Assembly (NCBI RefSeq): GCF_030815955.1 | Contig: NZ_JAUSXK010000001.1 | Coordinates: 744,001 to 808,000 of the forward strand | Length of the DNA stretch: 64,000 bases | Source: Microbacterium murale | GTDB taxonomy: Bacteria; Actinomycetota; Actinomycetes; Actinomycetales; Microbacteriaceae | Direction of reading: 5' to 3' | Part shown: positions 1 to 64,000 of the stretch, one piece after another | How positions within the stretch are numbered: the stretch's first letter is position 1 | How the letters are laid out: each line of letters starts with the position of its first letter | Translations under genes and position numbers: made by a program | Notes under the pieces: model-generated | What the model was told of the DNA's origin: nothing | What the model saw: the letters and a program-made list of their open reading frames with translations, nothing else | The model's database searches: none

Positions 1-2
1 GG

Positions 3-124
3 CAGAAGGTGTTCTATCGACTCGAGAATGAGCACGCGTCCCGTCTCGTCGCCGACGCGATCTTCCAGGCCGAGCATTCCTTGGGCGGCGTCCCCCGGCA
101 TCATCACGCGGATCGCCTGGCCGA

Positions 125-128
<4 letters not shown>
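3..128 (+). CDS. ArsR/SmtB-family metal-sensing regulator, 3' end only
   Basis: The window opens inside this gene; only the last 41 codons and the TGA are present. The readable part contains VFYRLENEHASRLVADAIFQ, which resembles the wing and last helix of ArsR/SmtB repressors, followed by a His-rich tail (RHHHAD) that could help bind metal. The stop overlaps the ATG of the downstream CDF exporter gene (ATGA at 125-128), so the two are translationally coupled. A metal-responsive repressor in an operon with a CDF exporter is a common arrangement, so control of zinc, cobalt or cadmium efflux is the likely role. The DNA-recognition helix lies outside the window, so subfamily cannot be judged. Confidence 0.75.
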
Positions 129-1141
<1,013 letters not shown>

Positions 1142-1195
1142 CCCGTGGCCGATCGCACCGACGAGCCGACCGGCCGGAGAGGACGTTCGCAGGAC

Positions 1196-1894
1196 TCACC
1201 CGCCCCGGCCGTGGACCGGCCTGGCGTTCGCCGGGGGCTTTCCGACCTCGTGAATGGTGTGGCCTCCGCACGCCGTCCTGGTCACGCTGGCCCGTTCGAT
1301 GCGCGACACCGCGAACCATCGCATCGCGTCGCGCAGGCGGCACCATCCGACGAGGTACCACTGGCCGTTCGTTGAGGCGAACAGCACGGGCTCGATGTCG
1401 CGGGTGGTCGTGACCCCATCCCTCGAGGTGTAGCGAATCCGAATCACCCGCTGCTCGGCCATCGCCTCCTCCAGTGCAGACCTGATGGCGCGCGACGCGG
1501 AGGTGGGGGCGTCGACCCACACGCGACGGGCCAGCTCATCGGCTCGTGCGCGGGTTCTGGGATCGAGGACGTCCATGATCTTCTGGATCCCCGCCGCTGC
1601 CAGATCGGAGTACGGGGCATCGGGTGCAGCGGACGCGGCAGCCATGATCGCCACGGCCTGCGCTGCGGACAGGCTGACCGGCGGCAAGGACGCACCTGCC
1701 GCCAACCCGTAACCGCCGCCGGGACCTGGACGCGACCAGACGGCCGCGCCGCTGCGGTTCAACGCATCGAGGTCTCTTTTGACCGTGCGCACGGACACCT
1801 CGAACTCTCTCGCCAACCGTTCGGCGGAGACACCCCGCGCGCCGCTGCGGCGCAGCATCTCCGAGAGCGCATGGAGTCGTTCTGCTCGCTTCAC
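1196..1894 (-). CDS. WYL-domain transcriptional regulator (YafY/PafC type)
   Basis: A 232-residue protein with an N-terminal DeoR-like winged HTH (residues about 5-60; VSAERLAREFEVSVRTVKRD) and a C-terminal WYL domain (about 125-215; RIRYTSRDG and WYLVGWCRLRDAMRWF). WYL proteins sense small ligands or nucleic acid and control nearby genes. It is divergent from the alpha/beta hydrolase at 1968, and the short gap between them contains a perfect TGTCA-N7-TGACA dyad, so it probably regulates that hydrolase and itself. It is somewhat shorter than the usual ~320-residue family because the region after the WYL domain is reduced. Confidence 0.88.
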   Translation of the reverse strand: MKRAERLHALSEMLRRSGARGVSAERLAREFEVSVRTVKRDLDALNRSGAAVWSRPGPGGGYGLAAGASLPPVSLSAAQAVAIMAAASAAPDAPYSDLAAAGIQKIMDVLDPRTRARADELARRVWVDAPTSASRAIRSALEEAMAEQRVIRIRYTSRDGVTTTRDIEPVLFASTNGQWYLVGWCRLRDAMRWFAVSRIERASVTRTACGGHTIHEVGKPPANARPVHGRGG

Positions 1895-1916
1895 CGCTCA
1901 GGCCCGAGTGAATTCA

Positions 1917-1933
1917 TGTCATAAATAGTGACA
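1917..1933. promoter_or_regulatory. Candidate WYL-regulator operator TGTCA-N7-TGACA
   Basis: TGTCATAAATAGTGACA is a perfect inverted repeat with 5-bp arms and a 7-bp AT-rich spacer. It lies in the 73-bp gap between the divergent WYL regulator and the alpha/beta hydrolase. Arms of this form are seen at targets of YafY/WYL regulators, so it is a good candidate operator. Binding is inferred. Confidence 0.55.
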
Positions 1934-1967
1934 CACCGTTGTCCGCAGGGGCTGCGAGAGTTGTGAC

Positions 1968-2708
1968 ATGACAACCACTTCGAGCGGCCCGACCATCATT
2001 CTCATCGCCGGCCACTGGCTGGGCGCTTGGGCATGGGATGACGTGCGCGAGCATCTGGATACCGACCACTCCCGCGCAACTGCGATCACATTGCCGGGCC
2101 TCGACCCCGACGACCCTGCGCGTTCGACCAGGACGCTCGACGACCAAGCTGAAGCGATCGGCGACATCCTCGCGCGACTCGAGGTCTCCGAGGAGCACCC
2201 TGCGATGATCGTCGCGCACAGCGGGGCGAACGCACCCGTCAGCCTCTTCCTCGACCGGCATCCCGAACTCGTCCAGCGGGTGGTGTGGGTCGACTCCGGC
2301 CCTGTATCGACGGGCAGCATCTTCGCTCCAGATCTTCCGGAGGAGGTGGAGGAGCTTCCGCTGCCGCCGTTCGACGTCGTCGCGCAGCAGGCGAGCCTCG
2401 AGGGGCTGAGCGCAGAGACCCTCGAGCGTTTTCGCGCCAGGGCGGTCCCTGAACCAGGGCCCGTGCTCCGTCAGCCCGTCGAACTCACGAACGACTCCCG
2501 CCGCAAGGTACCGACTACCCTGGTGTGCTGTTCGATAACGAGCGCGCAAGTGCTGGATCTGGCCCGGGGAGGACACCCCATGTTCGCCGAAGTCGCGAAC
2601 CTCGAAACTCTCGACGTCGTCGACCTGCCGACGGGCCATTGGCCGATGTGGAGCCGTGCCGGGGATCTTGCCGAGGTGATTCAGTCGGCGGCGTCACGAG
2701 CCAGCTGA
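1968..2708 (+). CDS. Alpha/beta hydrolase
   Basis: A 246-residue soluble alpha/beta-hydrolase fold protein. The oxyanion region IILIAGHWLGAWAWDD is near residues 11-25, the nucleophile elbow reads AHSGAN (Ser near residue 84), an acidic residue follows in the VVWVDSG strand, and a likely catalytic His is in DLPTGHWPMW near the C-terminus. The closest general group is the esterase/haloperoxidase-like hydrolases; the substrate is unknown. Its divergent placement next to a WYL regulator and a shared dyad suggests ligand-inducible expression. Confidence 0.82.
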   Translation: MTTTSSGPTIILIAGHWLGAWAWDDVREHLDTDHSRATAITLPGLDPDDPARSTRTLDDQAEAIGDILARLEVSEEHPAMIVAHSGANAPVSLFLDRHPELVQRVVWVDSGPVSTGSIFAPDLPEEVEELPLPPFDVVAQQASLEGLSAETLERFRARAVPEPGPVLRQPVELTNDSRRKVPTTLVCCSITSAQVLDLARGGHPMFAEVANLETLDVVDLPTGHWPMWSRAGDLAEVIQSAASRAS

Positions 2709-2749
2709 ACGGCACGCGCAACCCGAAGGGGCGAGTCGAATCCGTCCCG

Positions 2750-4052
2750 CTAGCCGACGGCGACCGGACGCAGGCCGATCTGCAGGACAGCCGGAGCAGC
2801 GCAGCAGCCAGCGGCGTTGTCGTCGAACTCACCCGATCCACCGCACACGCCGGTCTCGGGGAGGACGAGCTCGTTGCGCGCGGCGGCCTCGTGGTCTCCG
2901 GCGAGGTGCGCGGCGACACTGCGCACCTGCTCGTAGCCCGTCATAGCGAGGAACGTCGGGGCCCGGCCATAGGACTTGGCCCCGACGATGAAGGAAACCC
3001 TGTTCAGGCTGCACCAGCTCCCTGGCCCCGGTTGCCGCCACCGACCCGCAGGAGTGGATGTTCGGGTCGATCTCGGAGGCGATCCCCGCAGCGGCCTCGA
3101 GCGCCGGGTCCAGGTCGATGCGCAACTCGCGCAGCATCTCGGTGTCGGGACGGAACCCGGTGAGCGCGAACACGTGAGCGACGCCCGCGACCTCGCGGCC
3201 GTCCTCGGCGACGACGGTCAACGACTCGCCTACTCGACGCAGCTCTGCCACGCGGAAGCCGGTCAACAGGTCCACCAGTCCGGCATCGATCGCTTTGCGG
3301 GCACGAGATCCGAGCGCAGCGCGTTCCGGAAGTTCGTCTCCCGCGCCTCCGCCGAAGGCGTTCGCGGCACTTCCGCGGCGCAGCATCCAGGTCACTCGCG
3401 TTTCGGGCGACCTGCGCGCCAGCTCACTCAGCCGAAGAACGGCGTGCGTTGCGGAGTGGCCGGCGCCCACGACGACGACATGCGACCCGGCGAGCGCGGA
3501 CACGTCATCCGGAATGCGGTACGAGATCGAGTCCGATGCGTGGGTCTCCCCGAGTGCCGGGAACCCATCAGCGCCTGCCGGATTCGGAAGACTCCACGTG
3601 CCGGTCGCATCGATCACCGCCCTTGCACTCAGGCGGGCTTCGTTGCCAGCGAGATCCACCGTGTGCACCACGAAAGGTTGATTCTTCCGCCCAGCATCGA
3701 CGACCTTGTCGCGACCCTGGCGAGAGATGCCGGTCACGATCGTGGCGTACCTCATCTTCTCGCCCAGAACAACGGCGAGCGGGGCGAGGTACTCGCTGAC
3801 CCATTCCGCCCCGGTCGGATAGCCCGAGATCGGCGCCCTCCATCCTGTCGGCTCGAGAAGGCGGCAGGCCGCCGCATCCGTCAACTCCGGCCATGCCGAG
3901 AAGAGGCGCACATGACCCCATTCCGACACTGCGGCCGCAGGTCCATCCCCTCGTTCGACGACCAGCACATCCACGTTTCGTTCGGATAGATGCGCCGCTG
4001 CAGCAAGACCCTGGGGGCCGGCTCCGATGACGACGACAGGAAGCTCAGACAT
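2750..4052 (-). CDS. ArsO-like FAD/NAD(P)-dependent oxidoreductase, frameshifted near the 3' end
   Basis: The N-terminus has a dinucleotide-binding motif (VVVIGAGPQGLAAA, residues about 6-19), a second nucleotide site (VVVVGAGHSATH, near 195) and an ATG-type FAD motif (ALTGFRPD, near 295), as in flavin monooxygenase-like proteins of arsenic loci (ArsO). After PEQGF the frame changes: the family-like continuation (FIVGAKSYGRAPTF, then AMTGYEQVRSV and a Cys-rich tail with GCC) is read in another frame from about 2993 to the TAG at 2750. One extra base in the TTTCC tract (2993-2997, minus strand) explains it; removing it restores about 433 residues. The unshifted frame runs to a nonsense Arg-rich tail ending at 2829. 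ATG at 4052 follows GAGGAG. It is divergent from arsR. Sequencing error and real mutation cannot be told apart. Confidence 0.78.
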
Positions 4053-4085
4053 CACGTCTCCTCAGATCGAAAATCTTCAATACGA

Positions 4086-4129
4086 AGACTGTCACGCATC
4101 TATCGAAGAATGTCAATACGTGACAGACT
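4086..4129. promoter_or_regulatory. Candidate ArsR operator region between arsO-like and arsR
   Basis: AGACTGTCACG (4086-4096) and CGTGACAGACT (4119-4129) form an inverted repeat, 10 of 11 positions matching, separated by 22 bp of AT-richer DNA. It lies in the 83-bp divergent control region of the arsO-like and arsR genes. ArsR repressors bind dyads over promoters, so this is a likely operator serving both directions. Function is inferred. Confidence 0.5.
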
Positions 4130-4135
4130 ATCGAC

Positions 4136-4477
4136 GTGAGCCTCCCGACGACCATCGAAGCGACCGCCTGCTGCGTGCCGCGCATCACATCCTCGCTCAC
4201 TGCGGAGGATGCAGAACGAGTCGCCAAAGTGTTCAAGGCGCTCGGCGATCCGACACGAGTGCGGCTCATGTCGCTCATCGCCGCCGGCGAGGGCGGCGAA
4301 GCCTGCATCTGCGACCTCACCGAGCCTGTGGGCCTCTCCCAGGGGACCGTCTCGCATCACATGAAGCTCCTCGCCGATGCCGGTCTGGTCACGCGGGAGC
4401 AACGGGGCAAGTGGGCGTACTTCGCTCTCAACGACGGTGCGCTGGACGCGGCCGCCGACGCACTCCGCTCGGCGTGA
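4136..4477 (+). CDS. arsR: ArsR-family arsenic-responsive repressor
   Basis: A 113-residue winged-HTH protein with GTG start. The HTH is LSQGTVSHHMKLLADAGLV (residues about 70-88). Cysteines occur as a vicinal pair C12-C13 near the N-terminus and as C57/C59 (ACICD). This matches the actinobacterial arsenite-sensing layout in which an N-terminal Cys pair and a Cys near residue 55 bind As(III), as in Corynebacterium glutamicum ArsR, and differs from the E. coli CVC site in the recognition helix. Its stop overlaps the GTG of the MFS gene (GTGA at 4474-4477), so the repressor and exporter form one operon. Confidence 0.88.
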   Translation: MSLPTTIEATACCVPRITSSLTAEDAERVAKVFKALGDPTRVRLMSLIAAGEGGEACICDLTEPVGLSQGTVSHHMKLLADAGLVTREQRGKWAYFALNDGALDAAADALRSA

Positions 4478-5646
4478 CCAGCGTGGAAGCGCCACCTCGA
4501 CTGGGTGGTCGGCTCGCCGCGCTCTCGGTGGGCCAGGTCATCAGCTGGGGCATCCTGTTCTACGCCCTCATCGTCGCCTCCCCCGCGATCGCGGATGACA
4601 CCGGTTGGTCTGTCGCCCTGGTCACGTTGTCGTTCTCCTCCGGGCTGATCGCCTCCGCCGCGGCCGGGGTGTTCGTCGGGCGATGGCTCGACGCGCGCGG
4701 TCCTCGCCTCATCATGACCCTCGGTAGCGTCGTCGGCCCAGCGGGACTCGTCGTCGTGGCGCTCGCACCGAACCTCGCGGTCTTCACGGTCGGGTGGGTG
4801 ATCGCCGGCATCGCACAATCGGCCGTGCTCTATCAGGCAGCGTTCACGGTCATCGCTCGCCGGTACGGCACCCGTCGTCGAGGCGCGATGACGATCCTGA
4901 CACTGGCCGGAGGCCTCGCCTCCACAGTCTTCGCTCCGATCGTCGCTGGACTCCTCACCGTCACCGATTGGCGCACGACGTTCTTCCTTCTCGCAGGCTT
5001 CCTGCTCATCACCACTGTGCCGCTGCACTGGTTCAGCCTCGAGCGCGCCTGGACACCCGTCGCTCACGACGACAGCGTGCACGCGCACACCGTGAGAACG
5101 GTCATCCGCACCCGACGCTTCTGGATGCTGGAGCTTTCCATGCTCGCCCTGGCGGCTGCCCTCTTCAGCGTCACCCTCGCCCTCATCCCCCTCTTCACCG
5201 AGAAGGGCATGAGCTACGAGCTCGCCGCCTGGGCGCTCGGACTTCTCGGAGCGGGCCAGGTGATCGGGCGACTCCTCTATGTCGCGATCCCCCACACCGC
5301 AGCCCCTTGGATTCCCCTCGCGGCCACCGCCGGGCTGAGCGTCGTCTTCCTCGCCCTGCTCGCCCTCATCCCCGGCCCGCCGTGGCTGCTCATCTCGGTC
5401 GGCGTCGCCGCCGGGGCCGTCCGCGGCGCGCAGACACTCGTGCAGGGCTCAGCCGTCGCAGACCGCTGGGGCACGCGCAACTACGGGGCCATCAACGGCG
5501 TCTTCGCCGCACCCATCACTCTCGTCGGCGCCTTCGGTCCCGCGCTCGGGCCGCTTCTTGCGGTCGCCACCGGCTCCTATTCGGCCATGGCTCTGATCGC
5601 CGTAGGGCTGGCAGGCGTTTCGCTCGCCTTCGCCCGACTCTCCTGA
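4474..5646 (+). CDS. MFS transporter in the arsR operon
   Basis: A 390-residue membrane protein with about 12 hydrophobic segments (LSVGQVISWGILFYALIV first; GRWLDARGPR matches the MFS loop 2-3 motif). The start is taken at GTG 4474, which overlaps the arsR stop; the open frame reaches further upstream but only through arsR. Co-transcription with an arsenite-type ArsR and the divergent ArsO-like gene suggests it exports an arsenical or a product of the flavoprotein. It is not an ArsB or Acr3 family protein, and no GAPDH gene stands beside it as would be expected for ArsJ. The substrate is unknown. Confidence 0.82.
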   Translation: MTSVEAPPRLGGRLAALSVGQVISWGILFYALIVASPAIADDTGWSVALVTLSFSSGLIASAAAGVFVGRWLDARGPRLIMTLGSVVGPAGLVVVALAPNLAVFTVGWVIAGIAQSAVLYQAAFTVIARRYGTRRRGAMTILTLAGGLASTVFAPIVAGLLTVTDWRTTFFLLAGFLLITTVPLHWFSLERAWTPVAHDDSVHAHTVRTVIRTRRFWMLELSMLALAAALFSVTLALIPLFTEKGMSYELAAWALGLLGAGQVIGRLLYVAIPHTAAPWIPLAATAGLSVVFLALLALIPGPPWLLISVGVAAGAVRGAQTLVQGSAVADRWGTRNYGAINGVFAAPITLVGAFGPALGPLLAVATGSYSAMALIAVGLAGVSLAFARLS

Positions 5647-5653
5647 CGCCGCA

Positions 5654-8600
5654 TCAGGCGCGGCTGAAGCGCATCGTGACGATCTGGAACGGGCGCAATT
5701 CGAGCCGCACGCCATCGCCGTCGACAGTGACGCCATCGAGGGCGACCTCGCGTTCGAGCAGATCGGTCTGGCGCACGTCTGCGAACGCGAACCCGGTCGC
5801 GAGCGTTGCCTGAGCCCGGGTCCCCAGGGCTTCGTAGAGCCGCACCACGACGTCGCCGCTGCCGTCCTCGGCGAGCTTGACCGCCTCTACGACCACACCG
5901 GGATGGTCGACGATCACCAGAGGCTCGATCGCGTCGACAGCGGTGTTCGCGACACGACGAACGGGGAGATTGATGTGGTACCCCTCGGCGACGGTCTCGG
6001 CGACATCCGCGCCGATCACGAGGCCGACCCGTAGCTCGTGAAGACCCTGATCCTGCGCGGGGTCGGGGAACAAGGCCGAGCGGATGAGCGACAGCCGCGC
6101 GATCGTGATGGTTCCGCCGCGTTCATCGCGCTGTTCTCGCGTGACGTCGTGACCATACGTCGAATCGTTGACGATCGCGACGCCGAAGTCGGGCTCGGCG
6201 ACGCGAATCCACCGGTGGGCCACTGTCTCGAACCGCGCGGCATCCCATGAGGTGTTCGTGTGCGTCGGCCGCTCGATGTGGCCGAACTGGATCTCCGACG
6301 CGGCGCGGTCGGTGTGCAGGTCGAGAGGGAAGGCGAGCTTGAGCATCTTCTGCTTCTCGTGCCAGTCCAGCTCGAGGGCGAACGACAGCACGCGCGAGTT
6401 CTCGCCGAGACTGATCCGCTCGATGACGGTCGACGCACCGAACCCGCGCTCGACCACGACGGCCGACCCGTCGACCCCGATCGAGGCGACCTCGGTCAGA
6501 TCGGTGACGGTGTTGCGATAGTGCACATCCACGTCCCAGGCGTCCCACTGCGTAGGAGTGTCCCGATGCAGTTGCAGCAGACCCGCGGGGCGGCCGGGCA
6601 CCACGACGTCGCGTCCAGTCTGGAGATCGACGGCCGAGACGACCAAGCCGCGATCGTCCACCGTCGCGCGGACGATGCCGTTGTCGAGCACCCATCCAGT
6701 GGCGCCATCGCGCCGAGGCTCGACGTCGCTCGCGCTGTCCCCCACGCCGGCACCGAGCGCTACGAGGCCCTCCCTGGCATGCGGGGATGCGTTCGCGACG
6801 AGCGCCAGTGCGCCTTCACCGGCGAGCGCCCGCAGACTGTCGCCGATGAGCTCCTCGAGCTCGCGCGCCACGAAGGCGTAGTTGCGTTCGGCGTCCTGAT
6901 AGACCCATGCGATCGAGGATCCAGGCAGGATGTCGTGGAACTGCTGTAACAGGACGGTCTCCCAGACCCGCTGCAGCCGCTCTGCCGGATAGGGGGTGCC
7001 GATGCGTACGCTCGCGGTCGCGGCCCAGAGTTCCGCCTCGCGCAGCAGATGCTCGCTGCGCCTGTTGCCCTGCTTGGTGGCGAGCTGACTCGTGTACGTG
7101 CCCCGGTGGAACTCGAGGTACAGCTCACCCGACCAGACCTCCGGCCGGGGGTACTCGGCCTCAGCGGTCTCGAAGAACTGCCGAGGAGAGCTGTGCACGA
7201 CGCGCGGCGACCCTTCGAGCGATTCTGCACGGGCGACTGCTGCCGTCATCTCGCGCGTAGGCCCGCCGCCTCCGTCGCCGTAGCCGTAGGGAAGGAGCGA
7301 GACCGTGGCACGGCCCTTGTCGGCGAAGTTGCGCTCGGCATGGGCGAGCTCGTCGGCGGTCACGCGCGAGTTGTAAGTATCGACGGGCGGGAAGTGAGTG
7401 AACAGCCGCGTGCCGTCGATGCCCTCCCATTGGAACGTGTGGTGCGGGAACTTGTTCGTCTCGTTCCACGAGATCTTCTGCGTCAGGAACCAGCGAGTGC
7501 CGGCTGCCTTGGCGATCTGCGGCAGAGCGCCCGAATACCCGAAGGAATCCGGCAGCCATGCCTCTGGCGTGTCGATTCCGAATTCACGCAGGAAGAACGA
7601 CTTGCCCGCGACGAACTGCCGCGCCATCGCCTCAGACCCCGGCATGTTCGTGTCGGATTCGACCCACATGCTCCCCACCGGGATGAATCGGCCCTCGGCA
7701 ACACGTGCGCGGATTCGCTCGAACAGGTCGGGATAGTACTCCTTGACCCAGGCGTACTGCTGCGCGCTGGAGGCGACGAAGACGAAGTCGGGGTCTTCGT
7801 CCATGAGAGACAGGACGTTCGAGAAGGTACGCGCCACCTTGCGAACAGTCTCACGCACCGGCCACAGCCATGCGGAGTCGATGTGCGCGTGGCCGACGGC
7901 GTGCAGCGTGTGAGCGGAAGCGGATGCCGGCTTCGCCAGCACTGGCGCGAGGACCTCCCGTCCGGCAGCCGCGGTCCCGGCGACGTCGTCAGGGTCGACG
8001 ACGTCGATCATCCGCTCCAGCGCGACGAGGATGTCGGCGCGCCGCGGGGATCCATCGTCCAGTTCCTCCGCGAGGCCGCGCAGCGCGAGCGTGTCGGCGA
8101 GCAGATCCGCGACCTCGAGGTCGCGGAGGCGCACGTCGAGGTGGCGCAGTGTGTAGATGGGGTCGCCGCCCACGGTCGCGAGATCGCCGACAGGGGTCGG
8201 ATCGAATGTGAAAAGGCTTCCGACATCAGGGTTGGACGCCGCCTCGATGTAGACGTCGACCTCGCCCGCCTCGTCCACCGCTTCAGCGACAGCGTTGTTG
8301 AGCGGGGCGATCCCACGCACGGGCCTGCCTGCAACATCCCACACCATCGCCTCGCACTGGAAGCCCGGCTGGCCCTGGGTGAAGCCGAGATCGACGACGA
8401 TCTCGGCTCGTGTGCGCGCGGGCAGCGCGCCGTCAGCATCCCGCCACGATGCGGGGACGGCTCCATTCAGGCGGAACCAGGTCGTCCCCCACGGGCGCCC
8501 CCACAGATCACCGGGAGCGATCGGCGAGTACTCGCCGGCCGCCGCTTCCGCGAACGAAAGGGGTTCGCCTGCCGCGTCCCAGCGCGTGGCTGCGACCGGC

Positions 8601-8686
8601 GCGGACGCGCGGTGGATCTGGGATTGCAGTCGCTCGCGGACGAAGCGGTCGACGCGGAGGAGGGCAAGTCGGGAACGGTCGTGCAT
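5654..8686 (-). CDS. Alpha-mannosidase, glycoside hydrolase family 38
   Basis: A 1,010-residue cytoplasmic enzyme. The N-terminal 250 residues are the usual beta-sandwich, followed by the GH38 catalytic region: HAHIDSAWLWPVRET (zinc ligands His and Asp near residues 262-266) and AWLPDSFGYSGALPQI, with the Asp as catalytic nucleophile near residue 378. The C-terminal half is the large beta-sandwich typical of the family. It hydrolyses terminal alpha-mannosides using a divalent metal. The start at 8686 fits the family N-terminus; the open frame extends over the permease gene but that part is not coding. It is the last gene of the ABC operon, 32 bp after the permease, so it likely degrades the imported manno-oligosaccharide. 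Confidence 0.93.
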   Translation of the reverse strand: MHDRSRLALLRVDRFVRERLQSQIHRASAPVAATRWDAAGEPLSFAEAAAGEYSPIAPGDLWGRPWGTTWFRLNGAVPASWRDADGALPARTRAEIVVDLGFTQGQPGFQCEAMVWDVAGRPVRGIAPLNNAVAEAVDEAGEVDVYIEAASNPDVGSLFTFDPTPVGDLATVGGDPIYTLRHLDVRLRDLEVADLLADTLALRGLAEELDDGSPRRADILVALERMIDVVDPDDVAGTAAAGREVLAPVLAKPASASAHTLHAVGHAHIDSAWLWPVRETVRKVARTFSNVLSLMDEDPDFVFVASSAQQYAWVKEYYPDLFERIRARVAEGRFIPVGSMWVESDTNMPGSEAMARQFVAGKSFFLREFGIDTPEAWLPDSFGYSGALPQIAKAAGTRWFLTQKISWNETNKFPHHTFQWEGIDGTRLFTHFPPVDTYNSRVTADELAHAERNFADKGRATVSLLPYGYGDGGGGPTREMTAAVARAESLEGSPRVVHSSPRQFFETAEAEYPRPEVWSGELYLEFHRGTYTSQLATKQGNRRSEHLLREAELWAATASVRIGTPYPAERLQRVWETVLLQQFHDILPGSSIAWVYQDAERNYAFVARELEELIGDSLRALAGEGALALVANASPHAREGLVALGAGVGDSASDVEPRRDGATGWVLDNGIVRATVDDRGLVVSAVDLQTGRDVVVPGRPAGLLQLHRDTPTQWDAWDVDVHYRNTVTDLTEVASIGVDGSAVVVERGFGASTVIERISLGENSRVLSFALELDWHEKQKMLKLAFPLDLHTDRAASEIQFGHIERPTHTNTSWDAARFETVAHRWIRVAEPDFGVAIVNDSTYGHDVTREQRDERGGTITIARLSLIRSALFPDPAQDQGLHELRVGLVIGADVAETVAEGYHINLPVRRVANTAVDAIEPLVIVDHPGVVVEAVKLAEDGSGDVVVRLYEALGTRAQATLATGFAFADVRQTDLLEREVALDGVTVDGDGVRLELRPFQIVTMRFSRA

Positions 8687-8718
8687 AGCAGGCTCTTTCA
8701 GGAGATGAGGGGACTGAG

Positions 8719-9612
8719 TCAGCCCTTGACGGAACCGGCGAGCGCGAAGGACGAGCCGGAGAGTTTCTGGACGATGACGTACAGGACGACCATCGGCGCC
8801 GCGTAGAGCACCGAGTACGCCGCGAGCTGACCGTAGGCGATCGTGCCGTACTGGCCGAAGAAGTTGAAGATCGACACTGCCGCGGGAAAACGATCCGAGG
8901 TGAACAGGAGGACGAACGGGACGAAGAAGTTCCCCCACGCGCCAGTGAAGACGAAGATGAACACCACGCCGATGCCCGGTCGCATGAGAGGCACCACGAT
9001 GCGCGCCAGAGCCTGCATCGAACTCGCGCCGTCGACCCAGGCGGCCTCCTCGAGCGAGATCGGCACGGAGTCCATGAAGTTCTTCAGCATCCAGATCGCC
9101 ATCGGCAGCGATGTCGCCGACATGAACACGATGACTCCCCAGGTGGAATTGAGGAGCCCGAACGACACGAAGAGGGAGTAGACCGGCACCATCATGGCCG
9201 TGATCGGCAGGCCGGTACCGAAAAGGATCGCGTACATGAACGGCTTCTGGTAACGCGCTGCGTATCGCGAAAGCGGGTAGGCCGCCAGCAGCGAGACGAT
9301 GACCGTGATGACCGCCGTGCCGAGGGAGATCAGCACCGAGTTGAGCAGCGGCAGCCACGTGAGTTCCCAGGTCATGACGCCCGTGTAGTTGTCGAGCGTC
9401 CACGACTCCGGAATCCGCATCGAGACGGTGGCATTCGCATCGAACGACGCGAACACGACCCACAGGAGCGGCACGAGGAAGAGCACGCCGATGATGCTCA
9501 GGATGATGGACGCCGTCACTGTGTGAGCGCGCTTGCGCGGGGCTGACACGCTCAGTGACTTCCGCCCTGGCACGACGAGCGTGCGCGTCTCGGTCATGGT
9601 CTGCGCGGCCAT
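8719..9612 (-). CDS. Carbohydrate ABC transporter permease (MalG/LacG type)
   Basis: A 297-residue membrane protein with six predicted helices and the EAA loop, EEAAWVDGASSMQALARIVVPLMRPG (Gly in position), which contacts the ATPase. This is the CUT1 family second permease. The chosen ATG at 9612 lies just past the stop of the upstream permease gene (stop at 9614), so the genes are coupled. It acts with the permease at 9614 and the binding lipoprotein at 10524. No ATPase gene is present, as is usual for CUT1 systems that borrow a shared MsmK-like ATPase. Confidence 0.93.
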   Translation of the reverse strand: MAAQTMTETRTLVVPGRKSLSVSAPRKRAHTVTASIILSIIGVLFLVPLLWVVFASFDANATVSMRIPESWTLDNYTGVMTWELTWLPLLNSVLISLGTAVITVIVSLLAAYPLSRYAARYQKPFMYAILFGTGLPITAMMVPVYSLFVSFGLLNSTWGVIVFMSATSLPMAIWMLKNFMDSVPISLEEAAWVDGASSMQALARIVVPLMRPGIGVVFIFVFTGAWGNFFVPFVLLFTSDRFPAAVSIFNFFGQYGTIAYGQLAAYSVLYAAPMVVLYVIVQKLSGSSFALAGSVKG

Positions 9613-9613
9613 T

Positions 9614-10516
9614 TCAGTCGACCTCCGGCTTGAGCACTCGGATGTAGATGATGGAGAACACCGCACCGATGAGGAGGGTCACGGTGGCGATCGCCGTGCC
9701 GTACCCGACCTGTGCGAATTTGAAGGCCTCCTGGTAGGCGAGCACTGGCAGCGTCGCCGACGCCGTGCCTGGCCCGCCGCCGGTCATGACCCAGATGAGG
9801 GTGAACACGCCGAGCGTCTGGAGCGTGGTCAGGAGCAGATTCGTGGAGATCGAACGCCGGATCACGGGCAGGGTCACCAGGATGAACCGCTGCCAGGCCG
9901 ACGCGCCGTCGATGGTCGCCGCCTCGATGAGGTCGGGCGGCACCTCGGCGAGCGCCGCGTTGTACACCAGCATCGAGAAGGCCGTCCCGCGCCAGATGTT
10001 CGCGACGATGACCGACAGCATCGGGAGATAGTAGAGCCACGCGGTCTGCTCGAGGCCGAACCATCCGAGCACCGAGTTGAGCGTGCCGTCCTTCGCGAAG
10101 AAGGCGTAGAGCGCGAAGGCCGCCACGATCTCGGGGAGCACCCAGGCGAGCACGACGATCCCGCTGACGAAGGATCGTACCGGCCGCGCCGAGCTGCGCA
10201 TGAGCACGGCCAGCAGCATTCCGAGTACGTTCTGGCCGATGACAGCGGATGCCAAGACGAAGACCACGGTCAGGACGAGGGAGTTCCAGAACTCGGCGGA
10301 ACCCAGCAGCTCGACGTAGTTGTCGAGTCCGAAGAACTGCGGGTTCGCCGCACGCGGGCCGGTGAGGGCCCGGTCGGTGAGCGATCCGTACAGCGAGTAC
10401 ACGATCGGACCGAGCATGAAAGCGGCCAGCAGCAGCACCGCAGGAACGAGCGGCAGCAGGCGGAAGAAAGCGCGGCTCGGACTGCGCCCGAGCCCGCCGA
10501 CGGCGACGGCGGTCAT
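9614..10516 (-). CDS. Carbohydrate ABC transporter permease (MalF/LacF type)
   Basis: A 300-residue membrane protein with six predicted helices, beginning after a short Arg-containing N-terminus (SPSRAFFRLLPLVPAVLLLA). The EAA loop is present as IEAATIDGASAWQRFILVTLPVIRRS. It is the first-permease subunit of a CUT1 importer and pairs with the downstream protein. The gene starts 7 bp after the binding-protein stop. Context with the GH38 enzyme suggests mannose-containing oligosaccharides as cargo. Confidence 0.92.
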   Translation of the reverse strand: MTAVAVGGLGRSPSRAFFRLLPLVPAVLLLAAFMLGPIVYSLYGSLTDRALTGPRAANPQFFGLDNYVELLGSAEFWNSLVLTVVFVLASAVIGQNVLGMLLAVLMRSSARPVRSFVSGIVVLAWVLPEIVAAFALYAFFAKDGTLNSVLGWFGLEQTAWLYYLPMLSVIVANIWRGTAFSMLVYNAALAEVPPDLIEAATIDGASAWQRFILVTLPVIRRSISTNLLLTTLQTLGVFTLIWVMTGGGPGTASATLPVLAYQEAFKFAQVGYGTAIATVTLLIGAVFSIIYIRVLKPEVD

Positions 10517-10523
10517 CAGACGA

Positions 10524-11876
10524 TCAGCCCGCCTGGGTGTTCTCTTCGCCGACGATTCCGACCAGCGCCTCGTCGTAGGCGCGCTGGGCGTCCTTCGGTG
10601 ATGACTGCCCGGTGATGACCGACTCGGTCGCCACAGGGATGTTCGACGAGATCTGCGAGTAGTCGGGCGTCGCCGGCCGGAAGTGCGTGTACGCGACGAG
10701 CGACGAGAAGAACTCGAACGAGGGGTTGTAGTCGAGATACTCCTGGCTGGCGGCGACGTCGGAGCGCACCGCGATCTGTCCCGCCTCCTGATGATAGGTG
10801 AGCGCGTTCTCAGGCGTCATGGCCTGGGCGATGAAGTCGAAGGCGGCCTCAGGGTCGTCGGCGTTCGCGCCTACTGCGAGCGTCCATCCGCCCGACATCG
10901 ACGTGAAGCCGTCGCCGCCGCCGTCCTGGGTCGGCATGGCTGCGAGGCCCATGGTCTCCTCCCACTCCGGCCACGCGTTGTCGCCCGCGATCCAGCTGCT
11001 CGGGAGCCAGGAGCCGTCGATCGCGATCGCCAGCTTGCCCTGCGGGATGAGCTCGTTCTGGACTTTGGATCCCCACCCTGGGTCGAGCGCGTCTGCGGGA
11101 TCAGGGGCGAGACCCTCTTCGAAGGCGGTCTCGTAGAAGCCGAGCGCGTCGAGGAATCCGGCAGACTCGGTCACCCACTTGTTCGACGAGGAATCCATGA
11201 GCTCGTCACCCGTGCCGTACATCAGCATCTCGAAGCCCTGCATCGACGTGGCCTCGCCGAGGGTCTTCGACGCATAGATGTTCAGGGGCGTGACATCCGG
11301 GTTGCTCTCCTTGATCGCGCGTGCCGCTTCGAGGATGTCCTCCCACGATGTGGGCTTCCAGTCCGTGGGCAGGCCGGCGGATTCGAAGAGGTCCTTGTTG
11401 AAGTAGATGCCGCGCGTATCGGTGCCGAGCGAGACCCCGTACGTCTTGCCATCGTCGCCCACACCGGCCTGCTTGGCACCGTCGTCGTACAGTTCCCAGT
11501 CGTCCCAGTCGGCCAGGTAGTCGTCGATCGGGAGCAGGTAGCCAGCGGCCGCGTCTGAGCGGATCTGGAATGTGTCCTCGTAAATGACATCCGGCGCGGT
11601 GTCCGCCGAGCCGTTCATGAGAGCGAGCTTGGTGAAGTACTGATCCTGCTCGGCCTCGATCGGCACGAGCTCCACCTTGCGGTCCGGATACTCCTTCTCG
11701 TACTCGGCCTTGACCGTCTTCATGAGGTCATCCATAGCCGTGAAGGATGAGGTCTTCTGATAGGCGATGCGCAGGGTGTCGTCGCCGCCGCTTGAGGTGC
11801 CACCAGAGCAGCCGCTCACGGCGATCGCCAGGCCGCTGACGACCAGGATGCTCAGTCCGGTCAGTGATTTCTTCAT
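10524..11876 (-). CDS. ABC transporter sugar-binding lipoprotein (CUT1)
   Basis: A 450-residue extracellular lipoprotein. The signal peptide MKKSLTGLSILVVSGLAIAV is followed by the lipobox SGC, with the Cys as the lipid anchor. The mature part has the family 1 binding-protein features: TAPDVIYEDTF, YGVSLGTDTRGIYFNKDLFE and a Trp-rich ligand region (GSWLPSSWIAG). The start at 11876 is chosen because AAGGAGC lies just upstream; an ATG six codons earlier lacks one. It is the first gene of the mannoside import operon and delivers cargo to the two permeases that follow. Confidence 0.93.
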   Translation of the reverse strand: MKKSLTGLSILVVSGLAIAVSGCSGGTSSGGDDTLRIAYQKTSSFTAMDDLMKTVKAEYEKEYPDRKVELVPIEAEQDQYFTKLALMNGSADTAPDVIYEDTFQIRSDAAAGYLLPIDDYLADWDDWELYDDGAKQAGVGDDGKTYGVSLGTDTRGIYFNKDLFESAGLPTDWKPTSWEDILEAARAIKESNPDVTPLNIYASKTLGEATSMQGFEMLMYGTGDELMDSSSNKWVTESAGFLDALGFYETAFEEGLAPDPADALDPGWGSKVQNELIPQGKLAIAIDGSWLPSSWIAGDNAWPEWEETMGLAAMPTQDGGGDGFTSMSGGWTLAVGANADDPEAAFDFIAQAMTPENALTYHQEAGQIAVRSDVAASQEYLDYNPSFEFFSSLVAYTHFRPATPDYSQISSNIPVATESVITGQSSPKDAQRAYDEALVGIVGEENTQAG

Positions 11877-11921
11877 CGGAGCTCCTTTGCTCACTCTTGA
11901 CGCGTGACGTCGCGCCCCTGT

Positions 11922-11950
11922 TATTCAAACATATTTAGATATTCTGTCAA
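11922..11950 (-). promoter_or_regulatory. Candidate promoter of the mannoside ABC operon
   Basis: On the minus strand a perfect TTGACA (11945-11950) is followed by a 17-bp spacer and a weak -10-like TGAATA (11922-11927). The spacer is markedly AT-rich (ATCTAAATATGTTTGAAT) in an otherwise GC-rich region and holds partial dyad symmetry, so it may also be the ROK regulator's operator. The -35 match is good and the -10 match is poor. Confidence 0.4.
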
Positions 11951-11978
11951 CCTTTGTCCTGAGCAAGGCACAGAGTGG

Positions 11979-13196
11979 TCAGGTCGCGCTGATCATCAGA
12001 CCGGACGTCCGCGCCGTGAATGCGCCGTCCAGCACAAGACACGCCGCTCCGGCCGCGGCGAGATCCGTGCCCAACCGCGCCTCGACGAGGCGGAGGGGGC
12101 GCGTCGTCGCGATCTGCGCGATCGTGGGGAGGACAGCGCGCAACCTCGGCTCCAACAGCTCGCTGAGCCGGCTCCAGACCGGGCCTCCGATCACGAACGT
12201 ACCGGCGTCGAGCATGTTGTTCATCAATACGATCGCTCGCGCCAGCACTTCGGCGGCATGAGCGCACACTTCGAGAGCACGGGAATCGCCGCCTTGTGCG
12301 CGGGCAACGAGGTCGTCGATGGCCGCACGTCTCGCTCCCCAGGGGATGTCGAGCGAGGTGGTCACCCCGGCTTCGAGGAGCAGCTGCTCTGGCGCCACGG
12401 TGACCCCGAGGCAGCCATGCTGCCCGCATTGGCACGGCGGGCCACTCGGGTCGACGACGAGATGCGCGATGTCGCCGGCATTTCCCGTACGGCCCCGCAC
12501 GGCGTCGCCGTCGATGGCCACCCCGAGACCAACGCCTGCGCCGTAGTACAGGAGCGCAGCATCCCTGAGCTCGTGGTCCGCATCCGCCCACAGCTCGCCG
12601 ACCATGGCCGCGACGACATCCTTCTCCACCACGACCGGCAGGCCCGTCGCCTCGATCAGGAGATCACGCAAGCGGGTGTGGTGCCAGTTCGGGAGCAACG
12701 GCGGCGTCAGCAGCATACCCGTCGCATCGTCGATCGGGCCCGGCACCGCCCCGCCGATGCCGAGAACACGGTCTGACGGGACGGCAGCGGATCTCAGGAG
12801 CGCATTCGCATTCTCGGAGAGCGCTGCGATCAGATCCGGTGTCGAGTCGGTGTCCGCTGGTGGCCTCTCCATATGCGCGACGATGCGCCCCGAGAGATCG
12901 AGCACGACGAACGTGTCGATCGACGGATCGAGATGGATGCCGACAGCGAATCGCGCACTGCGGTTCAAGCGGAGCAGGGTCCGCGGCTTTCCCGGCCCGG
13001 CGACGACGCGCTCCCCCTCGACGATCAGATCTGCGTCGGTGAGCCTGCGGGCGACGTTGCTGAGCGTCTGCGCAGACAGACCGGTGAGCTCAGCGAGTTC
13101 TGTCCGGCTCACGCCCGACGGTGAGCGACGGATCATGTCCAGAACCAGGGTCTGGTTGTACGTGCCGACGGCGGGCATGTTGGATCCGCGTTTCAT
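11979..13196 (-). CDS. ROK-family transcriptional regulator
   Basis: A 405-residue protein of the NagC/Mlc/XylR class. Residues about 10-65 form a MarR-like winged HTH (GVSRTELAELTGLSAQTLSNVARRL). The ROK domain follows, with the sugar-binding glycine-rich segment (GIGGAVPGPID) and the zinc site CQCGQHGCLG. It lies 102 bp upstream of the mannoside ABC operon and in the same direction, so it is the obvious controller, releasing DNA on binding a sugar. The glucokinase-like phosphate loop is not conserved well enough to suggest kinase activity. Confidence 0.9.
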   Translation of the reverse strand: MKRGSNMPAVGTYNQTLVLDMIRRSPSGVSRTELAELTGLSAQTLSNVARRLTDADLIVEGERVVAGPGKPRTLLRLNRSARFAVGIHLDPSIDTFVVLDLSGRIVAHMERPPADTDSTPDLIAALSENANALLRSAAVPSDRVLGIGGAVPGPIDDATGMLLTPPLLPNWHHTRLRDLLIEATGLPVVVEKDVVAAMVGELWADADHELRDAALLYYGAGVGLGVAIDGDAVRGRTGNAGDIAHLVVDPSGPPCQCGQHGCLGVTVAPEQLLLEAGVTTSLDIPWGARRAAIDDLVARAQGGDSRALEVCAHAAEVLARAIVLMNNMLDAGTFVIGGPVWSRLSELLEPRLRAVLPTIAQIATTRPLRLVEARLGTDLAAAGAACLVLDGAFTARTSGLMISAT

Positions 13197-13268
13197 GCTT
13201 CCTCCGAGCGCACACTATCGTCCTCGCAGACACTACCCGTCATGGGAGGCGGACGCTTCAGAAGTAGA

Positions 13269-13340
13269 CGCGACGGCGGGAGTCGAACCCGCAACGCACT
13301 CAGGTATGAACTGGAGCCCGGGACCACCCGGATCGCCGCG
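13269..13340 (-). tRNA. tRNA-like element with CAU anticodon, atypical
   Basis: The 72-nt minus-strand sequence folds as a cloverleaf by hand: 7-bp acceptor stem with one G-U pair, D arm with CCGG/CCGG stem and a GTGGTC loop, a 5-bp anticodon stem with one mismatch (TCCAG/CTGAG), loop TTCATAC with anticodon CAT, a 6-nt variable loop, and a T arm GCGGG-TTCGACT-CCCGC that is perfect. No CCA is encoded. The short D loop, missing A14 and anticodon-stem mismatch are unlike standard elongator or initiator tRNA-Met. It may be a divergent tRNA (Met or Ile2), a tRNA-like RNA or a decaying copy. Confidence 0.5.
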
Positions 13341-13355
13341 ATGACATCGACGTTA

Positions 13356-13380
13356 CCTGGCCGTGATGTTTTCGGCCAGG
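13356..13380. terminator. Hairpin downstream of the WYL regulator gene
   Basis: CCTGGCCG and CGGCCAGG form a perfect 8-bp stem with a 9-nt loop. It lies about 70 bp beyond the stop of the WYL gene on the minus strand and just ahead of the tRNA-like element. No T-run follows, so it would be a U-tract-less terminator or a processing structure. A 10-bp palindrome GGTTGCAACC abuts it at 13380-13389. Confidence 0.35.
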
Positions 13381-13450
13381 GTTGCAACCTGAGATAACCG
13401 TATGAGTCAGGCGATGACGATTTTTTTCGTCGGGCACTTGCGCGGGTGCG

Positions 13451-14437
13451 TCAGCGACGAGGAGCTGGAGGCGGAGCATCCAGTGCGCGGAGCGCCCGCT
13501 CGAGCGCCTCGCGCAGTTCCGCGCGGTGCGGCTCGGGGAAGTCGGTCGCGTATTCGACGCCGGCCGGAATCCACAGCAGCCCGTAAAGGGCCTCACGCCA
13601 GTCCGGGCCACCGATCGGCCAGCGGGTATGCATCTCATCCTCCGCGGTCGCCCCCTGCGCCCATACTCCGAAGTACTGATCCATCTCATCCAGCGCCAGT
13701 TCCATGACGACATCCGCCTCGAGCTTCTGCGGCGACCACGACGAGGCGAGAAGCACCCGCTCCGCGATCTCCTCCTCGGAGATATCACGCGGGTCGAACA
13801 GCACGCGGGTGTGCTCCACCGACTCGATCCGATCGACGCGGAAGGTTCGCCAGCCGTCGCGTTCGAGGTCCCAGCACAGCAGGTACCAATTGCGTCCGGC
13901 CGGCGCGAGGGCATGCGGTTCCACCCGACGAACGCTGTCCGCGCCGGCACGATCGATGTACCGCAGTCGCACCCGTTCGCGGTCTCGCGATGCGAGGGCG
14001 AGTTCACCGAGCACGACCGGCGACACCGCGGGGCCGTCGCCCATGCGCGCGGGATGGATCGATTCCGCGAGCGCGTTGACACGCCTGCGCAGCACCGACG
14101 GAAGCACCTGTTCGAGTTTCGCGAGGGCCGTGAGCGTGACCTCCGGCCCGCCCACCAGCTGCTGGGTCGCGGCCACCCGCAACCCGATCGCCATGGTGAC
14201 CGCCTCGTCGTCCGTGAGCAGTAATGGCGGCACGGCACTTCCTGCTTCGAGCCGATAGCCGCCGGCCACCCCTGGGGTCGACTCCACCCGGTAGCCGAGG
14301 TCTCGCAGCCGGTCGACGTCTCGGCGGACTGTGCGCTCGGTCACGCCGAGCCGCATCGCCAGTTCGATTCCGGGCCAATGCCGGTGCGTCTGCAGCAGAT
14401 TGAGCAGAGCGAGGGCGCGGGTGGTCGTGTCGGACAT
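13451..14437 (-). CDS. WYL-domain transcriptional regulator of the adjacent DrrAB-type exporter
   Basis: A 328-residue YafY-like regulator: HTH_11 domain at the N-terminus (PGIELAMRLGVTERTVRRDVDRLRDLGY, residues about 22-50), WYL domain in the middle (RLRYIDRAGADSVRRVEP, NWYLLCWDLERDGWRTFRVDRI) and a C-terminal WCX extension. It is divergent from the ABC exporter at 14500 with only 62 bp between, containing a perfect 8-bp-arm palindrome. Local repression of the exporter and itself is therefore likely. Confidence 0.92.
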   Translation of the reverse strand: MSDTTTRALALLNLLQTHRHWPGIELAMRLGVTERTVRRDVDRLRDLGYRVESTPGVAGGYRLEAGSAVPPLLLTDDEAVTMAIGLRVAATQQLVGGPEVTLTALAKLEQVLPSVLRRRVNALAESIHPARMGDGPAVSPVVLGELALASRDRERVRLRYIDRAGADSVRRVEPHALAPAGRNWYLLCWDLERDGWRTFRVDRIESVEHTRVLFDPRDISEEEIAERVLLASSWSPQKLEADVVMELALDEMDQYFGVWAQGATAEDEMHTRWPIGGPDWREALYGLLWIPAGVEYATDFPEPHRAELREALERALRALDAPPPAPRR

Positions 14438-14459
14438 GTCCTCCAGATTGCCAGATATC

Positions 14460-14478
14460 GCGGACAGGATCTGTCCGC
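14460..14478. promoter_or_regulatory. Perfect palindrome GCGGACAG-GAT-CTGTCCGC
   Basis: GCGGACAGGATCTGTCCGC has perfect 8-bp arms about a 3-bp centre. It occupies the WYL/ABC divergent gap and ends 9 bp before the TACTCT -10 box of the exporter gene. It is well placed as the WYL regulator's operator for both genes. Confidence 0.6.
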
Positions 14479-14487
14479 ATCGTTTTC

Positions 14488-14493
14488 TACTCT
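14488..14493 (+). promoter_or_regulatory. -10 box TACTCT, leaderless start of the DrrA-like gene
   Basis: TACTCT fits the TAnnnT consensus and ends 6 nt before the ATG at 14500. No ribosome-binding site is seen, so the transcript is probably leaderless. Confidence 0.5.
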
Positions 14494-14499
14494 GCAGTC

Positions 14500-15534
14500 A
14501 TGGCACACGAACCGATCATCGAAACCGAAGGCCTCAGCAAGGTCTTCACCGTCAAGAAGGCGCAGGTCGCAGCAGTCAGCGACCTCACCTTCACCGCAGC
14601 CCGCGGCGAGCTCGTCGCCTTCCTCGGCCCGAACGGAGCAGGCAAATCGACGAGCCTGCGGATGCTCACCACCCTCATCCCGCCGACCTCAGGCACTGCA
14701 CGCGTCGTCGGACACGACATCCGCCGTGACCCCGCCGCCGTTCGAGCGCGCATCGGCTACGTCGGCCAGCTCACCAGCGGCAGCTTCGCGCAACGCGTCC
14801 GCGATGAACTGCTCAGCCAGGGCAAGTTCTACGGCATGAGCAAGCGCGACAGCATCCGTCGCGCCGACGAGCTGATCGAGTCGCTGGATCTCGGCGGCTT
14901 CGCGAACCGCGCCGTGCAGCAGCTCAGCGGCGGACAGAAGCGTCGTCTCGACGTCGCGCTCGGCCTGATGCACGCCCCTCCGCTGCTCTTCCTCGACGAG
15001 CCGTCCACCGGGCTCGATCCGCAGAGCCGCGCGAACCTCTGGGACCACATCCTCGAGCTCCGCCGGCAGCACGGCACGACCGTCTTCCTCACCACGCACT
15101 ACCTCGAAGAGGCCGACCGCTACGCCGAACGGGTGATGGTCATGGACAGGGGCCGCGTCATCGCCGACGACAACGCCACAGCTCTCAAGGCGACTCTCGC
15201 CGGCGATCTGCTCACCCTCGGGTTCACCGATCTCGAGCAGGCTTCGCGTGCGCGATCCATCCTGAGCGACATCGCCCGGACGGAGATCGATCAGAAAGAC
15301 GCAGCGCTCTCCCTCACCGCACCGAACGGCGATCGACTGCTGCCGGTGATCGTGCGGGAGCTGGATGCCGCGGGCATCATCGTCGACAGCGCAACAGGGG
15401 TACCCCCGACGCTGGACGACGTCTTCCTCGCTCTTACCGGGCGCACGCTCCGCGAAGCCGGCGAGGGCGCAGATGCCGAGACCGAGGCAGACCCGGCAGC
15501 AGCCATCACTTCCGAGAAGACTGGAGTCCTCTGA
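14500..15534 (+). CDS. ABC transporter ATPase, DrrA/daunorubicin-resistance type
   Basis: A 344-residue ATPase: Walker A GPNGAGKST (near residue 45), signature LSGGQKRRLDVA, Walker B LLFLDEPSTGLDP, and the switch His in FLTTHYLEEADR. The C-terminal 100 residues are the regulatory extension found in DrrA-like proteins. With the permease that follows (stop and start overlap by one base, TGATG at 15532-15536) it makes a two-gene drug or lipid exporter. A DrrB-type permease and an adjacent WYL regulator suggest inducible efflux of a hydrophobic compound; the substrate cannot be told. Confidence 0.94.
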   Translation: MAHEPIIETEGLSKVFTVKKAQVAAVSDLTFTAARGELVAFLGPNGAGKSTSLRMLTTLIPPTSGTARVVGHDIRRDPAAVRARIGYVGQLTSGSFAQRVRDELLSQGKFYGMSKRDSIRRADELIESLDLGGFANRAVQQLSGGQKRRLDVALGLMHAPPLLFLDEPSTGLDPQSRANLWDHILELRRQHGTTVFLTTHYLEEADRYAERVMVMDRGRVIADDNATALKATLAGDLLTLGFTDLEQASRARSILSDIARTEIDQKDAALSLTAPNGDRLLPVIVRELDAAGIIVDSATGVPPTLDDVFLALTGRTLREAGEGADAETEADPAAAITSEKTGVL

Positions 15535-16310
15535 TGACCACCGACACCCTTGTGCGCTCGAACCTCGCACGCGACAGCTGGAACGTTCTGACTCGCGAAC
15601 TGAAGCCGGCGATGCGCGACCCGTTCTCGTTGATCTTCAGCCTGCTGCAGCCGCTGGTGTTCCTCGGACTGTTCGCACCACTGCTCATCGGCGGCTCCGG
15701 CGAGCCTGCGGGTGAGACGCTGCGCTGGTTCGTCCCCGGCATACTCGTCATGCTCGTGCTGTTCGGCACTGGCGCGACCGGGTCGAATCTGCAGTACGAG
15801 ATGGGCACGGGATCGCACGAGCGCACCCTGGTCGCACCGCTCGCACGGCCATCGCTGCTGATCGGCCGCGCGCTGAAGGAAGTCGCGCCGATCGTCATCC
15901 AGGCACTGATCATCGTCGCCATCGCCTGGCCCTTCGGCTTCGCGATCAACCCGGTCGGCCTCGTCATCGGCCTTGCGCTGCTGGCTGTCTTCGGCGTGGG
16001 GCTCGGGGCGCTGTCCTATACGTTGGCCCTCGCATCGAAGAACAGGGAGTGGCTGTTCTGGGGCGTTCAGCAGACGCTGATCTTCCCGCTGATGATCCTC
16101 TCCGGGATGCTGCTCCCGCTCGATGAGGGGCCGGCATGGATGCGGGTGGTCGCCTCGGTGAACCCGGTGAACTGGGTCGTTCAGGCCGAACGCGCGCTGC
16201 TCTCCGGCGACTTCGCGAACCCCACGGTGGTGTGGGGGTGGATCTCTGCGCTGGCAGTGGCCGTCGTCGGCCTCATCGTCGGCGTGCGCGCGATGCGCCG
16301 CAGCAACTGA
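15534..16310 (+). CDS. ABC-2 type transporter permease (DrrB type)
   Basis: A 258-residue membrane protein with about six helices. FSLIFSLLQPLVFLGLFAPLL and the ABC-2 signature region (LPLDEGPAWMRVVASVNPVNWVVQAERAL) identify it as a DrrB-type permease. It overlaps the ATPase stop by one base and forms the exporter with it. A strong hairpin ends the operon just downstream. Confidence 0.92.
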   Translation: MTTDTLVRSNLARDSWNVLTRELKPAMRDPFSLIFSLLQPLVFLGLFAPLLIGGSGEPAGETLRWFVPGILVMLVLFGTGATGSNLQYEMGTGSHERTLVAPLARPSLLIGRALKEVAPIVIQALIIVAIAWPFGFAINPVGLVIGLALLAVFGVGLGALSYTLALASKNREWLFWGVQQTLIFPLMILSGMLLPLDEGPAWMRVVASVNPVNWVVQAERALLSGDFANPTVVWGWISALAVAVVGLIVGVRAMRRSN

Positions 16311-16322
16311 GCACCTGCCTTT

Positions 16323-16350
16323 GCGGCGTCAGGCGCGAGCCTGGCGCCGC
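16323..16350 (+). terminator. Terminator hairpin after the DrrAB-type operon
   Basis: GCGGCGTCAGGC and GCCTGGCGCCGC pair over 12 bp with one G-U pair and a 4-nt GCGA loop. There is no T-run, as is common in actinobacteria. It lies 12 bp after the permease stop and before the next promoter. Confidence 0.6.
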
Positions 16351-16361
16351 ACGCGCGTGCT

Positions 16362-16367
16362 TAGACT
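16362..16367 (+). promoter_or_regulatory. -10 box TAGACT of the DUF4229 gene
   Basis: TAGACT ends 6 nt before the ATG at 16374, the spacing of a leaderless start. The intervening GGAGGG looks like a ribosome site but would be at the transcript's extreme 5' end. Confidence 0.45.
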
Positions 16368-16373
16368 GGAGGG

Positions 16374-16709
16374 ATGAAGTTGCCGCCCCTCCTCGTGTAT
16401 TCCGTGCTGCGGCTGCTGGCCTTCCTCGTGCCGCTCGCGGTGATGTGGTTCTTCTTCCCGATCATGCGAGAGCTCTGGTGGCTGACAGCCATCTTCGCCG
16501 CATTGATCGGCATGAGCATCTCGATCCTCTTCCTGCGCAAGCCGCTGTCCGGCGCTTCGTCCGAGATCTACGAGCGGCGAGAGGCCCGCACGACTCCGGG
16601 CCGGCAAAGCGCTGCCGAACGGGATGCCGACGCGGAAGATGCGGCGCTCGACGATGCATCCGAAAGCTCTTCGGGCACGACATCGGGCAACGCCGCGAAG
16701 CAGGAATGA
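16374..16709 (+). CDS. DUF4229 small membrane protein
   Basis: A 111-residue protein with two N-terminal membrane helices (LLVYSVLRLLAFLVPLAVMW and LWWLTAIFAALIGMSISILF) and a charged Ser/Asp/Glu-rich cytoplasmic tail. It matches the DUF4229 family found beside menaquinone genes in actinobacteria, and it is convergent with menA here, four bases between stops. The function is unknown; a link to quinone or respiratory membranes is inference from context. Confidence 0.8.
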   Translation: MKLPPLLVYSVLRLLAFLVPLAVMWFFFPIMRELWWLTAIFAALIGMSISILFLRKPLSGASSEIYERREARTTPGRQSAAERDADAEDAALDDASESSSGTTSGNAAKQE

Positions 16710-16713
16710 CTGC

Positions 16714-17682
16714 TCAGCCGACGAACGCCCAGTACAACGCGCCCGCATAGGCGAGTGCGGTGAGCGAAGTGAGCCCGAGGGCGACCACGAGTTCACGAGA
16801 CTGGCGGTACGACCACACGATGATGATCGCGGGGATGCCAGCCAACAGCGCCATCAGCGAGAGCCAGGCGATCGGGTACAGCAGCGCGAGGAAGCCCGCG
16901 ATCAGGAACGGCACGACCATGAACACCGTGTAGACGATCTTCGTCGCGCGGCGCCCGATCAGCACCGTGAGCGTGCGCTTTCCGACCTGCCGGTCCTGGT
17001 CGATGTCGCGCAGGTTGTTGGCGAGCAGCACGGCACAGGCGAAGAGTCCCGCCGCGACAGCACCGAGCCATGCCTCCTGCGGCAGCTGGAACGCCTGCAC
17101 CCATGTGGTGCCGAGCGTCGCCACCAGTCCGAAGAACACGAACACGAACACCTCGCCGAGGCCGAAGTATCCGTACGGGCGCTTGCCCCCGGTGTAGAAC
17201 CAGGCCGCGACGATGCACACTGCGCCGACGGCCAGCATCCACCACTGGCCGGTGCGGATGACGATGCCGAGCCCGACGAGCGCGGCGAGCGCGAAGAAGG
17301 CCAGCCCGATGATCAGCACTGTGCGCGGCTTCACCCGACCGGATGCCGTCAGACGCGCCGGCCCGACACGGTGGTCATCGGTGCCGCGGATGCCGTCGCT
17401 GTAGTCGTTCGTGAAGTTCACGCCGATCTGGATGAGGACGGCGACCGCGAGGCAGGCGAGCGCGATGACCCAGTGCAGCTCACGGTCGGCGAGCTGTGCA
17501 GCGCCGGTACCGATCACGACGGGGGCGACGGCGAGCGGCAGCGTTCGCAGGCGAGCAGCGCCGATCCAGTCGCGCGCCGTGATCGGCGGCGCCTCGATGA
17601 TCGGTCGTCTGGCCGGGTTGCCGCTGGTGCGCACCGGCTTCCGCTTGGGTGCCGACGTCTTGCGCTTCGAGGATGCTGCCAC
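16714..17682 (-). CDS. menA: 1,4-dihydroxy-2-naphthoate polyprenyltransferase
   Basis: A 322-residue UbiA-superfamily membrane enzyme that prenylates 1,4-dihydroxy-2-naphthoate to make demethylmenaquinone. The two Asp-rich prenyl-diphosphate/Mg2+ motifs are present: NFTNDYSDGIRGTDD and NNLRDIDQDRQVGKRT. About nine membrane segments follow a Lys/Arg-rich N-terminus. The GTG at 17682 is chosen because TAAGAT (17690-17695, minus strand) sits 7 nt upstream, a leaderless layout, and because the frame further up runs into the DUF4287 gene. Confidence 0.94.
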   Translation of the reverse strand: MAASSKRKTSAPKRKPVRTSGNPARRPIIEAPPITARDWIGAARLRTLPLAVAPVVIGTGAAQLADRELHWVIALACLAVAVLIQIGVNFTNDYSDGIRGTDDHRVGPARLTASGRVKPRTVLIIGLAFFALAALVGLGIVIRTGQWWMLAVGAVCIVAAWFYTGGKRPYGYFGLGEVFVFVFFGLVATLGTTWVQAFQLPQEAWLGAVAAGLFACAVLLANNLRDIDQDRQVGKRTLTVLIGRRATKIVYTVFMVVPFLIAGFLALLYPIAWLSLMALLAGIPAIIIVWSYRQSRELVVALGLTSLTALAYAGALYWAFVG

Positions 17683-17713
17683 GGAGGGAATCTTAGCCGT
17701 CGCGCCGATGCCG

Positions 17714-18004
17714 CTACTGCTGAGGGTTACTGTCCTTGCCGTCGAGCCAGAGCGTGTCGACCGCATCCGCGTGCGTGCCGCCAGTGCCGACATGCTTGCT
17801 GCTGATCTGCGGCCCCTTCGTGATCACGTGCACGAGCGCCATCGCGTGACCCTGACCGAGTGCGTAGTCCTCTTTCAACCACGCGACGATCGGCGTCGCT
17901 TTCGTGGATTCGTCGAAACCCTTCTCGCGTGCGAGCTCGATGAACTGGCGTGGAGTGAGACCGGTCTTGGTCTCGATGTTGTCGAGGTAGGCCTGGAATG
18001 ACAT
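17714..18004 (-). CDS. DUF4287 domain protein
   Basis: A 96-residue soluble protein. The start FQAYLDNIETKTGLTPRQFI and the following AREKGF...TKATPIVAWLKEDYALGQGHAMALVHVI match the DUF4287 family, found alone or fused to DUF5655. Its function is not known. It follows the cupin gene by 20 bp, so the two are probably co-transcribed. Confidence 0.82.
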   Translation of the reverse strand: MSFQAYLDNIETKTGLTPRQFIELAREKGFDESTKATPIVAWLKEDYALGQGHAMALVHVITKGPQISSKHVGTGGTHADAVDTLWLDGKDSNPQQ

Positions 18005-18024
18005 GTGTTCTCCTTGGTGAGCGA

Positions 18025-18381
18025 TCAGTCGAGGAAGGTCTGGATGATCGTGGGGGAAGCGTGGATGCCGAGGATGCGGAGCACGCCGTCGCCGATGTTG
18101 GTGAAGCAATGCGGAACGCGCGCAGGACCGGTCGCAGTGTCACCGGCTTCGGCCACGAAGTTCTCGTCACCGACCCTGATACGTGCCGTGCCCTCCAGCA
18201 CGACCCACGTCTCAGAATACGGATGCCAATGCAGGCCGGGGCCCTCTCCGGGCTGGTTCTCGACGTAGAAGTACGAGACGTCCGCGCCGTGCTCAGCACC
18301 GACGAACCGGCGCGAGCGACCGGTTCCGATCCGGATGTCGCCGGCGACGACGACGCCTTCTGGGGCAGAAGTGGTGTTCAT
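18025..18381 (-). CDS. Cupin-domain protein
   Basis: A 118-residue single-domain cupin. Motif 1 is GLHWHPYSETWVVLEGTARI with the two His and a Glu that would bind a metal, and motif 2 is GPARVPHCFTNIGDG with the third His. The fold and ligands are intact but the substrate is unknown. It is divergent from the DUF5937 regulator at 18427, with 45 bp between, so that regulator may control it. Confidence 0.88.
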   Translation of the reverse strand: MNTTSAPEGVVVAGDIRIGTGRSRRFVGAEHGADVSYFYVENQPGEGPGLHWHPYSETWVVLEGTARIRVGDENFVAEAGDTATGPARVPHCFTNIGDGVLRILGIHASPTIIQTFLD

Positions 18382-18414
18382 GCGTCCAGTCTCGACAGGG
18401 TCGCGACTGCGACA

Positions 18415-18420
18415 TAGAGT
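18415..18420 (+). promoter_or_regulatory. -10 box TAGAGT of the DUF5937 regulator gene
   Basis: TAGAGT ends 6 nt before the GTG at 18427 with no ribosome-binding site between, indicating a leaderless start. Confidence 0.5.
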
Positions 18421-18426
18421 TTCGAC

Positions 18427-19461
18427 GTGAATCGAAACATTGCGGTCGATCGTCCGATCGAGGGCGTGGAGCACCCCGAGCATCGGGTCGAGTTCGAATT
18501 GAGCCCCGGCGATATCCAGGCTGTGCGCTTCGGCGTCTCGCCGGGTCACGAGCTCGCGCACGCCGTACGCGTTCTGCTGCGGCCCGAGCAGCATCCTCTG
18601 CAGTGGGGTTGGCTGCGCGCGGTTCGAGAGCGACTCCCCCGCGACAGCTTCGAGCTGCTCGCCGCAGTCATCGGCGGCGACGGCTATCTGCCGGACTTCC
18701 TCACCACGACCCCGAGCTGGGACATGAGCCCAGAAGCCGAGGTCGATGCACTGCGGACCGCGCCGCTGGATCCGATGCGGGTCGACTTCGGGAAGATGGT
18801 GCTGCGGTCGACAGGTTCACGCCGGCGCGCGCTGCGCGAGATGCGGGAGCGGCCGGCGCGTGCGCGAACGATGATCGCCGATGCCTGGCAGGACGTGTGG
18901 GACGCCGCGGTCGCACCGGTGTGGCCGCAGCTCGATCGCTTGCTGCGCGCCGACATCGCCGTGCGCTCGCGCGCCATCGCGACATCGGGCATCTCGGCGA
19001 TGGCCGACGAACTGCATCCCCACGTCAGTTGGGGCGCCGGAGCCGTGCGGGTGCGACTGCGGCGGCACAGCGAGCAGGTGGACTGCCGTGGAAGCGGGCT
19101 CGTGCTCGTCCCCTCGGTGATGTCGTCCTGGGGCTGCATGGTGCTCACCGAGCCGCCCGCCCAGCCGACACTGTTCTACCCCGCGCGAGGGGTCACTGCG
19201 GGTTGGGCGCGAGACGCGACCGAGATCGCAGACGCGCTCGGCGCACTGCTCGGGTCTGCGCGTGCAGACATCCTGCTCGGGGCGAGCGTCGCGCGCACCA
19301 CGTCGCAGGTCGCTCGGGATTCCGGGGTCGCCGTGTCGACGGCATCCCATCATCTGACGGTGCTGCGCACTGCAGGGCTCATCGCAAGCGAACGCGATGG
19401 GGTGCGGATGCTGCACACCAGGACCCCGCTCGGAGAAGCGACGATCGGTGCGGTGCTCTGA
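18427..19461 (+). CDS. DUF5937-type winged-HTH transcriptional regulator
   Basis: A 344-residue protein. The first 230 residues resemble the DUF5937 domain (VEFELSPGDIQAVRFGVSPGHELAHAVRVL), and the C-terminus is an ArsR-like HTH (TSQVARDSGVAVSTASHHLTVLRTAGLIASERDG). Such proteins are uncharacterised actinobacterial regulators. It has a leaderless GTG start and lies divergent from the cupin and DUF4287 genes, which are the likely targets. Confidence 0.8.
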   Translation: MNRNIAVDRPIEGVEHPEHRVEFELSPGDIQAVRFGVSPGHELAHAVRVLLRPEQHPLQWGWLRAVRERLPRDSFELLAAVIGGDGYLPDFLTTTPSWDMSPEAEVDALRTAPLDPMRVDFGKMVLRSTGSRRRALREMRERPARARTMIADAWQDVWDAAVAPVWPQLDRLLRADIAVRSRAIATSGISAMADELHPHVSWGAGAVRVRLRRHSEQVDCRGSGLVLVPSVMSSWGCMVLTEPPAQPTLFYPARGVTAGWARDATEIADALGALLGSARADILLGASVARTTSQVARDSGVAVSTASHHLTVLRTAGLIASERDGVRMLHTRTPLGEATIGAVL

Positions 19462-19464
19462 GCC

Positions 19465-19914
19465 CTACTCCTCGACCGAGATCGGGCGGTTCTCGTAGTA
19501 CGTCTGCAGCACGACGGTGGTGCGGGTGCGAACGTTCGCCGCGAGGCGGACCTCGTTCACCAGCTGCTCCAGGGCGCGGGGCGACGCCACCCGCACGAAC
19601 AGCATGTAGCTGGCGTCACCCGCTATCGAGTGGCACGCCTCGATCTCGGCGAACGGTTCCAGCAGCTCAGGTGCGTTATCCGGCTGACCGGGATCGAGCG
19701 GCGTGATCTCGATGAAGGCAGACAGCGGTTTACCGAGCGCCTCGGCATCGAAGATCGTTCGGTACCCGGCGATCACGCCCCGCGACTCGAGACGACGAAG
19801 CCGCGACTGCACCGCCGAGCTCGACAATCCGACGGCGTCCGAGAGCTGAGCCAGCGTCGCCCGGGCGTCACGAGAGATCTCAGCAACGATCTGACGGTCG
19901 ACAGCATCCTCCAT
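19465..19914 (-). CDS. Lrp/AsnC-family transcriptional regulator
   Basis: A 149-residue protein with an N-terminal HTH (ATLAQLSDAVGLSSSAVQSRLRRLESRGVI, residues about 15-44) and a C-terminal RAM/AsnC ligand domain (CHSIAGDASYMLFVRV). It is divergent from the DUF6421 gene. Lrp-type proteins often sense amino acids, which fits the threonine aldolase gene in this neighbourhood. Confidence 0.92.
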   Translation of the reverse strand: MEDAVDRQIVAEISRDARATLAQLSDAVGLSSSAVQSRLRRLESRGVIAGYRTIFDAEALGKPLSAFIEITPLDPGQPDNAPELLEPFAEIEACHSIAGDASYMLFVRVASPRALEQLVNEVRLAANVRTRTTVVLQTYYENRPISVEE

Positions 19915-19921
19915 AGATGGA

Positions 19922-19927
19922 AGAATA
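19922..19927 (-). promoter_or_regulatory. -10 box TATTCT of the AsnC-type gene
   Basis: On the minus strand TATTCT ends 7 nt before the ATG at 19914, a leaderless layout. The surrounding AT-rich bases (GATATCCGATATTC) include a GATAT/ATATC dyad that may be the autoregulatory site. Confidence 0.45.
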
Positions 19928-19986
19928 TCGGATATCAGCGGCTTATGCCGGAAACTTTCCTCTCAACTTCATGATCGGAGGTCCCG

Positions 19987-21405
19987 ATGACCACCACACC
20001 CACCCAGATCAACGCCATCGTCGGCGAGCCCGAGGTTGTCGAGGACGCCGCCCGCGCCGAGACGAGCGACGCCTGGTTGATGCTGAAGGAGGCCGCCATC
20101 GCTCTGCGCGAGTTGCAGGTCAAGGACGGGTCGATCCCCTCCGCCGATCAGCACGCAACCGCGCGCGAACACGTCGCCGCGATCATCGCCGGTATCCGCG
20201 CGCTCACCCCGGCCTTCCCGCACGACTCGGAATACCTCGCCGCATCCGTCGCCGACTTCGAGCGCTGGGCTGCCTCCGACTTCGGCGTGCCCGACTTCCT
20301 CGATTCGCTCGTGGCCTTCCAACCGCAGCAGCATCGCATCGACGGCATCCGTCATCTCGTCGTCTTCCCGATGTACACGCAGAACGGCTCGCCCGACAGG
20401 CTTGTCGAAGCGCTGATCGTCGAGGCGATCTGGCCGGAATTCATCGCCGAGCTGGAAGCGGGCGACTACGGCAACAAGCTGTTCGTGTCCCTGCGCCTGG
20501 TCGACTTCACGCCCGGCTACGACACGAACTCCGCCGTGCTGTTTCCCGAGACCGTCGCGATGCGGGAGATCCCCTCCTTCACGTGGGGCGCGATCTTCCA
20601 GGACCGCGAGGCCGCCCGCTACCGGCGCGTCGTGCGCGCGGCATCCGAGATCACCAAGCTCGATCTGCCGGCAGAGGCCGCGCGGATGCTGGACGACCAC
20701 GACCTCACCGAGCAGGCGTTCGTGATGTGGGACATCATCCACGACCGCACCCACATGCGCGGCGACCTGCCCTTCGACCCGTTCATGATCAAGCAGCGGA
20801 TGCCGTATTTCCTGTACTCGCTCGAAGAGCTGCGCTGCGACCTGACCGCGTTCCGCGAGAGCGTGGCGATCGAGAAGCGGCTCTCCGCCCGCGACGACCT
20901 GTCGGCGACCGAACAGCAGATGCTCGAGCACGCCGGACTCGTGCAGTACGCGGTGATCTTCGACCGGATCTTCCGGTTCGCGATCACCGGCTCACGAGTA
21001 CGCAACTACGACGGACTCGGCGGGCAGCTGCTGTTCGCCTGGCTGCACCAGCGCGGTGTGCTGCACTGGACCGACACGCAGCTCGCGTTCGACTGGGACG
21101 AGGTTCCGGATGCCGTGATCGCGCTCAGCGACGCGGTGAATGAGTTGTACTGGCGCTCGATCGATCGGCCGAAGACGGCGCACTGGCTGGCCGCATACGA
21201 GTTGGTGCGCAGCGTGCTGACTCCCAACCCTGCATCTGTCTGGGCCCGCGGCCTGCCCGATGAGGTGCTCTCCGGAGCGCCGAAGGGATACACCGACCAG
21301 GTACTGGACGACGAGTTCCCGCTGTCGATGTTCTTCGAGGCGCTGGAGAAGAAGATGCGGCCGGTGATCGAGTCGACTGCGGGGATTCGAGCCTCGGATG
21401 AGTGA
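19987..21405 (+). CDS. DUF6421 family protein
   Basis: A 472-residue soluble protein of unknown activity that I match to DUF6421 from its length, its start (ETSDAWLMLKEAAIALRELQ), conserved His-rich segments (IIHDRTHMRGDLPFDPFMIK, YDGLGGQLLFAWLHQ) and context. The two HxxxH-like clusters are compatible with a metal site, but no known catalytic pattern is recognised. GGAGGT precedes the ATG. It lies between an AsnC regulator and an SDR gene, with threonine aldolase nearby; this set recurs in streptomycetes and relatives as far as I recall. Confidence 0.78.
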   Translation: MTTTPTQINAIVGEPEVVEDAARAETSDAWLMLKEAAIALRELQVKDGSIPSADQHATAREHVAAIIAGIRALTPAFPHDSEYLAASVADFERWAASDFGVPDFLDSLVAFQPQQHRIDGIRHLVVFPMYTQNGSPDRLVEALIVEAIWPEFIAELEAGDYGNKLFVSLRLVDFTPGYDTNSAVLFPETVAMREIPSFTWGAIFQDREAARYRRVVRAASEITKLDLPAEAARMLDDHDLTEQAFVMWDIIHDRTHMRGDLPFDPFMIKQRMPYFLYSLEELRCDLTAFRESVAIEKRLSARDDLSATEQQMLEHAGLVQYAVIFDRIFRFAITGSRVRNYDGLGGQLLFAWLHQRGVLHWTDTQLAFDWDEVPDAVIALSDAVNELYWRSIDRPKTAHWLAAYELVRSVLTPNPASVWARGLPDEVLSGAPKGYTDQVLDDEFPLSMFFEALEKKMRPVIESTAGIRASDE

Positions 21406-21417
21406 GCCCGGCGTGCA

Positions 21418-21511
21418 CGTCACTCGCAGAAGTGCGGCATCTTCGCAGGCCTCGACACGATTCGTGCGAGCAGAGCGCACATCTGCGAAGTTCGCGCACG
21501 ATTCGAGCGGG
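21418..21511. repeat. Intergenic direct and inverted repeats between the DUF6421 and SDR genes
   Basis: The gap between the genes holds CTTCGCAG (21441-21448) and its inverse CTGCGAAG (21483-21490), and two direct copies of CACGATTCG (21456-21464 and 21497-21505). The words alternate through about 90 bp. No gene or clear promoter is seen. It could form alternative hairpins or be an intergenic repeat family member. Confidence 0.45.
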
Positions 21512-21516
21512 GTGAA

Positions 21517-22161
21517 ATGACCGTGAGCATCGCAGGGCGGACAGTCGTGCTCGCCGGCGCGACCAGTGCGGCAGGACTCACCGTTGCCGAGGCACTGATC
21601 GCGGCGGGTGCGCGCGTGATAGCGACCGGGCGCTCGCCCGGGCGACTTGCTGCACTCACGGATGCCGGCGCCGAGACCGTCGTGGCGGATGCGACCTCGC
21701 TCACGGACATGACGGCCCTGGCCGCGAAGTTCGGCCAGATCGACGGCGTCATCCCCCTGGTCGGAGGATGGCGGGGCGGTGGCGGTCTTGCCGGGCAGTC
21801 GGACGAGGACTTCGACGCGTTGCTCCCCGCGCTGCAGGCGGTGCGTGCGACCAGCCGCGCCTTCGACCGGGCGCTGCAGGCATCGGATGCCGGACGCTTC
21901 GCGATCGTGTCATCCACAGCGGTCGCGCGCCCGCTTGCGGGCGGGGCGAACTACGCCGCGGTGAAGGCGGCGAGCGAGGCATGGGCGCGCGCCGTGTCTC
22001 ACGGGTTCGCGAAAGCCGCCCGCGATTCCGGCGGGCCCCTGCGAGCAGCATCCGTCGTCTTCCGGGCCAAGGTGCTCGATGCAGAAACGCTCGCGGGCGC
22101 CATCATCGGGCTCTGGGATGCGGATGCCGCGACGCTCAACGATCGGGTGGTCGAGCTCTAA
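21517..22161 (+). CDS. Short-chain dehydrogenase/reductase
   Basis: A 214-residue SDR with TGxxxGxG-like nucleotide motif modified to VVLAGATSAAGLTVAE (residues about 9-24), catalytic YAAVK (Tyr/Lys) and an upstream Ser (IVSSTAVA). The glycine motif is looser than usual but compatible with NAD(P) binding. It has no close substrate assignment. It follows the DUF6421 gene and its stop overlaps that of the convergent MFS gene (TAA 22159-22161, TAG 22158-22160). Confidence 0.86.
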   Translation: MTVSIAGRTVVLAGATSAAGLTVAEALIAAGARVIATGRSPGRLAALTDAGAETVVADATSLTDMTALAAKFGQIDGVIPLVGGWRGGGGLAGQSDEDFDALLPALQAVRATSRAFDRALQASDAGRFAIVSSTAVARPLAGGANYAAVKAASEAWARAVSHGFAKAARDSGGPLRAASVVFRAKVLDAETLAGAIIGLWDADAATLNDRVVEL

Positions 22162-23573
22162 GAGCGCCGGTCGGGCACCTCGGGTGGCATTCCCCGCAGA
22201 GGCGGCGGCGCGTCGGCCGCGCGCCCCTCCTGCGATTGATCGACACCGCCGACCGGCTGGGCCGGCGCGTGAGCATAGAGCTCGGTGAGCGTGCGATACG
22301 AACGGGTGAAGAACGCCAGCAGTGCCGCGACGACCATGATGAGACCTGCGAACAGGCAGATCAGCGCAATACCACGCGCCTCGCCCTCACCCAGCAGCCA
22401 GCCCCACTGCTGCTGACCGGCACGAGAATCCATATACGGGATGATCGCGAACTCCGCGATCGGAGCGATGAGGAACGCCGTGATCGGGGCGGCTGCCGCC
22501 TCCATCGCTGCAGCGACGCCGAACACACGTCCCTGACGCTGAAACGGCACCACCTTCTGGATGATGGTCTGCTCCGACGCCTCGACCAGAGGGATCAGCA
22601 TCATGTACAGCCAGATGCCGGCTGCATACAGCGGCCACCATTCACGGAGCATGAACACCGCACCGAGCAGTCCCATCACGATCACGGCCAGGAGCAGCGT
22701 GCGCATCGGCCGCCTGCCGAGGCCGAACTTCGCGATGAGCGCGCCGCCGATGAGGAAACCGGTGGAGGTGACGCCCAGCACGATGCCCCACATCTCGACC
22801 GAGAACAGAGTCAGACCGTAGGGGTCCATCAGCGCCATGTACACGCCGCCGATGAGGTTGTTGAACGTCGAGAAGATGATGAGCGCGAACAGCCCTGGCG
22901 CGAGACGGATCGCCTTGACGCTGCCGCGGAAGTCGAGTGCGCTCGGGGAATCGGGATCGGGCTCCGGTGTTCCCTCGGGAATGCGCACGAAGAGCAGATG
23001 CACGAAGCTGACGCCCATCGCGACGATCGCGATCACCAGCGTTCCGCCCATGCCGAGGAATCCGATCGAAAGACCGGAGAACACGCTGGTGACCATGAAC
23101 GCGATGCCCTGCACCGTACCCACGAGGCCGTTCGCGTTCGCACGCTTGTCCTCTTCGACCAGAAGCGTCACGGTCGTCGATAGCGCGATGTTGCGCAACT
23201 GCTCGATCACTCCGCCGAACAGGATTATGCCGGAGAAGAGCCAGAACCACGGTCCGCCGAGATCGAGCAGCTGCTCCTCGGAGAAATACAGGTACAGCAC
23301 ACCCGCCACTGCGAACGCGACGGCCGAGACCACACTGGACAGCAGCATGACCGAGTGCTTGCGGTGGCGGTCGACGATCGTGCCGAACACCATCGCGAAG
23401 AACGCGACGAAGAGCATGTACGCCCCGCCGATGATTCCGGTGGCCAGCACCGACTGCGTCTCGATGTACACCCAGAACGTCAGGGCGAACCAGAGGAAGC
23501 TCGTCGTCACGTTCGCGATGAGGGTGTTGATGAGGACGTTCGCGAAGGCCGTCCCTGCGGCGGTGCGCTTCAT
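22158..23573 (-). CDS. MFS transporter, TetA/multidrug-efflux like
   Basis: A 471-residue protein with 12 predicted helices. The loop 2-3 motif reads GTIVDRHRKHSVML. The C-terminal 45 residues form a hydrophilic tail. It resembles the enterobactin/macrolide exporter-like branch (EntS, MefA) more than sugar carriers. The ATG at 23573 is favoured by a TACGCT box 7 nt upstream; the open frame reaches further into the divergent aldolase gene. Efflux of a small compound is likely; the substrate is unknown. Confidence 0.86.
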   Translation of the reverse strand: MKRTAAGTAFANVLINTLIANVTTSFLWFALTFWVYIETQSVLATGIIGGAYMLFVAFFAMVFGTIVDRHRKHSVMLLSSVVSAVAFAVAGVLYLYFSEEQLLDLGGPWFWLFSGIILFGGVIEQLRNIALSTTVTLLVEEDKRANANGLVGTVQGIAFMVTSVFSGLSIGFLGMGGTLVIAIVAMGVSFVHLLFVRIPEGTPEPDPDSPSALDFRGSVKAIRLAPGLFALIIFSTFNNLIGGVYMALMDPYGLTLFSVEMWGIVLGVTSTGFLIGGALIAKFGLGRRPMRTLLLAVIVMGLLGAVFMLREWWPLYAAGIWLYMMLIPLVEASEQTIIQKVVPFQRQGRVFGVAAAMEAAAAPITAFLIAPIAEFAIIPYMDSRAGQQQWGWLLGEGEARGIALICLFAGLIMVVAALLAFFTRSYRTLTELYAHAPAQPVGGVDQSQEGRAADAPPPLRGMPPEVPDRRS

Positions 23574-23580
23574 GGGACAC

Positions 23581-23615
23581 AGCGTATTCGCAGCCACCGA
23601 CATTCGACATAGGCT
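23581..23615. promoter_or_regulatory. Back-to-back leaderless promoters for the MFS and threonine aldolase genes
   Basis: On the minus strand TACGCT (23581-23586) ends 7 nt before the MFS ATG; on the plus strand TAGGCT (23610-23615) ends 6 nt before the GTG at 23622. Both fit TAnnnT. The two -10 boxes are 23 bp apart, so both promoters share one very short control region and their -35 regions overlap. Confidence 0.5.
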
Positions 23616-23621
23616 TGTGCG

Positions 23622-24689
23622 GTGAGCACACTGCATGACCCCGCGATCCGGGGATTCGCGTCGGACAACTACTCCGGCATCCACCCCGAGATCCTCGCGG
23701 CGATCGCCGCTGCGAACGAGGGCCACCAGGTCGCCTACGGCGAAGACGCCTACAGCGAGCGTCTGCAGGAGGTCTTCCGCAGCCACCTCGGCGACGGCAT
23801 CCAGGCGTTCCCGGTGTTCAACGGCACCGGAGCGAACGTCGTCGGCCTGCAGTCGATGCTTCCGCGCTGGGGCGCCGTGATCACGGCATCCACCGCCCAC
23901 ATCAACGTCGACGAGGGCGGTGCTCCCGAGCGGATCGGCGGGATGAAACTGCTCACCGTGCCGACCGACGACGGCAAGCTCACCCCCGAGCTCGTGGATC
24001 GAGAGGCGTGGGGCTGGGGCGACGAGCACCGCGCACAGCCGCTGGTCGTCTCGATCACCCAGTCCACAGAGCTCGGCACCCTCTACACGGCCTCTGAGAT
24101 CCGCGCTCTCGCCGACCACGCGCACGGTCACGGCATGCACCTGCACATGGACGGCGCGCGCATCTCCAACGCCGCCGCCGCCCTCGATCTGCCCCTTCGC
24201 GCATTCACTCGCGATGCCGGAGTCGATGTGCTCAGCTTCGGCGGCACCAAGAACGGCGCCATGCTCGGCGAGGCGATCGTGGTGCTGAACCCCGAGGCAT
24301 CCTCAGGGCTGCTCTACGGCCGCAAGTACAACATGCAGCTGTCTTCGAAGATGCGCTTCGTCTCCGCGCAGCTCATCGCCCTGCTCGAGGGCGACCTGTG
24401 GCTGCGTAACGCCAAGCACTCGAATGCGATGGCCGCGCGACTGCGCTCCGGCATCGAAGCCGGGCTGGATGCCGGATCGATCCGCGGCGTGGAGTTCACC
24501 CAGGAGACCCAATCGAACGGCGTCTTCGCGACGCTTCCCGCCGGTGTCGCCGATCAGCTGCGCGAGTCATTCCGCTTCTACGACTGGGATGCTGCACGCA
24601 ACGAGGTGCGCTGGATGTGCAGCTTCGACACCCAGGAGTCGGATGTGGACGCGTTCGTCGCGGAGCTCGGACGTCTGACCACGGTCTGA
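23622..24689 (+). CDS. Low-specificity threonine aldolase / beta-eliminating lyase family PLP enzyme
   Basis: A 355-residue fold-type I PLP enzyme. DNYSGIHPEILAAI opens the protein, HMDGARISNA carries the Asp that pairs with the PLP pyridine nitrogen, and SFGGTKNGAM holds the Schiff-base lysine (K210). It cleaves L-threonine or L-allo-threonine to glycine and acetaldehyde, or acts on related beta-hydroxy amino acids. GTG start with a leaderless promoter. Its placement near AsnC suggests amino-acid control. Confidence 0.9.
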   Translation: MSTLHDPAIRGFASDNYSGIHPEILAAIAAANEGHQVAYGEDAYSERLQEVFRSHLGDGIQAFPVFNGTGANVVGLQSMLPRWGAVITASTAHINVDEGGAPERIGGMKLLTVPTDDGKLTPELVDREAWGWGDEHRAQPLVVSITQSTELGTLYTASEIRALADHAHGHGMHLHMDGARISNAAAALDLPLRAFTRDAGVDVLSFGGTKNGAMLGEAIVVLNPEASSGLLYGRKYNMQLSSKMRFVSAQLIALLEGDLWLRNAKHSNAMAARLRSGIEAGLDAGSIRGVEFTQETQSNGVFATLPAGVADQLRESFRFYDWDAARNEVRWMCSFDTQESDVDAFVAELGRLTTV

Positions 24690-24761
24690 CCCGATCCCGT
24701 TCGCGGATGCCCCCTGCTGTCGACGTCTCCCGATGGAGCATCGACAGCAGGGGGCAGGGGC

Positions 24762-26138
24762 TCAGTGCCCCGGTGTCAGCGCCTTCTCGTCGAGGAGAGC
24801 ATCCGCCTTCGCGCTGAAGAAGCGGGTCGCCCACATCATGGCGGCGGCGAGGAATGCGAACACACCGAGCGACACCACGCCCCATGCGCCGCTCTCGGTC
24901 GGAACCGCCTCGTTGAATGCTGTGCGCATGATGGGCGCCACGAAGCCGCCCAGGTTGCCGAGCGAGTTGATCAGTCCGATACCGGCGGCCGCCGCTGCTC
25001 CGGTGAGGAACGAGGTCGGGAACGACCAGGTGATCGGACCGGCCGCGAGGAACGCCGAGACCGCGATCGTGATCGCGATCAGGCCGATCAGGCCCTGACC
25101 GTTGGCTCCGGCCCACGCCGAGACGAGGATCGCGACGCCGGTGATGACGAAGAACCACGCGCCCCACTCCCGGCGGCGCTTGACGGTGTCAGCATGCTTG
25201 CCCGCGTAGTAGCAGGCGAACAGACCCACCGCCCACGGAATGGCGGAGACGAGGCCGACCTGCCAGCCGACGTCCTGTCCGATGAGTCCGGAGACCTGCT
25301 GCGGCAGGTAGAACGTCGTGCCGTAGACCGCGATCTGCAGGCAGAAGTAGATGATGGTGAAGTACCACACCTTCCAGTTCACCATCGCCGCCCCGATGCC
25401 CCGCGGACCATCTGTCTCCTTGACGCCGTCCTCGTGCTCCATCACGACCTTCAGCGCGTGCTTCTCATCATCGGTGAGGAACTTCGCCTTCTGCGGTGAG
25501 TCGACCAGGAAGTAGAACGCTGCGATTCCGGCGACGACGGCCAGCATGCCCTCCACGAAGAACATCACCTGCCATCCGGCCCACGGGGTGAGCTGCTCGC
25601 CGAAGCTGATCAGTCCGCCCGACAGGGGCGCGCCGAGCATCTGCGAGAACGGCTGAGCCAGATAGAACAGCGCGAACATCTGCACGCGCCGCTTGTTGGG
25701 GAACCACTGCGACAGGAACATGATGACGCCGGGGAAGAGCCCCGCCTCTGTGACACCGAGCAGGAAGCGCAGGATGATGAACATCGTCTCGCCGTTGACG
25801 AACGCGAACGCCGCCGCCACGATGCCCCAGGTGATCGCGATGCGCGCGAGCCAGAATCTGGCACCGAACTTGTTCAGCAGCAGGTTCGAGGGGATCTCGA
25901 AGAGCGCATAGCCGATGAAGAAGATGCCGGCGCCGAGAGCGTAGGCACCGGCCGAGAGGCCGCGGTCGGCCTCCATGGCTGCCTCGGCGAAGCCGACATT
26001 GGTGCGGTCGAGGAACGCGACGAAGTACAGGATGATGAGCATCGGCATCAGGCGGAATGTCGCCTTCCTGATACCGCTGGCCAGATGGGGACTGGCCAGT
26101 AGGCTCTGCGCGCTCGCGTTGTGGGCCGAATCGGACAC
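24762..26138 (-). CDS. MFS transporter, anion:cation symporter (ACS) family
   Basis: A 458-residue 12-helix protein of the ACS branch, shown by LDRTNVGFAEAAMEADRGLS after helix 1 and FLLGVTEAGLFPGVIMFLSQWFP. ACS members carry organic anions such as tartrate, hydroxyphenylacetate or sugar acids by proton symport. The GTG at 26138 is preceded by AAGGAGAG; the open frame goes further up but has no better start. It is the last gene of the GntR-linked catabolic operon, so it probably imports the substrate or a related acid. Confidence 0.9.
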   Translation of the reverse strand: MSDSAHNASAQSLLASPHLASGIRKATFRLMPMLIILYFVAFLDRTNVGFAEAAMEADRGLSAGAYALGAGIFFIGYALFEIPSNLLLNKFGARFWLARIAITWGIVAAAFAFVNGETMFIILRFLLGVTEAGLFPGVIMFLSQWFPNKRRVQMFALFYLAQPFSQMLGAPLSGGLISFGEQLTPWAGWQVMFFVEGMLAVVAGIAAFYFLVDSPQKAKFLTDDEKHALKVVMEHEDGVKETDGPRGIGAAMVNWKVWYFTIIYFCLQIAVYGTTFYLPQQVSGLIGQDVGWQVGLVSAIPWAVGLFACYYAGKHADTVKRRREWGAWFFVITGVAILVSAWAGANGQGLIGLIAITIAVSAFLAAGPITWSFPTSFLTGAAAAAGIGLINSLGNLGGFVAPIMRTAFNEAVPTESGAWGVVSLGVFAFLAAAMMWATRFFSAKADALLDEKALTPGH

Positions 26139-26185
26139 GGACTCTCCTTCGAGTGGTGAGTGGATGGATCGAGTGGATGGGGGCG

Positions 26186-26287
26186 TCAGGCGCCCAGCGC
26201 CGGAATGATCAGGAAGAGGCCGACGGCCACGCAGATCACTCCCAGCACCAGGAAGGCGATGCGGCCTTTGGACCAAGGTCTGGACAC
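26186..26287 (-). CDS. Small single-helix membrane protein (33 aa)
   Basis: A short open frame between the ACS transporter and hydroxyacid dehydrogenase genes reads SRPWSKGRIAF followed by one hydrophobic helix (LVLGVICVAVGLFLIIPALG). The GTG at 26287 has GGGAGGTG six bases upstream, a good ribosome site. The basic N-terminus and single helix suggest an inner-membrane peptide facing the cytoplasm. It may assist the adjacent transporter. No family is recognised. Coding is supported by the ribosome site, helix and tight fit in the operon. Confidence 0.6.
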   Translation of the reverse strand: MSRPWSKGRIAFLVLGVICVAVGLFLIIPALGA

Positions 26288-26292
26288 AGGGT

Positions 26293-27318
26293 TCACCTCC
26301 CTGCCACCGATACGGCGGCGCCCTCGCGCCACCGCTCGTGCTCGAGAGCGCGAGGGTTCAGGACCGTCGCCGGAACGCCGCCCCTCGAGGCGGTGATGAT
26401 CGCCTCGTTCGCGCTCGCGACGACCGCCCGCGTGTAATCAGCGGTCCAGCACAGGGCATGCGGCGCGAGCGTCACGTTCTCGAGAGCCAGCAGCGGATCA
26501 TCGGGCGCCGGCGGCTCCGGGTCGAACACGTCGAGCCCCGCAGCGCGGATCGTGCCGTCCTGAAGCGCGCTCGTCAGTGCGCCCTGATCGATCAGGGCGC
26601 CGCGCCCCACGTTGACGATCGCCGCGCTCGGCTTCATCTTGGCCAGTTCCGCGGCGCCGATCATGCCGGTGGTCGAGGCGTTCAGCGATGCGCACAGCAC
26701 GACGACGTCGGCCGTGAGGCCCTCGTCCAGAGGGACGATGGGGACGCCGAGACGGTCGGCTTCCGCGCTCGAGCCACGACGGTTGACCCCGATGACGCGG
26801 AAGCCGGCGCCCAGGAGCATCCCGGCCAGCTCGGCTCCGACGCTGCCGAAGCCGACGATCGCCACGGTGGATCCGTCGGTCGCCGTCCCCCGCCACCGGC
26901 CGCGGTCCTCCCACCGGTCGTGCACGACGATCGCGTGCTTCTGCACGAGGTTGTGCGTGACGGCGAGGACGAGCGTGAGGGCCGCGAGAGCGAGGGGACG
27001 CCTGATGGCATCCGGAGTGTTCGTGACGATCACGCCCGCGTCACTGCACGCCTCGAGATCGATCGTGTCGTAGCCGGCACCGAACCGGGCGATGTGCCGC
27101 AGCCGAGGCGCGGCCGCGAGGACCGACGCATCGAAACCCCGGTGTCCGAGGGAGTACACCGCATCGAGGTCCGCGAGATCGTCATCAGTCTCGGGATGCG
27201 CATCGATCACCGACCACTCGATGCCCGCCGCTTCCAGTTCGGGGAGTACGAGATCGCCGTGGACGCTCGTGCCGTCCTCATCAATGGCGTCATTCGTGAT
27301 GCCGACGCGATAGGTCAT
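26293..27318 (-). CDS. D-isomer-specific 2-hydroxyacid dehydrogenase
   Basis: A 341-residue NAD(P)-dependent dehydrogenase. The Rossmann motif is VAIVGFGSVGAELAG (residues about 153-167), with VGRGALID and the active-site Arg region ahead of it, and the C-terminal His sits in APHALCWTADYT. The family interconverts 2-keto and D-2-hydroxy acids (for example glyoxylate/hydroxypyruvate or sugar acids). Its first base overlaps the MFS gene stop (27318). In this cluster it may reduce or oxidise a keto-acid intermediate. Confidence 0.9.
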   Translation of the reverse strand: MTYRVGITNDAIDEDGTSVHGDLVLPELEAAGIEWSVIDAHPETDDDLADLDAVYSLGHRGFDASVLAAAPRLRHIARFGAGYDTIDLEACSDAGVIVTNTPDAIRRPLALAALTLVLAVTHNLVQKHAIVVHDRWEDRGRWRGTATDGSTVAIVGFGSVGAELAGMLLGAGFRVIGVNRRGSSAEADRLGVPIVPLDEGLTADVVVLCASLNASTTGMIGAAELAKMKPSAAIVNVGRGALIDQGALTSALQDGTIRAAGLDVFDPEPPAPDDPLLALENVTLAPHALCWTADYTRAVVASANEAIITASRGGVPATVLNPRALEHERWREGAAVSVAGR

Positions 27319-28628
27319 CAGGACTCCTTGAGCTCGGCGGCCATGGGCCGGCGGACGAGAACGGTGTAGGCGACGGCGGCGAGTGCCGCGATGATGCCGC
27401 CGATGAAGAACGACGGCGCGTACGAGCCGGTCGCGTCGGCGATGATGCCGGTGAGAAGGGGCGCGAATGCTCCGCCGAAGTAGCCGCCGAAGTTCTGGAT
27501 CGCACCGACGGATGCGACCTGCGACGCGTTCACGATGTCACCGGGCATGGCCCACGCCGCGGCCTGCATGGTGGCGACGAATCCGAGCGCGACGGTCATG
27601 ACGATCATCGCGAGCGTGAGGTCGGCGACCAGCGGAATGAGGCAGATCAGGAGACCCGCGACGACGGCGGCGACCGACATGACGCGACGCTTGGCGGTCA
27701 GCGCGTCGACGCCTGACCGCTTCGTGTAGCGAGTCATGACCCAACCGCCGGTGATGCCGAGGACGGCCGCGCCGACATAGGGGACCGCTGCGAGCCATCC
27801 GGAACCGGCGATCGTGACGCCCCGCTCCTCCTGGAGATACAGCGGGAGGAAGACGATGAAGATGTTCCAGATCCAGATGACGCAGAAGAAGCCCGCCATC
27901 ATGCCCCAGATCTGACGGTGCGCGAACAGGCGCAGCCATGGCACCTTCGCGGCGCCCGTGTCCTGCTTCTGCTCCTCGGTCCTGATGAGCGCGAGCTCAT
28001 CGTCCGAGATGCTCGGGTGCAGATCGGGGCGACGGTAGAAGATGAAGAACGCCACCGCGAGGATCAGCCCCAGCACGCCGAGGAACACGAAGATCGCGTG
28101 CCAGCCGAAAGCGATCATGATGCCGGTCAGGATCGGCGGTGCGATCGCCGGCCCCCACTTGGATCCGGAGTCCCAGATCGCCGTGGCCTGGCCTCGCTCC
28201 GAGCGGGGGAACCAGTCCGCCGTCAATCGTGCGCTGGCCGGCCCGTTCGGTGCCTCGGTGACTCCCAGCAGGAAGCGGAACGTCACGAAGTGCCACATCG
28301 CCGATCCCACGGCCATGAGACCGGTCGCTATCGACCATCCGGCGATCGCCAGGAAGTACATCCGCCTGGCGCCGAGCTTGTCCACGAGCCAACCTGCCGG
28401 AAGCTGCGCGAACGCGTAGGTCCAGCTGAACACCGTGCCCAGCAGGCCGATGTCGGTGCGGGTCAGTCCCAGCTCGTCCATCAGCGCGGGTGCAGCGATC
28501 GAGATCGCGCTGCGGTCCATGTAATTGAGGATGCCGGCGGCCAGCGCCCAGGCGAGGATCCACCACCTCAGGTTCTTGATGGTGCGACGGGTGGTGGATT
28601 CCTTCACCGGTGCGATTGCCTGACTCAT
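27318..28628 (-). CDS. MFS transporter, ACS family (sugar-acid type)
   Basis: A 436-residue 12-helix protein. NYMDRSAISIAAPALMDELGLT and FRLLLGVTEAPNGPASARLT-like text (FLLGVTEAPNGP) place it in the ACS branch with glucarate, galactonate and hexuronate carriers. It is the second MFS in the cluster. Its stop overlaps the dehydrogenase start by one base. Uptake of a polyhydroxy acid or related compound is likely. Confidence 0.9.
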   Translation of the reverse strand: MSQAIAPVKESTTRRTIKNLRWWILAWALAAGILNYMDRSAISIAAPALMDELGLTRTDIGLLGTVFSWTYAFAQLPAGWLVDKLGARRMYFLAIAGWSIATGLMAVGSAMWHFVTFRFLLGVTEAPNGPASARLTADWFPRSERGQATAIWDSGSKWGPAIAPPILTGIMIAFGWHAIFVFLGVLGLILAVAFFIFYRRPDLHPSISDDELALIRTEEQKQDTGAAKVPWLRLFAHRQIWGMMAGFFCVIWIWNIFIVFLPLYLQEERGVTIAGSGWLAAVPYVGAAVLGITGGWVMTRYTKRSGVDALTAKRRVMSVAAVVAGLLICLIPLVADLTLAMIVMTVALGFVATMQAAAWAMPGDIVNASQVASVGAIQNFGGYFGGAFAPLLTGIIADATGSYAPSFFIGGIIAALAAVAYTVLVRRPMAAELKES

Positions 28629-28683
28629 GTCACTCCTTTGTGCGAGATCGGTTGGCGTTGCGGGGTCGTCAGTGCTCGTGTCG

Positions 28684-29454
28684 TCAGTGCATGTAGAGGC
28701 CGCCGTCGACGTTCAGGGTCTGGCCGGTCACGAAGCCGGCGTTCTCGCTGATCAGGAAGGCCACAGCTGCGGCGATATCGGTCGGTGTGCCGATGCGCGG
28801 CAGCACGCCGTCGGCCGCCATCGCTGTCTTGCGCTCCTCGGTGAGGGTGCCGCCCATGATGTCGGTGTCGATCGGTCCTGGTGAGATGACGTTCGCGGTC
28901 ACACCCAGCGGCCCGAGCTCGCGGGCGATCGAGCGCATCAGACCGATGACGCCGGCCTTCGATGCCGAGTACGGCGTCTTCGAGAATGTGCCGCCGCCGC
29001 GCTGGGCGGAGACGGAGGAGATCCCGATGATACGACCGACGCCGTTCTCGGCGAGGGTGCGGGCGACGCGCTGGGTGATCCAGTGCACGCCGTCGAGGTT
29101 GATCGACTCGACGCGGTGCCATTCCTCCGGTGTGACCTCGAGGTACGGCACCGGCGAGGACACCCCTGCGAAGTTCACCACTGCGACGATCTGCGGAAGC
29201 TGCGCCTCGAGGGCGTCGACCGCCGCGACCGACTGCTCGCGGTCGGCGACGTTCGCTCCGACACCGACGGCGCGCACGCCGTGAGCCTCTGCGACCTCAG
29301 TCGCGGTCTGCGCTGCCGCCTCGCCGTCGACGTCGATGATTCCGACGTTCCAGCCGAGCTCGGCAAGGTGGAATGCCGTGGCACGACCGATGCCGCGAGG
29401 GCTCGCAGCACCGGTGAGGATGACTGTTCGTTCGGTGGGGAAAGTTGTGGACAT
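28684..29454 (-). CDS. SDR family NAD(P)-dependent oxidoreductase
   Basis: A 256-residue classical SDR: VILTGAASPRGIGRATAFHL (TGxxxGIG, residues about 12-28), NFAGV (NNAG equivalent), and catalytic Ser plus YSASK. PGPIDTD follows, as in FabG-like polyol and sugar dehydrogenases. It starts 12 bp after the hydroxyacyl-CoA-dehydrogenase-like gene. In this operon it probably oxidises a polyol or sugar acid at a secondary alcohol. Confidence 0.92.
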   Translation of the reverse strand: MSTTFPTERTVILTGAASPRGIGRATAFHLAELGWNVGIIDVDGEAAAQTATEVAEAHGVRAVGVGANVADREQSVAAVDALEAQLPQIVAVVNFAGVSSPVPYLEVTPEEWHRVESINLDGVHWITQRVARTLAENGVGRIIGISSVSAQRGGGTFSKTPYSASKAGVIGLMRSIARELGPLGVTANVISPGPIDTDIMGGTLTEERKTAMAADGVLPRIGTPTDIAAAVAFLISENAGFVTGQTLNVDGGLYMH

Positions 29455-29466
29455 CGTTGGTTCTTC

Positions 29467-30435
29467 TCAGTTCGAGGGGTGGATGGGTGCGGGACCGAGC
29501 TCGTCCATGAGCTTCTTGATCGCGACGTACGCCTTGTTGCGGTACGCGATGAGCTCGGGAGTCCGTTCGGCCGGGACGTCCAGGAACCCGCCGCCCGACT
29601 TGGTGCCGAGCTTTCCTGCGGAGACCAGGTCGGAGAGCGCCTTCGGCGTGGCGAACCGCTCGGGGAACTCGGTCTGCAGCGAGGCATAGCAGAACGAGTA
29701 CACGTCGAGTCCTGCCATGTCCGCGATCGCGAACGGGCCGAAGACCGGGAGACGGAATCCGAACGTCGTGCGCACGATCGTGTCGATGTCCTCAGGCGTG
29801 GCGACGCCTTCCTCCACGAGCTGGGTCGCCTCATGGAACAGCGCGTACTGCAGGCGGTTCAGCACGAAGCCGGTCGCATCCTTGACTCGGGCGGTCTCCT
29901 TGCCCGTGGCTGCCACGATCTCCTCGACGACGGGGAGGATGGCCTCGTCCGTCGCCGCATGCGGGATCAGCTCGACGCCGGGGATGAACGGTGCGGGGTT
30001 GGAGAAGTGCACGCCGAGGAAGCGCTCGGGGTTGACGACGGCCTCGGCGAGCTTGCCGATCAGGATCGTCGAGGTGTTGCTGCCGATGATCGCATCCGGC
30101 GCGGCCGCCTCGGAGATGCGCCGCAGCGTCGCGTGCTTGATCTCGATCTTCTCTGGCACGGCCTCTTCGATGAATGAGGCGCCGGCGACGGCATCCTCGA
30201 TCGTCGCCGCGGTGACACGCTCCGCGATGATCGTCGCTGCACCGGCGGGGAAGAGCCCGTCGGCCACGAACTGCTCGGCCTCGGCGATCAGACGATCGCG
30301 GTTCTGCTTCGCGATCTCGATGTCGACATCGGCGATGCGCACGTCAGCGCCGGACATCGCGAGGCACTGTGCGATGCCGCCGCCCATGTAGCCGCTGCCG
30401 ATGACGGCATAGATGGGGCGTTCCTGATCGGTCAT
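29467..30435 (-). CDS. 3-hydroxyacyl-CoA dehydrogenase-like protein
   Basis: A 322-residue protein with a Rossmann N-terminus (YAVIGSGYMGGGIAQCLA, residues about 9-26), the family signature IIGSNTSTILIGKLAE, GVHFSNPAPFIPGVELIPH with the catalytic His, and the C-terminal dimerisation helices. Without an acyl-CoA setting the family also includes L-gulonate and carnitine dehydrogenases. Given its sugar-catabolic neighbours I favour oxidation of a sugar acid over beta-oxidation, but this is inference. Confidence 0.88.
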   Translation of the reverse strand: MTDQERPIYAVIGSGYMGGGIAQCLAMSGADVRIADVDIEIAKQNRDRLIAEAEQFVADGLFPAGAATIIAERVTAATIEDAVAGASFIEEAVPEKIEIKHATLRRISEAAAPDAIIGSNTSTILIGKLAEAVVNPERFLGVHFSNPAPFIPGVELIPHAATDEAILPVVEEIVAATGKETARVKDATGFVLNRLQYALFHEATQLVEEGVATPEDIDTIVRTTFGFRLPVFGPFAIADMAGLDVYSFCYASLQTEFPERFATPKALSDLVSAGKLGTKSGGGFLDVPAERTPELIAYRNKAYVAIKKLMDELGPAPIHPSN

Positions 30436-30483
30436 TGTGGTCTCCTGGGTCGAATTTCGGATGCGTCGAGTCGAGGGCGCGAA

Positions 30484-31431
30484 TCAGGCGCGTGCGGGAT
30501 CTGGGAGCAGCGTGCGCAGGTAGTCGCGGTTGGTGGCGCAGACGCCGAGGCTGTCCCCGCCGTACTGCTCCATGAGGAACGGGCCGTTGAAGCCGAGCTC
30601 GATGGCCCGAGCCACCATGTCGCGGTAGTTGATCAGGCCGAGCTCCATGCTGGTGGGCACGGCGGTCTGCCAGCTGCCGTCGCCCGCCTCGTCCCTGATG
30701 TAGTTCTTCACATGCCAGTAGTTCGCGTACGGGAGCGTCTTCTCGTGCATCTCGCGCCAGTCCTCGATCGGGCGGTGCAGGCGCACCAGGTTGCCGATAT
30801 CGGGGTTGAGGCCCACGTTGTCCAGCCCGATCTCCTCGATCAGCCGAACGGCGCTGTCCGCGGTGCCGAGGTAAGTGTCCTCGTACATCTCCAGAGCCAT
30901 GGGCAGACCGACGGATGCTGCATGCTCTCCGAGCTCGCGCAGACGCTTCACCGCGAGCGCACGGGTCTCCGCATCGTCAGGGTCGACCGTCCCCTGTGCG
31001 GTCCAGAACCACAGCGCCTCGCGCTGCGCCTGAGTGAACGGCTGGTGCAGGCCAGTGGAGAACACTTGCATGCCGAGCTCGGCGGCGGCGTCGATGGCCC
31101 GGTGCGCGTAGGCGAGGTTCTGCTCGCCCTTGCCCGGCTCGATGACGCTCTGACGCTGCACGTGCACCGAGACGAGCTGCACGTCGTGAGCTGCTGCGAT
31201 CGACTTGAGCTCCTCGCGCCGCTCGGGGGCGAGCTCGGAGGGGCGGATGTGGCTGTCCGCGATCTCTATGGCGGTGAAGCCGAGCCGCGACACCCGACGG
31301 AACACCCCGTCCCAGGTCTCCGCCGATGCATCGTGCAGGCGGGTGCCTTCTGCGGTCACGGGAGAGAACCCGTGCATGCAGACGGCGATGGGCCAGTTCT
31401 CATTGGTGAGGGGGTGCGGCGTTGCGGTCAT
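30484..31431 (-). CDS. Sugar phosphate isomerase/epimerase family TIM-barrel protein
   Basis: A 315-residue AP-endonuclease-2 superfamily barrel. Likely metal ligands are Glu in LPMALEMYED, Asp in VGLNPDIGN, His in YWHVKNYI and Glu in PFLMEQYGG, the pattern of xylose-isomerase-like enzymes. Members catalyse isomerisation, epimerisation or decarboxylation of sugars and sugar acids. It is the first gene after the GntR operator at 31479-31497, so it begins the second transcription unit of the cluster. Confidence 0.88.
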   Translation of the reverse strand: MTATPHPLTNENWPIAVCMHGFSPVTAEGTRLHDASAETWDGVFRRVSRLGFTAIEIADSHIRPSELAPERREELKSIAAAHDVQLVSVHVQRQSVIEPGKGEQNLAYAHRAIDAAAELGMQVFSTGLHQPFTQAQREALWFWTAQGTVDPDDAETRALAVKRLRELGEHAASVGLPMALEMYEDTYLGTADSAVRLIEEIGLDNVGLNPDIGNLVRLHRPIEDWREMHEKTLPYANYWHVKNYIRDEAGDGSWQTAVPTSMELGLINYRDMVARAIELGFNGPFLMEQYGGDSLGVCATNRDYLRTLLPDPARA

Positions 31432-31478
31432 GACGACTCCGTTGACGTGTTCGTATCCGAGTTGATCGAATCTTCATA

Positions 31479-31497
31479 GATCCTATAGGAAATAGGA
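31479..31497. promoter_or_regulatory. Candidate GntR operator in front of the isomerase operon
   Basis: GATCCTATAGGAAATAGGA contains the perfect 10-bp palindrome TCCTATAGGA. The first 15 bases, GATCCTATAGGAAAT, recur exactly at 34583-34597 ahead of the kinase operon. The site lies 48 bp upstream of the isomerase ATG. Two identical copies in front of two operons flanking the GntR gene make it the likely regulator site. Confidence 0.65.
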
Positions 31498-31552
31498 GAC
31501 GCGTCAAGCGTGAGGCAGTGATCCGGCCGACGGCCGGGTCATGGGATCGGAT

Positions 31553-32275
31553 TCAGCTGCGTTCGAGATCCAGGGAACGAGAGCGCACCTGCTCGATGTG
31601 GCGGCGCATCTGGCGCTCCGGAGCATCCTGATCGCCGCTCGCGAAGGCATCGACGATCGCCTCATGCTCAGCGATCGCCTCACGCACATCAGTGACGCCG
31701 TGCAGCACCGACTGGCGCATGCGGTGCAGTTGCGCGCCGAGTGATTCGGACATCTCGTCCAGGTAGCGGTTGCCGCAGTGACGGAAGACGACGCGGTGGA
31801 AAGCGGCATCCGTCGCGAAATAGGCGGTGGTGAGCTCGACCGCAGGCGAACCGGCGCGCATCCCGGTGATGACGCGCTCGCCCGCAGCCCGATGGGCCTC
31901 CTCCGCCGCGCGCAGTTCTTCGAGCATCAGCGGCGCCGCCGGCGTCGCCAATCTCGCCGCATTGGATTCGAGTACGACGCGTGCCTCGAACAGCTCGGCG
32001 AGTTGAGCGGCACCGAGCGGCGGGGCAACGCGGTAGCCCTTGAGGGCTTCACGGGTGACGAGGCCGGTGCGCTCGAGCAGCACCATGGCCTCGCGCACCG
32101 GCGTCGGCGAGACATCCAGCTGACGGGCGATCGTGTCGATGGAGAGCCGCGCTCCTGGCGAGGCATCGCCACTCAGCAGCAGCTGCAGGATCCGGTCGTA
32201 CACGTGATCTCGCAGGCCGCGTCGCTCGATCGTCGCGTCCAGGCCGGACAGACCGCTCTCGAATTCCATCGTCAT
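31553..32275 (-). CDS. GntR-family regulator, FCD subfamily
   Basis: A 240-residue protein: N-terminal winged HTH (SIDTIARQLDVSPTPVREAMVLLERTGLV, residues about 45-73) and C-terminal all-helical FCD domain whose Asp/His residues (FATDAAFHRVVFRHCGNRYL) bind a metal and an organic-acid effector. It is flanked by two operons that share a palindrome, and is itself probably transcribed from the kinase promoter, 81 bp after the RpiB-like gene. The effector is likely a sugar acid or other carboxylate, by family precedent. Confidence 0.9.
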   Translation of the reverse strand: MTMEFESGLSGLDATIERRGLRDHVYDRILQLLLSGDASPGARLSIDTIARQLDVSPTPVREAMVLLERTGLVTREALKGYRVAPPLGAAQLAELFEARVVLESNAARLATPAAPLMLEELRAAEEAHRAAGERVITGMRAGSPAVELTTAYFATDAAFHRVVFRHCGNRYLDEMSESLGAQLHRMRQSVLHGVTDVREAIAEHEAIVDAFASGDQDAPERQMRRHIEQVRSRSLDLERS

Positions 32276-32356
32276 GCTTGATTCTCCCTCGCCGTCGACC
32301 GTTCAGGCGCCCACCAGCGCGACTTCGTCGAGAATGTCACGAACCGCCAGCGTATT

Positions 32357-32812
32357 TCAGGAGCCTTCGTAGGCGCAGATCTCCTGCACCTTCTCGGCAG
32401 AGGCGCTGGCCGGGTCGAAGGTGTAGGTCAGCCATTCGGCTGCAAGACGCCTGGCCAGCTCGATCCCGACGACCCTCTGACCCATGCAGAGCACCTGCGC
32501 ATCGTTGGAGAGCACCGCGCGCTCGACGCTGTAGGAGTCGTGTGCCGTGACGGCACGGATGCCGCTGACCTTGTTCGCGGCGATCGCGACGCCGAGGCCG
32601 GTACCGCAGATCAGGATCGCGCGATCAGCATCGCCGGCAGCCACCTTCTCGGCCGCATTCGTCGCGACCCTCGGATAGTTGGTGTGACCGTCGGCATCGA
32701 CGCCGACATCAACGACGGATTCGACGAGCGGACTCACGAGCAGATCCGCCTTGATGCGTTCCTTGTAGTCGTAACCCGCGTCGTCCGAGCCGATGACCAG
32801 TCGAAGTGCCAT
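32357..32812 (-). CDS. RpiB/LacAB-family sugar-phosphate isomerase
   Basis: A 151-residue protein: [19 protein letters not shown] at the N-terminus, the catalytic loop [22 protein letters not shown] with Cys as base, and [20 protein letters not shown]. This matches the RpiB branch that includes D-erythrulose-4-phosphate isomerases of tetritol pathways (EryI/DerI). Its start overlaps or abuts the kinase stop; ATG at 32812 is favoured, with AAGGGG 10 bases upstream, though an ATG three codons earlier exists. With a DhaK-type kinase it would turn erythrulose phosphate into erythrose 4-phosphate. Confidence 0.85.
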
Positions 32813-32813
32813 G

Positions 32814-34535
32814 TCAATCATTCCCCTTCAGGATGTCGAGAACCGTATGTGCGATGAGTGCGAACGAGACCGCGCCGGGGTCGGGAGTGCCGAGGCTCTT
32901 GTCGCCGTGCGCGCGGGCACGACCGAGCTTTGCCGCGAGGTCGGCCGTGGCTTTCGCCGCGTCGTCCGCGGTGCCGGCGGCGTCCGTCCACGCATCGACC
33001 AATCCGGCACCGGAGCCGACGAGCTCCGCGAGCCGATCGGCGAAGGGGACGATGGCGTCGATCATGGTCTTGTCGCCCACTTTGGCCTTGCCGAAGGACA
33101 TCACCGCGTCCTTCATGGCGGTGATGCCGGCGGCGATGCGCGGCGCATCCGGGTCGCCATCATCACCCAGGGTCGCGCCGAGGGCCACGAGCATCTCGCC
33201 CCAGATCGCACCGGAGGTGCCGCCGCCCTTGTCGGCCCAGGCGTCACCGGCCTGCTGGAGAGTCGTCCGCGCGCCGGCTCCTGCGGCCACGACTGCCGAC
33301 GCCGCAGCAGACGCCGCCCGGCTTCCCCGCTGCATCCCGATCCCGTGGTCGCCGTCTCCGGCGACGCGGTCCATCCGACCGAGCTCGTCGGCCTCGGAAT
33401 CCAGCATCGCGGCCATCGCCGCCAGCGCGCGATCGATCGTCGCCGCCGCCCGCCTGGAACCGTCGCTCGCGGGCCCGATGACGAGTTCCTCCTCAGCGAT
33501 CTCGACCGCGTCGACGACGATCCGCCCCTCGACCGCGCCGCGTCGGAACGCCGCCGTGTCGCACGAGGCATGCCAGAGAGGCTCGAGCTCATCGTCGAGC
33601 CACAGCAGCGTGAGAGAGACGCCCGCCATGTCGAAGCTCGTGCAGAACTCCCCCACCTCGGGCGAGACGACGACGAGACCGGCCTCAGCGAGCAGTCGAT
33701 CGATCTCGGCGTACACGACGTACAGCTCTTCGTACTTGACGCTGCCGAGCCCGTTCAGGATCGGCACGACGCGCGCGCCTTCCCGCTCGATCCCGTCCGG
33801 GATCTCAGCGAGGAGGGACGACACGAACAGTTCAGCCAGACCAGCCGCCGTCGGTACGTCGACCTCGTCGATGCCGGGTTCACCGTGGATGCCGAGACCG
33901 ACGGCCATCCGCCCTTCGGGCACCGTGAACAGCGGTTCATCGGCTCCGGGCAGAGTGCATCCGCCGAAAGCCACACCGAGCGTGCGGGTTCGTGCATTGG
34001 CGAGTGCGGCCAGCCGTTCGACCTCGCCGAGATCGAGGCCGGCTTCGGCAGCGGCGCCCGCGACCTTGAACACGACGAGGTCACCGGCGATGCCGCGGCG
34101 CTTTTCATGTTCGGCGGCCGGCGCGCTGGAGATGTCGTCGGTCACCACGACGGTGCGGCAGTCGATCCCCGCTGCACGCATGCGATCCTGCGCCTGGGTG
34201 AAGTGCAGAACGTCGCCCGCGTAGTTGCCGTAGCTGAGCAGCACACCGCGCCCTTCATCGGCTGCCGCGGCGACGCTGTGCACCTGGTGCGCCGAAGGAG
34301 AGGCGAAGAGGTTGCCCATCGCGGCTCCGTGCGCCAGCCCCGGACCCACCAGGCCCGCGAATGCGGGATAGTGGCCGCTCCCGCCGCCGATCACGACCGC
34401 CACGGTCGGCTCCGCGCCACGCGTGGAACGGACGACCCCGCCGGTCACCGGACGCACCCAACGAGCGGACGCCGCAGCGAAGCCGGCAGCGGACTCGGTC
34501 GCGAAGTCATCCGGGTCGTTGAACAAGCGCGTCAT
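32814..34535 (-). CDS. Dihydroxyacetone kinase family protein (DhaK-DhaL fusion), probable erythrulose kinase
   Basis: A 573-residue ATP-dependent ketose kinase. The DhaK half holds [13 protein letters not shown] and the substrate-linking His in GLGIHGEPG (near residue 215); the DhaL half has the Mg-ATP Asp cluster [14 protein letters not shown] and VGDKTMIDA. The ATG at 34535 has AGGAGA upstream; an ATG 15 codons earlier lacks a ribosome site and overlaps the operator region. Single-chain DhaKL enzymes phosphorylate dihydroxyacetone or L-/D-erythrulose. The linked RpiB-like isomerase argues for erythrulose. Confidence 0.88.
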
Positions 34536-34582
34536 TGCGGTCTCCTCTGAACGAACGGGGGCACACCTGCGACCCACCACTC

Positions 34583-34601
34583 GATCCTATAGGAAATTGG
34601 A
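34583..34601. promoter_or_regulatory. Candidate GntR operator in front of the kinase operon
   Basis: GATCCTATAGGAAATTGGA repeats the palindrome and flank found at 31479-31497 (identical over the first 15 bp). It lies about 48 bp upstream of the kinase ATG, the same distance as in the other operon, so the layout of operator and start is conserved. Confidence 0.65.
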
Positions 34602-34667
34602 TCAAAGAGTGGAGTGAATCTGGATCGCCGCCTCCGGGCGGCTTGCGCAACGTGCGAGCGGCGGCCG

Positions 34668-35267
34668 TCAGCGAAGCAGGCCGAGGCTCGCCAGTGCCAT
34701 CCTGATGAGGGTGCCTCGGCCGCCCTCCATCTCGGCCGACACCGCGTCGGATGCCGCCTCCTCCGGGGAGAACCAGGTGATCTCCAGCGCGTCCTGGCGC
34801 GGTTCGCATGTGCCGGTGACCGGCACGACGAACGCGAGAGAGACGGCATGCTGCCGATCATCGTGGTAGGCGCTGACGCCGGGGAGCGGGAAGTACTCGG
34901 CCACCGTGAACGGCAAGGGCTGCAGCGGCAGCAGGGGGAAGGCCATCGGGCCCAGATCGTTCTCGATGTGGCGGAACAGCGCATCCCGCACGGTCTCGCC
35001 GTACCGCACCCGACCCGACACGATCGTGCGCGTCATCTCACCGAGCGGCGTGGATCGCAACAGGATGCCGAGCTCGGCGACCTGGCCTGAACCGTCTGCG
35101 CGCACCGGGATCGCCTCGACGTAGAGCATGGGCAGCCTGCGCCGTGCCTCTGCGAGCTCGAACTCACTCAACCACGCAGGATTGTTCGAGTCTGCGGGCA
35201 GCTCATTGAACCGGGAGAGGTCGTCGTCGCCCCCCTCGGGGTCAGGATCAGGTGTGCGCACCGACAT
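34668..35267 (-). CDS. NUDIX hydrolase family protein (DUF4916)
   Basis: A 199-residue protein matching the actinobacterial DUF4916/NUDIX family: NNPAWLSEFELAEARRRLPM, IVSGRVRYGETVRDALFRHIENDLGP, where a canonical NUDIX box (GX5EX7REUXEEXGU) is degenerate, with several of the Glu metal ligands missing. It may therefore bind rather than hydrolyse a nucleoside diphosphate derivative. It is divergent from the esterase at 35362; a TAGAAA box precedes its ATG by 6 nt. Confidence 0.78.
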   Translation of the reverse strand: MSVRTPDPDPEGGDDDLSRFNELPADSNNPAWLSEFELAEARRRLPMLYVEAIPVRADGSGQVAELGILLRSTPLGEMTRTIVSGRVRYGETVRDALFRHIENDLGPMAFPLLPLQPLPFTVAEYFPLPGVSAYHDDRQHAVSLAFVVPVTGTCEPRQDALEITWFSPEEAASDAVSAEMEGGRGTLIRMALASLGLLR

Positions 35268-35361
35268 GTCTCATTTCTACCAGTGTCTGTGTCCGCGCAC
35301 TTGTTCGTGAGCGCGGTGCCTGCGTCTGCACGGTGTCGGTGCCGGCTGGCAGGATGGATGT

Positions 35362-36015
35362 GTGAGCGAGGAAATCAGGATCGATGCTGCTGCCACACGC
35401 TGGTCGCCCGGAGATCGCACCGGACTGCCACTGCTCGTGCTGCTGCACGGCTACGGCGCCGATGAACACGACCTGTTCGGACTCGCGCCGTTCCTCCCAG
35501 ACGGCATCGCGGTGGCCTCCGTCGCCGCTCCCCTCGCACCCCCGTGGCCGATGCCCGGCAGGTCGTGGTACGCGATCGACGGTCTCGACGGAAGAGATCC
35601 CGATGCGGTGACAACGGCCGCGCGCGCCTTTCTGCGTTGGCTCGACGACGCCGCGGGCGACGCGTCGACAGTGGCGCTGCTCGGGTTCTCGCAGGGCGCA
35701 GCCGTGGCGTTGCAGTCGCTGCGGCTGGACCCCGCGCGCTTCGACGCCGTGGTCGCACTCAGTGGTTACGCGTCACCCGATGACCTGCCCGAGGACGAGG
35801 CGCTGCGCGAGATGCGCCCGCGCGTGTTCTGGGGCCGCGGCACGAACGATGACGTGATCCCCGCACCGTTGATCGCCCACACGGCGGGGTGGCTGCCGGA
35901 CCACTCCGAGCTCACCGGCCGGGTCTACCCAGGGCTGACGCACAGCATCTCCGAGGACGAACTCGCAGACGTGCGGGTGTTCCTCGAGAAGTGGCGAGAC
36001 GCCTCAGCGGGCTGA
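35362..36015 (+). CDS. Alpha/beta hydrolase, phospholipase/carboxylesterase type
   Basis: A 217-residue esterase of the lysophospholipase/carboxylesterase group. Oxyanion segment LVLLHGYGADEHDL (residues about 24-37), nucleophile GFSQGA (Ser near 112), catalytic Asp near GRGTNDDVI and His in YPGLTHSISE. Such enzymes cleave short acyl esters or thioesters in the cytoplasm. Its 3' end overlaps the convergent small membrane protein gene by 12 bp. Confidence 0.9.
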   Translation: MSEEIRIDAAATRWSPGDRTGLPLLVLLHGYGADEHDLFGLAPFLPDGIAVASVAAPLAPPWPMPGRSWYAIDGLDGRDPDAVTTAARAFLRWLDDAAGDASTVALLGFSQGAAVALQSLRLDPARFDAVVALSGYASPDDLPEDEALREMRPRVFWGRGTNDDVIPAPLIAHTAGWLPDHSELTGRVYPGLTHSISEDELADVRVFLEKWRDASAG

Positions 36016-36282
36016 GCCGCCTCCGCCCTCGACGTCGTCATCGTTCTCAACGTCGTCACGGCTCTCGACGTCGTCATCGCTCTCCTCGACTGATGCGCCT
36101 CGTCCGACTGCCCCGAGTGCGATCGCGAATGCCACGCCGATGGCGATCCCGAGAGTGATGCCGAGCCCCATGTTGTCGAGCGCGGACCCCATCGCGACGC
36201 CGACGCCCATGCCGAGGGCGATGCCTGCGCCCCAGCTCAACCGCTGTCGCGCCTCGTGCCCGCTCATCTGGTCGTCAGCCAT
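36004..36282 (-). CDS. Small glycine-zipper membrane protein with acidic repeat tail
   Basis: A 92-residue protein. After a charged start it has two helices rich in GxxxG spacing (GAGIALGMGVGVAMGSAL and GLGITLGIAIGVAFAIALG), typical of packed transmembrane hairpins, then an acidic C-terminal tail with repeated DDVE units. TAGCGT lies 6 nt before the ATG (36289-36294, minus strand), so it is probably leaderless. Function is unknown. Confidence 0.72.
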   Translation of the reverse strand: MADDQMSGHEARQRLSWGAGIALGMGVGVAMGSALDNMGLGITLGIAIGVAFAIALGAVGRGASVEESDDDVESRDDVENDDDVEGGGGSAR

Positions 36283-36343
36283 GACTCCACGCTAATCAGC
36301 GCGGACGCGCGCGGCATCCCCCGCGCGACGGATGCCGGGCGCC

Positions 36344-37606
36344 TCAGTGCTTCTTGCCGCCACCCGGAACGTCGACGTCCGCCCAGACGAGGCGGTGATC
36401 GCTCGAGGGGAACGGGTAAACGCCCGTCAGGTGCGAGAGCGGATCGTCGGAGGTCGGCCAGAAGACCCCCGAGTCGAGGATTCGGATCTGGCGGCTCGGC
36501 AGCACGTAGTCGACACGGATGTTTCCTGGCGGCTCCGAGAAGTCGGCGGTGTCCTGCGCCGGGGCACCCACGTGCTCGAGGTTGATGCCGGCCTGCAGAT
36601 CGGTCGCCTCTACGGCGCCTTCGCTGGTCGGCACGGACGCCGTGTTGATGCGCGGATGCTCGAGAAGCTGCTGGATCGCGCCCTCTGTGGAGTCACCGTC
36701 ATTCGGGTCGGCGTTCTGATCGCCGGCGATCACGAAGAGCTCGTTGCGCCCGAGGCCACCGTCGTTGCCCTGGTCGTCGACGATGTACGCCCCGGTCTTG
36801 CCCGCTGCGATGTAATCGGCCCAGAGGCGGATCTCGTCGTGGTTGCGTCGGCCGTTGCGGTCTTCTGCCCCGTCGAAGGTCGGCGGGGTCGGATGCGACA
36901 CGAGGAAGTGCACGGTCTTGTTCTTCGAGACCTCGATCGGCACATCCCAATGCGACTTGCTCGAGAGCGGGAACTGGGCGAGCTCCTCCGGCGAGTAGAA
37001 GTCGGCGGGCTCCGCCGTCGAGGGGTCGTCCGGAAGAAGCGCGCCTGGCATGTCCGACCAGCGGAGGTTCTGGAACGTGCGGATGGCATCCTGCTCGATC
37101 GGATACTTCGAGTAGACGGCCATGCCGTACTGACCGGAGAACAAGCCGAAGCCCCAGGCATCGTCGCCGCCCGAGACCACTCCGTCATTGTTCAGGTCGA
37201 AACCGCTGGGCACGCCCGTGTTGACCGGGGCGGAGTATCGATAGGCGTACTCGACGGGCTCTGCGTCGCCGTGCGGTACCGACAGGTAGTTCTCCTGGAA
37301 CAGCCGCAGCGCCTCGCCCCCTGTGTCGTAGTCGAACTCGTTGATCAGCAGCACGTCGGGGTTCGAGCGCTGGATGATCTCGGCCACGGCGTCTGCCTGC
37401 GCGTTGCCAGGGGCGGCGAGATCGGCGACGAGCGCACCATCGGTGCCGCGGTTGAGTGAGGCGTTGAATGTGGCGAAGCGCACGTCGGAGTCGTCGGGCG
37501 ATTCGCGCGGCGGTGCGGCGGCAGCCGGGGCTGCGGTCGCGACGGCGGCGCCGACGACCAGGAGGGCTGCGAGAGCGGCTGCGCGGGCGCGACGATACGT
37601 GGTCAT
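36344..37606 (-). CDS. Secreted endonuclease/exonuclease/phosphatase-family protein
   Basis: A 420-residue exported protein. The signal peptide ends near VATAAPAAAAPP. The EEP fold is shown by VRFATFNASLNRG, VLLINEFDYD (metal Glu), FVIAGDQNADPNDG (catalytic Asp/Asn) and PFPSSDHRLVWADV (Asp-His). A stretch near residues 135-147, DLNNDGVVSGGDD, matches a calcium-binding EF-hand/dockerin loop. The ATG at 37606 has TAGCGT 7 nt upstream. It probably hydrolyses phosphodiesters or phosphomonoesters outside the cell, perhaps to gain phosphate. Confidence 0.88.
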   Translation of the reverse strand: MTTYRRARAAALAALLVVGAAVATAAPAAAAPPRESPDDSDVRFATFNASLNRGTDGALVADLAAPGNAQADAVAEIIQRSNPDVLLINEFDYDTGGEALRLFQENYLSVPHGDAEPVEYAYRYSAPVNTGVPSGFDLNNDGVVSGGDDAWGFGLFSGQYGMAVYSKYPIEQDAIRTFQNLRWSDMPGALLPDDPSTAEPADFYSPEELAQFPLSSKSHWDVPIEVSKNKTVHFLVSHPTPPTFDGAEDRNGRRNHDEIRLWADYIAAGKTGAYIVDDQGNDGGLGRNELFVIAGDQNADPNDGDSTEGAIQQLLEHPRINTASVPTSEGAVEATDLQAGINLEHVGAPAQDTADFSEPPGNIRVDYVLPSRQIRILDSGVFWPTSDDPLSHLTGVYPFPSSDHRLVWADVDVPGGGKKH

Positions 37607-37613
37607 GCGAGCC

Positions 37614-37619
37614 ACGCTA
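37614..37619 (-). promoter_or_regulatory. -10 box TAGCGT of the secreted EEP protein gene
   Basis: TAGCGT on the minus strand ends 7 nt before the ATG at 37606, with no ribosome-binding site between. The same TAGCGT occurs in front of the small membrane protein at 36289-36294. Confidence 0.5.
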
Positions 37620-37783
37620 GCTCGTGACCATGACGTCCAGAAGACCGATCGATGAACGGATGACTGTCGCGACACGCCCGGGGGTTGCGCCGGACGAGTC
37701 GCCCGGGTATCGTCGTGACGTCTTGTCCGCCGTGTTTGGAAGTTCATTGATCTGATCTGTCGCCTCCGCGCTCTACTTTCCGC

Positions 37784-37856
37784 GCGCTGACACGACGATC
37801 CTTCCTACCGGTTTCGCCTCCGCCTTTCGGCGTCGAGCAGCGACCCGTGTCAGTGC
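37784..37856 (+). promoter_or_regulatory. Structured 5' leader of the ABC-F gene (candidate attenuator)
   Basis: GCGCTGACACG (37784-37794) and CGTGTCAGTGC (37846-37856) pair over 11 bp with one G-U, enclosing 51 nt that hold a second hairpin CGCC-TTTC-GGCG (37821-37832). The structure ends 26 nt before the ATG at 37883. ABC-F resistance genes are often controlled by ribosome-sensing attenuators in their leaders. A short upstream reading frame (GTG at about 37730, seven codons) is possible but unproven. Confidence 0.4.
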
Positions 37857-37882
37857 ATCCGCACACCCTCGGGAGACACCCC

Positions 37883-39484
37883 ATGTCATTGCAGACCACC
37901 CACGCATCGGTCACCCTCGACCGCCTCACCTTCACCTGGCCGGACGGTCAGACCGCTCTCGACGGCGTCACCGGCTCGTTCGGCACCGGCCGCACCGGCC
38001 TGGTCGGCCGCAACGGCTCAGGCAAATCCACGCTGCTGCGCCTCATCGCCGGAGAACTCGCGCCGACGTCCGGCACGATCCACACCACCGGAGACGTCGC
38101 CTACCTTCCCCAGCGACTGACGCTCGACGTCGAACGCCGCGTCGTCGAGCTGCTCGGGGCCGCAGAGGCGCTGGATGCGGTCCGCGCCATCGCAGCGGGC
38201 GACGTCGATCCTGCACATTTCGACGCCGTCGGCGACGACTGGGACATCGAGGCGCGCGCCGAGGTGTCGCTGGCGGAGGCGGGTCTCGATCCGTCGTTCC
38301 TCGAGCGCAGCGTCGGCGAACTGTCCGGAGGGGAGGCGGTGCTCGTCGCGATCGCCGGCATCCGCCTCCGACGCGCACCGATCACGCTCCTCGACGAGCC
38401 GACCAACAATCTCGACCGCGAAGCCAGGGGGCGCCTCGCCGACATGGTGCGCTCCTGGAAGGGCACGCTCGTCGTGGTGAGCCACGACGTGTCGCTGCTC
38501 GAGTTGATGGACGACACTGCCGAGTTGTACGCCCACACGCTGAGCGTGTTCGGCGGACCGTACTCGGAGTGGCGAGCGTGGCTGGATACCGAGCAGGATG
38601 CGGCGCGCCAGGCAGAACGCGACGCCAGGCAGTCATTCAAGAAGGAGAAGCGACAGCGCATCGAGGCCGAGACCAAGCTGGCGGGCCGCGCACGCATGGC
38701 GAACAAGGCCTACGTCGAGAAGCGCGTGCCGAAGATCATCGCCAACGGCCGGAAGATGGAGGCGCAGGTGTCTGCCGGCAGGCTGCGCACCGAGGTCGCC
38801 GAGAAGGAGCGCGAGGCGCGAGCCGCGCTCGATGAGGCCGGACGGCGGGTACGCGGCGACGCCTCGGTGAAGATCGAGCTGCCGGATCCGGAGGTCTCCA
38901 GCTCGCGCCGCATCGCCACGATCGGCGACCAGGAGCGGTCCTGGGTCATCCAGGGGCCGGAGCGCGTCGCGCTGATCGGCCGCAACGGCGTCGGCAAGAC
39001 GACACTGCTGCAGCGGCTGGTGGACGGCGACACGGACGGCACGATCACGGCGACCGCGCACACCGATCGCATCGGCTACCTGCCGCAGCGCATCGACGGG
39101 CTCGATGAATCGCGCTCAGTGCTGGAGAACATCGCGGAGGCCGCGCCCACGATCCCGGAGAAAGAGCTGCGCAACCGCCTTGCACGGTTCCTCATCCGCG
39201 GTGACACGACAGATCGTCCGGTGGGCACGTTGTCCGGCGGCGAGCGCTTCCGCGTCGCACTGGCGAAGCTGCTGCTCGCCGACCCCGCCCCGCACCTCGT
39301 GGTACTGGACGAGCCGACGAACAACCTCGACCTCGACACGGTCGATCAGGTCGTCGAGGCGCTGCGCGCCTACCGCGGCGCGGTGCTCATCGTCAGTCAC
39401 GATGATGCGTTCCTGGAGCGACTCGATCTGGATCTGACCCTTGAGATCGATGCGGAGGGTCGGATGCAGGAGTCCACCGATTGA
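37883..39484 (+). CDS. ABC-F family ATPase (ribosome-associated, antibiotic-resistance type)
   Basis: A 533-residue protein with two ABC domains and no membrane segment. Domain 1 has GRNGSGKST, LSGGEAVLVAIA and LLDEPTNNLD; domain 2 has GRNGVGKTT, LSGGERFRVALA and VLDEPTNNLD. The linker (residues about 245-330) is highly charged, as in ABC-F ribosome-probing proteins. ABC-F proteins free stalled ribosomes or displace antibiotics; this length fits the actinobacterial resistance-type group. The ATG at 37883 follows GGGAGA; an upstream ATG lies inside the leader stem. Which drug, if any, is not evident. Confidence 0.92.
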   Translation: MSLQTTHASVTLDRLTFTWPDGQTALDGVTGSFGTGRTGLVGRNGSGKSTLLRLIAGELAPTSGTIHTTGDVAYLPQRLTLDVERRVVELLGAAEALDAVRAIAAGDVDPAHFDAVGDDWDIEARAEVSLAEAGLDPSFLERSVGELSGGEAVLVAIAGIRLRRAPITLLDEPTNNLDREARGRLADMVRSWKGTLVVVSHDVSLLELMDDTAELYAHTLSVFGGPYSEWRAWLDTEQDAARQAERDARQSFKKEKRQRIEAETKLAGRARMANKAYVEKRVPKIIANGRKMEAQVSAGRLRTEVAEKEREARAALDEAGRRVRGDASVKIELPDPEVSSSRRIATIGDQERSWVIQGPERVALIGRNGVGKTTLLQRLVDGDTDGTITATAHTDRIGYLPQRIDGLDESRSVLENIAEAAPTIPEKELRNRLARFLIRGDTTDRPVGTLSGGERFRVALAKLLLADPAPHLVVLDEPTNNLDLDTVDQVVEALRAYRGAVLIVSHDDAFLERLDLDLTLEIDAEGRMQESTD

Positions 39485-39495
39485 CGCCGTGCGCT

Positions 39496-40746
39496 CTAGT
39501 CGAGGAGCGTCAACCACCAGGGAAGCGCACCGATCGGCACAACAGTGAGCGTGCCGTCGGCGCCGAGGATGAGGAGCTGGTTCGCGGACCAGGCCTCAGG
39601 GGCGGAGGAGATGACAGCCGTCCCGCCCTCGGCGCCGGTGAGAGCGCGCACCGCGTCGTCCTGCATCTCACTCGACGCCATGATCTCGCCGGTCGCGGCA
39701 TCCACCACACTCAGCAGCACCCGCTCGGCGTTGATCGATTCCCGGTGCTGCACGAGCAGGAACCCGTACCCGATGCCGGCAGGTTCCGGGATGCTCTCCT
39801 CTTCGAAGAACTGCTCCTCATCGAAGAACTTCCCGGTGTCGAGAAGTGCGCCGAGTCTCGGCGCTGCGCCGCTCACGGGGAGGATGGTGGCATCCACGAA
39901 CTCCGCCAACCGTCGCGAGGTTTCTTCCGGACGAGTGACCTCCAGGGCGTCGCGCTGCACGGACTCGGCCACGGAGACGATCGAGTAGACCGTTCCGTCC
40001 TGTTCTGCCGCGACGCCGACCGTCTCGGTGAGGTGGCTGTCGTCGACCCAGGGGGACGCGCTCAATACGCCCTGCCATACCGACGCGAGAGCGTTGTCTG
40101 CAGGCGTCGCTCGGGTCTGACCGACGGGAATCTGCAGGATGTCGCCGGTGCTGCTCAGCACCATCACGGTGTTCGCGTCGGGGTCATACCCGTAGGCGCT
40201 CGCCGCGAGCACCACATCCTGCCCGAGACCGTCGATACCGGTCCCCTCCGCGTGCACCTCGCCAGACGCTGCGTCGAGGATCACCAGCCCATGATCCGTG
40301 CCGACGTACACCCACTGGGCGTCTCCGGCGAGCACGACCGCGTCGCCGATGAGATCATCATTGAGCTTTCTGTCCCACAGCTGTTCCCCGTCGTTCATCC
40401 GGATTGCGGCGATCCGCATCTGCAACGCCGATTCGAAGAGTCCTGGACGGGAGTTGTCGCTGTAGGTGACGACAGCGACCTCCTCGGCGCCCATGGAAAC
40501 GATCGCCGAGGTCGCAGAGACCTCGATGTCCCGCACGGATGGGGACCCGAAGAGGCCGACGAACAGAATCACCGCTCCGATGACGAACGGGGCGAGGAAG
40601 ATCAGTGCGAAGATCCGGCGATCCTTCTTCACAGACCGGCGATCCGGCCGCGGTCGCTCCGGCTCGGAGCCGAACGACACGCTCGACCCGTTGAGGATGT
40701 ACCCGGATGAAGGGGAGGCACCGCTCCCGCTCGTCGTGATCTTCAT
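39496..40746 (-). CDS. PA2928-like single-pass membrane protein with beta-propeller-like repeats
   Basis: A 416-residue protein. A Lys/Arg-rich cytoplasmic start leads to one helix (IFALIFLAPFVIGAVILFVGLFG, residues about 46-68), then an extracytoplasmic domain with recurrent PQQ/WD-like blades (AIRMNDGEQLWDRKL, WVYVGTDHGLVILDAASGEV, VLSSTGDILQIP). The repeated 'value at, then DGEQLW/ASGEV' pattern indicates a propeller scaffold with no visible active site. It resembles proteins annotated PA2928. It is divergent from the CHAT operon but may be unrelated to it. Confidence 0.72.
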   Translation of the reverse strand: MKITTSGSGASPSSGYILNGSSVSFGSEPERPRPDRRSVKKDRRIFALIFLAPFVIGAVILFVGLFGSPSVRDIEVSATSAIVSMGAEEVAVVTYSDNSRPGLFESALQMRIAAIRMNDGEQLWDRKLNDDLIGDAVVLAGDAQWVYVGTDHGLVILDAASGEVHAEGTGIDGLGQDVVLAASAYGYDPDANTVMVLSSTGDILQIPVGQTRATPADNALASVWQGVLSASPWVDDSHLTETVGVAAEQDGTVYSIVSVAESVQRDALEVTRPEETSRRLAEFVDATILPVSGAAPRLGALLDTGKFFDEEQFFEEESIPEPAGIGYGFLLVQHRESINAERVLLSVVDAATGEIMASSEMQDDAVRALTGAEGGTAVISSAPEAWSANQLLILGADGTLTVVPIGALPWWLTLLD

Positions 40747-40829
40747 GGGCTGCTCCTTCTTTCTCGGTCAGGATCGCACACCCTCATCCCTCCCGATCAC
40801 GGGTTGCGCCACCCGTCTCCGCCCCTGGC

Positions 40830-40835
40830 TAAAGT
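40830..40835 (+). promoter_or_regulatory. -10 box TAAAGT of the CHAT operon
   Basis: TAAAGT fits TAnnnT and ends 8 nt before the ATG at 40844, with no ribosome-binding site between. The likely start is therefore 40844, well upstream of the GTG at 41001. Confidence 0.5.
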
Positions 40836-40843
40836 GGACGGAT

Positions 40844-42149
40844 ATGAGCCCGTCGACGAAGCTCACTCCAGCGACTGCAGCGCCCTCTGAACCGGGTGCG
40901 CGCCGAGCGCGCGCACTGGTGATCGAGGAGGCCTGGCGCACCTTGGGCGAGGGGGTCGCGCCGCTCAGCAACGGCACCGGCCGGCCGCTCGCCCAGCACG
41001 GTGAAGCTCATCCTCGACCCGCTCATCATCCGCCCGGTGCAGAACCCGCAGCTCGCCGGGTTCTCTCTCGCATCGGATGCTGCGGCAGAACTGACCCTCC
41101 GCATCGCATCCGCCCGTGACGATCTCGTGGCGACCGCCGCGTGGTTCCAGATCCTCAAGAGAACCAGGCGCGCGCTGCGCATCACCGAGGGCAACCCTCA
41201 GGAGAAGTACTTCCAGCGCTGTTTCGAGCTCGCCCGCACCCTCGGGGTCCCCGAACCCGCAACGGCGGAGGCGACGGCATCCGAGGTCGTGTCGGAGATC
41301 GCTCATGCCGGCGGCGACGCGATCATGACCCGCATCCGTGCGCTGCTGCAGGACCCCGTCGAGACAGAGCGCTTGCAATCGGCGCTAAGCCTGGCGTGGA
41401 AGACCCGTGCGTCGGTCCATGCCGGAGCAGACACGGCGCCTCAGGTCACCGCGGTACTCGACGACTGCGGAAGCGCGCGCACCCCAGAACTCGACGAACT
41501 CATCGACGCGCGCGCAGGCACCGCTGCGGCATCGCAGCTGGAATCCGCTGGAGCTGCGCGCACGCTCGGCCTCACGGCTCTCGATCAGCCGACGACCCCC
41601 GGACTCGGTGCCACGGCATCCAAGCGCACACTCCCCCGGCCGTTCGACCGGTCCGTCTTCGAACGACTGTTCGCCGCGCTCTCCGGTGGCGCCGCTCTCG
41701 ACAGCGCACGTGAAGCGGACGACGTCGTGGAGGACGAGATCGAACGGACGGCGAGCGCTTGGGAGCTCGCGGACGAACAGAGCCGCATCATCATGCTGCT
41801 GGGTGCCGAGGCGAGCCACGCGTTGGAGCCCACCGAGATTCTGCGTCCGACGAATGCGCATCGCCTGCTCAGCAGCAGATGGGAACGCGAGGCATACGTT
41901 CGACGCGTTCTGCGTCTGCCAGGAGAGCTGAGCGGCGTTCCAGAGCCGGTTCGAGACGACATCCGCACCGTCCGACAGGGCTATCTGCGCAGGCTATGGG
42001 TGCGGCTGCACGGTCGTGAACTGCGCGGCCAGTCCACGACGGGCGCCGAGCTGTGGGACACGCTCGATGGCGCCCTCCGCTCGGTCGTGATGGACCAGCG
42101 GCACCGCCTGAAGCTCGCGATCGGCCGCGACGTGGAGGGAGCCGCATGA
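40844..42149 (+). CDS. Uncharacterised protein, first gene of the CHAT operon; apparent +1 frame break in a G5 run
   Basis: From the leaderless ATG at 40844 the coding bias is good (STKLTPATAAPSEPG, ARALVIEEAWRTLGEG) until a G5 run at 40951-40955; after it the bias moves to another frame, which runs intact from GTG 41001 to TGA 42149 (382 codons). Removing one G gives a single 434-residue protein reading WRTLGEGSRRSATAPAG and then VKLILDPLIIRPVQNPQLAG. The 41001 GTG has no ribosome site. The protein is all-helical in look, Ala/Arg/Glu-rich, and matches no family I know. Its stop overlaps the next gene (ATGA). Either a sequencing indel, a mutation or slippage at the run explains it. Confidence 0.7.
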
Positions 42150-43216
42150 CCGTGTGGATCCGGATCGACGGCGACGCCGCGACCGTCTCCGACGTCGCCG
42201 AGCCGCGTCGCGGAGCGACGTTCGCGACGGCGATCGTCGAGGCGCACGGCGCGCTGCTCACCTGGGACGTCACCGCCGGGATGCGTTTCCCGGATGCTGA
42301 GATCCACAGCCCGATCGAGGCAGAAGGCTGGCTCGCTGACGTTTATGGTGACGGCGTCGCGGAGGCGGTGCGCGCCGGGAAGCAGGCAGAGCTGGCGCTG
42401 CCTGCCGACGCCGAGCTCGTCGACGCCGCACGTGCGCTCGCGCTCCTCACCTGGGCACATGCCTGGTGGCCGGCCGGCGTCTACACTCCTGCTGTCGATC
42501 CCGCCATCATCGCCGCCGAGATCGCCGTCGCCGCGCATGCGCTGGAACACGTTCTCGACGACCCGGATGCCGTGGAGCGCGCGCTCACGGGCGCCATCGA
42601 CGCTCCCTCTGCGCTGGCTTCGGCACCGGCGTCGCTGCGTGTCGAGGCAGGCGCCCTCGCGGACGCCATCGCCGACCTCGCCGACGACCACGGGGTCGAG
42701 CTGCAGCCCGCGACGCTCGACGCCCGCCCCGAGGATTGGGCGCTCGCGGCCAGCGGACCGAACATGCCGTCTCACGAGGGCACCGAGGTCGGCCACGGCT
42801 CGAGTCCGGTGCGCTGGGCCGACGTTCCCGCCCAGACGGTGGCAGCCGACAGCGACGCGCAATGGTCGCTGCGGAGCGTCGGCGGCGCTGCGCATCTGCA
42901 TCTCACTGTTGCCGCCGCGAGTGGTGCGAGCCGCGACTCGACACTGCGTGCGCGGTTCGGGCCGGAGGATCTCGATATCGACGTGCCGCTCGCTCTCACC
43001 GGCGCGGCGTTCACCGGTAGCGCAGAGGTCGCGGCATCCGTGGCTCTGCTCCCCCTCGATGACCGCACCCTGTGGGTGCGAGATCCGCTCGTCGCCGCAG
43101 TGCCGGGACCCGCGGAATCCGAAACGGATCGTGACCTGGTGCGGGAGTTCGCGGTCGCGAGATTGGATGATCCGTCGGCGAGTCTCGCCGAGCGCATCGC
43201 CGGTGCCCGCGTATGA
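42146..43216 (+). CDS. Uncharacterised protein, second gene of the CHAT operon
   Basis: A 356-residue soluble protein beginning VWIRIDGDAATVSDVAEPRRG. The middle third is very Ala-rich and helical (AARALALLTWAHAWWPAG, AHALEHVLDDPDAVERAL), the C-terminal third looks like beta-strands (LHLTVAAASGA, LRARFGPEDLDIDVPL). No catalytic motif or family is recognised. ATGA overlaps link it to both neighbours, so all four proteins are made together in similar amounts. By position it may be an adaptor or substrate of the CHAT protease; that is inference. Confidence 0.72.
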   Translation: MTVWIRIDGDAATVSDVAEPRRGATFATAIVEAHGALLTWDVTAGMRFPDAEIHSPIEAEGWLADVYGDGVAEAVRAGKQAELALPADAELVDAARALALLTWAHAWWPAGVYTPAVDPAIIAAEIAVAAHALEHVLDDPDAVERALTGAIDAPSALASAPASLRVEAGALADAIADLADDHGVELQPATLDARPEDWALAASGPNMPSHEGTEVGHGSSPVRWADVPAQTVAADSDAQWSLRSVGGAAHLHLTVAAASGASRDSTLRARFGPEDLDIDVPLALTGAAFTGSAEVAASVALLPLDDRTLWVRDPLVAAVPGPAESETDRDLVREFAVARLDDPSASLAERIAGARV

Positions 43217-44859
43217 CCGACGACGACCTTCGCGATGGTCCACGATCCGTGCGCGGTCGGGTGCCGACCAGTGAGGCGTGGATCCCGGTGCGGGATCGCA
43301 ACAACACCGCGGCGGATCTGCTGAACTCGGGAGACAACGCCGAGGCCGCTCGACTGCTGCAGGAGGCCATCGAGCTCACTGACGACAGCGACGATCCGGA
43401 GGCTCGGGACCTTCGCAGCCGCGCCCTGCTGAATCTCGCTGCCGCGCGCTCGTACGAGGCCGACCTCGCCGAGGCTCTCCGGCTCGCCGAGGAGTCGATT
43501 CGCACGGCATCCGGTGTGCTCGACGAGATCGGTGATGTGCGCGCGTCGCGCACCGTGCTCGTGAACGCGATGCTGTGCCGCGCGCAGGTGCTCGCGCAGA
43601 GCGATCGGCTCGAGGGCGCGCTCGCTCAAGCGGATGAAGCTGCGGCCGAGCTCGCCGCGCACGATGACATCCATCAGCCGGAGCTGCTCCACTTCACGAT
43701 GCATGACGCCCGCGCCGGCATCCTGATCATGCTCGGCCGGCTGGAAGACGCTGAGGCCGACGCACGACGTTCCCTCGATTTGGCTCTGCGCATCGATGCG
43801 ACGCTCACGGCAGGGCCGTACATGAATCTCGGCGCGATCGCGCAGCGCACCGGCGACCTGCATGCCGCACACGAGTTCATCGGGCTCGCCGCGGCAGCTC
43901 AGCAGAACGACGGCGATCTCATCACCCGCCAGTCGGCGATCGAGAACCGTGCACGCAACGCCATGCAGCTGAAGCGTCTCGACGAAGCCGCAGATCTGTT
44001 CCGCGAGGCCGCGGCGCTCGCGAAACAGGCGGGCCTGGTGACTCGTCTCGCGGCCTGCCGGATGGGCGTCGCAGCGGTGCATCTGGAGTCCGGCAACCCC
44101 GCGCTCTCCGCGAAGGTGATGCGGGAGCTGATCGCGGAGCTCGGCACCGATGGGGCGGCGGCTGAACGGCGCGAAGCGTACGGTTTCCTCGGCGACGCGG
44201 AGTCGAAACGGGGGAAGTTCGCGCTTGCGGACGAGGCCTATCGCACTGCCCGCGACCTCAGCCGCTCGGCTCACGAGCGCTGCCGCGTCGATCTGCGGCG
44301 CGCCGAGATGCAGGCGGAGTGGGCGAGCTTCACGCCGTTGCCGCGCAAGCGCATGGCTCGACTGCGCACGGGGCTCGAGATGGCGATCCCCGTGCTGCTG
44401 GCGACTGAGGCGCTGCGGGGTGGCTTCAGGCCGGGTCCGATCCGCGAGCGCTGGAGCCTGCAGGTCGCAGCCCCCGCGCGCGAGCTCGCGTTCCGGCTCG
44501 CTGTCACGCTCGGTGACGGGCAGGTGTTGTTCGAGCTGATCGAGAACGCCGCGGCTTCGGCGACTCTGCAGGCCGAGGCGATCGAGGCTCAGCTGCCGAG
44601 CGAGGATTCGGAGGCTGCCGCTGTGACGCCTGTCACCACGCTGTCCCCGGAGGACGATGTCGCGGCAGATGTCGAGCTTCCTGCCGCGGCATCCGGGTTC
44701 GTCGGCGCCATGTCCGCCTCATCACCGGTGCGATTCGCGCCGCCGCCACGCGTCGTGGCGATGCCCGGCGCCGAGCCTGCACTGGAGAAGTGGATCCGCA
44801 TCGCCGAAGCCGAGTACGGCGTGACCGTGCGCTCGGAGACGGTCGTCGCGTCGTGGTGA
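43213..44859 (+). CDS. Tetratricopeptide-repeat protein, third gene of the CHAT operon
   Basis: A 548-residue protein with at least six TPR-like helix pairs between residues about 28 and 380 (for example NTAADLLNSGDNAEAARLLQ, LLNLAAARSYEADLAEALRL, ARAGILIMLGRLEDAEADAR, ARNAMQLKRLDEAADLFREA, YGFLGDAESKRGKFALADEA). The C-terminal 150 residues are a different, less ordered region. TPR superhelices bind peptide partners and are the usual sensors or scaffolds of CHAT proteases. The stop overlaps the CHAT gene's GTG (GTGA at 44856-44859). Confidence 0.82.
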   Translation: MTDDDLRDGPRSVRGRVPTSEAWIPVRDRNNTAADLLNSGDNAEAARLLQEAIELTDDSDDPEARDLRSRALLNLAAARSYEADLAEALRLAEESIRTASGVLDEIGDVRASRTVLVNAMLCRAQVLAQSDRLEGALAQADEAAAELAAHDDIHQPELLHFTMHDARAGILIMLGRLEDAEADARRSLDLALRIDATLTAGPYMNLGAIAQRTGDLHAAHEFIGLAAAAQQNDGDLITRQSAIENRARNAMQLKRLDEAADLFREAAALAKQAGLVTRLAACRMGVAAVHLESGNPALSAKVMRELIAELGTDGAAAERREAYGFLGDAESKRGKFALADEAYRTARDLSRSAHERCRVDLRRAEMQAEWASFTPLPRKRMARLRTGLEMAIPVLLATEALRGGFRPGPIRERWSLQVAAPARELAFRLAVTLGDGQVLFELIENAAASATLQAEAIEAQLPSEDSEAAAVTPVTTLSPEDDVAADVELPAAASGFVGAMSASSPVRFAPPPRVVAMPGAEPALEKWIRIAEAEYGVTVRSETVVASW

Positions 44860-46202
44860 GAGGACTGACGCCGAAGAACTGGCGTGAAGCGAGGCACCTC
44901 GGCCCCATGGCCAGGAAGGTGCAGATCGACGGCTCCGCGGTGCTCATCGATCTGCCCGACGACGTGCAGCCGGTCGCTCGACTGCGGTACGTCGACGGTG
45001 AGGATCTGTTCGTCAACTGGATCTGGGATCACCAGCTCGACTCCCCACGGATGACGGCGATCGAACGGCACCTGGTCGCTCCGGCGCTCGAGGAGCTGTC
45101 ACGAGCGTTGCCGACGCCGTTGCCAGGGGAGACCGGGGAGCAGGCGCTGAAGCGGGCGCTGACGGGTGGGGTCATGCTCGATCTTGCCCGCGAGCAGCGC
45201 CTGGCCGAGCTGCTCACCTCGGCGCTGATCCCCGGGTGGCTCGGGGCCGAGCTGAACGCCCTCGAGATCGCGGGAAGGCGCCCGCACCTCCGTATTCAGC
45301 TGTCGCCGTCGACGGCCCAGCTTCCATGGGAGCTGATGAGCACGTCGGAGGGCGAACGCGGCATCGACATGGTCGACGCTTCGGTGCTGCTGCCGGCTTC
45401 GCTGCGAAATGATCCGGCGCGGGTCGTCTCGCCGTGGAACCCCACCGCGCCCGTCGCCACCGTGCTGGACCCCGCTGTCCCCGGTTTCGCCGCGGCGAGC
45501 GAGCTGGGCAGCGTTCTCGGCGCTGTCGGTGAGGATTCGCGCCTGGCAGGGATGGTGCGCGAGCTCGGCGACCGCGTGCGACCTGCCGTGAGCACGCCTG
45601 TGGACGTGTTCCGGCGGCGTGACATCGGGCGCCGTGAGTTGGCTGCGGCGGTCGAGGATGCGGGGCGGCTCCTGTACCTCGGTCATGTCACCTCGTCGAC
45701 GCACGCTCTGGATGCCAGAATGCATCTCTCAGATCGGGCGGATGCACCGGGTCTGACTGCTCCGATCGGTCCGCACCGGCCGTACTCGGCAGCGGACATC
45801 GCGCTGGGTGCACCGGGGCTCGAACCGCTGCGAGCCCCGAACCGGGTCGCGCTGATCGCGTGCGACTCCGGCAGTGACATGCGTTTCGCCGAGCCGACCG
45901 GGCTGGTCGCGGCTTTCACGTCGCGCGGTGCCGAGTACGTGACGGCGACCCGCTGGACGCTGCCCACCGAGGCGGGGCTGCGCCGTTTCGCTCCCGCGCT
46001 CGGTGATCGAGCCGAGGGGATGCTGGCCGAGACGATCATCGCCGTGAACGCCGCGCACGAGACACCCGATCCTGTCGCTGCGATGGGTCGCTGGCAGCGG
46101 GAGAAGCGCCGGCTCTGGACGCGGACCGGGGATCCGCGGCACTCCCCGATCATCTGGGGAACACTGGCGACGGCGTGGGCGCCTGCGCCTGTGTCGTTCT
46201 GA
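44856..46202 (+). CDS. CHAT-domain (caspase-like) cysteine protease, fourth gene of the operon
   Basis: A 448-residue protein with a C-terminal CHAT domain. The catalytic dyad is His277 in LLYLGHVTS and Cys336 in VALIACDSGSDMRF, each at the end of a hydrophobic strand as in TPR-CHAT/separase-like proteases. The upstream half carries the usual strand-rich pre-domain (HLRIQLSPSTAQLPWELM, then VATVLDP). The family includes the Craspase effector and other inducible proteases. GTG 44856 is inside the TPR gene's stop overlap. No self-processing site is recognised. Activation by its operon partners is inference. Confidence 0.85.
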   Translation: MRGLTPKNWREARHLGPMARKVQIDGSAVLIDLPDDVQPVARLRYVDGEDLFVNWIWDHQLDSPRMTAIERHLVAPALEELSRALPTPLPGETGEQALKRALTGGVMLDLAREQRLAELLTSALIPGWLGAELNALEIAGRRPHLRIQLSPSTAQLPWELMSTSEGERGIDMVDASVLLPASLRNDPARVVSPWNPTAPVATVLDPAVPGFAAASELGSVLGAVGEDSRLAGMVRELGDRVRPAVSTPVDVFRRRDIGRRELAAAVEDAGRLLYLGHVTSSTHALDARMHLSDRADAPGLTAPIGPHRPYSAADIALGAPGLEPLRAPNRVALIACDSGSDMRFAEPTGLVAAFTSRGAEYVTATRWTLPTEAGLRRFAPALGDRAEGMLAETIIAVNAAHETPDPVAAMGRWQREKRRLWTRTGDPRHSPIIWGTLATAWAPAPVSF

Positions 46203-46309
46203 ACCAGGTGAGTGGATCGCGTCTCACGGTCACATGTCGTCGTTCGTGCACGCATTCCGTGATCGGGAGGGCGCACGGAAACTCTAGGTTGAGCCAGGAG
46301 GAGGGTGTG

Positions 46310-46858
46310 ATGGCGAGCGGATGGCGGATACGACGGCTGGAGCGGTTCGCGATCGCGCGCGGCATGCAGTTCGCTGTCGGGCCTTCTGGAGAGCGGCGCG
46401 CAGCGAGCTTCTTCGGTCGATCGGAGTATCAGGATGCCGTCGCGTGGTTCGGCGCGCCCGGCCCGGACGGTTTCGAGGTCGCGCAGCACATCGAACGGAT
46501 CGACGTCGGCGGCTCGGAGAATGAGGAGATGAGGCGCCGCTGGACGTGGGCGGTGTTCACCCTGCGCCAGGCGGGCGGCAGTGCCGACACGACGGCGGCG
46601 GCGATCCGGCCGATGCTGCCGCACCGCTGGGGCGTCGAGGTCGTCGAGTCGGAGCTGTTCCTGATGACGACGCGGCCCACGTCTCTCACCTCCCCGCGGA
46701 TGCGGCGGATGCTGAGCGAGGTGCGGCGGGCACTGCATCCGGTTCTCGCTCAACCGATGCGCACCACGGCCGCAGCCGAGCGTGACCGCCGCGGCATCCG
46801 GCATGAGATCAACGCGTCAGATCGGCGAGCCACTCGTGACCGGGAAGCGTCCGTGTGA
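46310..46858 (+). CDS. Uncharacterised small protein after the CHAT gene
   Basis: A 182-residue protein, strongly basic at both ends (GWRIRRLERFAIARGMQ and RRALHPVLAQPMRTT). GAGGAGG lies 6 bases before the ATG. It starts 107 bp beyond the CHAT stop and so may have its own promoter. A pattern with W/F/R (EYQDAVAWFGAPGPDGFEVAQ, RRRWTWAVFTLRQAG) suggests a compact alpha/beta fold, but no family is recognised. Its last 50 bp overlap the convergent nucleotidyltransferase gene. Confidence 0.6.
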   Translation: MASGWRIRRLERFAIARGMQFAVGPSGERRAASFFGRSEYQDAVAWFGAPGPDGFEVAQHIERIDVGGSENEEMRRRWTWAVFTLRQAGGSADTTAAAIRPMLPHRWGVEVVESELFLMTTRPTSLTSPRMRRMLSEVRRALHPVLAQPMRTTAAAERDRRGIRHEINASDRRATRDREASV

Positions 46859-47450
46859 GCGCATCGCGCAGCCATGCCCGTCGCGCGGCGTCGAGGAACG
46901 GCAGCGTCGCGGCGAAGTCGGCGTCGTCCTTGAGCCGTTGCCCTTTCGCCTTGTACAGCAGTTGGATCTCGGGTTGCAGATACCTGATGCCGTCACACTC
47001 CCAGAGCGCATCGGCCATCGGCATCCGCACCGTCGCGTCGCGCTTGTACACCCATTCATCGGGTGTTCCCGGGCTCAGCAGGATGTCGTACTCCCAGGGG
47101 TGCGCGGCTCCGGGGCGTGTCCAGAGCTGCCCGCATCCGTCCGGCAGGATGTCGTCGGCCAGGGCATCGGGGCGGTCATCCGGCTTCAGGGGAAGAAGTG
47201 CTCCGGAGAATGCCGCCCACGCATCGAGGCGCGCCGCGAGGTGGCGACGCAACACCGGAAGCTCTTCGCGGAGCACGGCCGGGTCGATGTCTTCGTGGTG
47301 CCGCTGCACTCCGGTGAAAGCCTCCAGCGCCCAGCCGCCGGCGATCCACCACGTGCCCGGATAGCCGCGGAACAGATGCTCCGCATCGGCTGGGATGCGG
47401 GGCTTCCACGCCCCGTAGAGTCTCTCGAACTCGGCATCCTCATCGCCCAT
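46809..47450 (-). CDS. Nucleotidyltransferase-fold protein, aminoglycoside adenylyltransferase-like
   Basis: A 213-residue protein. The core WWIAGGWALEAFTGVQRHHEDID has the GGW...E-D-D pattern of MNT-type nucleotidyltransferases such as AadA/LinB-like enzymes. The C-terminal helices resemble those that hold the acceptor. It may nucleotidylate a small molecule, drug or RNA, and resistance is possible but not shown. TAGCCT lies 7 nt before its ATG (47458-47463, minus strand), a leaderless layout. Confidence 0.75.
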   Translation of the reverse strand: MGDEDAEFERLYGAWKPRIPADAEHLFRGYPGTWWIAGGWALEAFTGVQRHHEDIDPAVLREELPVLRRHLAARLDAWAAFSGALLPLKPDDRPDALADDILPDGCGQLWTRPGAAHPWEYDILLSPGTPDEWVYKRDATVRMPMADALWECDGIRYLQPEIQLLYKAKGQRLKDDADFAATLPFLDAARRAWLRDALTRTLPGHEWLADLTR

Positions 47451-47501
47451 GGGTGAAAGGCTATCGGGCGCGATGCTCGAACGGGCTGGCGGCCGCGGCG
47501 G

Positions 47502-48821
47502 TCAGAACGGAGCCTCGGACGGCATCCGTTCGACGACGTCTTCGAAGGTGACATAGGTGGCGACGCCCGGAGGGCGATCGACGTAGTTCCTGCCGGTGGG
47601 GCTGGTCCATTCCAGCAGGCCACCGCCGAGTTGTCGCACCTTCCATGGCGTCTGGTGCTTGGTCACATGATGTCGACGGCAGAAGTCCGCCAGATTGGCG
47701 AGAGTGGTCGCGCCGCCGAGTGCATGATCGATCGTGTGGTCGTCGTCGCACATTCTCGCGAGGAGCCTGCACCCTGGAAACCTGCAGCGGCGGTCTCTGG
47801 CCCGCAGATACCGCCGCATCTCGGCCGACGGACGATATCTGTCCACTCCCAGCACCATTCCTGATGCCGGGTGAGTGAAGACCCGGTCGAATCCGGGTGC
47901 GTTGCCGGTCAGAATCCGGGCCGTCGCGGGATCGACGGGCCCGACGCCCTCCAGATGCGCGGGAGATGCGATCTCATCGGGATCAGTCAGAGTCAACGCA
48001 GGGACCGTGATGTCGACATGCGCGCGGATCTCGCCCAGCAGCCCGTCTTCAGTCTCATGACCAGTGGGGACTCCGGTCAGCACGAGATCGGCGAGCAGGT
48101 CGAACCGCAGTTGATTCATCGTCCGCTCGTCGGCGAAGTCATCCGCCGCGGCATCCGGAGCCTGCTTCGCTGCCTTCGCATTGTCGGCTTTCACTGCGAA
48201 TGCCATCTGCGAGAGCCTGTCGCGCTCAGCGTGAACGAGCACGCTCGGCCCGAACACCAGCAGCCCCGCCATGCCGTCTTCACGTTCCCGCAGCGAGACT
48301 GAGCGCTTCTCGCGCGCCTCTCGGTGCCGCTCGGTGAAGGAGCGTTCCCGAAAGCGCTCTGCCGTCTGCGCCGCGAAAGGGCGCAGACGATTCGGGGATT
48401 CGGCCTCGGCCCGTGCGACCACGATCGCTTCATAACGGGCTCTGCTCTCAGCATCCTCGATCTGCTCACCGGCATCCATGATGACCCGCACATGCGCCTG
48501 AGAGATACGGCCGGCGCCGAACGACGCGGCCGTCGAGGGGAAGCGCTCGGCGAGTCGGGCAGCCGTGCCCATGTGGGACTCGATCGTGCGATCGCTCAGC
48601 CGCAGTGCGGCGCCGATCTCGGTCGCGATCGCCCGCTGCGACATCTCACGCGAGTCGACCGAATCGAACGGCTCATCATCTGCGATGCGCGAAGCGGTCG
48701 CCAGCAGCGCCGACTTCGTCGCCATCAGCTGGTTGATCGTCTGGTCCACCGACGAAAGCGTCGTGACGACGTCTTCCAGCAGCGCATTCAGCGCCGTTGA
48801 AGCCATCGTCGAAATGTTCAT
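47502..48821 (-). CDS. DUF222 / HNH endonuclease domain protein
   Basis: A 439-residue protein: N-terminal helical DUF222 region (TVDQTINQLMATKSALLATA, then RISQAHVRVIMDAGEQI) and a C-terminal HNH domain (RCRFPGCRLLARMCDDDHTI, DHALGGATTLANLADFCRRHH). The zinc Cys and the catalytic His are in place. Actinobacterial genomes carry many such proteins, often linked to mobile elements or introns; the role is unclear. Overall G+C and codon use are similar to neighbours. Confidence 0.9.
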   Translation of the reverse strand: MNISTMASTALNALLEDVVTTLSSVDQTINQLMATKSALLATASRIADDEPFDSVDSREMSQRAIATEIGAALRLSDRTIESHMGTAARLAERFPSTAASFGAGRISQAHVRVIMDAGEQIEDAESRARYEAIVVARAEAESPNRLRPFAAQTAERFRERSFTERHREAREKRSVSLREREDGMAGLLVFGPSVLVHAERDRLSQMAFAVKADNAKAAKQAPDAAADDFADERTMNQLRFDLLADLVLTGVPTGHETEDGLLGEIRAHVDITVPALTLTDPDEIASPAHLEGVGPVDPATARILTGNAPGFDRVFTHPASGMVLGVDRYRPSAEMRRYLRARDRRCRFPGCRLLARMCDDDHTIDHALGGATTLANLADFCRRHHVTKHQTPWKVRQLGGGLLEWTSPTGRNYVDRPPGVATYVTFEDVVERMPSEAPF

Positions 48822-49144
48822 ATCTCCATTGAACTACTACCCTCAGACATTCGTTCATATGTCTTTTGCGCCGACAGCGAATGCGACTCGCGTCGCCCAG
48901 GATCTCGTCCGCCAAAAACGTCGAGCGAGCCATTTCGGCGCACCCCGTTTCGGCAATCAGATCGCCGGCGTGTCGGACGTGCCTCGAACGGAGATCTTTG
49001 AGCTGCCAGAAACGATCGTTTTCGGTTGTCGATGCTATGACTTCGGCGAAGTACTTGACACACCGGTGAATATGGCGGCCATTGCAGTCTGGCGACGTCC
49101 TGACCGGGCACTGCCTTGTGCCGGTTCGATTGGATCCGTCTGCA
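48822..49144. other. Gene-poor stretch of lower GC between HNH and sigma-factor genes
   Basis: About 320 bp has no convincing gene. A plus-strand frame from ATG 48859 gives a ~105-residue product with no recognised motif, no ribosome site and weak third-position bias. A TTGACA occurs near 49058. The stretch may be degraded DNA. Confidence 0.4.
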
Positions 49145-50380
49145 CTACTGCAGCTGGTCGCGGCGGCGTGTGAGGTTGGCGGTCTCTGCGGTGTTGCCCG
49201 CCAGTTCGATGGCTCTGTCATACGCGGCGACGGCATCGTGGCTGCGACCCAGCCTGCGCAGAAGGTCGGCGCGGGTCGCGTGGAATGCGTGATAGCCGTT
49301 CAATCCCGGTTCGAGCCGGTCGACGGTCGCAAGTGCCACTTCCGGCCCCTCGATCTCAGCCACCGCGATAGTCCTGTTGAGGCTGATGATCGGTGACGGG
49401 TCGATGTCGGCGAGCTGGTCGTAGAGAGCGAGAACCTGTGACCAGTCGGTGTCGCGGATGTCGCCGGCGGAGGTGTGCACGGCGCTGATCGCTGCGAGGA
49501 TCTGGTAGCGACCCGGTGCCACCCCGGCAGCCGCAGCGGCCAGTCGCTCGCGTATCAGCCGATGCCCCTCGGCGATCAGCCCTGCGTCCCAGGCCCCGCG
49601 GTCCTGCTGGTCGAGGGGAACCAGTTCGCCGTCTACCGAGATCCTGGCGGTGCGGCGCGCTTCAGTGAGGAGCATCAAAGCCAGTAACCCTGCGACCTCA
49701 CCATCCTCCGGCAGGAGGGCACGGACCAGGCGAGTGAGCCGGATCGCCTCGGCCGTCAGGTCGGCGCGCACCGGCCCGGTGTCGGGGCCGGTCGCCAGGT
49801 AGCCCTCGTTGAAGATCAGGAATAGCACGGCGAGGACACCACCGACGCGGCGCGGGAGATCCGCGGCAGACGGCACCCGATAGGGGATGCGAGCCGCCTT
49901 GATCTTGGCTTTCGCCCGGGTGATCCGCTGCCCCATGGTGCTCTCGGGGACAAGGAAGGCGCGGGCGATCTCCGGCATGGTCAGGCCGCCGATCATTCGC
50001 AGTGTCAGCGCCACCCGGGCCTCCATCGCCAACGCCGGATGACAGCAGACGAAGATCAACCGGAGCTCGTCGTCTTCGATGACACCGATCGACTCGTGTG
50101 GAGCGCTGTCATACATCATCTGAGCCTCCTGGTGCCTGTCGTCGCGCTTGTTCTCGCGCCGGATCCAGTCGATGGCCTTCCGGTTGGCGGTGGTGGTGAG
50201 CCAGGCGCCAGGATTGGGTGGCACGCCGTCAGCCGGCCACCGCGCGACCGCAGCTGCGAACGCCTCGGCCGCAGCCTCCTCTGCGAGGTCGAGATTGCCG
50301 AAGCGTCTGGTCAGGCTGGCGACCATTCGGGTCCATTCGTCACGGTGCGCCTGGACGATTGCGCCGTTGACGTCGCTCAC
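49145..50380 (-). CDS. ECF42-type RNA polymerase sigma factor (with DUF6596 extension)
   Basis: A 411-residue protein with sigma region 2 near the start (VASLTRRFGNLDLAEEAAAEAF, NPGAWLTTTANRKAIDWIRR), region 4 (LTMPEIARAFLVPESTMGQRITRAKAKIK) and the long C-terminal TPR-like/DUF6596 extension that defines the ECF42 group. These sigma factors are typically encoded beside a DGPF/YCII protein, as here, and lack an anti-sigma. Its start overlaps the DGPF gene by 4 bp. The signal it responds to is unknown. Confidence 0.93.
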   Translation of the reverse strand: MSDVNGAIVQAHRDEWTRMVASLTRRFGNLDLAEEAAAEAFAAAVARWPADGVPPNPGAWLTTTANRKAIDWIRRENKRDDRHQEAQMMYDSAPHESIGVIEDDELRLIFVCCHPALAMEARVALTLRMIGGLTMPEIARAFLVPESTMGQRITRAKAKIKAARIPYRVPSAADLPRRVGGVLAVLFLIFNEGYLATGPDTGPVRADLTAEAIRLTRLVRALLPEDGEVAGLLALMLLTEARRTARISVDGELVPLDQQDRGAWDAGLIAEGHRLIRERLAAAAAGVAPGRYQILAAISAVHTSAGDIRDTDWSQVLALYDQLADIDPSPIISLNRTIAVAEIEGPEVALATVDRLEPGLNGYHAFHATRADLLRRLGRSHDAVAAYDRAIELAGNTAETANLTRRRDQLQ

Positions 50381-50700
50381 GTAAACGGTCGCACCTCGAT
50401 CTTGCGGTCGCAGACCTTCGAGGCTTCGGCGGCGAGGGCGAGAGCGACATCCAGATCAGGCGCCTCCCACACCCAGACTCCGGCGAGATACTCCTTCGAC
50501 TCCAGGAACGGCCCGTCGCTGATCATCGGGTTCTCACCCCGGTTGTCGATGACAGTGGCCGCCGTTGTGTCCGCAAGTCCTCCAGCGAAGACCCAGTAAC
50601 CCTCGGCGATCAGTCGTTCGTTGAAGACGCTGATCGCAGGCCGTCTGTCCGTGCTGCCGGAATTGCTCTTGTCATCGATCACGGAAACGAGGTATTGCAT
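50377..50700 (-). CDS. DGPF/YCII-domain protein, partner of the ECF42 sigma factor
   Basis: A 107-residue ferredoxin-like fold protein with the hallmark SDGPFLESKEYLAGVWVWEA. DGPF proteins accompany ECF42 sigma factors in actinobacteria, and a role in signalling or small-molecule binding is suspected but not established. It is upstream of the sigma gene on the minus strand with a 4-bp overlap. Confidence 0.92.
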   Translation of the reverse strand: MQYLVSVIDDKSNSGSTDRRPAISVFNERLIAEGYWVFAGGLADTTAATVIDNRGENPMISDGPFLESKEYLAGVWVWEAPDLDVALALAAEASKVCDRKIEVRPFT

Positions 50701-50721
50701 GGATGATCTTCTCCTTTGCTT

Positions 50722-50973
50722 TCACGACGTTGTGTTTAGGACATTGTGTACTGCCGCCAGCCAGGGGCTCCGACCCAGGCAACGCCGGGCGTTCGTCATC
50801 GTCAGCGCCGCCCGCTCCTCCCTCGGAATGGCGAACCCCATCACCCTCCCGCTCAGCGAGAACGCGATGCAGACCAGCTGCCCGACCCGGCACTTTAACC
50901 GCCCGCGCACCGAAGCAGGGGAGGAACGCTCCAACTCCGCGCCCAGCACTCGAACGTCATCGATGACGGCCAT
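50722..50973 (-). pseudogene. Truncated MmcQ/YjbR-like remnant
   Basis: The first ~55 of 83 codons match the N-terminal half of MmcQ/YjbR DNA-binding-like proteins (AVIDDVRVLGAELERSSPAS, RGRLKCRVGQLVCIAFSLSG, VMGFAIPREERAAL). The family then continues for about 55 more residues (usually with RYNWVRVRL); here the frame ends in an unrelated tail of about 25 residues. The 3' half is missing, probably by deletion against the DGPF gene. Confidence 0.55.
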
Positions 50974-50995
50974 ATCCGGATTCCGTTTCCCTAGA

Positions 50996-51406
50996 TCATT
51001 CGATCAGAAGCTCGACAGGAATATTTCCGCGCGTAGCATTCGAGTACGGGCAGACGTCGTGTGTGGTCCGGATGAGTTCGCGACCGACCTCCGACGGTAG
51101 GCCCTCCGGCAGCGTCGTCCGCAACGCGACTTCGAGCGTGAAGCCGCCTCCGCCATTGGGAAGCAGGCTGACCTCAGCTCTCACCGACACACTTGAAACG
51201 TCGATTCTCCTCTGGCTCGCCACCAGCTGCAACGAGGTGGCGAAACAGGCAGCATAGCCTGCCGCGAACAGCTGCTCGGGGTTGGTGCCATCGCCCGTAC
51301 CACCCAGCTCCTGCTGCAACGCCAAGTCCACATCCAACTTGCCGTCAGAGCTGAAGGCGCGGCCGTCGCGACCGGTCGAAGTGGCAACAGCGGTGTAAAG
51401 ACTCAT
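50996..51406 (-). CDS. Organic hydroperoxide resistance protein, Ohr/OsmC family
   Basis: A 136-residue peroxidase. The two redox Cys lie in AAGYAACFATSLQLVA (near residue 54) and THDVCPYSNATRGN (near residue 118), the Ohr pattern. Ohr reduces organic and fatty-acid hydroperoxides using lipoylated proteins. No OhrR regulator is adjacent, though MarR-type control is usual. Confidence 0.9.
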   Translation of the reverse strand: MSLYTAVATSTGRDGRAFSSDGKLDVDLALQQELGGTGDGTNPEQLFAAGYAACFATSLQLVASQRRIDVSSVSVRAEVSLLPNGGGGFTLEVALRTTLPEGLPSEVGRELIRTTHDVCPYSNATRGNIPVELLIE

Positions 51407-51441
51407 ATCAGGCCCTTCGTGTGGAACAATCTCGATGTCGA

Positions 51442-52053
51442 TCAGAATGATGCGTAGTCAGGGCGGCCGGCGGGCCGATAGGTCTGAATCATCACTCCCT
51501 TCGAGTCGGAACGCGAGTCGACCAGGTTCATCGCAATATCTCGACCCGAGTCTGCGAAAAGCCGGGCCCCCTGCCCGAGGACCACGGGGATGACGATGAG
51601 TTCCATCTCGTCGACGAGGTCCTTATCTAGCAGCCACTGAACGAGGCGACTGCTCCCGTGTACCTGCAACTCGCCGTCCCCGCTGGCCTTCAGTTCCGTG
51701 ACGGCGGCGAAGAGGTCGTCACCAAGGACCCGCGTGTTCTCCCATTCCGGTCCGGTCAGCGTTCTGGATGCCACGTACTTCGGCTTCGAATTCAGCGCTA
51801 CGCCGATCGGGTGCCGTTTCAGGTCCTCCATCGCGCCCCAGAATTCAAAAAGGATGTCGTATGTTCGGCGACCGAAAAGAAACGCGTCGGCGCGTTCGAA
51901 CGTCGCAGCGATGTGATCGCGGGTCGTGTCATCGCCCGCTCCCCTCGCCCATCCGCCTCGTTCGAATCCGCCCGTGCGGTCCTCCTCCGTCGAGCCACCA
52001 TTCCCCTGGGTCACTCCGTCGAGAGTGAGCTGCGTGATCGTCTTGAGCTTCAT
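51442..52053 (-). CDS. Dihydrofolate reductase family protein (RibD C-terminal-like)
   Basis: A 203-residue protein with the RibD/DHFR-like fold: TQLTLDGVTQGNGG, ADAFLFGRRTYDILFEFW, LVQWLLDKDLVDEMELIVIPVVLGQGARLF. It is of the widespread group of NADPH-dependent reductases related to YwjB/YyaP; the substrate is unknown. The ATG at 52053 has GGAG upstream; eleven further codons are open before it but without a ribosome site. Confidence 0.85.
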   Translation of the reverse strand: MKLKTITQLTLDGVTQGNGGSTEEDRTGGFERGGWARGAGDDTTRDHIAATFERADAFLFGRRTYDILFEFWGAMEDLKRHPIGVALNSKPKYVASRTLTGPEWENTRVLGDDLFAAVTELKASGDGELQVHGSSRLVQWLLDKDLVDEMELIVIPVVLGQGARLFADSGRDIAMNLVDSRSDSKGVMIQTYRPAGRPDYASF

Positions 52054-52474
52054 CTTGTGTTCTCCATGCTGTCGGCGCCCACCCATTGGACACCTCTCAC
52101 CTACTCAACGAACGACCTCGCCCGGATCCGACACCAGCTGGGAGAAGTCACGGTAAGCCACCGCTGCAGCCCCCTTTGCGCCCGTGTAGATGAGTAGGCG
52201 TGCAGTTCAAATTCCTCGATGAACTCCGTAGCACCGCGAGCCTAGAATCGGTCCGCCGTGAACCGCCTCGGGCGCCCAGGGCGCCCAGCGCTTCGGATGG
52301 GATGAAGAGCACGGGTCTTCTGCGCCTCGCGGCGATCGCGTCGGACTTTGATGTCCTGTCGGTGCTGCAACTCTCATGCGCACGCACGTGCAACTCCACG
52401 GGACCACCGGAACATGCTGATGAGCCCCACACCATGACCGCGTGCGCCGAAGCTCCCCGTCCCAACGGAGGTCG
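52054..52474. other. Gene-poor stretch between the reductase and P-loop kinase genes
   Basis: Frames on both strands are open through GC bias but none shows a family motif or ribosome site. TAGAAT (52241-52246) precedes a GTG by 9 nt but that frame ends after 15 codons. I see no gene, tRNA or strong hairpin here. Confidence 0.4.
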
Positions 52475-53161
52475 CTACCTAACGGGCAGCCCGGGGCTCG
52501 CTGTTCGGTGCAGGGTTGGCTGGTCGAGAAGCGTATTGTCCAAGACCCATGTCGCCCGTTCCTCGGGTCGAGCTTCGGCTAGATAAAGACGCTGCCCACC
52601 GACGTACCTCCGGTTGGATAGAGCCGCAGGATCAGGGTCATGAGTGCCTGGGAACCGAGTATTGCCTCGCGGAACGCTGACCTCAAAGGGAGCATGGACC
52701 CAAACGGCGGCGTCCCAGACCGCGCTGAGTTCAGGGCGCTGGAGAAAGATCCCGTCCACGAGGACGATTCCCCTCGGAGGTACGGCGATCCGTGCGGCGT
52801 CAACGGGCTCGTTCCGTGCGACATCCCAGATAGCTGGCGTGATTGAACCGTGCGCGCGCAGAGAGTCCACGACATGGCTGCGGAAAGCTTCGTATCTGTA
52901 GGAACCGGAGTAGAACCCCTCTGGGCCCGAGCCCGCGGCTACGCGCTCTGCTTTCGGCCGATGGAAGCCGTCGATGCTGACGCGCACGACTGGCCTGCCG
53001 TCGCGTGTGCGAGCGAGGTCCGCGAGTTCCGCCGAGAGATGTGTCTTCCCGGCACCGTCGAAACCGTCGAGGGCGACGAGGATTCGGCTCTCTGGTCTAA
53101 CGCGCTCAATCTCCTCCAGCAGCTTCATCAGGACAGATGAGCGTGACCCTTCAGCTTCCAC
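52475..53161 (-). CDS. P-loop NTPase, uridine-kinase-like
   Basis: A 228-residue kinase-like protein. Walker A is DGFDGAGKTH (residues about 31-40); VSIDGFHRPK is the uridine/phosphoribulokinase-type Asp region; a Walker-B-like LVDGIFL follows. It resembles uridine kinase-like proteins in actinobacteria, with the substrate unproven. TAGGTT (53168-53173, minus strand) lies 6 nt before the GTG at 53161, supporting that start as leaderless; an ATG 11 codons later is the alternative. Confidence 0.82.
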   Translation of the reverse strand: MEAEGSRSSVLMKLLEEIERVRPESRILVALDGFDGAGKTHLSAELADLARTRDGRPVVRVSIDGFHRPKAERVAAGSGPEGFYSGSYRYEAFRSHVVDSLRAHGSITPAIWDVARNEPVDAARIAVPPRGIVLVDGIFLQRPELSAVWDAAVWVHAPFEVSVPRGNTRFPGTHDPDPAALSNRRYVGGQRLYLAEARPEERATWVLDNTLLDQPTLHRTASPGLPVR

Positions 53162-53265
53162 GACCCCAACCTATCGATCTCATCGGTTGGAGAACCATTG
53201 TGGATCTGCCGGGTCCGAGGCGAGGAGACGACCCCGATGTCCCACCCACAGACGATGATGGAGGG

Positions 53266-56200
53266 ATGAGCGACGTGCTCGACCGCTTCACCCCTGCCAC
53301 ACAGGACTGGTTCCGGGGCGCGTTCAGCGCGCCCACACCGGCCCAGGCCGGCGCGTGGGATGCGATCTCCGCCGGCAGACACGCGCTCGTGGTCGCGCCG
53401 ACAGGGTCGGGCAAGACGCTCTCGGCGTTCCTCTGGGCGATCGATCGCGTCTTCCGCGAGCGGGCGGAAGCCGCGACCCCCTCAACAGGTGCAGACGCCG
53501 CCCCTGCGAAGGGCACCGCGCGCACCCGCATCCTCTACATCTCACCCCTGAAGGCTCTGGGCGTCGACGTCGAACGCAACCTCCGCTCGCCGCTGGTCGG
53601 CATCGGACAGTCCGCCCGCAGGCTCGGGCTCGCAGCGCCGACCGTGAGCGTCGGAGTGCGCTCCGGCGACACCACCTCGAGCGACCGTCGAAAACTGGTC
53701 TCTGACCCACCCGACATCCTCATCACCACCCCCGAGTCGCTCTACCTCATGCTCACGAGCCGCGCCGGTGAGACCCTGCGCGACGTGCACACCGTGATCA
53801 TCGACGAGGTGCACGCGGTCGCCGCGACCAAACGCGGAGCGCATCTCGCGGTGAGCCTGGAACGGCTCGATGCCCTGCGGCGAGCCGGCCGCGAAGACAC
53901 AGCACCCGCACAGCGCATCGGCCTCTCCGCCACCGTCCGCCCCATCGACGAGGTCGCCCGCTTCCTCGGCGGTTCCGAACCGGTCGAGATCGTCGCCCCG
54001 AAGGCATCCAAGACCTTCGACCTCTCGGTCGTCGTCCCGATGGACGACATGACCAATCCGCCTCCCCCGCCCGGAGCCCCCGCTACGAGCGACGACCCCG
54101 CCGAGTACACCGAGGTCACCGGATCAGTCTGGCCCCACGTCGAAGAGGCGATCGTCGACCGCATCCTCGAGAACAACTCCACGATCGTCTTCTCCAACTC
54201 GCGGCGGCTCGCCGAGCGCCTCACCGGCCGGCTCAACGAGATCTATGCGGAGCGCATCGGCGTCCCGTTGCCTGAGCCTGCGGGCCCACCCGCCGCGATG
54301 ATGGCGCAAGCGGGCTCCACCGCCGGTGCGGAGGCCGTGCTCGCCAAGGCACATCACGGATCGGTATCCAAAGAGCAGCGCGCCCTTGTGGAGGAAGAGC
54401 TGAAATCGGGCATCCTGCGCTGCGTCGTCGCGACGAGCAGTCTCGAACTCGGCATCGACATGGGCGCGGTCGACCTCGTCATCCAGGTCGAGGCGCCGCC
54501 GTCCGCAGCATCCGGGCTGCAGCGCGTCGGTCGCGCGGGCCACCAGGTCGGCGAGATCAGCCGCGCGGCACTCTTCCCCAAACACCGCGGCGATGTGCTG
54601 CACACCGCGATCGTCACCGAGCGGATGCTGGCCGGCAGGATCGAGGCGATCGCCGTGCCGCGCAACCCGCTCGACATCCTCGCCCAGCAGACCGTAGCCG
54701 CCTGCGCACTGGCACCGATCAGCGTCGAGGAATGGTTCGAGACCGTCAGGCGGAGCGCGCCGTTCCAGTCGCTCCCCCGGTCGGCGTACGAGGCGACCCT
54801 CGATCTGCTGGCCGGCCGATTCCCCTCGGACGAGTTCGCCGAGCTGCGACCCCGACTGATCTGGGATCGAGACGCCGGCACGCTCACCGGTCGACCAGGC
54901 GCCCAGCGGATCGCTGTCACGAGTGGCGGCACGATCCCCGACCGCGGCCTCTTCGGTGTCTTCGTCGCCGGCGAAGGCGCGGGCCGCCGCGTCGGCGAGC
55001 TCGACGAGGAGATGGTCTACGAGTCCCGCGTCGGCGATGTCTTCACGCTCGGCACGACGAGCTGGCGGATCGCCGAGATCACGCACGACCGCGTCAACGT
55101 GCTGCCCGCCTACGGCCAGCCGGGCAAGGTGCCGTTCTGGCATGGAGACGGCATCGGGCGGCCATACGAACTCGGCGAAGCGCTGGGCAAGTTCTCTCGC
55201 GAGGTGTCAGCCGCCGCCCCGGAGAAAGCTGCGCAACGACTGATCGAGGCCGGCCTCGACGAGCAGGCGCGCATCAACCTGATGGCACATCTCAGTGAGC
55301 AGAGGGAGGCCACCGGTACGTTGCCGACCGACCGCACGCTCACGGTCGAGCGCGGCCGGGACGAGGTCGGCGACTGGCGCGTCATCCTGCATTCCCCATA
55401 CGGCATGAAGGTGCATGCGCCGTGGGCGCTCGCCATCAACGCGCGCGTCAGGGAGCGTCTCGGCGTCGACGGATCGGCTGTCGCGAGCGACGATGGCATC
55501 ATCGTCCGGATTCCGGATGCCGACGCCGAACCCCCAGGCGCCGAACTGTTCGTGTTCGACCCGGACGAACTCGAGCATGTCGTCACGGAAGAGGTCGGCG
55601 GCTCTGCGCTGTTCGCCTCCCGGTTCCGCGAGTGCGCCGCGCGAGCCCTGCTCATGCCCCGCATGAACCCGAACAAGCGCACCCCGCTGTGGCAGCAGCG
55701 CCAGCGCTCGGCGCAGTTGCTTGAAGTCGCGCGGCGCCACCCCACGTTCCCGGTGATCCTCGAGACGCTGCGCGAAGTGCTGCAGGATGTCTACGACCTG
55801 CCGTCGCTCAGACGCCTCACCAATGCCATCGCCGAACGCAAGGTGCGGCTGGTCGAGACAGAGCCGGCACAGCCGTCGCCGTACGCGCGCGATCTGCTGT
55901 TCGGCTACGTCGGCGCATTCATGTACGAGGGCGACTCGCCCCTCGCCGAGCGCCGCGCTGCTGCCCTCTCGGTCGATCCGGCGCTGCTCGGCGAGTTGCT
56001 CGGAACCGTCGAGCTGCGCGAGCTTCTCGACCCGGACGTGCTCGCCCAGTGGGAGCGCGAGGCGCAGCGACTCGACCCCGAGCGCCGCGTACGAGGGTTG
56101 GAGGGCGTCGCCGACCTGCTGCGGATGCTGGGGCCGATGGATGCGGCGGAAGTCGCGGAGCGCCTCGAGAGCGAGGTCGGCGGCACGGCACCGGGGCACC

Positions 56201-57888
56201 TCGCCGCGGCTCAGACGCACCTCGACGACCTGATCGCCGCCCGTCGTGCGATCCCTGTCACGATCGCCGGCATTCCTCGCGTCGCCGCTATAGAGGACGC
56301 GGGTCGACTGCGCGATGCGCTCGGTGCCGCCCTGCCCACCGGCATCCCGGTCGCCTTCCTCGAACCGTTCGCCGATCCGCTCGGCGACCTGGCCGCCCGT
56401 TTCGCCCGAACGCACGGCCCGTTCACGACGGATGCCATCTCTCTCCGCTTCGGCATCGGCTCTGCCGTCGCCCGCCACACGCTGCAACGCCTGGAGAACG
56501 CGGGCCGCCTCACCAGTGGGTACTTCCTGCCGGAGGCGGCAGGAAGCGGGTCCGAGATCGAATGGTGCGACACCGAGGTGCTGCGCCGACTGAGGATGCG
56601 CTCACTCGCAGCCATCCGCGGCAGTGTCGAGCCGGTCTCCCCCGAGGCGTACGCACGGTTCCTGCCCGAGTGGCAGCACCTCGGGCGCCCGCTGGAGGGG
56701 CTCGACGGCGTGGTGTCGGTGATCGAGCAGTTCGCGGGCGTGCCGATTCCCGCGAGCGCCTGGGAGTCGCTGATCCTGCCCTCCCGTGTGCGCGACTACA
56801 CGCCCGCACTGCTGGACGAACTGACCGCCAGCGGCGAAGTCATCTGGTCGGGCCACGGCACACTGCCGGGACGCGACGGATGGGTGTCACTGCATCCTGC
56901 CGACCTCGCACCGTTCACGCTGCCGGAGCCCGAGGACGAACTCGCGCCGGACTCCCTCGAAGCGCAGTTGTTGAGTGCGCTGAGCGCCGGTGGCGCGTAT
57001 TTCGCCATGCAGCTGCGCGAGATGACCGGCGCCGAGAACGAGCAGTCTGTGCTCGAGGCGCTCTGGAACCTCACCTGGTCGAGCAGGGTCACCAATGACA
57101 CCTTCGCACCCATCAGGTCGCTGCTCGCCGGCGGTTCTCAGGCGCATCGCGTGACCCGCCGGGCCCCTCGAACGCGCACCTACCGGGGCATGTCCCTTGC
57201 CCGTACACCTGCTCGCCCGACAGCGGTGGGCGGACGATGGTCGTTGCTGCCACCGGCTGAGACGGATGCTGCGCGCCGCGCCACCGTGAGCGCCGGACTG
57301 CTGCTGGACCGCTACGGCGTCGTGACCCGCGGGGCGGTGCAGGCCGAGGGCGTGCCAGGCGGCTTCGCCCAGGCCTATCGAGTGCTGGCCGGATTCGAGG
57401 AAGCAGGGCACTGCCGACGCGGATACGTCATCGAGAAGCTCGGCGCCGCGCAGTTCGCGGCATCCGCGACGGTCGACCGCCTGCGCACCTTCGCCGCACT
57501 CGCCGACCCGCCCCCGCGCAAGGCGGTCACGCTCGCCGCGACCGACCCGGCGAACCCGTACGGCGCGGCACTCGCGTGGCCGCGGCGGGAGGGCGTGTCG
57601 CATCGCCCGGGGCGCAAGGCGGGCGGACTCGTCGTCCTCGTCGACGGGTCGCTCGTGCTCTACCTCGAGCGAGGCGGCCGCACGGTGCTGGCGTTCGACG
57701 ATGATCCGGAGCTGCTGCGCGCCGCGGCATCCGATCTGGTGAAGATATCCCGCGCGCGTCGGCTCGAGACGCTCACCGTGGAGAAGATCAACGGCGAGGC
57801 GATCTACGGAACTGACTTCGCGATGGCTCTGCAGGAAGCCGGATTCGTCGCGACCCCGCGCGGCTTCGCCCTGCGCAAGGCGCTGTAG
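53266..57888 (+). CDS. lhr: ATP-dependent helicase Lhr
   Basis: A 1,540-residue superfamily 2 helicase, the usual length for actinobacterial Lhr. Walker A APTGSGKT at residues 44-51, DEVH box in VIIDEVHAV (near 185), motif III SATVRP, motif VI GRAGHQVGEIS. After the two RecA domains come the winged-helix and Lhr-core beta region, then the long C-terminal domain restricted to the bacterial long form. Lhr is a 3'-5' helicase acting on DNA/RNA-DNA hybrids in repair. The ATG at 53266 follows GGAGGG; upstream frame is open for 43 codons but lies in the divergent control region. Confidence 0.95.
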   Translation: MSDVLDRFTPATQDWFRGAFSAPTPAQAGAWDAISAGRHALVVAPTGSGKTLSAFLWAIDRVFRERAEAATPSTGADAAPAKGTARTRILYISPLKALGVDVERNLRSPLVGIGQSARRLGLAAPTVSVGVRSGDTTSSDRRKLVSDPPDILITTPESLYLMLTSRAGETLRDVHTVIIDEVHAVAATKRGAHLAVSLERLDALRRAGREDTAPAQRIGLSATVRPIDEVARFLGGSEPVEIVAPKASKTFDLSVVVPMDDMTNPPPPPGAPATSDDPAEYTEVTGSVWPHVEEAIVDRILENNSTIVFSNSRRLAERLTGRLNEIYAERIGVPLPEPAGPPAAMMAQAGSTAGAEAVLAKAHHGSVSKEQRALVEEELKSGILRCVVATSSLELGIDMGAVDLVIQVEAPPSAASGLQRVGRAGHQVGEISRAALFPKHRGDVLHTAIVTERMLAGRIEAIAVPRNPLDILAQQTVAACALAPISVEEWFETVRRSAPFQSLPRSAYEATLDLLAGRFPSDEFAELRPRLIWDRDAGTLTGRPGAQRIAVTSGGTIPDRGLFGVFVAGEGAGRRVGELDEEMVYESRVGDVFTLGTTSWRIAEITHDRVNVLPAYGQPGKVPFWHGDGIGRPYELGEALGKFSREVSAAAPEKAAQRLIEAGLDEQARINLMAHLSEQREATGTLPTDRTLTVERGRDEVGDWRVILHSPYGMKVHAPWALAINARVRERLGVDGSAVASDDGIIVRIPDADAEPPGAELFVFDPDELEHVVTEEVGGSALFASRFRECAARALLMPRMNPNKRTPLWQQRQRSAQLLEVARRHPTFPVILETLREVLQDVYDLPSLRRLTNAIAERKVRLVETEPAQPSPYARDLLFGYVGAFMYEGDSPLAERRAAALSVDPALLGELLGTVELRELLDPDVLAQWEREAQRLDPERRVRGLEGVADLLRMLGPMDAAEVAERLESEVGGTAPGHLAAAQTHLDDLIAARRAIPVTIAGIPRVAAIEDAGRLRDALGAALPTGIPVAFLEPFADPLGDLAARFARTHGPFTTDAISLRFGIGSAVARHTLQRLENAGRLTSGYFLPEAAGSGSEIEWCDTEVLRRLRMRSLAAIRGSVEPVSPEAYARFLPEWQHLGRPLEGLDGVVSVIEQFAGVPIPASAWESLILPSRVRDYTPALLDELTASGEVIWSGHGTLPGRDGWVSLHPADLAPFTLPEPEDELAPDSLEAQLLSALSAGGAYFAMQLREMTGAENEQSVLEALWNLTWSSRVTNDTFAPIRSLLAGGSQAHRVTRRAPRTRTYRGMSLARTPARPTAVGGRWSLLPPAETDAARRATVSAGLLLDRYGVVTRGAVQAEGVPGGFAQAYRVLAGFEEAGHCRRGYVIEKLGAAQFAASATVDRLRTFAALADPPPRKAVTLAATDPANPYGAALAWPRREGVSHRPGRKAGGLVVLVDGSLVLYLERGGRTVLAFDDDPELLRAAASDLVKISRARRLETLTVEKINGEAIYGTDFAMALQEAGFVATPRGFALRKAL

Positions 57889-57911
57889 CGGCGAGACCGA
57901 TGCTCCGGCAT

Positions 57912-57938
57912 GAGACCGAGCGACGCACGCTCGGTCTC
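57912..57938. terminator. Perfect 11-bp hairpin between the convergent lhr and esterase genes
   Basis: GAGACCGAGCG and CGCTCGGTCTC are perfect inverse copies with a 5-nt ACGCA loop. It lies just after lhr and 26 bp before the esterase stop, so it can terminate both. A further copy of GCTCGGTCTCGCG starts at 57948, and GCGAGACCGA precedes it, so the same word occurs four times in 75 bp. There is no T-run. Confidence 0.7.
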
Positions 57939-57963
57939 GCGCCGAAAGCTCGGTCTCGCGCGA

Positions 57964-58782
57964 TCACTCCGGCACGAAGCCTCGTTCGATCCAGCGTGCG
58001 ACACGATCGATCGAATCGGATGCCGCGCGCTCCTCCGGTCTGTTCAGATGACCATGCAGAACTCCGGGCTCAGTCGCGAGTTCGAGCGGGATCCCCGCTG
58101 AGACAAGGGTCTCGGCGAACACTTCGCCCGACAGGCGCAGGAGATCGATCTCGGAATTGATCATCAGCACCGGAGGGAAACCGGCCAGGTCGCTCGCCAC
58201 GGCGCGACCAGGGACGACGGCCAGTGGAGCATCCTCAACGGGGCCGCCGAAGAAGTTCCGGTACATCTCGGGAACATAGCCGTACGGGTGGATCGCCGAC
58301 GGGTTCGCGTCGAGCAGCGCCCGCATCGCGGCATCCGGCGCCGGTTGATCGGCGAGGAGCGTCGGGTAGGCGAGGAAGACGCCCGCCGGAAGCGGCAGAC
58401 GACTCGCGTCATCAGCGAGCAGGCGCAGCACGGCCCCGGTCACGAGGTTGCCACCGGCACTCGCACCTCCGATCGCCGATCGTCCGACATCGATGCCGAG
58501 CTCGTCGGCGTGCTGCACCGTCCACGCCCACGCGGTGAGGATGTCGTCGGAGGGCGCCGGATAGTGAAAACCTCCGCCGAGGTGGCGATAGTCCACGGAG
58601 ATCACCGTCACACCACGCATGGCGAGCGCGCCGGATGTCCAGTGCGCCTCCGGCATGTCCAGGTCGCCACCGCGAAAGCCGCCGCCGTGCGCCCACACCA
58701 GCGCCGGAGTGACGCCCGGCTTCCCCGGGGAAGCCGGATACACGCGGACCAATCCGTCTGCCGCGTCGAATGGCTCTGTCAT
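57964..58782 (-). CDS. Alpha/beta hydrolase, hormone-sensitive lipase (acetylesterase) type
   Basis: A 272-residue esterase. The oxyanion motif is HGGGF (residues about 32-36), the nucleophile elbow GASAGG (Ser near 109), with acidic and His residues in the last 60 residues (SEIDLLR, VLHGHLN). The family deacylates short esters. It is divergent from the LacI gene and adjacent to the rhamnosidase, so it may remove acetyl or acyl groups from rhamnosides. AGGAGG lies upstream of the ATG. Confidence 0.88.
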   Translation of the reverse strand: MTEPFDAADGLVRVYPASPGKPGVTPALVWAHGGGFRGGDLDMPEAHWTSGALAMRGVTVISVDYRHLGGGFHYPAPSDDILTAWAWTVQHADELGIDVGRSAIGGASAGGNLVTGAVLRLLADDASRLPLPAGVFLAYPTLLADQPAPDAAMRALLDANPSAIHPYGYVPEMYRNFFGGPVEDAPLAVVPGRAVASDLAGFPPVLMINSEIDLLRLSGEVFAETLVSAGIPLELATEPGVLHGHLNRPEERAASDSIDRVARWIERGFVPE

Positions 58783-58840
58783 GCTCTTGGCCTCCTTGGC
58801 CTGTCGTCGTGTGCGTCCACAGTCTGCGCGCTACGCTACA

Positions 58841-58852
58841 TGAATCGTTTCA
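58841..58852. promoter_or_regulatory. LacI-type operator TGAATCGTTTCA
   Basis: The 12-bp site differs at one position per half from the consensus TGAAACGTTTCA. It lies between the divergent esterase and LacI genes, 59 bp from the esterase ATG, so it can control both. Confidence 0.55.
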
Positions 58853-58927
58853 AGACGCACAAGGCGCCGGTGGTGATCCATATGATGGATTCACCGCGCG
58901 CCGCGCGGCCAGCTAGATGAGGTGCAT

Positions 58928-59935
58928 GTGACCGGGCCAGTAGGAATTCGTGAGGTTGCTGAGCGTGCGAACGTGTCCGTCGGCACCGTCTCCAACGTGC
59001 TCAACAAACCGGAGCTCGTCTCGGCCCGCACCCTGGCGCTCGTGCAATCCACCATGGATGAACTCGGGTTCGTGCGGAACGACCTCGCGCGGCAGCTGCG
59101 GATGGGGGGCGGCACCACGCTCGGCATGATCGTGCTCAACGTCGCGAACCCGTTCTGGGCGGAACTCGCCCATGCCTGCGAGGCCGCCGCCGAGACGCAG
59201 GGCCACACGGTGATCTTCGGCAGCAGTGATCAGCTCGATGGACGCGAGGACCGCTACATCGACCTCTTCGAGGAGCAGCGGGTGCGCGGAATGCTGATCG
59301 CACCACTCGACGGCGCGACCGAGCGGATGAACAGGCTCACACGGCGGGGCATGCCGCTCGTCCTCTTCGACATCCACGCCGCAGGCGGCGATGTGTGCTC
59401 CGTCGCCCTCGATGGCAACGCCGGTGGCTACCTCGCCGTGAAGCACCTTCTCGACACCGGCCGCCGCAGGGTCGCTTTCCTGGGTGGGCCGCTGCATCAG
59501 GTCGAGGACAGGTGGGAGGGGGCTCAGCGCGCGATCTCAGAGGTGGCGGATGCGACGCTCACCCACTTCGACACCACCGATCAGACGATCGCGGACGGTC
59601 GCGCGATGGGTGAGTTGATCGCCGAGCTTCCGGAGCACTCGCGCCCGGACTCGATCTTCGGCGCCAACGATCTGCTGGCGCTCGGCGCGATGCAGTCCCT
59701 CGTGCTCGCCGACGACGTGCATGTTCCTCGCGACATCGCCATCGTCGGCTACGACGACATCGACTACGCGGCGTCGGCGATCGTGCCGCTCACCACGATC
59801 CATCAGCCGAGGCAAGAGCTCGCGACCGAAGCAGTGCGGCTCGTGCTCGACCACGCGGCGACCGGCGGCGCGCACGAGCACGAGCACCTGCTGCTGCCCC
59901 CTCAACTCGTGGTGCGGGAGAGCACAGCCCGCTGA
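58928..59935 (+). CDS. LacI-family transcriptional regulator
   Basis: A 335-residue repressor: HTH IREVAERANVSVGTVSNVLN at the N-terminus, hinge-like ARQLRMGGGTT, then the periplasmic-binding-like sensor (GMIVLNVANPFWAELAHACE; DSIFGANDLLALGAM; VGYDDIDYA). GTG 58928 is chosen because GAGG lies 5 bases upstream; an in-frame GTG two codons earlier is possible. LacI-type operators before the esterase, GH78 gene and binding-protein gene mark these as its regulon; rhamnose or a rhamnoside is the likely inducer. Confidence 0.9.
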   Translation: MTGPVGIREVAERANVSVGTVSNVLNKPELVSARTLALVQSTMDELGFVRNDLARQLRMGGGTTLGMIVLNVANPFWAELAHACEAAAETQGHTVIFGSSDQLDGREDRYIDLFEEQRVRGMLIAPLDGATERMNRLTRRGMPLVLFDIHAAGGDVCSVALDGNAGGYLAVKHLLDTGRRRVAFLGGPLHQVEDRWEGAQRAISEVADATLTHFDTTDQTIADGRAMGELIAELPEHSRPDSIFGANDLLALGAMQSLVLADDVHVPRDIAIVGYDDIDYAASAIVPLTTIHQPRQELATEAVRLVLDHAATGGAHEHEHLLLPPQLVVRESTAR

Positions 59936-59949
59936 TCACAGCTCTCTGA

Positions 59950-62900
59950 TCACCACGTCGGACGCCGCGTGCTGTAGCCGACCTCGCCGAGATGGAACGC
60001 GAGAGGGGTGCGATCGGCAGAGTCGTACGGCCCGGCATTGGATGCGTCCGCACCGGCCGAGCGGATGCGGATGCCGACGTCGACGGCTGTGATCGCCGTG
60101 CGTGCGGCCAGGTCGGAGACGTCCACGGCCACGCGGCTCCACCCGGCCGGCCAGAGGATCCCGGTCTGCTGCACACTCGTGCCGTCCGCACCGTGCACGA
60201 CGATGATGCTCTCGAGCGCGCGCGGAGGATTCGGAAGGCACAGGTCGAGCAGCCCATAGACGAAGCGCGCACGCGGCAGCTCGCGACCCGACCCCGATGC
60301 GACGTCGCTGCCAGGGGACACCCGCAGCGTCAGCGTGCTTCCCTCCCCGTCGGATCCGGAAGGCGCACCTCGACTCGATCGCACCAGGGCGACAGGCCCT
60401 CGGGGTTGTTCATGCGGCACCGGCATGCAGCGGATGCCGTCGCTCAGCACCTCAATCGACTCGGCGCCGATGCCGGTGTCCGCACCGGCCGCGATGCTGC
60501 GCGACAGCCAATCGCGCTCACCATCGATGTCGGGCGATGGGGCCGGTCGGAACGGCGGCGTCCACGCCGCCTCGGATCCACCCTGAGGTGCCGACGGACC
60601 TGTCGGAGCGCGAACCGACGAGACCGTGAGCGTGCGTTCATGCACCCCCGACCCGAGCGTCTCGACGTCTTGCCCCGGAAGACGCAGCTCCGCACGAGCG
60701 CCGACGGGCACGGTGAGCGTGACAGTCATAGCGTCTCCATCAGCGCGGTAGCCGAGTCCGACAACGCCACGCACCGTGCGCGACGACAAGGTCAGAGAGT
60801 CCACGCCGTCGATGAACTGGGGTTCGACGATGAAGGTCGACCAGCCGGCGCCGGTCGGACGGATGCCGGCGAGCCATTGCCATGCCCAGCCGGCGAACGG
60901 GCCGCCGAGCCCGATGTGATCGAGCGACCCGGTGCCCGTGTTCAGCGGGTCGATCCACCAGCATTCCCAGAACGTGCCCGGCCCGTGATCGAGCATCGCG
61001 CCGATGCCGGGCTCGTCCGGCTGATGAAGCGCGTCGAAGAGCACTTGCGAATGCCCGCTGCGTGCCAGCGAGTTCACGACGGTCCGAGTGGTCGCGAAGC
61101 CGGATGTCACCCGGTTCCCGCCGGCCCGCACACCAGCGGCGATGCGTTCGGCCGCGCGCTCGCGTTCGGCGGGGAAGAGTATCTCCCCTTCGATGCCGAT
61201 GGCGTCCGCGGCCTGAGTGCCGTTGCCGAACACATCATGCTCATCGTCGAAGAACGCGACCCGCGCAGCCGCGCGAAGCGCGTCCGCCGTCGCGCGCCGC
61301 TCGCCCGCGGCATCCGCCTCACCGATCGCTTCCTCGAGCGTCGCCAGGGATTCGAGGCAGTCGATTGTCGCCAGGGTGTGATGCAGCGGCGGGGGCGTCT
61401 GCACGAGAGCGAGCCAGTCCGACCCGTAGCTGATCGGGGCGCGGCCGATCACGCCGTCATCGGCGCGCAGCGTCAGTTGATAGTCCGCCCAGCGCCGCAG
61501 CGCGGGGAGGGTCTCGCGCACGACGCGCGCATCACCGTAGTGCAGCCAGTGGCCGAGCAGCACCCGCTGGAGAGCAGCGCCCCACACCGGGTCCGGCGTG
61601 ATCCTGGGCGAGCGGAGATCGGGCGAGATCGCCGGAATGCTCCCGTCCGCCTGCTGACTGGTGCGCAGGTCGCCGAGCCATTTCGTGAAGAAGCCCTGCA
61701 TGTCGAACGCCGAGAAGTCGAAATCGGCGGCGGATCCCGTGTCCCCCGTCCAACCCGACTGCTCGCGGGTCGGGCAATCCTCCGGAATGCCGTGCACGTT
61801 GTTGAGCAGCGTGCGCCTGGCGACGCGACCCAGCGCGTTGACCTGCGCGTCGTCCGTCTCCAGGTCGCTGATCGACTCGAGATCCGAGTGGAGGCTCCAG
61901 GCCTCGAGAGCGATTTCGGCGTCGGCGGGCAGGCCCAGCACCTCGATGTAGCGGAACCCGTGATAGCAGAACCACGGCGTCAGGATCGAGTCGCTCCGCC
62001 CATCGACGACGTACTCCACAGCCTGGCGAACGCGCCCTCGGTCGTACGGCATCGTCAGGTTGGTGGTGTCGATGCGCCCGTCCGCACCGAGGTGCTCGCC
62101 GTGGACGACGCGGATGACGCTGCCTTCCGGCAGCGCGGTCGTCACCGTGAGTGCGCTTCGCCCCGCGATGTTGGTCCCGACGTCATAGACGCGGTAATCG
62201 TTCGCGCGCGTGAGGAGCGTCACGCCGTGCGCGGCCACCCGATGGACTGCCGGTGACGGGTCAGGGTCGATGTCGCGCGGAGGATGCTGCGGCGACGCCG
62301 GCGAGTCCTCCGCCACGAGGACACGAGCAGCGGACGCCGCGCGAAAGTCCAGCAGAGCGCCTATGGACTCGTGTCGTTCGAGATAGAACGGTTCTTCGAC
62401 CGTCACCTCGCCGGCAGCACTGAGCAAGCCCTCGCCCGTGCCCGCGCGCACCACCGTGCCGTCCTCCAGATGCACCACCACTTCGGCGAGCACGCGCGGA
62501 TCCAGCCCGGTTCGCGCCCACTCCCCCGATGCCAGAGCGAGGTCGAGGGTGTTCTCCCCGTCGCCGCCGTCAGCGAAGCGAAGAAGATCGGTGACGTCGT
62601 ACGTGCGATACAGCGCGCGTACGAAATCGGTCCTGGACGGGTCAGAGGAAGCAGGGTTCACGGCGACGCCGTTGACGGATGCCCGAACCAGCCCCTGCGC
62701 GGTGAGATGGAGACGCGCGTAGCGGATCGGCGCACTGAGATGAAACGCACGTCGAAGGATCGACAGAGGCGGATGCGACACCCACTGCGCCGTCCAGTCG
62801 GAGTAGTCCCACGGCCCCGACTCCATGCGGGTCGGGTCCGACCAATCCGACCAGTCCCCTGCCTCATCGCGCACGCGGACGGCCCAGAGGTATGCCGAGT

Positions 62901-63195
62901 CGGGGTCGAGCGGGACTTCCAGCTCGACGAACGGATCACCACCTGAAGCGTCGTCGGCCGCAACGGTGACACCAACCGAGTCGACATCATCGCGGCGGGG
63001 ATCGGCGTCACTGCGTGCGACCCGCGCCTCGAATGCGGTCTGCTCCTGGCCCGACCGCACCAGCGGCACGGTCCAGGACAGCCTCGGGCGGCGCTGCGAA
63101 GCGGTTCGGACGAAGCGATGATCATCAGAACGCGGATCATCCACGGTCGATGCGTGCCCATCGACACGCAGTGCGGTGGGCACAGGACTGGTCAC
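59950..63195 (-). CDS. Alpha-L-rhamnosidase, glycoside hydrolase family 78
   Basis: A 1,081-residue enzyme. Beta domains occupy about the first 400 residues (AYLWAVRVRDEAGDWSDWSD; SILRRAFHLS; ARLHLTAQGLVRASVNG), then the (alpha/alpha)6 catalytic barrel with the GH78 signature EDCPTREQSGWTGD, its Glu a likely general acid, and WIDPLNTGTGSLDHIGLG; a C-terminal beta domain of about 280 residues follows. There is no signal peptide, so it acts in the cytoplasm on imported rhamnosides. GTG 63195 has AAGGAG 5-6 bases upstream. It is convergent with lacI and divergent from the binding-protein gene. Confidence 0.93.
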   Translation of the reverse strand: MTSPVPTALRVDGHASTVDDPRSDDHRFVRTASQRRPRLSWTVPLVRSGQEQTAFEARVARSDADPRRDDVDSVGVTVAADDASGGDPFVELEVPLDPDSAYLWAVRVRDEAGDWSDWSDPTRMESGPWDYSDWTAQWVSHPPLSILRRAFHLSAPIRYARLHLTAQGLVRASVNGVAVNPASSDPSRTDFVRALYRTYDVTDLLRFADGGDGENTLDLALASGEWARTGLDPRVLAEVVVHLEDGTVVRAGTGEGLLSAAGEVTVEEPFYLERHESIGALLDFRAASAARVLVAEDSPASPQHPPRDIDPDPSPAVHRVAAHGVTLLTRANDYRVYDVGTNIAGRSALTVTTALPEGSVIRVVHGEHLGADGRIDTTNLTMPYDRGRVRQAVEYVVDGRSDSILTPWFCYHGFRYIEVLGLPADAEIALEAWSLHSDLESISDLETDDAQVNALGRVARRTLLNNVHGIPEDCPTREQSGWTGDTGSAADFDFSAFDMQGFFTKWLGDLRTSQQADGSIPAISPDLRSPRITPDPVWGAALQRVLLGHWLHYGDARVVRETLPALRRWADYQLTLRADDGVIGRAPISYGSDWLALVQTPPPLHHTLATIDCLESLATLEEAIGEADAAGERRATADALRAAARVAFFDDEHDVFGNGTQAADAIGIEGEILFPAERERAAERIAAGVRAGGNRVTSGFATTRTVVNSLARSGHSQVLFDALHQPDEPGIGAMLDHGPGTFWECWWIDPLNTGTGSLDHIGLGGPFAGWAWQWLAGIRPTGAGWSTFIVEPQFIDGVDSLTLSSRTVRGVVGLGYRADGDAMTVTLTVPVGARAELRLPGQDVETLGSGVHERTLTVSSVRAPTGPSAPQGGSEAAWTPPFRPAPSPDIDGERDWLSRSIAAGADTGIGAESIEVLSDGIRCMPVPHEQPRGPVALVRSSRGAPSGSDGEGSTLTLRVSPGSDVASGSGRELPRARFVYGLLDLCLPNPPRALESIIVVHGADGTSVQQTGILWPAGWSRVAVDVSDLAARTAITAVDVGIRIRSAGADASNAGPYDSADRTPLAFHLGEVGYSTRRPTW

Positions 63196-63263
63196 GTGGG
63201 CTCCTTCGCCGAGGATGAGAAGAACCGAACGGCCTACGCCCATACTCGGCCGCCGCAAGGACT

Positions 63264-63275
63264 TGAAACGTATCA
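63264..63275. promoter_or_regulatory. LacI-type operator TGAAACGTATCA
   Basis: One base from the TGAAACGTTTCA consensus, 68 bp upstream of the rhamnosidase start, in the divergent region shared with the binding-protein gene. Confidence 0.55.
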
Positions 63276-63305
63276 TAACCGTGATCAAGGATCGGCGGCT
63301 CTCGC

Positions 63306-63350
63306 TTGACAAGCGGAATCCTGTCGCACATCATGATCTGAAAGGTTTCA
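63306..63350 (+). promoter_or_regulatory. Promoter and LacI-type operator of the binding-protein gene
   Basis: A perfect -35 TTGACA (63306-63311) is followed after 17 bp by CATCAT (63329-63334), four of six matches to TATAAT. Four bases further is the operator TGAAAGGTTTCA (63339-63350), with perfect 5-bp arms, over the expected transcription start. A repressor bound there would block the promoter. Confidence 0.65.
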
Positions 63351-63399
63351 ATCACTTGCAACACCAACGTGCACGGCGATCACATCCATGAAAGGAACG

Positions 63400-64000
63400 A
63401 TGACAATGATGTCTCACCAGGCGGGGAAGCCCCGCAAAACCCTCTTCGCGCTCGCGCTGGTCGCGACGCTTCCGCTGTTCGCCGCCTGCGGCGGCGGAGC
63501 CGGCGCCAGCGGCGGCGAAGGAGCCGCGGGTGAAGTCGAGGGAAGCTCGATCATCCTCAACACCATCACCGGGCTCGAGCCGCAGTTCCAGGAGTACGCC
63601 GACGCCTATATGGAGGCCTTCCCCGATCGCGAAGTCGAGGTTCGCAGCACGACCGACGACGCCGCAGAGTACGCGCAGGGGTTGGCCACGGCCCGGCTCA
63701 GCGGGGAAGTGCCCGACGTCTTCTTCAACGTGGACTTCCTCGCGGACACGCTGGCGACGAACAACGTCACTCTCGACCTGACTCAGGGGCTGAAGGACGG
63801 CAAGCTCGGAGACCTGGATGCGGATTCGTTCCTCCCGCAGTTCGTCGGTCAGTACCGCCCGATCGACAACCCCGAGCAGATCACCGGGCTTCCCGTGAGC
63901 GCCGACTCCGTGGGGCTCTACTACAACAAGACCGCCTTCGAGAAGGCCGGCGTCACCGAGTACCCTGAGGCCGATTGGACCTGGGACGACATGTATCGGG
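63400..64000 (+). CDS. ABC transporter sugar-binding lipoprotein, 5' part (runs off window)
   Basis: About 200 codons are visible. A lysine-rich start (GKPRKTLFALALVATLPLF) leads to a lipobox FAACGGG, then the family 1 binding-protein body (GSSIILNTITGLEPQFQEYA; GEVPDVFFNVDFLADTLATN; GLPVSADSVGLYYNKTAFEK). AAAGGA precedes the ATG at 63400; ATGs at 63388 and 63406 are in the same frame. With GH78 and LacI it should begin a rhamnoside import operon; the permeases are expected beyond the window. Confidence 0.9.
   Translation, partial: MTMMSHQAGKPRKTLFALALVATLPLFAACGGGAGASGGEGAAGEVEGSSIILNTITGLEPQFQEYADAYMEAFPDREVEVRSTTDDAAEYAQGLATARLSGEVPDVFFNVDFLADTLATNNVTLDLTQGLKDGKLGDLDADSFLPQFVGQYRPIDNPEQITGLPVSADSVGLYYNKTAFEKAGVTEYPEADWTWDDMYR

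Follow-up and report, generated by a model that had tools for sequence, protein, structure and literature searches.

A four-gene CHAT-protease operon of actinobacteria probably encodes an undescribed membrane-linked signalling protease

Most discussion of bacterial caspase-like proteases concerns CRISPR and conflict systems. The window analysed in this study, a stretch of 64,000 nucleotides from Microbacterium murale, carries a gene for a CHAT caspase-like protease within a four-gene operon and raises the question of what process this protease serves. Our analysis suggests that the operon probably encodes an undescribed membrane-linked signalling protease, because its position and a common control site tie it to genes for membrane proteins and lipoproteins.

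Analysis of the operon revealed the stop-start coupling described in the first-pass annotation, with ATGA at 42146, ATGA at 43213 and GTGA at 44856 on the forward strand. Gene 2 (g2, 42146..43216, 356 aa), gene 3 (g3, 43213..44859, 548 aa) and gene 4 (g4, 44856..46202, 448 aa) are all intact in the window. Gene 1 (g1) was earlier taken as a single open reading frame and is not one: reading from ATG 40844 meets a stop at 41119, and 42149 is reached in a frame whose opening lies at 41001. The 5' part (40844..41119, forward strand) is broken ahead of the conserved core and aligns with intact relatives up to a conserved GRPLA motif; the 3' part (41001..42149, forward strand) encodes 382 aa of a protein of about 430 aa if intact. 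Since relatives read the same stretch without interruption, the window holds a broken copy of gene 1, and the break apparently stems from either a frameshift or faulty assembly.

Two of the four proteins had been called unrecognised, and our searches agree: Pfam, NCBIfam, PADLOC and PDB gave nothing above the cut-off for genes 1 and 2, and neither has a PDB relative by sequence. Gene 1 belongs to an unnamed family (446 homologues at E<=1e-3 among 8000 scored) in which conserved arginine is abundant, 17 of the 55 invariant columns being arginine in a hand count over 57 sequences. Gene 2 represents a second unnamed family, with an alpha/beta N-terminal part and a beta-sandwich C-terminal part (213-324). 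Gene 3 encodes a TPR protein, with Pfam scores of 46 bits (5.5e-12) for TPR_12 and 44 bits (1.3e-11) for TPR_2, and is the least conserved of the four genes (identity averaging 0.32 over a panel of 16 loci). Gene 4 scored 35.8 bits against PF12770 (cut-off 24), which places it in the CHAT fold. The residues proposed earlier as its catalytic dyad, His277 and Cys336, are the right ones and do not vary among the 32 members of the alignment, and its GTG start at 44856 agrees with the N-termini of relatives. A search of PDB with the CHAT profile returned one unrelated chain at E<=0.1. TPR and CHAT are usually encoded by separate genes, as in the window; at five loci (L077, L085, L088, L094 and L134) they form one fused open reading frame, and these fusions support a physical association of the two proteins.

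Comparative analysis was carried out on 98 loci, comprising the window, 80 loci found via gene-1 homology and 17 via CHAT homology, in which four pairs with identical CHAT C-termini are counted twice (L023/L107, L025/L108, L026/L105 and L070/L071). All four genes are present at 87 of the 98 loci, and the -4 overlap recurs at 63 of 96, 49 of 90 and 67 of 85 junctions, which together exclude chance linkage. The dN/dS values of 0.10-0.41 across all four genes (12 pairs) indicate apparent purifying selection. The operon thus passed both tests that the first-pass annotation had set for it, conserved linkage in other genomes and coding selection on the first two genes. The four-gene set is spread over many actinobacteria, and in two genera, which appear to be Nocardia and Mycobacterium, gene 1 was found in 64 of 78 and 97 of 148 genomes sampled. 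Carriers of the system include Rhodococcus jostii or R. opacus strains, with relatives at L087 and L099. A regulated proteolytic complex, as suggested earlier, is likely given the intact dyad, the conserved coupling and the two unrecognised partners. The accompanying analogy with Craspase and a phage trigger is not supported as biology: PADLOC matched none of the five genes, no array was found in 30-56 kb, gene 1 was seen in no phage record, and many genomes of two genera carry it.

The presence of TPR and CHAT proteins, the dyad and the fusion at some loci would fit a Craspase-type effector, that is, the TPR-CHAT of CRISPR III-E. For the operon and ORF5, five proteins with gene 1 searched as its 3' open reading frame, PADLOC 2.0 gave no family at E<=1. 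No Cas7-11/gRAMP or other Cas effector was matched among the operon and seven window neighbours, and the flanking Lhr helicase gave cross-matches only, to Cas3/DinG-type helicase models. In 30-56 kb the array search gave just one family of three overlapping copies spaced by 18 bases and no CRISPR-like array, and the longest open reading frame in 36-52 kb has 548 aa. Together with the mostly separate TPR and CHAT genes, the lack of a PDB relative for g1 and g2 and the single unrelated chain returned for CHAT, these results make a Craspase-type effector exceedingly improbable. Identity with Craspase itself was considered and is close to refuted.

Analysis of the region upstream of gene 1 revealed a repeated association with envelope genes. 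In the window, gene c2 (39496..40746, reverse strand) is divergent from gene 1, and its product combines a single hydrophobic span at the N-terminus with a propeller-like (PQQ-type) domain that is predicted to lie outside, the topology of c2 and of the partner proteins being predicted from hydropathy and charge alone. Its score of 147.3 bits against NCBIfam NF041516 (cut-off 70) places it in the PA2928 family; the 17 bits against PQQ_2 are weak and below the cut-off. Relatives of c2 are found divergent beside gene 1 in Microbacterium, Streptomyces, Saccharothrix, Glycomyces and others, and at two loci (L055 and L103) c2-like genes are downstream and not divergent. At 80 of 97 loci the immediate upstream neighbour of gene 1 is divergent, and at 76 of 97 it encodes a strongly hydrophobic 19-mer, compared with 126 of 367 genes more than six places away. 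Within 3.5 kb, c2 is present at 44 of 110 loci, an LpqH-type lipoprotein (c3) at 39 and both at none; this exclusivity is partly inheritance, because the choice between them largely follows taxonomy. A membrane protein with beta-domains (c0) lies within the same distance at 70 of the 110 loci. At all nine Mycobacterium-like loci, whose gene content suggests the genus Mycobacterium, the genes for the lipoprotein, TPR, CHAT, g1 and g2 follow in that order on one strand, and c0 is on the opposite strand in eight of the nine. Two c3 proteins scored 85 and 108 bits against PF05481, the latter from a Mycobacterium-like locus, and c3 is presumably a system-specific LpqH paralogue beside TPR and CHAT, not LpqH itself.

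A control element, CTCCCGATCACGGGTT (40790..40805), with the palindromic core CCCG-ATCA-CGGG (40792-40803), lies between c2 and gene 1 and is the only exact copy in the window's genome; CTCCCGATCACGG is kept in eight of eight aligned Microbacterium intergenic regions. Just ahead of ATG 40844, a -10-like element, TAAAGT (40830..40835, forward strand), was read from the sequence and may be a leaderless-type promoter element; aligned relatives have TATAGG at a similar place. A second copy of the control element with two mismatches, GTGATCGGGAG (46254..46269), faces ORF5 (46310..46858, forward strand), with TAnnnT 15 bases on. ORF5 had been proposed as a possible fifth gene of the operon. It has no homologue in the other 97 loci and no match over the cut-off in Pfam, NCBIfam or PADLOC, though the element upstream makes it a possible co-regulated gene that is not conserved with the operon.

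The strongest other site for the element in the window's genome precedes c85, which encodes a small soluble protein far from the operon and unlinked to it. The promoter pattern also precedes c0, likewise unlinked in this genome, where c0 scored 160 bits against a profile built from other genera. The pattern was found before c85 in 10 of 10 system-bearing genomes and before c0 in only 2 of 10, and the pattern control gave none in 12 genomes; a mismatch scan of c85 upstream regions added three unrelated matches, which show its background. The element is common to the divergent c2/operon promoter, c85, c0 (two genomes) and a substrate-binding/VWA lipoprotein, and the set therefore looks like a small envelope regulon. 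This element was examined in one genus, Microbacterium; outside it, CCCG-N4-CGGG occurs near gene 1 at 6 of 75 loci, compared with about three expected. Among 295 Microbacterium genomes, a strong c85 occurs in 11, all of them among the 18 CHAT-positive genomes, and a strong c2 in 10, nine of them CHAT-positive (Fisher p = 1e-15 and 1e-11, relatedness ignored), so that seven CHAT-positive genomes are without strong c85 and nine without strong c2; one genome (G193) keeps c2 without the operon. Kinship between c85 and c0 is weak, at 23.5 bits for the c85 of the window's genome and 8-15 bits for three others. Three features that point to the cell envelope escaped the first-pass annotation: the divergent membrane gene, the common control element and the unlinked partners.

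These results bear on the remaining explanations. The operon could encode a soluble complex that stands alone and serves some unrelated process, to which envelope neighbours and control elements are incidental, and 18 of 110 loci indeed have none of c0, c2 or the lipoprotein within 3.5 kb; the co-regulation of unlinked c85 and c0 and the co-occurrence of c85, all found without using position in the window's genome, make this very unlikely. A conflict system, anti-phage or inter-bacterial, in which the outside part or the TPR protein would sense attack and CHAT would kill or disable the infected cell, draws on the distribution of the genes. In Microbacterium the system is patchy (18 of 295 genomes with a CHAT match) and behaves as a cassette that is present or absent at one site, the ABC-F and Lhr gene stretches being 65-2244 bp apart in eight system-free genomes. 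The operon also occurs on Streptomyces megaplasmids, decayed copies are found (gene 1 of the window, L106 without g1 and g2, and G193 with c2 only), and TPR is the most divergent part. A defence role may thus be possible, but the absence of a PADLOC match for the operon, the envelope genes as conserved neighbours, the frequency of gene 1 in two genera and the absence of a phage record carrying gene 1 render a conflict system unlikely. Unlinked co-regulated members would also be out of the ordinary in a mobile cassette for defence, and the PADLOC matches of the flanking ABC-F and Lhr resemble generic ATPase and helicase similarity.

The same frequency of gene 1, the purifying selection and the lipoprotein that leads the gene group in Mycobacterium-like loci would suit standing envelope maintenance, in which the complex processes or regulates envelope proteins in normal growth with no alarm role. 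The 277 of 295 Microbacterium genomes without a CHAT match argue against this, as does the dedicated common control element, which would suggest inducible control, and we consider maintenance improbable to a similar degree as a conflict system.

Overall, an envelope-coupled, co-regulated CHAT-protease signalling complex has about an even chance of being the correct explanation. In such a complex, g1, g2, TPR and CHAT would assemble in the cytosol in matched amounts, as the coupling suggests, and CHAT would be held inactive and switched on through the TPR protein, consistent with the coupling, the fusions and the intact dyad. The complex would serve a membrane input module consisting of c0, perhaps with soluble c85, whose outside-facing part would be the membrane-anchored propeller protein c2 or the LpqH-type lipoprotein; sensing and contact by these proteins are suggested by their adjacency and by the control elements common to them in Microbacterium. 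Envelope disturbance would free the protease to cut one specific protein, perhaps a regulator of the envelope regulon or a membrane partner. A bolder version, which we hold to be rather doubtful, is a CRISPR-free actinobacterial counterpart of Craspase, in which a signal from the outside lipoprotein or propeller would pass through c0 to g1-g2-TPR-CHAT and the cut would free a regulator of a small envelope regulon that includes the system's own sensors. Such a sensor-to-caspase-to-transcription circuit would comprise two unnamed families and unlinked loci.

The caspase-like protease described here appears to be envelope-coupled across many actinobacteria, and two conserved families encoded beside it, g1 and g2, are unnamed in the libraries searched. 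LpqH-type lipoprotein paralogues and PA2928-family proteins gain a possible role from the analysis, and a defined control element with a set of named genes makes trigger and output testable.

Among the known systems close to the operon is Craspase/Csx29, which likewise combines TPR and CHAT with a His/Cys dyad. In Craspase the TPR part turns the protease on, and a sigma-factor inhibitor is then cut (PMC10028731); such a logic would fit the control element of the window as well. Unlike Craspase, the operon was seen without a CRISPR effector or array, its TPR and CHAT mostly come from two different genes, and it has two extra conserved proteins, envelope partners and an actinobacterial spread. 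EACC1-caspase is a membrane conflict system of two genes (Kaur et al. 2020, PMC7159879) that likewise couples a caspase-superfamily peptidase to a membrane component. In contrast to that system, the operon has a constant four-gene core with g1 and g2, and no C-terminal domain swapping was noticed on CHAT; Pfam scans of g1-g4, c0, c2 and c85 gave no EACC1 match, in a Pfam copy that possibly has no EACC1 model. P. aeruginosa PA2928 is named as one of the genes with a possible effect on polymyxin susceptibility (PMC4244539); c2 is a member of this family (NF041516) by score, and differs in its tie to a CHAT operon. The c3 proteins belong to the family of LpqH, the 19 kDa lipoprotein antigen of Mycobacterium (PF05481). 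If the model holds, the operon would lead from an envelope input to proteolysis and a regulon, as does DegS/RseA-type envelope-stress proteolysis (PMC10028731); protease family, sensors and cleavage site differ, and the likeness is an analogy only.

The window (G000:C1:744001-808000) belongs to a genome assembled as a single contig of 4.11 Mb, assigned to Microbacterium from homologues of its genes. Analysis of the four forward genes between 40844 and 46202, which include those for a TPR protein (gene 3) and a CHAT protease (gene 4), revealed the ATGA, ATGA and GTGA stop-start overlaps described in the first-pass annotation. Genes 1 and 2, which that annotation had left unrecognised, were without a match over cut-off in Pfam or NCBIfam and without a match in PADLOC, and the same result was obtained for the possible fifth gene, ORF5 (46310-46858); comparison of these three with PHROGs gave chance-level matches at best. 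Gene 1 had been read as one ORF, which is not the case in the window: the frame from the ATG at 40844 stops at 41119, and the frame reaching 42149 opens at 41001. Alignment with relatives of ~430 aa showed that the conserved stretch is uninterrupted where the window's gene 1 is broken, and the break may be either a true mutation or an artefact of assembly. Arginine accounts for 17 of the 55 invariant residues of gene 1, a richness that, as a guess, could favour contact with an acidic partner, a nucleotide or a lipid head group. The structure of the gene 2 protein was predicted with high confidence (pLDDT 94.3), and in the predicted fold an alpha/beta N-terminal part is followed by a beta-sandwich at the C-terminus (213-324). 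Since this model matched no PDB chain at Foldseek E<=1e-3 and its VIA-align Z was <=6.4 throughout, no structural relationship is claimed.

Among 8000 scored candidates each, 446 homologues were found for gene 1, 143 for CHAT and 59 for gene 2. Searches of named genomes with 26 gene 1 homologues gave 178 relatives, and all of the best 80 of these 178, which were kept, carry actinobacterial names. A further 17 loci were collected through CHAT matches, giving a set of 98 loci (the window, 80 chosen by gene 1 and 17 chosen by CHAT) in which four pairs have identical CHAT C-termini. The four genes had been proposed to form a unit, and with iterated profiles all four were found together in 87 of the 98 loci, window included. 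Six of the 11 incomplete loci are cut by contig ends (L030, L039, L063, L083, L095, L113); L035 and L036 have genes 1 and 2 with genes 3 and 4 absent, and L118 and L119 are rearranged. In L118 (G230) CHAT lies ahead of genes 1 and 2, and its neighbours are an FtsK/SpoIIIE-FHA ATPase of 1447 aa and a TPR gene of divergent orientation. The last of the 11, L106 (G289), is a decayed copy that has kept CHAT and c2, a PA2928-family protein with a propeller-like domain, but has lost genes 1 and 2 together with the beginning of the TPR gene. Because 80 loci were picked by gene 1, the 17 CHAT-chosen loci are the fairer test of linkage; 13 of them carry all four genes, and in another (L113) a contig end truncates the locus. 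Four-base overlaps occur at 63/96, 49/90 and 67/85 of the first, second and third junctions, respectively. All four genes look to be under coding selection (dN/dS 0.10-0.41 in 12 pairs, of which the two that include the window are highly diverged at synonymous sites, with pS up to 0.59, and represent gene 1 by its 3' ORF only), with CHAT showing the lowest value of the four in 9 of the 12 pairs. Mean identity over a 16-locus panel was 0.51 for CHAT, 0.48 for gene 1, 0.37 for gene 2 and 0.32 for TPR, the most divergent. TPR and CHAT are fused as one ORF in L077, L085, L088, L094 and L134. Three Streptomyces loci (L031, L048, L051) have two TPR genes between gene 2 and CHAT.

This CHAT type occurs in 18 of 295 Microbacterium genomes (own included; G307 weak, G230 rearranged) and in 3 of 120 genomes of the family (own included; G116 weak). 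Across the phylum gene 1 is present in 11 of 396 genomes, counting the window's own; in genus g92 it occurs in 97 of 148 genomes and in genus g93 in 64 of 78, a few of these matches being partial. We take g92 to be Mycobacterium, from synteny with the neighbour genes uvrA and infC-rpmI-rplT, and g93 is inferred to be Nocardia. Six plasmid records also carry gene 1, of which five are Streptomyces megaplasmids; it was found on none of the phage records searched. On one Streptomyces megaplasmid, an nSTAND1 NTPase with WD40 repeats (L134:16604-19273; PF20703, 423 bits) lies near a fused TPR-CHAT system.

The window's unit is flanked by an ABC-F gene at 37883-39484 and, from 53266, by a gene for an Lhr helicase, an interval that also holds about seven further genes. 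Comparison of 12 Microbacterium genomes revealed the unit between these flanks in G123 and G305 and c2 alone in G193; G126 has no close ABC-F orthologue, and in the other eight, without the system, the matched ABC-F and Lhr stretches lie 65-2244 bp apart. The interval is thus a possible insertion site. Between operon and helicase, 49145-50700 (minus strand) encodes an ECF-type sigma factor with DUF6596 (Sigma70_r2/r4) adjoining a YCII-domain gene; clustering of flank genes found no relatives of it in the flanks of other loci.

In 80 of 97 loci the first gene upstream of gene 1 is divergently oriented, and in 76 of the 97 this gene encodes a 19-residue stretch of strong hydrophobicity; at a distance of more than six places such stretches occur in 126 of 367 genes (the count is without L113, which has no gene 1, and in L106 the TPR gene served as anchor). 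Most of this pattern is explained by three families, whose presence nearby was counted over 110 loci with duplicates included. These are c2, a membrane protein that has one span and a propeller-like domain (44 loci; L055 and L103 hold downstream, non-divergent copies), c3, a lipoprotein belonging to the Mycobacterium 19 kDa family (39 loci), and c0, a membrane protein with two spans and beta-domains distantly like DUF3592, below cut-off (70 loci). All three are absent nearby in 18 loci. The families c2 and c3 lie near the unit together in none of the 110 loci, an exclusivity that is partly inheritance, since c2 versus c3 largely tracks taxonomy. All nine g92 loci have the one-strand order lipoprotein, TPR, CHAT, gene 1, gene 2, and eight have c0 on the opposite strand, some at low scores (36-204 bits). 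In L119 (Microbacteriaceae) a 19 kDa-family lipoprotein (123 bits) lies between gene 2 and CHAT. One Mycobacterium-like locus has a small two-gene pair, VapBC-like by eye, between CHAT and gene 1 (L140:7086-7737, numbered in reversed orientation).

Between c2 and gene 1 lies a gap of 97 bases that contains CTCCCGATCACGGGTT, and CTCCCGATCACGG is constant in eight aligned Microbacterium c2/gene 1 regions. The whole window genome has one exact, one one-mismatch and five two-mismatch copies of the 16-mer, and no copies of the reversed 16-mer used as control. The one-mismatch copy lies directly before a gene of 139 aa (L148:2715-3134) that belongs to the small-protein family c85, which adjoins gene 1 in other genomes (L084, L085, L117, L134). 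One two-mismatch copy precedes ORF5; the other four are taken as chance, three of them lying within called genes and the fourth in a stretch without a gene call. Strong c85 matches occur in 11 of 295 Microbacterium genomes, all within the 18 CHAT-positive ones, and in most of them c85 is distant from the operon; G307 has a twelfth, weak match. By mismatch count the element lies upstream of c85 in 10 of the 11, three extra matches elsewhere in these stretches indicating background, and in the eleventh (G367) it was found by a strict pattern.

This pattern, GTGATCGGKAG-N13..17-TAnnnT, was scanned in 12 genomes, ten with the system and two without it, and gave 24 matches with spacers of 13-15 bases; the control gave none in any of the 12. 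It misses the window's c2-facing copy because GATCCT replaces TAnnnT at the expected distance. Its targets are c85 (10/10 system genomes), a substrate-binding and VWA lipoprotein (9/10 system-bearing Microbacterium genomes; one member scored SBP_bac_11 65 bits, VWA 40 bits), c0 (two genomes, including the window genome at about C1:4.10 Mb) and ORF5; two targets are unassigned, one being the sole match in system-free G106. At L191:4623-7476 a 334-aa gene closely follows the lipoprotein gene. The window-genome c0 scored 160 bits against a profile from c0 genes of other genera, with E-values referring to a small protein set, and its assignment is therefore independent of position. The same profile gave 23.5 bits for the window-genome c85; three other c85 members scored 8-15 bits, hence kinship of c85 and c0 is weak. 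The position of the element would fit an activator or a repressor whose site overlaps the -35 region; given the TAnnnT box, an alternative sigma factor seems less likely.

Coupling, an intact His277/Cys336 dyad in CHAT, TPR-CHAT fusions, conserved envelope company and a control element that the operon shares with c85 (unlinked, co-occurring) and c0 (unlinked) form the observed basis for a proposed working. The products of genes 1 and 2, TPR and CHAT would form one complex in which, by analogy, CHAT may be gated through TPR; for Craspase, the type III-E CRISPR protease, PMC10028731 describes gating through the TPR part. Input would come from the outer face via c2 or the lipoprotein, plus c0, and one specific cut by CHAT might alter expression of the regulon or a membrane partner. 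A defence role for the unit is possible, in keeping with its gain and loss as a cassette in Microbacterium and its decay there, and is weakened by the system's frequency in two genera and by the regulon.

Among the matches listed from open-licence PMC papers, no title or abstract describes the operon. For comparison with the EACC1-caspase conflict system (PMC7159879), Pfam scans covering the four operon proteins, c0, c2 and c85 gave no EACC1 match. Overall, our analysis indicates that the system, likened to Craspase in the first-pass annotation, is of the CHAT/TPR protease kind, but is not Craspase.
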